From: Nitrospinota bacterium
GTDB taxonomy: Bacteria > 2-12-FULL-45-22 > JACOWJ01
Length of the DNA stretch: 15,104 bases
Direction of reading: 5' to 3'
NCBI GenBank assembly: GCA_016176845.1
Contig: JACOWJ010000019.1
Location: 1 to 15,104 of the forward strand
Position numbers and translations under genes: made by a program. The notes under the pieces were generated by a model. The model was not told where the DNA came from. It was given only the letters and a program-made list of their open reading frames with translations, and did not search any database. Below, piece by piece: positions 1 through 15,104 of this stretch (its first letter is position 1; the number at the start of each line of letters is the position of its first letter).

Positions 1-2
1 GT

Positions 3-131
3 AACCCGGACGCCATAAAAGGCGGAACATGGGAAGCACTTGAACAGGTGCTTCAAAAGGCAGGCTATCATCTTGGCGGTCTTAATAAAATAACGGCTGC
101 GCGGGAAATATCCAGGCATATGGACCCCTGA
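3..131 (+). CDS. 3' end of an unrecognised gene (5' end outside window)
   Basis: An open frame enters from the left edge and runs 42 codons to a TGA at 129-131. The C-terminal peptide is hydrophilic and helical in character, with segments such as TWEALEQVLQKAG and NKITAAREISRHM. The second segment faintly resembles the Fis-type helix-turn-helix at the end of sigma-54 activators (NKTxAARxLGIS pattern), but the match is too short and imperfect to name a function. The stop codon sits exactly where the transposase-derived sequence begins, so the natural C-terminus may have been replaced. No start is visible. I do not recognise the family. Confidence 0.4.
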   Translation, partial: NPDAIKGGTWEALEQVLQKAGYHLGGLNKITAAREISRHMDP

Positions 132-467
132 GTGTCTTTTTGCTATGCCAGACCTTCGGGGAGATTCTCAACTTCCATCCTCACCTGCATTGCCTGGTCA
201 ACGACGGGTGCTTCGGCCAGCCAATACCGGCGCCATTGGGCCCGGTTAATCAAAAAGGTCTATGAGGTCGATCCTCTGGTTTGCCCTAAGTGCCAGGGGG
301 AGATGAAAATCATCAGTTTATCGAGGATCCTCAGGTGATCAAGAAGATCCTGATCTACCTGGGCTTTGGGAGATCCCTCCGAGAGCTCCACCCCGATCCT
401 CTTCGGGTTCTCCTCCTAAGGGGAAACCGTCTACGATTACAGTTTTTTTCACACCCTCGTCAATTGA
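131..467 (+). pseudogene. Degraded IS91-type (HUH, Y2-like) transposase, C-terminal remnant
   Basis: Pieces of one transposase appear in alternating frames. In frame 2 from 131, CQTFGEILNFHPHLHCLV carries the HPHLH motif typical of IS91-family transposases, followed by NDGCFG. From about 225, frame 3 reads YRRHWARLIKKVYEVDP and then a CPKCQGEMKIIS zinc-ribbon-like segment. From about 320, frame 2 reads FIEDPQVIKKILIYLG. From about 423, frame 3 reads ETVYDYSFFHTLVN and stops at TGA 465-467. The order matches the C-terminal half of the family. The catalytic middle part between the HUH motif and the zinc ribbon is deleted, and at least three frame changes are present, so it cannot make an active enzyme. 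Family assignment rests on recognised motifs; the exact IS name is unknown. Confidence 0.75.
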
Positions 468-486
468 GCGGTGAGCGGTGGGCAGT
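466..486 (+). repeat. Short heptamer tandem repeat (GAGCGGT)
   Basis: Two perfect GAGCGGT heptamers (466-472, 473-479) are followed by a degenerate third, GGGCAGT (480-486). The array starts inside the last codons of the transposase remnant. It is short, but two other 7-bp arrays of different sequence occur in this window. Confidence 0.4.
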
Positions 487-854
487 CCATTGTCCACCAT
501 CTCCCCTAACCTGCTACTCCCTTACCATCCCTGGCGAGGTCTTACCCCCAAAGGGCTTTTTTCGTCCTGTAAAGCCCCCATTTTCCCCGGACGAACTCCT
601 CCTTTCTCGTTTTTCCCTCCACCCATCCCTACCCCATTGGTCCCCTTCTTTCTTGCCCCTTTCTTACCCCCCCACATCTTGGGATTTGCTCTAGGCGAGG
701 CCTTCCCGCCCCCAGATTGGCTTGCCTTTTTGCTCCAAATAGATTATTGTTGAGTAAGCACAGCAGAAGATGAGAATCATCACGGTGCAGTCCAGGAGAG
801 AGGAGCGAGAGGTGGTGCTCAAGATCGTAAGGGCTCCGAGATAATCCGAGGAAA
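487..854. other. Gene-free spacer with polypyrimidine tract upstream of kdsB
   Basis: No convincing gene is present. Open frames here have low-complexity Pro/Phe/Leu/Ser content caused by base composition. From about 575 to 675 the plus strand is strongly C/T-rich, with few purines. A 7-bp inverted repeat (GGGCTTT 553-559, AAAGCCC 571-577, 11-nt loop) could form a small hairpin but lacks a proper T-tract. A 24-codon frame at 770-844 has no recognisable product. The spacer most likely combines transposon debris with the operon leader. Confidence 0.5.
722..750 (+). promoter_or_regulatory. Candidate sigma-70-type promoter for the kdsB operon
   Basis: TTGCCT (722-727) and TATTGT (745-750) are separated by 17 bp; each matches four of six consensus positions. 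This would start transcription about 100 nt upstream of kdsB. It is the best-spaced pair seen before the operon, in a locally AT-richer patch, but the match is moderate and is inference only. Confidence 0.3.
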
Positions 855-3459
<2,605 letters not shown>

Positions 3460-3477
3460 CAGCAGAGGAGAAGAGCG

Positions 3478-3789
3478 ATGCCCTATGCAGATACCTTGAA
3501 AGTCTTCAGCCGATTGAGGGAAGGGGGCTTCGAAGAAGGCCAGGCCAAAGTCATCGCCCAGGCTATGGAGGAGGCCCTCGAGAGTAACAATGAGGTGCTC
3601 TTGGATAAGATTGCGACCAAGGAAGACCTGGCTACCCTCCGGGCCGAATTCAAGCAGGATCTGGCTGCCCTCAGGGCTGAGGTCAGGATAGAGATAGCCA
3701 ACCTCCGAGCCGACCTGATCAAGTGGATGTTCCTCTTCTGGATCGGGCAGGGGGCGGTGGTGTTTGGGATCGTGAGGTTTCTGAGATGA
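3478..3789 (+). CDS. DUF1640/CCDC90-like small coiled-coil membrane protein
   Basis: A 103-residue protein in three parts: an N-terminal helical region (DTLKVFSRLREGGFEEGQA), a coiled coil, and one C-terminal membrane segment at about residues 83-100 (WMFLFWIGQGAVVFGIV). The coiled coil has three 11-residue repeats in register: ATLRAEFKQDL (52-62), AALRAEVRIEI (63-73), ANLRADLIKWM (74-84). This build resembles the bacterial DUF1640 (CCDC90-like) family, whose role in bacteria is not established. Start: ATG 3478 with AGAGGAG upstream, 18 nt after pyrG; its end overlaps kdsA by 4 nt. No function should be inferred from position alone. Family assignment is from pattern, not a search. Confidence 0.75.
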   Translation: MPYADTLKVFSRLREGGFEEGQAKVIAQAMEEALESNNEVLLDKIATKEDLATLRAEFKQDLAALRAEVRIEIANLRADLIKWMFLFWIGQGAVVFGIVRFLR

Positions 3790-4643
3790 CCAGGATCGTC
3801 CCGATTGGGGAAGTAAGGATTGGGGGGGATTTCCCGTTGGCGCTCATCGCGGGCCCTTGCGTCATCGAGGCAGAGGAAGAGACGCTGGCCATCGCTCGCC
3901 AGCTGAAAGAGATTGCTCTTCAGATGGATATCCCTCTGGTCTTCAAGGCCTCCTATGACAAAGCCAACCGTAGCTCCCTAGACTCCTATCGGGGACCCGG
4001 ATGGCCAAAGGGGCTCCAGGTGCTCCGGCGAGTCAAGGAGGAAGTGGGCCTACCCGTCCTCTCCGATGTGCACGGCGTCGAACAGGTGGAGGAGGCTGCC
4101 CGGGTGCTGGACGTGCTCCAAATCCCGGCCTTCCTGTGCCGCCAGACGGACCTGATCCTGGCGGTAGCCTCCACCGGCAAGCCGATCAACGTGAAGAAAG
4201 GACAGTTCCTCTCCCCTTGGGAGATGCGTCATGTGGTGCAGAAGATCACCTCCACGGGCAACGAGCAGATCTTGCTGACCGAACGGGGAACCAGCTTCGG
4301 CTATAACAATCTGGTGGCAGACATGCGCTCCCTGGTGGTTATGAGGGAGTTGTCCTATCCGGTGGTCTTCGACGCGACCCACAGCGTGCAGCTGCCGGGC
4401 GGGGCCGGCAACATCTCGGGAGGACAAAGGGAGTTCATCCCCTACCTGGCCCGCGGGGCGGTGGCGGTGGGCTGTGATGCCATCTTCTGTGAGGTCCATC
4501 CGGAACCGGAAAAGGCCCTTTCCGATAGCCAGAGCATGTTGCGACTATCCGAGCTGCGCGAGCTTATCGGCCAGTGGAAACGGATCGACGAGCTCGTGCG
4601 CTCCAAGAGCCCTCAATTTCCTCTTCTAGCGGGAGAGGTTTAA
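3786..4643 (+). CDS. kdsA: 3-deoxy-8-phosphooctulonate synthase (Kdo-8-phosphate synthase)
   Basis: Condenses phosphoenolpyruvate with arabinose 5-phosphate to Kdo-8-phosphate in the cytoplasm. The 285-residue TIM-barrel protein shows IAGPCVIEAEEE (21-32), FKASYDKANRSS, SYRGPG, LSDVHG, QIPAFLCRQTDL, NVKKGQF, LTERGTSFGYNNLV, FDATHSVQLPGG and CEVHPEPEKALSD. Cys25 in GPC is the position that distinguishes metal-dependent enzymes (as in Aquifex) from the metal-free E. coli type, which has Asn; this one should be metal-dependent. I chose ATG 3786, overlapping the previous stop (ATGA), because an upstream in-frame ATG at 3723 lies inside the DUF1640-like gene and adds 21 non-family residues. The kdsC and kdsD genes often found nearby are absent from this window. 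Confidence 0.96.
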   Translation: MTRIVPIGEVRIGGDFPLALIAGPCVIEAEEETLAIARQLKEIALQMDIPLVFKASYDKANRSSLDSYRGPGWPKGLQVLRRVKEEVGLPVLSDVHGVEQVEEAARVLDVLQIPAFLCRQTDLILAVASTGKPINVKKGQFLSPWEMRHVVQKITSTGNEQILLTERGTSFGYNNLVADMRSLVVMRELSYPVVFDATHSVQLPGGAGNISGGQREFIPYLARGAVAVGCDAIFCEVHPEPEKALSDSQSMLRLSELRELIGQWKRIDELVRSKSPQFPLLAGEV

Positions 4644-5039
4644 ATGAATCATTATATTCTAGAAGCCAAGGAATTCCTGCAAGAGGCAAGAAATGAGTTC
4701 CAGAGAGGCCAGGAGGGAAATAATCTCATCCTAATGCGAGAGGCCTGCGAAAAGGCATGGGGTGCTACGGTACAAACCATCAATGCCCTTTTTATCAAGC
4801 TGAACCTATCTCCCTTACCCAAAACCCATCGGGAGCGAAGGCTCAAACTGCAAGAGCTAGAGAAAGCAGAACCATTGATTAAAGAGAAGGCTTTTCTGGA
4901 TCGATTTATGGCCCGAGATCACCTTTTGCATGAAAGGGCCTTTTACGATGGGGATATCGTCCCCTATCAGATTGAGGCAGAGCTCGAGAAGGTGGATTCT
5001 TTGATCAGGGACGTGGAGAGCTTTGAGCTCTCGCAGTAA
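4644..5039 (+). CDS. PaREP1/HEPN-like small helical protein
   Basis: A 131-residue, all-helical-looking protein. The N-terminal AKEFLQEARNEFQRG and MREACEKAWGATVQTINAL resemble PaREP1/DUF5618-type proteins. A segment ARDHLLHERAFYDG contains R-x4-H, with a polar residue after the Arg, the minimal signature of HEPN-fold RNases; this alone is weak. Its ATG directly follows the kdsA stop (0 nt gap) with GGGAGAGG upstream. The GC content is visibly lower than in its neighbours, suggesting later acquisition. No partner nucleotidyltransferase of the MNT type is adjacent. Function unknown; a toxin role is only one possibility. Confidence 0.55.
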   Translation: MNHYILEAKEFLQEARNEFQRGQEGNNLILMREACEKAWGATVQTINALFIKLNLSPLPKTHRERRLKLQELEKAEPLIKEKAFLDRFMARDHLLHERAFYDGDIVPYQIEAELEKVDSLIRDVESFELSQ

Positions 5040-5064
5040 GAGAGTCAGAAGGGGAAGTCAAGAC

Positions 5065-5436
5065 GTGTATGAATTGCGTGTGAGATCGGGGTTCGCGGCG
5101 GCCCACCAGCTGCGGGGATATCAGGGATCCTGTGAGAACCTCCATGGCCACAACTGGAAGGTGGAGGTGGTGGTGCTCGTGGAGGAGCTGGATAAGATCG
5201 GGATCGGTCTGGACTTCCGCCAGATCGCCCAGGTTACCCGGGATCTGCTATCCACGCTGGACCATCGAAACCTCAACGAGTTGGAGCCCTTTGCAGAGAG
5301 CAATCCTACCTCGGAGAACCTGGCCCGGTGGCTTTACCGAGAGTTAGGACGGCAGCTGAATGGACCGAAGGTCCGAGTAAGCCAGGTTACGGTCATGGAG
5401 ACGGAAGATTACGCGGCCTCTTATTATGAAAACTGA
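5065..5436 (+). CDS. queD: 6-carboxy-5,6,7,8-tetrahydropterin synthase, queuosine pathway
   Basis: Converts dihydroneopterin triphosphate to 6-carboxytetrahydropterin for queuosine in tRNA. The 123-residue product has zinc ligands His14 (FAAAHQL) and His27/His29 in CENLHGHNWKV, catalytic Cys23, then LDFRQI, LDHRNLNE, PTSENLARWLY and the late Glu in METEDYAASY. Start: I prefer GTG 5065, which gives the family N-terminus VYELRVRSGF and has AAGGGGA 9 nt upstream. A TTG at 5023 would add 14 basic residues and overlap the previous gene. It overlaps the next gene by 11 nt. A plain pterin synthase role is possible, but the Cys and short length favour QueD. Confidence 0.9.
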   Translation: MYELRVRSGFAAAHQLRGYQGSCENLHGHNWKVEVVVLVEELDKIGIGLDFRQIAQVTRDLLSTLDHRNLNELEPFAESNPTSENLARWLYRELGRQLNGPKVRVSQVTVMETEDYAASYYEN

Positions 5437-6970
5437 AGATGTGAGGGATAAAGGGCCATGGGGAAGGGAGCTGATCGAAAGTTTCTTGCCTTCTGAGGTG
5501 CAGAAAGTATTCCAGATGGTGGCCTCCGTGGCTGGCCAGGCGGGATTTCCGGTTTATACGGTAGGAGGGCTGGTCCGGGACCTTTGGCTGAGGAAAAGGC
5601 ACGAAGAAAACCGACATGGCCAAGCTACATTCGCCGCCCCCGAGAATGAAAATGGGCTCCCGAGGGACTCAGGCATCTTCACGGTAAAAGCCCAAGGCTC
5701 AAAGCTCAAAGCTCAAAGCAGCGATCCGCTACGAGCGCGTCCCGACGTAGACCTGGTGGTCGAGGGGAACGGCCTGTCGGTGGCCCGAGAGCTGGCAGCT
5801 CGCCTGGTTGGAAAGATCAGGATCCACAAGTGGTACGGGACGGCAGTCCTATTGCTGCCGAGCGGCCTGAGAGTGGATGTGGCCACGGCCCGTAGAGAGC
5901 GGTACGAACGACCCGCGGCCCCTCCCCAGATAGAACCGGCCTCCATTCAGGATGACCTCTACCGGCGGGATTTCAGCATCAACGCCCTGGCGATTCGACT
6001 CAACGGGCCGGAGGCTTACCGGCTGGTCGATGATTTTGGAGGTTTGAGGGATCTGGAGGAAGGGTTGATCCGCGTGCTTCACCCCCGAAGCTTTATCGAG
6101 GATCCTTCTCGGATCCTTCGAGCGATCCGGTTCGAGCAGCGGTTCGCTTTTGCGATCGAGGAGTCCACGCTGAAGCTTATGCAAGAGGCGATCGAAGAGG
6201 GGTGGGTGGGCCGCCTCAGCGGGCCGAAGCTATGGCTGGAATTAACCTACCTCTTGAGGGAGAAGGGCAAGGCCCCACTGAAGAACATCCGGCGAATGAG
6301 CGAACTGGGCCTGTTAAAATTTATTCATCCTCACCTGATCCTGACCGATCGGTTAGAAGAGCTCTTAGCCCGAGTTGAAGAGGTCTTGGGCTGGTACCGA
6401 AGCCTTCATGTAAAGAAGGAGGACGGGCGAAGGGCGCCCTCTCCGGAAGAAGATGCGGCATCCTGGTCAACCTCCCAGAAAAGAGAGTCATTGAGGTTAC
6501 AAGACCTGCAGGAGATCCAGCCTTCGCTTCTTTACCTCATGGGCCTGGTCAGTGGGCTAATGGACCCGGAAGTGGAGGAGGTCTTCCAGCGCCTTTCCCT
6601 TCGCCCTGAAGAGGTCCGGAAGCTGAAAGTCGCCCAACGGCACGTGCCCATCGTGGCAGAAGAGCTGGCTTGGGCGAGGGATATCCCCCCTGGAAAGCTA
6701 TATCGCCTTTTGAGCCCCCTTCCCCCGGAAGCCCTTCTGTGGTTAGCAGTCCAGGCCCCAACGGCAAGGATTCGGCCTTTGATCGCCTGTTACCTGACCG
6801 AGCTTCGCGACATGGAACCTTTCCTCCGGGGAAGGGACCTGGTAAAGCTGGGGTTAAGGCCTGGTCCCGTCTTCAAGGAGATTCTAAACCAGACACGGGA
6901 GCTGAGGCTCAATGGCGTCCTGAAGACCAGGGAGGACGAGATCCAATTCGTGAAGGAGCATTATCTTTGA
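5426..6970 (+). CDS. cca: CCA tRNA nucleotidyltransferase / poly(A) polymerase family protein with in-frame insertions
   Basis: A class II nucleotidyltransferase that probably adds or repairs tRNA 3' CCA ends; poly(A) polymerase is the alternative, as the two are hard to separate by eye. Motifs: VYTVGGLVRDLWL (43-55), DVDLVVEG with catalytic Asp107/Asp109, RVDVATARRE (Asp151), YRRDFSINALAI (179-190), DDFGGLRDLEEG, DPSRILRAIRFEQRF. Normally the GG-LVRD and DxD motifs are separated by few residues; here about 46 extra residues (59-104) intervene, encoded by palindromic element copy 2 and a CTCAAAG heptamer array. A second apparent extra segment, around residues 335-372 (from HVKKEDG), is low-complexity and charged. 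The product is 514 residues. Start ATG 5426 lies within queD and has no good ribosome site; GTG 5441 is possible. Its stop overlaps trpS by 1 nt. Confidence 0.88.
   Translation: MKTEDVRDKGPWGRELIESFLPSEVQKVFQMVASVAGQAGFPVYTVGGLVRDLWLRKRHEENRHGQATFAAPENENGLPRDSGIFTVKAQGSKLKAQSSDPLRARPDVDLVVEGNGLSVARELAARLVGKIRIHKWYGTAVLLLPSGLRVDVATARRERYERPAAPPQIEPASIQDDLYRRDFSINALAIRLNGPEAYRLVDDFGGLRDLEEGLIRVLHPRSFIEDPSRILRAIRFEQRFAFAIEESTLKLMQEAIEEGWVGRLSGPKLWLELTYLLREKGKAPLKNIRRMSELGLLKFIHPHLILTDRLEELLARVEEVLGWYRSLHVKKEDGRRAPSPEEDAASWSTSQKRESLRLQDLQEIQPSLLYLMGLVSGLMDPEVEEVFQRLSLRPEEVRKLKVAQRHVPIVAEELAWARDIPPGKLYRLLSPLPPEALLWLAVQAPTARIRPLIACYLTELRDMEPFLRGRDLVKLGLRPGPVFKEILNQTRELRLNGVLKTREDEIQFVKEHYL
5617..5689 (+). 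repeat. Dispersed palindromic element, copy 2 (in frame in cca)
   Basis: A 73-bp unit, TGGCCAAG to ACGGTAAAA, in the same orientation and the same reading frame relative to the host gene as copy 1. It is read as PENENGLPRDSGIFTVK. The first hairpin GGCcAA / TTcGCC keeps five of six pairs around a 6-nt loop; the second pairs CCG..TGAAAATG with CATCTTCACGG, with one A-C mismatch, across a 19-nt spacer. Directly downstream lies a CTCAAAG heptamer array. Confidence 0.8.
5698..5718 (+). repeat. CTCAAAG heptamer array (3 copies, coding)
   Basis: Three perfect CTCAAAG heptamers, preceded by a degenerate one (CCCAAGG, 5691-5697). The 21-bp array is translated within cca as part of QGSKLKAQSS. The same heptamer recurs at the lspA 3' end (11304-11324). 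Twenty-one bases are seven codons, so gain or loss of three heptamers would keep the frame. Confidence 0.75.
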
Positions 6971-7977
6971 TGGAAAAAAAACGCGTGGTAAGTGGCGCTC
7001 GGCCCACGGGCCGACTGCATCTGGGAAACCTGGTGGGGGCCCTGGAGACGTGGAGGGAATTGCAGGACCAGTACGAGTGTTTCTATTTCGTGGCGGATTG
7101 GCATGCCCTGACCACCGATTACAGCGATCCTGGCCAGATCCAGGAGAATATCCTGGAGATGGTGACAGACTGGTTGGCGGTCGGCCTGGACCCGAACCGG
7201 TGCACCCTCTTCGTTCAATCGACGGTGCCGGAGCACGCCGAGCTCCACCTGCTGCTCTCCATGATCACTCCTCTGGCCTGGCTGGAGAGGAATCCCACAT
7301 ACAAGGAGATCCAGCAGGAGCTGGGAGAGCAGAAAGACCTGTCTACCTATGGCTTCCTGGGTTATCCGGTCCTGCAGGCCGCCGATATCTTAATCTACCA
7401 GGGCAACTTCGTTCCCGTGGGGCAAGACCAGCTCCCCCATGTCGAGCTGACCCGGGAGATCGCGCGCCGTTTTAACCACCTGTATCATCGCCAGCTCTTT
7501 CCGGTGCCCGAGCCCCTGCTGTCCCCGGCCCCTAAGGTGCCAGGCACGGATGGCCGCAAGATGAGCAAAAGCTATAACAACGCCATCTACCTTTCGGACC
7601 CCCCGGAGGTGATCCGGCAGAAGATCAAGACGATGACGACCGATACGGCGCGAGTCCGCCGAAACGACCCAGGAGACCCGGAACGGAGCCCCGTTTTCTC
7701 CCTGCACAAGATCTTTAGCTCGGAGGAAGAGAAGGCTGATGTGGCTCAGGGTTGCCGGACCGCCGGCATCGGATGCCTCGACTGCAAGGCCATATTAATT
7801 CACAATGTCTTGCAGGCCTTGGGCCCAATCCAGGAGCGGCGTTCCACCATTGCTGCGCGCCCCTCTTTCGTGATGGAGGTCCTGGCGGATGGGGGGAAAC
7901 GCGCCCGGGCGATCGCCCGCAGCACGCTCATGGAGGTTCAGGAGATCATGGGGATTCATAATAAAAGGATAGTGTGA
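6970..7977 (+). CDS. trpS: Tryptophan--tRNA ligase
   Basis: Charges tRNA-Trp in the cytoplasm. The 335-residue product has the usual family length. The class I signature appears as [12 protein letters not shown] (HxGN form of HIGH, residues 14-25), then [58 protein letters not shown] and [10 protein letters not shown] (KMSKS 197-201). Start: ATG 6970 overlaps the cca stop by 1 nt (TGATG). An upstream in-frame ATG at 6670 would add 100 residues from another frame of cca and is rejected. It ends in a 1-nt overlap with ileS. No leader, T-box or attenuator can exist between these genes. Confidence 0.97.
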
Positions 7978-10823
7978 TGAAAGAGACTTTGAACCTGCCC
8001 CGGACGGCCTTTCCGATGAAGGCAAATCTGCCGGAGAAGGAGCCGCAGATCCTGAAGATGTGGGAAACAGAGGAGATTTACCAACGGATCCGGGAGAAGT
8101 TCGCCGGCCGGCCCAAGTATATCCTGCACGATGGTCCCCCTTACGCCAATGGACATATCCATATCGGGCATGCCCTCAACAAGATCCTTAAGGATATCGT
8201 GGTCAAAGTCAAGACCATGGAGGGCTATGATGCACCCTATGTCCCGGGCTGGGATTGTCATGGGCTGCCTATCGAGCAGCAGGTAGAGCAATTAGAAAAA
8301 ATCAGCCGGAAGAGCGGAGCGGATCGGAAGGAGATCCGCCGGGCCTGCCAACAGTTTGCGGGGAAGTTCGTCGAGATCCAACGGGAGGAGTTCAAACGAC
8401 TGGGGGTTTTCGGCGATTGGGCCCATCCTTACCTGACCATGAATTATGGCTACCAGGCCACCATTTTGCGGCAGCTGGGGAAGTTCATGGGAAACGGCAG
8501 CCTTTACAAGGGCATGAAGCCGGTCCATTGGTGCTTCTCTTGTCAGACGGCCCTGGCGGAGGCCGAGGTCGACTACGAAGAGCACACCTCCCCTTCTATC
8601 TACGTACGGTTCCCCATGGAGGATGACCTGGGAGAGCGAGTCCCCTCTTGCCAGGGCCGTCAAGCCTCCGTGGTCATCTGGACCACCACGCCCTGGACGT
8701 TGGTGGCCAACCTGGCGGTCTGTCTCCATCCTCGCCATTCTTACGTGGCGGTCGGGGTGGACCGTGAAGTATGGATCCTGGCTCAGGACCTCCTGGAGCC
8801 TACCCTGGCCAGGCTGGGCGTAAGGGATTACCAGATCCTGGAGTCCTTCCCGGGATCGGTTCTCGAGGGGCTGAGGTGCCGCCATCCCTTCCTGCCCAGG
8901 GATTCCCTGCTGATCCTGGGAGAGCACGTTACGCTGGACCAGGGGACCGGCTGCGTCCATACGGCCCCGGGGCACGGCCAGGAGGACTACGAGATCGGGC
9001 TTAAGTATGACCTGGAGGTCTATAATCCGGTGGATGAGGAAGGCCGCTTTGTCTCCGGAACCGATCATTTTACCGGGATGCACGTCTTCGAGGCAAACGC
9101 GGCCGTCAACGCCCGGCTGAAAGAGCAGGGACATCTGTTGCGGGAGGAGACCGTCCAGCACTCTTATCCCTATTGCTGGCGCTGTCACCATCCCATCATC
9201 TTCCGGGCTACCCCCCAATGGTTCGTCTCTATGGAGGTGGGGGAGTTGCGCGCCCGGTCCCTGGCCGCCATCCGGCAAGTCCAATGGGTCCCCAGCTGGG
9301 GGGAGGAACGCATCTACGGCATGATCCAAAACCGTCCCGATTGGTGCATCTCCCGCCAACGGGTTTGGGGAGTTCCCATCACCGTCTTCTATTGTACGCG
9401 CTGTTCGAATCCGCTGGTCTCGCAGGAAGTGACGGAGCACGTGGCCGCCCAAGTGGAGCGGGAAGGGGCCGATATCTGGTTCGAGCGAGAGGCCCAGGAG
9501 CTGTTGCCACCGGGAACGCATTGCCCTAAGTGCGGAACCTCTCACTTTGCCAAGGAGCAGGATATCCTGGACGTATGGTTTGACTCCGGAGTAAGCCATG
9601 AAGCGGTCCTGGCCGGCGGGGATAGTTCCTTCAGTGAGTTAGGCCTGCGTTGGCCGTCCGACATGTATCTGGAAGGAAGCGATCAGCACCGGGGGTGGTT
9701 CCATAGCTCCCTGCTGGTGGGGATCGGCACCCGAGGAGAGGCCCCTTACCGGACGGTGTTGACCCACGGCTACGTGGTGGATGGCGAGGGACGGAAGATG
9801 TCCAAGTCTCGGGGCAACGTCATCGCCCCCCAGGACATCATCGACCAGAATGGGGCGGAGATCTTGCGACTCTGGGTGGCCTCGGAGAATTACCGGGAGG
9901 ACATCCGGATCTCCCCCGAGATCCTGCAGCGGTTGGTGGAGGCCTACCGGCGCATCCGCAACACCTGCCGCTTTCTCTTGAGCAACCTGTACGACTTCGA
10001 TCCCCAGCGCGACCGGGTCCCTTACGAACGGCTCCCAGAGATCGATCGGCTCATGCTGCACCGGACCCAGAAGCTGATCGCCCGGATCCTGAAAGCCTAT
10101 CGCGAGCACGAGTACCATATCTTTTATCACGCCTTCCACAACTTCTGCGTGCTGGATCTGAGCAGTTTCTACCTGGATATCTTAAAGGACCGGCTCTACA
10201 CCTTCCGAGCCGACTCTGAAGGGCGTCGGGCTGCCCAGACCGTGTTGTGGGAGGTGCTGTTCGCGATGGTCAAGCTGATGGCCCCGGTCCTGAGCTTTAC
10301 GGCAGAGGAGATTTGGCAGCAACTGCCTGCAGGCAGCGGGGCTTCGTCCAGCGTCCACCTGGAGGAGTTTCCGTCAATCCAAGAGGGCTATCTCGACGAG
10401 CCGCTGGCCGCTCGCTGGGAGCGATTGCTCGCCGTAAGGGGAGAGGTGACCAAGGCCCTGGAGATCGCCCGCAAGGAGAAGATGATCGGCAATTCCCTGG
10501 AAGCCTCCGTGGATCTCTATCTCACGGCGGAGGCTGCCTCGGAGTGGTATCCTTTATTACAGGGGTATGTCGATGAGCTGCCCGCCATTTTCATCGTCTC
10601 CCAGGTCGGGTTGCACAAGGGAGCCGGGGAGCCAGGGAAAAACCTCCCCAGCTCCCCGGCTCCTCTGCTCCCCTGCTTAGTTTCTGCCCTGCCCGGATTA
10701 TCCATTGCGATATCCCGGGCAAGGGGGAGGAAGTGCGAACGATGCTGGATGTACAGCGAAACGGTGGGGCAAAACGAGGCTCTTCCCTCTCTCTGTCAGC
10801 GGTGCGTGGAAGTGGTAAGTTGA
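7977..10823 (+). CDS. ileS: Isoleucine--tRNA ligase with in-frame palindromic insertion
   Basis: Charges tRNA-Ile and edits misactivated valine. Motifs: [15 protein letters not shown] with HIGH at 62-65, [18 protein letters not shown] of the editing domain, [50 protein letters not shown] (KMSKS 607-611), and C-terminal zinc cysteines C920/C923 and C940/C943. This is the bacterial zinc-containing type. Residues 882-896 derive from a perfect 44-bp palindromic segment just before the zinc domain and are not expected in the family. Start: ATG 7977, overlapping trpS by 1 nt, with AGGA 7 nt upstream; GTG 7974 is a one-codon-longer option with poorer spacing. 948 residues. The stop overlaps lspA. 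Confidence 0.97.
10620..10663 (+). repeat. Perfect 13-bp inverted repeat inside ileS
   Basis: Arms GGAGCCGGGGAGC (10620-10632) and GCTCCCCGGCTCC (10651-10663) are exact reverse complements around an 18-nt loop. It is translated in frame as a Gly/Pro/Ser-rich peptide ([15 protein letters not shown]). The mRNA would form a very stable hairpin within the coding sequence. Confidence 0.85.
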
Positions 10824-11317
10824 GAAGGAAGTATCGGTTATTAGCGATCATCTCAGGGCTCGTGGTGCTATGCGATCAGGTCTCGAAGCTCTATATTGAG
10901 CACGCCCTTCCTTTACACAGCGCGATCGAGGTGGTGGAGAACTTTTTCCAGATCGTCCATATCCGAAACACGGGAGTGGCCTTTGGGATCCTGGCAGCCG
11001 AGGACCGTTTTACTCTGATGCCGCTTTTCGTGGCCATCTCGCTGCTGGCGGTAGGGATCGTCATTTACCTGTATGCGAAGACGTCCGATGAAAGCCTGGG
11101 CAACTTGTTCGCCCTGGCCCTGATCCTGGGAGGGGCCCTGGGGAACCTGATCGATCGAGTACGGTTAAATGAGGTGATCGATTTCCTGGACTTCCATTGG
11201 TACCAGCTTCACTGGCCTGCCTTTAACATCGCCGACTCCTGCATCACGGTGGGGGTGGGACTTTTTATCGCGATGAACCTTAGGCAGCATGAGCATACGA
11301 CAGCTCAAAGCTCGTAG
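10820..11317 (+). CDS. lspA: Lipoprotein signal peptidase (signal peptidase II)
   Basis: Inner-membrane aspartyl protease that removes signal peptides of lipid-modified prolipoproteins. From the chosen start the product is 165 residues, normal for the family, with four hydrophobic segments. Motifs: [14 protein letters not shown] (14-27), [10 protein letters not shown] (49-58), [11 protein letters not shown] (104-114), VIDFLDF with Asp121, and [11 protein letters not shown] with Asp139; these two Asp form the catalytic dyad. I chose TTG 10820, which overlaps the ileS stop as TTGA and gives a basic N-terminus RRKYR; GTG 10802 would add six residues. The last residues (TAQSS) and the TAG stop are encoded by heptamer-repeat DNA. 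Confidence 0.94.
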
Positions 11318-11354
11318 CTCAAAGCAAGGAGACTCAAAACGGTGAGCTACGAGC
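11304..11354 (+). repeat. Heptamer array and 12-bp inverted repeat at the lspA-lgt junction
   Basis: CTCAAAG, CTCGTAG, CTCAAAG follow each other at 11304-11324, with the lspA stop TAG inside the middle unit. GCTCGTAGCTCA (11310-11321) is the exact reverse complement of TGAGCTACGAGC (11343-11354), with a 21-nt loop. The hairpin ends about 20 nt before the lgt start. It has no T-tract, so it is not a classical terminator; it might stabilise mRNA or be a mobile-element trace. Confidence 0.75.
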
Positions 11355-11373
11355 CCATGAGGCAGGGAGGACT

Positions 11374-12168
11374 ATGCATCCAATACTCATCCAATTCGGG
11401 CCTTTGACCCTTTATACCTATGGCTTGCTGGTGGCCATGGCCTTCCTGGCAGGTCTGGGGTTAGCCCTTCGGCAGGCAAAGCGAGAGGGAATCGACCCGC
11501 AGCAAGTGATGGACCTGGCCTTTTACGTAGTGATCGCGGCCATTGGAGGCTCTCGGCTCCTTTACGTGCTGATGAATCCCGGTCATTACCTCCAGGAACC
11601 TTTGTCCATCTTTAAGATCTGGGAGGGTGGGCTGGTGTTCTATGGGGGGCTCCTCTTCGCGCTTCCCATCTCCGCCCTCTATGTCATCAAGAAGCATTTG
11701 ACACTGGCTACCATGGCCGATATCTTTGCCCCTTCTTTGGCCTTGGGGCACGCGATTGGTCGGTGGGGCTGCTTCTTTGCCGGTTGCTGCTATGGGAAAC
11801 CGACCGATCTGCCCTGGGCCATAACTTTCACGGACCCCCACTCGCTGGCCCCTCGAGGGATTCCCCTGCATCCCACCCAGATTTACGAATCCGCGATGAA
11901 CCTGTCGATCTTTTTCCTCTTGTTGGCCTTTCAAGGCAGAAAGCGCCATCCCGGCCAGGTCTTCTGGCTCTATCTCCTCCTGTACTCGATCGGCCGCTTC
12001 CTGATCGAATATCTCCGAGGAGACGAAAGGGGCATGTTGTTGGGGCTCTCCACCTCCCAATTCCTGGGGATCCTTCTCGCCCTGCTGGCCATCCTCATGC
12101 TGCTGAGGCCGCTCCGCGGGGTTGGTCCCGGTCGGCGCGCGGCAATCCCGGGGGAAAAAGGGGCGTAG
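11374..12168 (+). CDS. lgt: Prolipoprotein diacylglyceryl transferase
   Basis: Transfers diacylglycerol from phosphatidylglycerol to the lipobox cysteine, the step just before LspA; it is an inner-membrane enzyme. The 264-residue product has about seven hydrophobic segments. Motifs: GGLVFYGGLL (85-94), the signature HAIGRWGCFFAGCCYG (126-141) with Arg130, and PLHPTQIYES. At the position of E. coli His103 the sequence has Tyr90 (FYGG for FHGG), a variant common in many bacteria. Start: ATG 11374 with GGGAGG about 5 nt upstream. The gap after lspA is 56 nt, the largest between genes in the operon. The C-terminal tail after LLRPLRG is basic and Gly/Pro-rich. Last gene of the plus-strand run. Confidence 0.96.
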   Translation: MHPILIQFGPLTLYTYGLLVAMAFLAGLGLALRQAKREGIDPQQVMDLAFYVVIAAIGGSRLLYVLMNPGHYLQEPLSIFKIWEGGLVFYGGLLFALPISALYVIKKHLTLATMADIFAPSLALGHAIGRWGCFFAGCCYGKPTDLPWAITFTDPHSLAPRGIPLHPTQIYESAMNLSIFFLLLAFQGRKRHPGQVFWLYLLLYSIGRFLIEYLRGDERGMLLGLSTSQFLGILLALLAILMLLRPLRGVGPGRRAAIPGEKGA

Positions 12169-12181
12169 GGGTCAGAAAGGG

Positions 12182-12253
12182 TTTTACCGCGAAAATGATC
12201 GGGCCTCTCTGGGAAACATTTTCATCGCGGGGGCGGCCAACTCTGCTTGGCCA
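12182..12253 (-). repeat. Dispersed palindromic element, copy 3 (intergenic)
   Basis: Read on the minus strand, this 72-bp unit runs from TGGCCAAGC to GCGGTAAAA and aligns along its length with the copies in kdsB and cca. The first hairpin is perfect: GGCCAA, 6-nt loop, TTGGCC. The second pairs CCG..TGAAAATG with CATTTTCGCGG, again across 19 nt. It lacks one base found in the coding copies (CGCGATG against CGAGAATG). It lies between the convergent ends of lgt and htrA and may fold in both transcripts. No T-tract follows. Confidence 0.8.
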
Positions 12254-12272
12254 TGGCCGCTTGCGTAGGTCG

Positions 12273-13640
12273 TTAAAGGTCCAGCGTGACGTAATAACCG
12301 TAGCTTCCCCTCTGGACCAAAAGGAGGGCGTTGTTCCGGTTGAGTAGGGATAAGACGGCCTGGCGGAAATCTTGAAGGCCTTCGATCCTTTGTTTATTGA
12401 TCTGTCGAATGAGATCCCCCGGCTGAATGCCAATCTTCCCCGCCGGGCTATTCTTCTGGACGTTGCTGACCACGACCCCTCTGGAAGGACCGAATCGGCG
12501 AGAAAGGGGGTTTACCGAGATGCCCAGCAGATCTCTTCCGAGCTCCTCGGCCAGCTCTCTCGGGACAACCCTGGCTACCAGGGAGGTCCGGCCTTCCCTT
12601 CCCTGCCGAAAATAAGTAAACTGGAGGGTATCGTTCGGCCCGTAAGAGGAGATGAGGTCCAAATAAACATCCTTGTCCCCAAGCTTCTGTCTCCCAATGG
12701 CGGTTAAGATATCTCCCGGACGGAAGGCGGCGGCCTCTGCTGGGCTCCTCTGATGGACCCGGCGGACGACCACCCCATAATTTTGGGGATAGCCCAAAGA
12801 TCGGGCCAGCCGAGGGGTAACATCCTCCACGATCAACCCCAGCCAGATCTCCTTGACTTCCCCATGGGCGATCAGTTCCCGGACAATGCGCTTGGCACGG
12901 TCGATGGGAATGGCAAAGCCGATCCCTTGGGCCTGCTGATAGATCGCCGTATTCACCCCAACCAGCTCGCCATTGATGTTTAAAAGCGGTCCGCCGCTGT
13001 TGCCCGGGTTGATCGAGGCGTCCAACTGGATGAAATCGGTGTAGACCCGGTTGTCGGTCTTCAGGGAGCGGTGCATGGCGCTGATGACGCCGGTGGTTAC
13101 AGTGTGTGAGAGGCCGAAGGGGTTGCCGATGGCGATGATCGTCTCACCAATCATCAGGTCATCGGAACGGCCCATCTTGAGGTAGGGCAAGGAAGTAGGT
13201 GCGGAGATCTTCAGGACGGCCAGGTCCGACCGGGGATCCGCCCCGATCAGTTGGGCCTCATACTCTCGATTATTGATCAAAGAGACCTTGATTTTCGAGG
13301 CCTGAGAGATGACGTGCTCGTTGGTGAGGATATACCCCCTGGGATCAATGATCACCCCAGATCCCAGGCTTTGTCTCTTGTAGTCCCTTTCCGGGAAAGA
13401 CTCGAAGAAATCCCCAAAGAACTCCTCAAAGAAATCATTCCCCCATCCTGAGAAGGGATTCACCCGCTCCCGGACATGCTCCTCCGTATTGACATTGACC
13501 ACCGCCGCCCCGGCCTTCTCTACAGCTCGTACCACGGCATTCTTCCGGGACTCTTGCGCTCTGGTAGGTAAGGAAGAGATGGCACCTATCAACAGGAGAA
13601 AGAAAACCACCCTTCCTCCCCGCTTTACGAAAGTTGTCAT
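12273..13640 (-). CDS. HtrA/DegQ-type periplasmic serine protease, downstream paralogue
   Basis: Degrades or refolds damaged envelope proteins. 455 residues from the chosen start: signal peptide with basic n-region and hydrophobic core VVFFLLLIGAISSLP ending near PTRAQ (residue 29), trypsin-like domain with His109 (LTNEHVI), Asp139 (RSDLAVL) and Ser215 (NPGNSGGPL), then two PDZ domains at about 265-355 and 370-455 ending YVTLDL. The FFEEFFGDFFESF stretch (69-81) lies in the N-terminal loop region. Start ATG at 13640-13638 has no good ribosome site; a TTG upstream would read the heptamer array, and GTG at residue 11 has GGAGG upstream but would remove the basic n-region. It is 84 nt downstream of its paralogue, and likely co-transcribed. 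Confidence 0.92.
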   Translation of the reverse strand: MTTFVKRGGRVVFFLLLIGAISSLPTRAQESRKNAVVRAVEKAGAAVVNVNTEEHVRERVNPFSGWGNDFFEEFFGDFFESFPERDYKRQSLGSGVIIDPRGYILTNEHVISQASKIKVSLINNREYEAQLIGADPRSDLAVLKISAPTSLPYLKMGRSDDLMIGETIIAIGNPFGLSHTVTTGVISAMHRSLKTDNRVYTDFIQLDASINPGNSGGPLLNINGELVGVNTAIYQQAQGIGFAIPIDRAKRIVRELIAHGEVKEIWLGLIVEDVTPRLARSLGYPQNYGVVVRRVHQRSPAEAAAFRPGDILTAIGRQKLGDKDVYLDLISSYGPNDTLQFTYFRQGREGRTSLVARVVPRELAEELGRDLLGISVNPLSRRFGPSRGVVVSNVQKNSPAGKIGIQPGDLIRQINKQRIEGLQDFRQAVLSLLNRNNALLLVQRGSYGYYVTLDL

Positions 13641-13666
13641 TGGAAACCGTAAAGTGCAAAACGGGA

Positions 13667-13701
13667 AATTTTCAATTTTCAATTTTCAATTTTCAATTTT
13701 C
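13667..13701. repeat. AATTTTC heptamer array between the two htrA genes
   Basis: Five perfect AATTTTC units in a row, then a partial AATT. The strongly AT-rich array sits in the 84-nt gap of the htrA pair, just upstream of the downstream gene's start. On its right side is a small hairpin, CCCC GAA GGGG (13706-13716), which on the minus strand reads CCCCTTCGGGG and could form a UUCG-type loop right after the upstream stop. Confidence 0.8.
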
Positions 13702-13724
13702 AATTCCCCGAAGGGGTGGGGGGC

Positions 13725-15104
13725 CTACCCTTTCTTGAGCGTGAGAAAGAGGGTATTTTCTCCTCGCTTGACCAGCATTAACAGGGAGGATTTGTCCGTG
13801 GCCTTATCCAAAATCCTCTTATAGTCCTTAACGTTCTCTACCTTCTCCCGATTCAGCTCCAGGATCACATCCCCCTGCCTCAATCCCGCTTCCTGGGCTG
13901 CACTGCCCGGCTCCACCTCCGAGATCACCACCCCTTTGGGATCTTCCAGATTCATCTGTTTGGCCATCTCCGAGGTGATATCCTCGAGGGTCATGCCGAG
14001 CCTCTCGCTGGTCTTTTTCTCGGCGGCCAGCTTCTCGGGCTCTTCCTGTTTGCCCACGGCCACCCTGAGAGTCTTCGGTTTCCCTTCCCGCAAGATCTTG
14101 ACCTCCACCTCTTTTTCCGGTGGGGTCTCGGCGACTACCTTGGGGAGATCCTCCATGGTCTTGATCGGTTTGTTGTTAAACTCGAGGATGACATCCCCTC
14201 GCTGGAATCCCGCCTTTTCCGCCGGGCCACCCTTCAGAACATCGGACACCAGCGCCCCTTGTTCCTCCTTGAGATTAAAGGACTCGGCCAGCTCCGGCGT
14301 GATCTTCTGGACCAGGACGCCCAGCCAACCTCGGGTGACGCTCCCTTTGGTCTTCAGATCATTCAAAATCGTCTTGGCCATATTGATGGGAATAGCGAAA
14401 CCGATGCCTTGACCACTGGCCATAATGGCCGTATTGATCCCGATGACCTCGCCCCTGGCGTTGATCAATGGCCCTCCACTGTTGCCGGGGTTGATCGAAG
14501 CATCGGTCTGGATAAAGTTATCATACGGGCCAGAACCGATATCCCGCCCCATGGCGCTCACCACGCCCACCGTGACCGTATGGTTCAGGCCAAAGGGATT
14601 GCCAATCGCCACCACCCATTCACCCACCTCGATCTTGTCGGAATCACCCAGAAGGGCAACTGGCAGGTTCCCATTGGACTTGATTCGGATCAGGGCGATA
14701 TCGGTCTTGGGGTCCGTACCGACCACCTCACCATCATATTCCTTGCCGTTCTCCAATGTGACCTTGATCTCGTCGGCCTTCTCGATGACGTGGAAATTGG
14801 TCAGGATATACCCCTCTTTGTCAATGACAAAGCCCGAACCCAGGCTTTTTCGCTTCTCTGGCCCGCGCGGCATGTCGAAGAAGTGCTCGAAAGGTTCCTC
14901 TCCAAAGAACTCCTCGAAGGGATTGCGATGGCCGAAAGGACTTCCTTTGGGCTTCGGCCCGGACTGCCGCTTGATCGTCCGGCTCGTGCTGATATTGACC
15001 ACGGCCGGTTTTTCTTCTTTGACAATCTTCACGATGAGGTCTGAGCCAAAGGGATGAGCAGAAGGGACGATGGTTGCTGCTTCAACTTTTGGGACTGCAG
15101 AACC
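13725..15104 (-). CDS. HtrA/DegP-type periplasmic serine protease, upstream paralogue (5' end outside window)
   Basis: The open frame runs from the stop at 13727-13725 to the right edge without interruption, giving 459 visible residues; the signal peptide lies beyond the window. The mature N-terminal region KEEKPAVVNIS is visible. Catalytic residues, numbered from the visible edge: His105 (LTNFHVI), Asp135 (KTDIALI), Ser209 (NPGNSGGPL). Two PDZ domains follow, each with a GDVILE(F/L)N-type core, separated by a charged linker (EEPEKLAAEKKTSERLG). The loop FEEFFGEEPFEHFF matches that of the downstream paralogue. A GTG at 15032 is not the start, since coding similarity continues past it. It is transcribed first of the pair. 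Confidence 0.94.
   Translation of the reverse strand, partial: GSAVPKVEAATIVPSAHPFGSDLIVKIVKEEKPAVVNISTSRTIKRQSGPKPKGSPFGHRNPFEEFFGEEPFEHFFDMPRGPEKRKSLGSGFVIDKEGYILTNFHVIEKADEIKVTLENGKEYDGEVVGTDPKTDIALIRIKSNGNLPVALLGDSDKIEVGEWVVAIGNPFGLNHTVTVGVVSAMGRDIGSGPYDNFIQTDASINPGNSGGPLINARGEVIGINTAIMASGQGIGFAIPINMAKTILNDLKTKGSVTRGWLGVLVQKITPELAESFNLKEEQGALVSDVLKGGPAEKAGFQRGDVILEFNNKPIKTMEDLPKVVAETPPEKEVEVKILREGKPKTLRVAVGKQEEPEKLAAEKKTSERLGMTLEDITSEMAKQMNLEDPKGVVISEVEPGSAAQEAGLRQGDVILELNREKVENVKDYKRILDKATDKSSLLMLVKRGENTLFLTLKKG

Follow-up and report, generated by a model that had tools for sequence, protein, structure and literature searches.

An in-frame hairpin in ileS is probably a copy of a lineage-specific palindromic octamer repeat that lies within genes

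We propose that a hairpin within the isoleucyl-tRNA synthetase gene ileS of a Nitrospinota bacterium probably belongs to a family of short palindromic repeats that is specific to its lineage and carried in frame in genes, mostly between protein domains. The host gene occupies positions 7974..10823 of the plus strand of the window (the whole stretch of 15,104 nucleotides that was analyzed) and encodes a 949-aa protein recognized by TIGR00392 (979.9 bits against a cut-off of 621.4) and by its Pfam domains. A perfect inverted repeat with 13-bp arms and an 18-nt loop had been reported in frame in ileS, and the inverted repeat search recovered it exactly so, with the 5' stem arm at 10620..10632 and the 3' arm at 10651..10663 (plus strand). 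This hairpin lies within a larger structure, in which an array of G-rich octamers (GGGGAGCN) is followed by its inverted array. Judged from the period-8 arrays detected by TRF, the translation and the related copies, the entire octamer palindrome spans 10618..10677 on the plus strand and codes for about residues 882-902. Its G-rich arm (10618..10638; 2.6 octamers, AGGGAGCC / GGGGAGCC) and longer C-rich arm (10644..10677; 4.2 octamers, CCCCNGCT) were both found by TRF at period 8, and comparison of cores placed an A-rich center at 10639..10643, with the flanking core GGGAAAAACCTCCCC. On one arm the octamer is GGGGAGCN, on the opposite arm it is NGCTCCCC, and the center between them is GGGAAAAACC. 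In the protein, the element is located after the anticodon-binding region and just ahead of the C-terminal zinc finger (PF06827, residues 920-947). When the whole window was shuffled 300 times with dinucleotides preserved, three shuffles produced a perfect arm of at least 13 bp with a loop no longer than 30 nt. Since related copies exist elsewhere in the genome, a chance origin of the ileS hairpin is untenable.

As the preliminary description had anticipated in speaking of palindrome families, the unit is repeated. A search of the genome (G000, a fragmented draft of 1.53 Mb in 61 contigs, 68% complete) found octamer arrays at at least 14 loci: C1:22084, C5:11992, C7:4153, C14:9599, C17:1408, C24 (ileS), C26:1, C29:296, C35:37461, C37:1555, C38:399, C56:94458, C61:11240 and C61:86970. 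An exact two-octamer pattern matched 14 times in G000, once for the reversed control, at no site in G001 (the only same-order genome in the comparison) and at most four times in any other of the 145 genomes searched. A stricter array-plus-inverse pattern matched five loci in G000 and none in 624 kb around ileS of related species. Isolated pattern matches (on C4, C16, C28, C31, C60 and others) were left out of these counts, and those inspected formed no inverted arrays. A literature search for the octamer string gave no match; most subscription journals lay outside its reach, so an earlier description is possible.

Counts for complete elements refer to the 12 that have both arms on the contig. 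The two contig-end elements adjoin PriA in one case and an exonuclease-like gene in the other; because two contigs, C26 and C56, break off within octamer arrays (L237 1-42 and the end of L236), the assembly evidently fails at such repeats, and further copies may have been missed. Such breaks, in a fragmented and 68% complete draft, raise the question of whether the repeats were misjoined during metagenome assembly or binning. We consider this hardly credible, since random misjoining would not give flanks from the same protein in the same frame: the sequences on either side of 11 elements belong to one protein in one frame or, at lutB-lutC, to operon neighbors.

The elements share an architecture as well as a unit. 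The G-rich arm lies 5' of the C-rich arm in all 12 complete elements (two-sided sign test, 0.0005), an order that is identical whichever strand is read. Size ranges from 60 to 180 nt, the number of units varies, the arms are unequal and the ends blur into the octamer array. In the best copies, the A-rich center takes the form GGGGAAAA...CCCC, and the ileS core resembles the centers of the DnaE, radical SAM, TIM-GAPDH and alanine racemase (Alr) copies, with GGGAAAA near the center in all five. A shared ancestry for the entire unit is unproven, as a clear core is present in only these 5 of the 12 copies and the other seven are not obviously alike. An alternative hypothesis, which we regard as unlikely but worth keeping in view, is that the elements arose locally and by convergence in GC-rich, mutation-prone linkers, where octamers multiplied by slippage and intrastrand template switching then copied the array in inverted form, without any mobile unit. 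The variable unit numbers, the unequal arms, the dissimilar cores and the location of the elements in variable linkers are all compatible with such growth. Neither target-site duplications nor a mobilizing enzyme for the octamer repeats, of the REP type or otherwise, came to notice in the 68% complete genome; together with the weak core, the missing transposase keeps local growth alive as an explanation. Against it, 12 unrelated genes of a single genome carry the same octamer, which G001 lacks and which is scarcely present in the other genomes searched; the array-plus-inverse pattern is likewise missing around ileS in related species, GGGAAAA is common to five cores, and the order of the arms never changes. 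That a dozen unrelated genes repeat both the octamer and the order of its arms favors a common unit.

All 12 complete elements lie in genes, 11 of them in intact frames and one in a gene remnant. Pfam or alignment identified the hosts as a radical SAM protein, an aspartate/ornithine carbamoyltransferase, an HdrA-like protein, DnaE, an ABC exporter, IleRS, ComEC, LutB-LutC, MutS2, a TIM-GAPDH fusion and alanine racemase. The remnant, on C37 (L232 1242-1793), appears to derive from an ABC exporter gene that has lost most of its ATPase domain, and carries the octamer palindrome in the same linker as its paralog on C17. Should most of the genome be coding, 12 of 12 in genes would by itself be no departure from random landing; what is unusual, compared with known repeats of such kind, is that the elements survive there. 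Of the 11 elements that could be tested, nine are located outside Pfam domains, against an expectation of 3.9 (P about 5e-4), a rough estimate given incomplete Pfam coverage and a second LUD domain start in LutB-LutC that was set by hand. This bias toward domain boundaries is what tolerance alone would give.

Comparison with G001 shows that several hosts are longer at the element. DnaE carries about 34 extra residues (APGSRHDR...ISEASFHL against APENRQQK...IADASYHL), alanine racemase about 54, located between its two domains, and the carbamoyltransferase about 20; on alignment these three clearly appear to be clean insertions. The linkers of MutS2 and TIM-GAPDH are also longer than in G001, and the ComEC alignment at the element is too poor to show a gap.

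For IleRS, the proposal that the segment is an insertion into a short variable linker stands in part. The linker is indeed variable: the IVS motif and KCxRCW are 43 residues apart here and 35 in G001, and the spacing lies between 20 and 37 in nearly all other IleRS sequences, with one at 51. The nearest IleRS sequences come from Desulfobacterota, Nitrospirota and Firmicutes, and not from rickettsiae. Taken alone, ileS gives weak evidence of insertion, because the G001 linker is already 20 residues long and Pro-rich. That linker has no hairpin comparable to the ileS element and is eight residues shorter, so the element either lengthened or partly replaced a variable linker. In a structure model of IleRS (mean pLDDT 85.8), residues 887-897 form the only long internal run below pLDDT 50; the run lies inside the insert, in a loop joining one strand that ends at 882 to another that starts at 899, and the insert is thus modeled as a disordered loop.

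Whether the hairpin serves the cell as RNA can be considered from its predicted fold. At ileS, a 14-bp helix (10619-10632/10651-10664) with an inner 4-bp helix gives -42.8 kcal/mol and z = -5.0 against dinucleotide shuffles, and strong folds are predicted for the remaining copies too (-40 to -114 kcal/mol). A functional mRNA element, retained for co-translational folding or mRNA control, might hold back ribosomes after the anticodon-binding region and before the zinc domain, or might be a target for cleavage by RNase III, and the preference of the copies for domain boundaries would suit such a role. We think this very improbable: IleRS orthologs manage without the element, the hosts have no pathway in common and tolerance explains the boundary bias equally well. 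An Rfam search of the element returned microRNA and sRNA models, all far under their gathering scores, and these sub-threshold hits were rejected as family assignments, being the kind of match that a GC hairpin attracts by chance. Ribosome pausing at the ileS hairpin, which the preliminary description had raised, is therefore not supported, the stable stem being the sole point in its favor.

Under the interpretation that we prefer, that of a repeat family, copies would arrive as a hairpin unit through transposition or template copying, and octamers would later be gained or lost through replication slippage. Selection would then retain only those copies that keep the reading frame through their total length and that encode Gly/Ala/Glu or Pro/Ser/Leu peptides acceptable in a flexible linker. 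Most likely the insert is a passenger that the host tolerates, and a benefit to the cell need not be assumed. The insertion events cannot be dated because the family is found in one genome only.

The octamer itself may help to account for persistence in coding sequence. Since 8 is not a multiple of three, an octamer array passes through all reading frames, and in none of the six does any octamer variant tested contain a stop codon. The same holds for about 60% of random octamers with a GC content of 60%, so that six-frame openness is permissive and not diagnostic; it does offer a simple and testable reason for the unit's survival. A stronger reading, which we hold to be doubtful, is that the octamer palindrome is confined to coding sequence and acts as a natural supplier of interdomain linkers, even joining neighboring genes. 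In that reading, a unit open in six frames could enter any gene in either orientation. The case in point is lutB/lutC: in G001 the two are separate neighboring frames, whereas in G000 a single 741-aa frame runs from LutB via the octamer palindrome to LutC (L231 448-2670), with the element at the junction and an internal ATG retained in LutC. A second candidate fusion, between triosephosphate isomerase (TIM) and a GAPDH-like domain (L234 1442-3586), was ruled out as a creation of the element, as G001 has the same fusion without it; the element therefore entered a pre-existing linker.

Most bacterial palindromic repeats are intergenic, the Rickettsia elements and some REPs being exceptions (PMC3767692, PMC3733652, PMC10969869). 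The Rickettsia palindromic elements (RPE), described by Ogata and co-workers and summarized in PMC3767692 and PMC10969869, resemble the octamer repeat in lying in frame in unrelated genes with the frame intact, dnaE among the hosts (PMC3767692, PMC10969869), in occurring as several families per genome and in having orthologs elsewhere without the insert. The corresponding features here are a multi-copy palindrome (at least 14 loci, with all 12 complete elements inverted), 11 intact ORFs and gaps in the G001 orthologs of DnaE, Alr and the carbamoyltransferase. In contrast, RPE measure about 100-150 bp, differ in sequence from family to family and occur in intracellular bacteria, and ORFs are favored by some of their families only, whereas the octamer repeat consists of a period-8 G-rich array and its inverse, spans 60-180 nt, comes from an uncultured lineage and is genic in all 12 complete copies. 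It is best read as a repeat that would work like the Rickettsia elements while being built differently. Rickettsia supplies the best-known in-frame palindromic elements, a standing example of selfish DNA that became protein. The octamer repeat, a different unit that seems to be entirely genic and belongs to an unrelated lineage, would be an independent case of DNA entering genes, and bears on why inserts end up at domain boundaries and whether genes can be fused by them.

Other repeats share single traits with the octamer family. GTAG/CGTC REPs are short hairpins that are sometimes in frame in genes (PMC3733652), and intragenic REPs also occur in DNA-repair and tRNA synthetase genes (Opitutus terrae, Rickettsia conorii and others; PMC3733652). 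REPs, however, are single stems of 20-40 bp with an intergenic majority, whereas the octamer elements are arrays and, at 12 of 12 genic, have no such majority. No GTAG or CGTC tag adjoins the stem (10610-10690, inspected by eye in the ileS copy only), the 68% complete G000 has no match to the RAYT/Y1 transposase family (PF01797), and REP/RAYT membership was dropped on these two counts. The G-rich heptamers GGGNATC of Xanthomonas and Nostoc, found mainly in non-coding DNA (PMC4692102), are likewise short tandem units of a length not divisible by three in which four or more G-tracts are possible; unlike these mainly intergenic repeats, each complete octamer copy is an inverted pair in a gene. 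The enterobacterial RU-1/2/3 repeats, units with ORFs that occur inside genes, similarly add coding sequence to host proteins (PMC2759123), but they are MITE-like, measure 103-168 bp, occupy multiple intergenic regions and lack the octamer structure (PMC2759123).

A further palindrome, 85 nt long and common to kdsB and cca (window 1375-1460 and 5604-5689), has 44 matches in G000 and none in 40 other genomes. The octamer element is unrelated to it in sequence, as the preliminary description had noted, and at least two palindrome families are therefore present in genes. The 85-nt family is mostly outside genes: among 30 copies examined, no more than nine are contained entirely in frames of at least 300 aa, many of these near an end, and only those in cca and an FtsQ-like gene were confirmed as internal. 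A Fisher test on this family used a by-eye estimate of 5 of 30 and is indicative only. G001 has a palindrome of its own (GTAGCNGCAGGGCCTTGCCCTGCC), GTAG-tagged and REP-like, with 19 matches that are mostly between genes. One of these copies (L283, G001:C108:5664-5744) is in frame in the N-terminal part of LutC, close to the position of the octamer element at the lutB/lutC junction of G000.

Several smaller features were observed in the window. Directly after the 85-nt element in cca lies an array of the heptamer AAAGCTC (4.7 units, 5687-5719), so that two repeat types are stacked in a single gene. An inverted repeat with 12-bp arms and a 21-nt loop, containing GCTCAAAGC-like heptamers, is located at 11310-11354, at the end of the gene after ileS, and a perfect array of the heptamer AATTTTC (5.6 units, 13667-13705) is apparently intergenic. 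Two neighboring minus-strand ORFs (12273-13682 and 13725-15032) share about 71% DNA identity in stretches and likely represent a tandem duplication.
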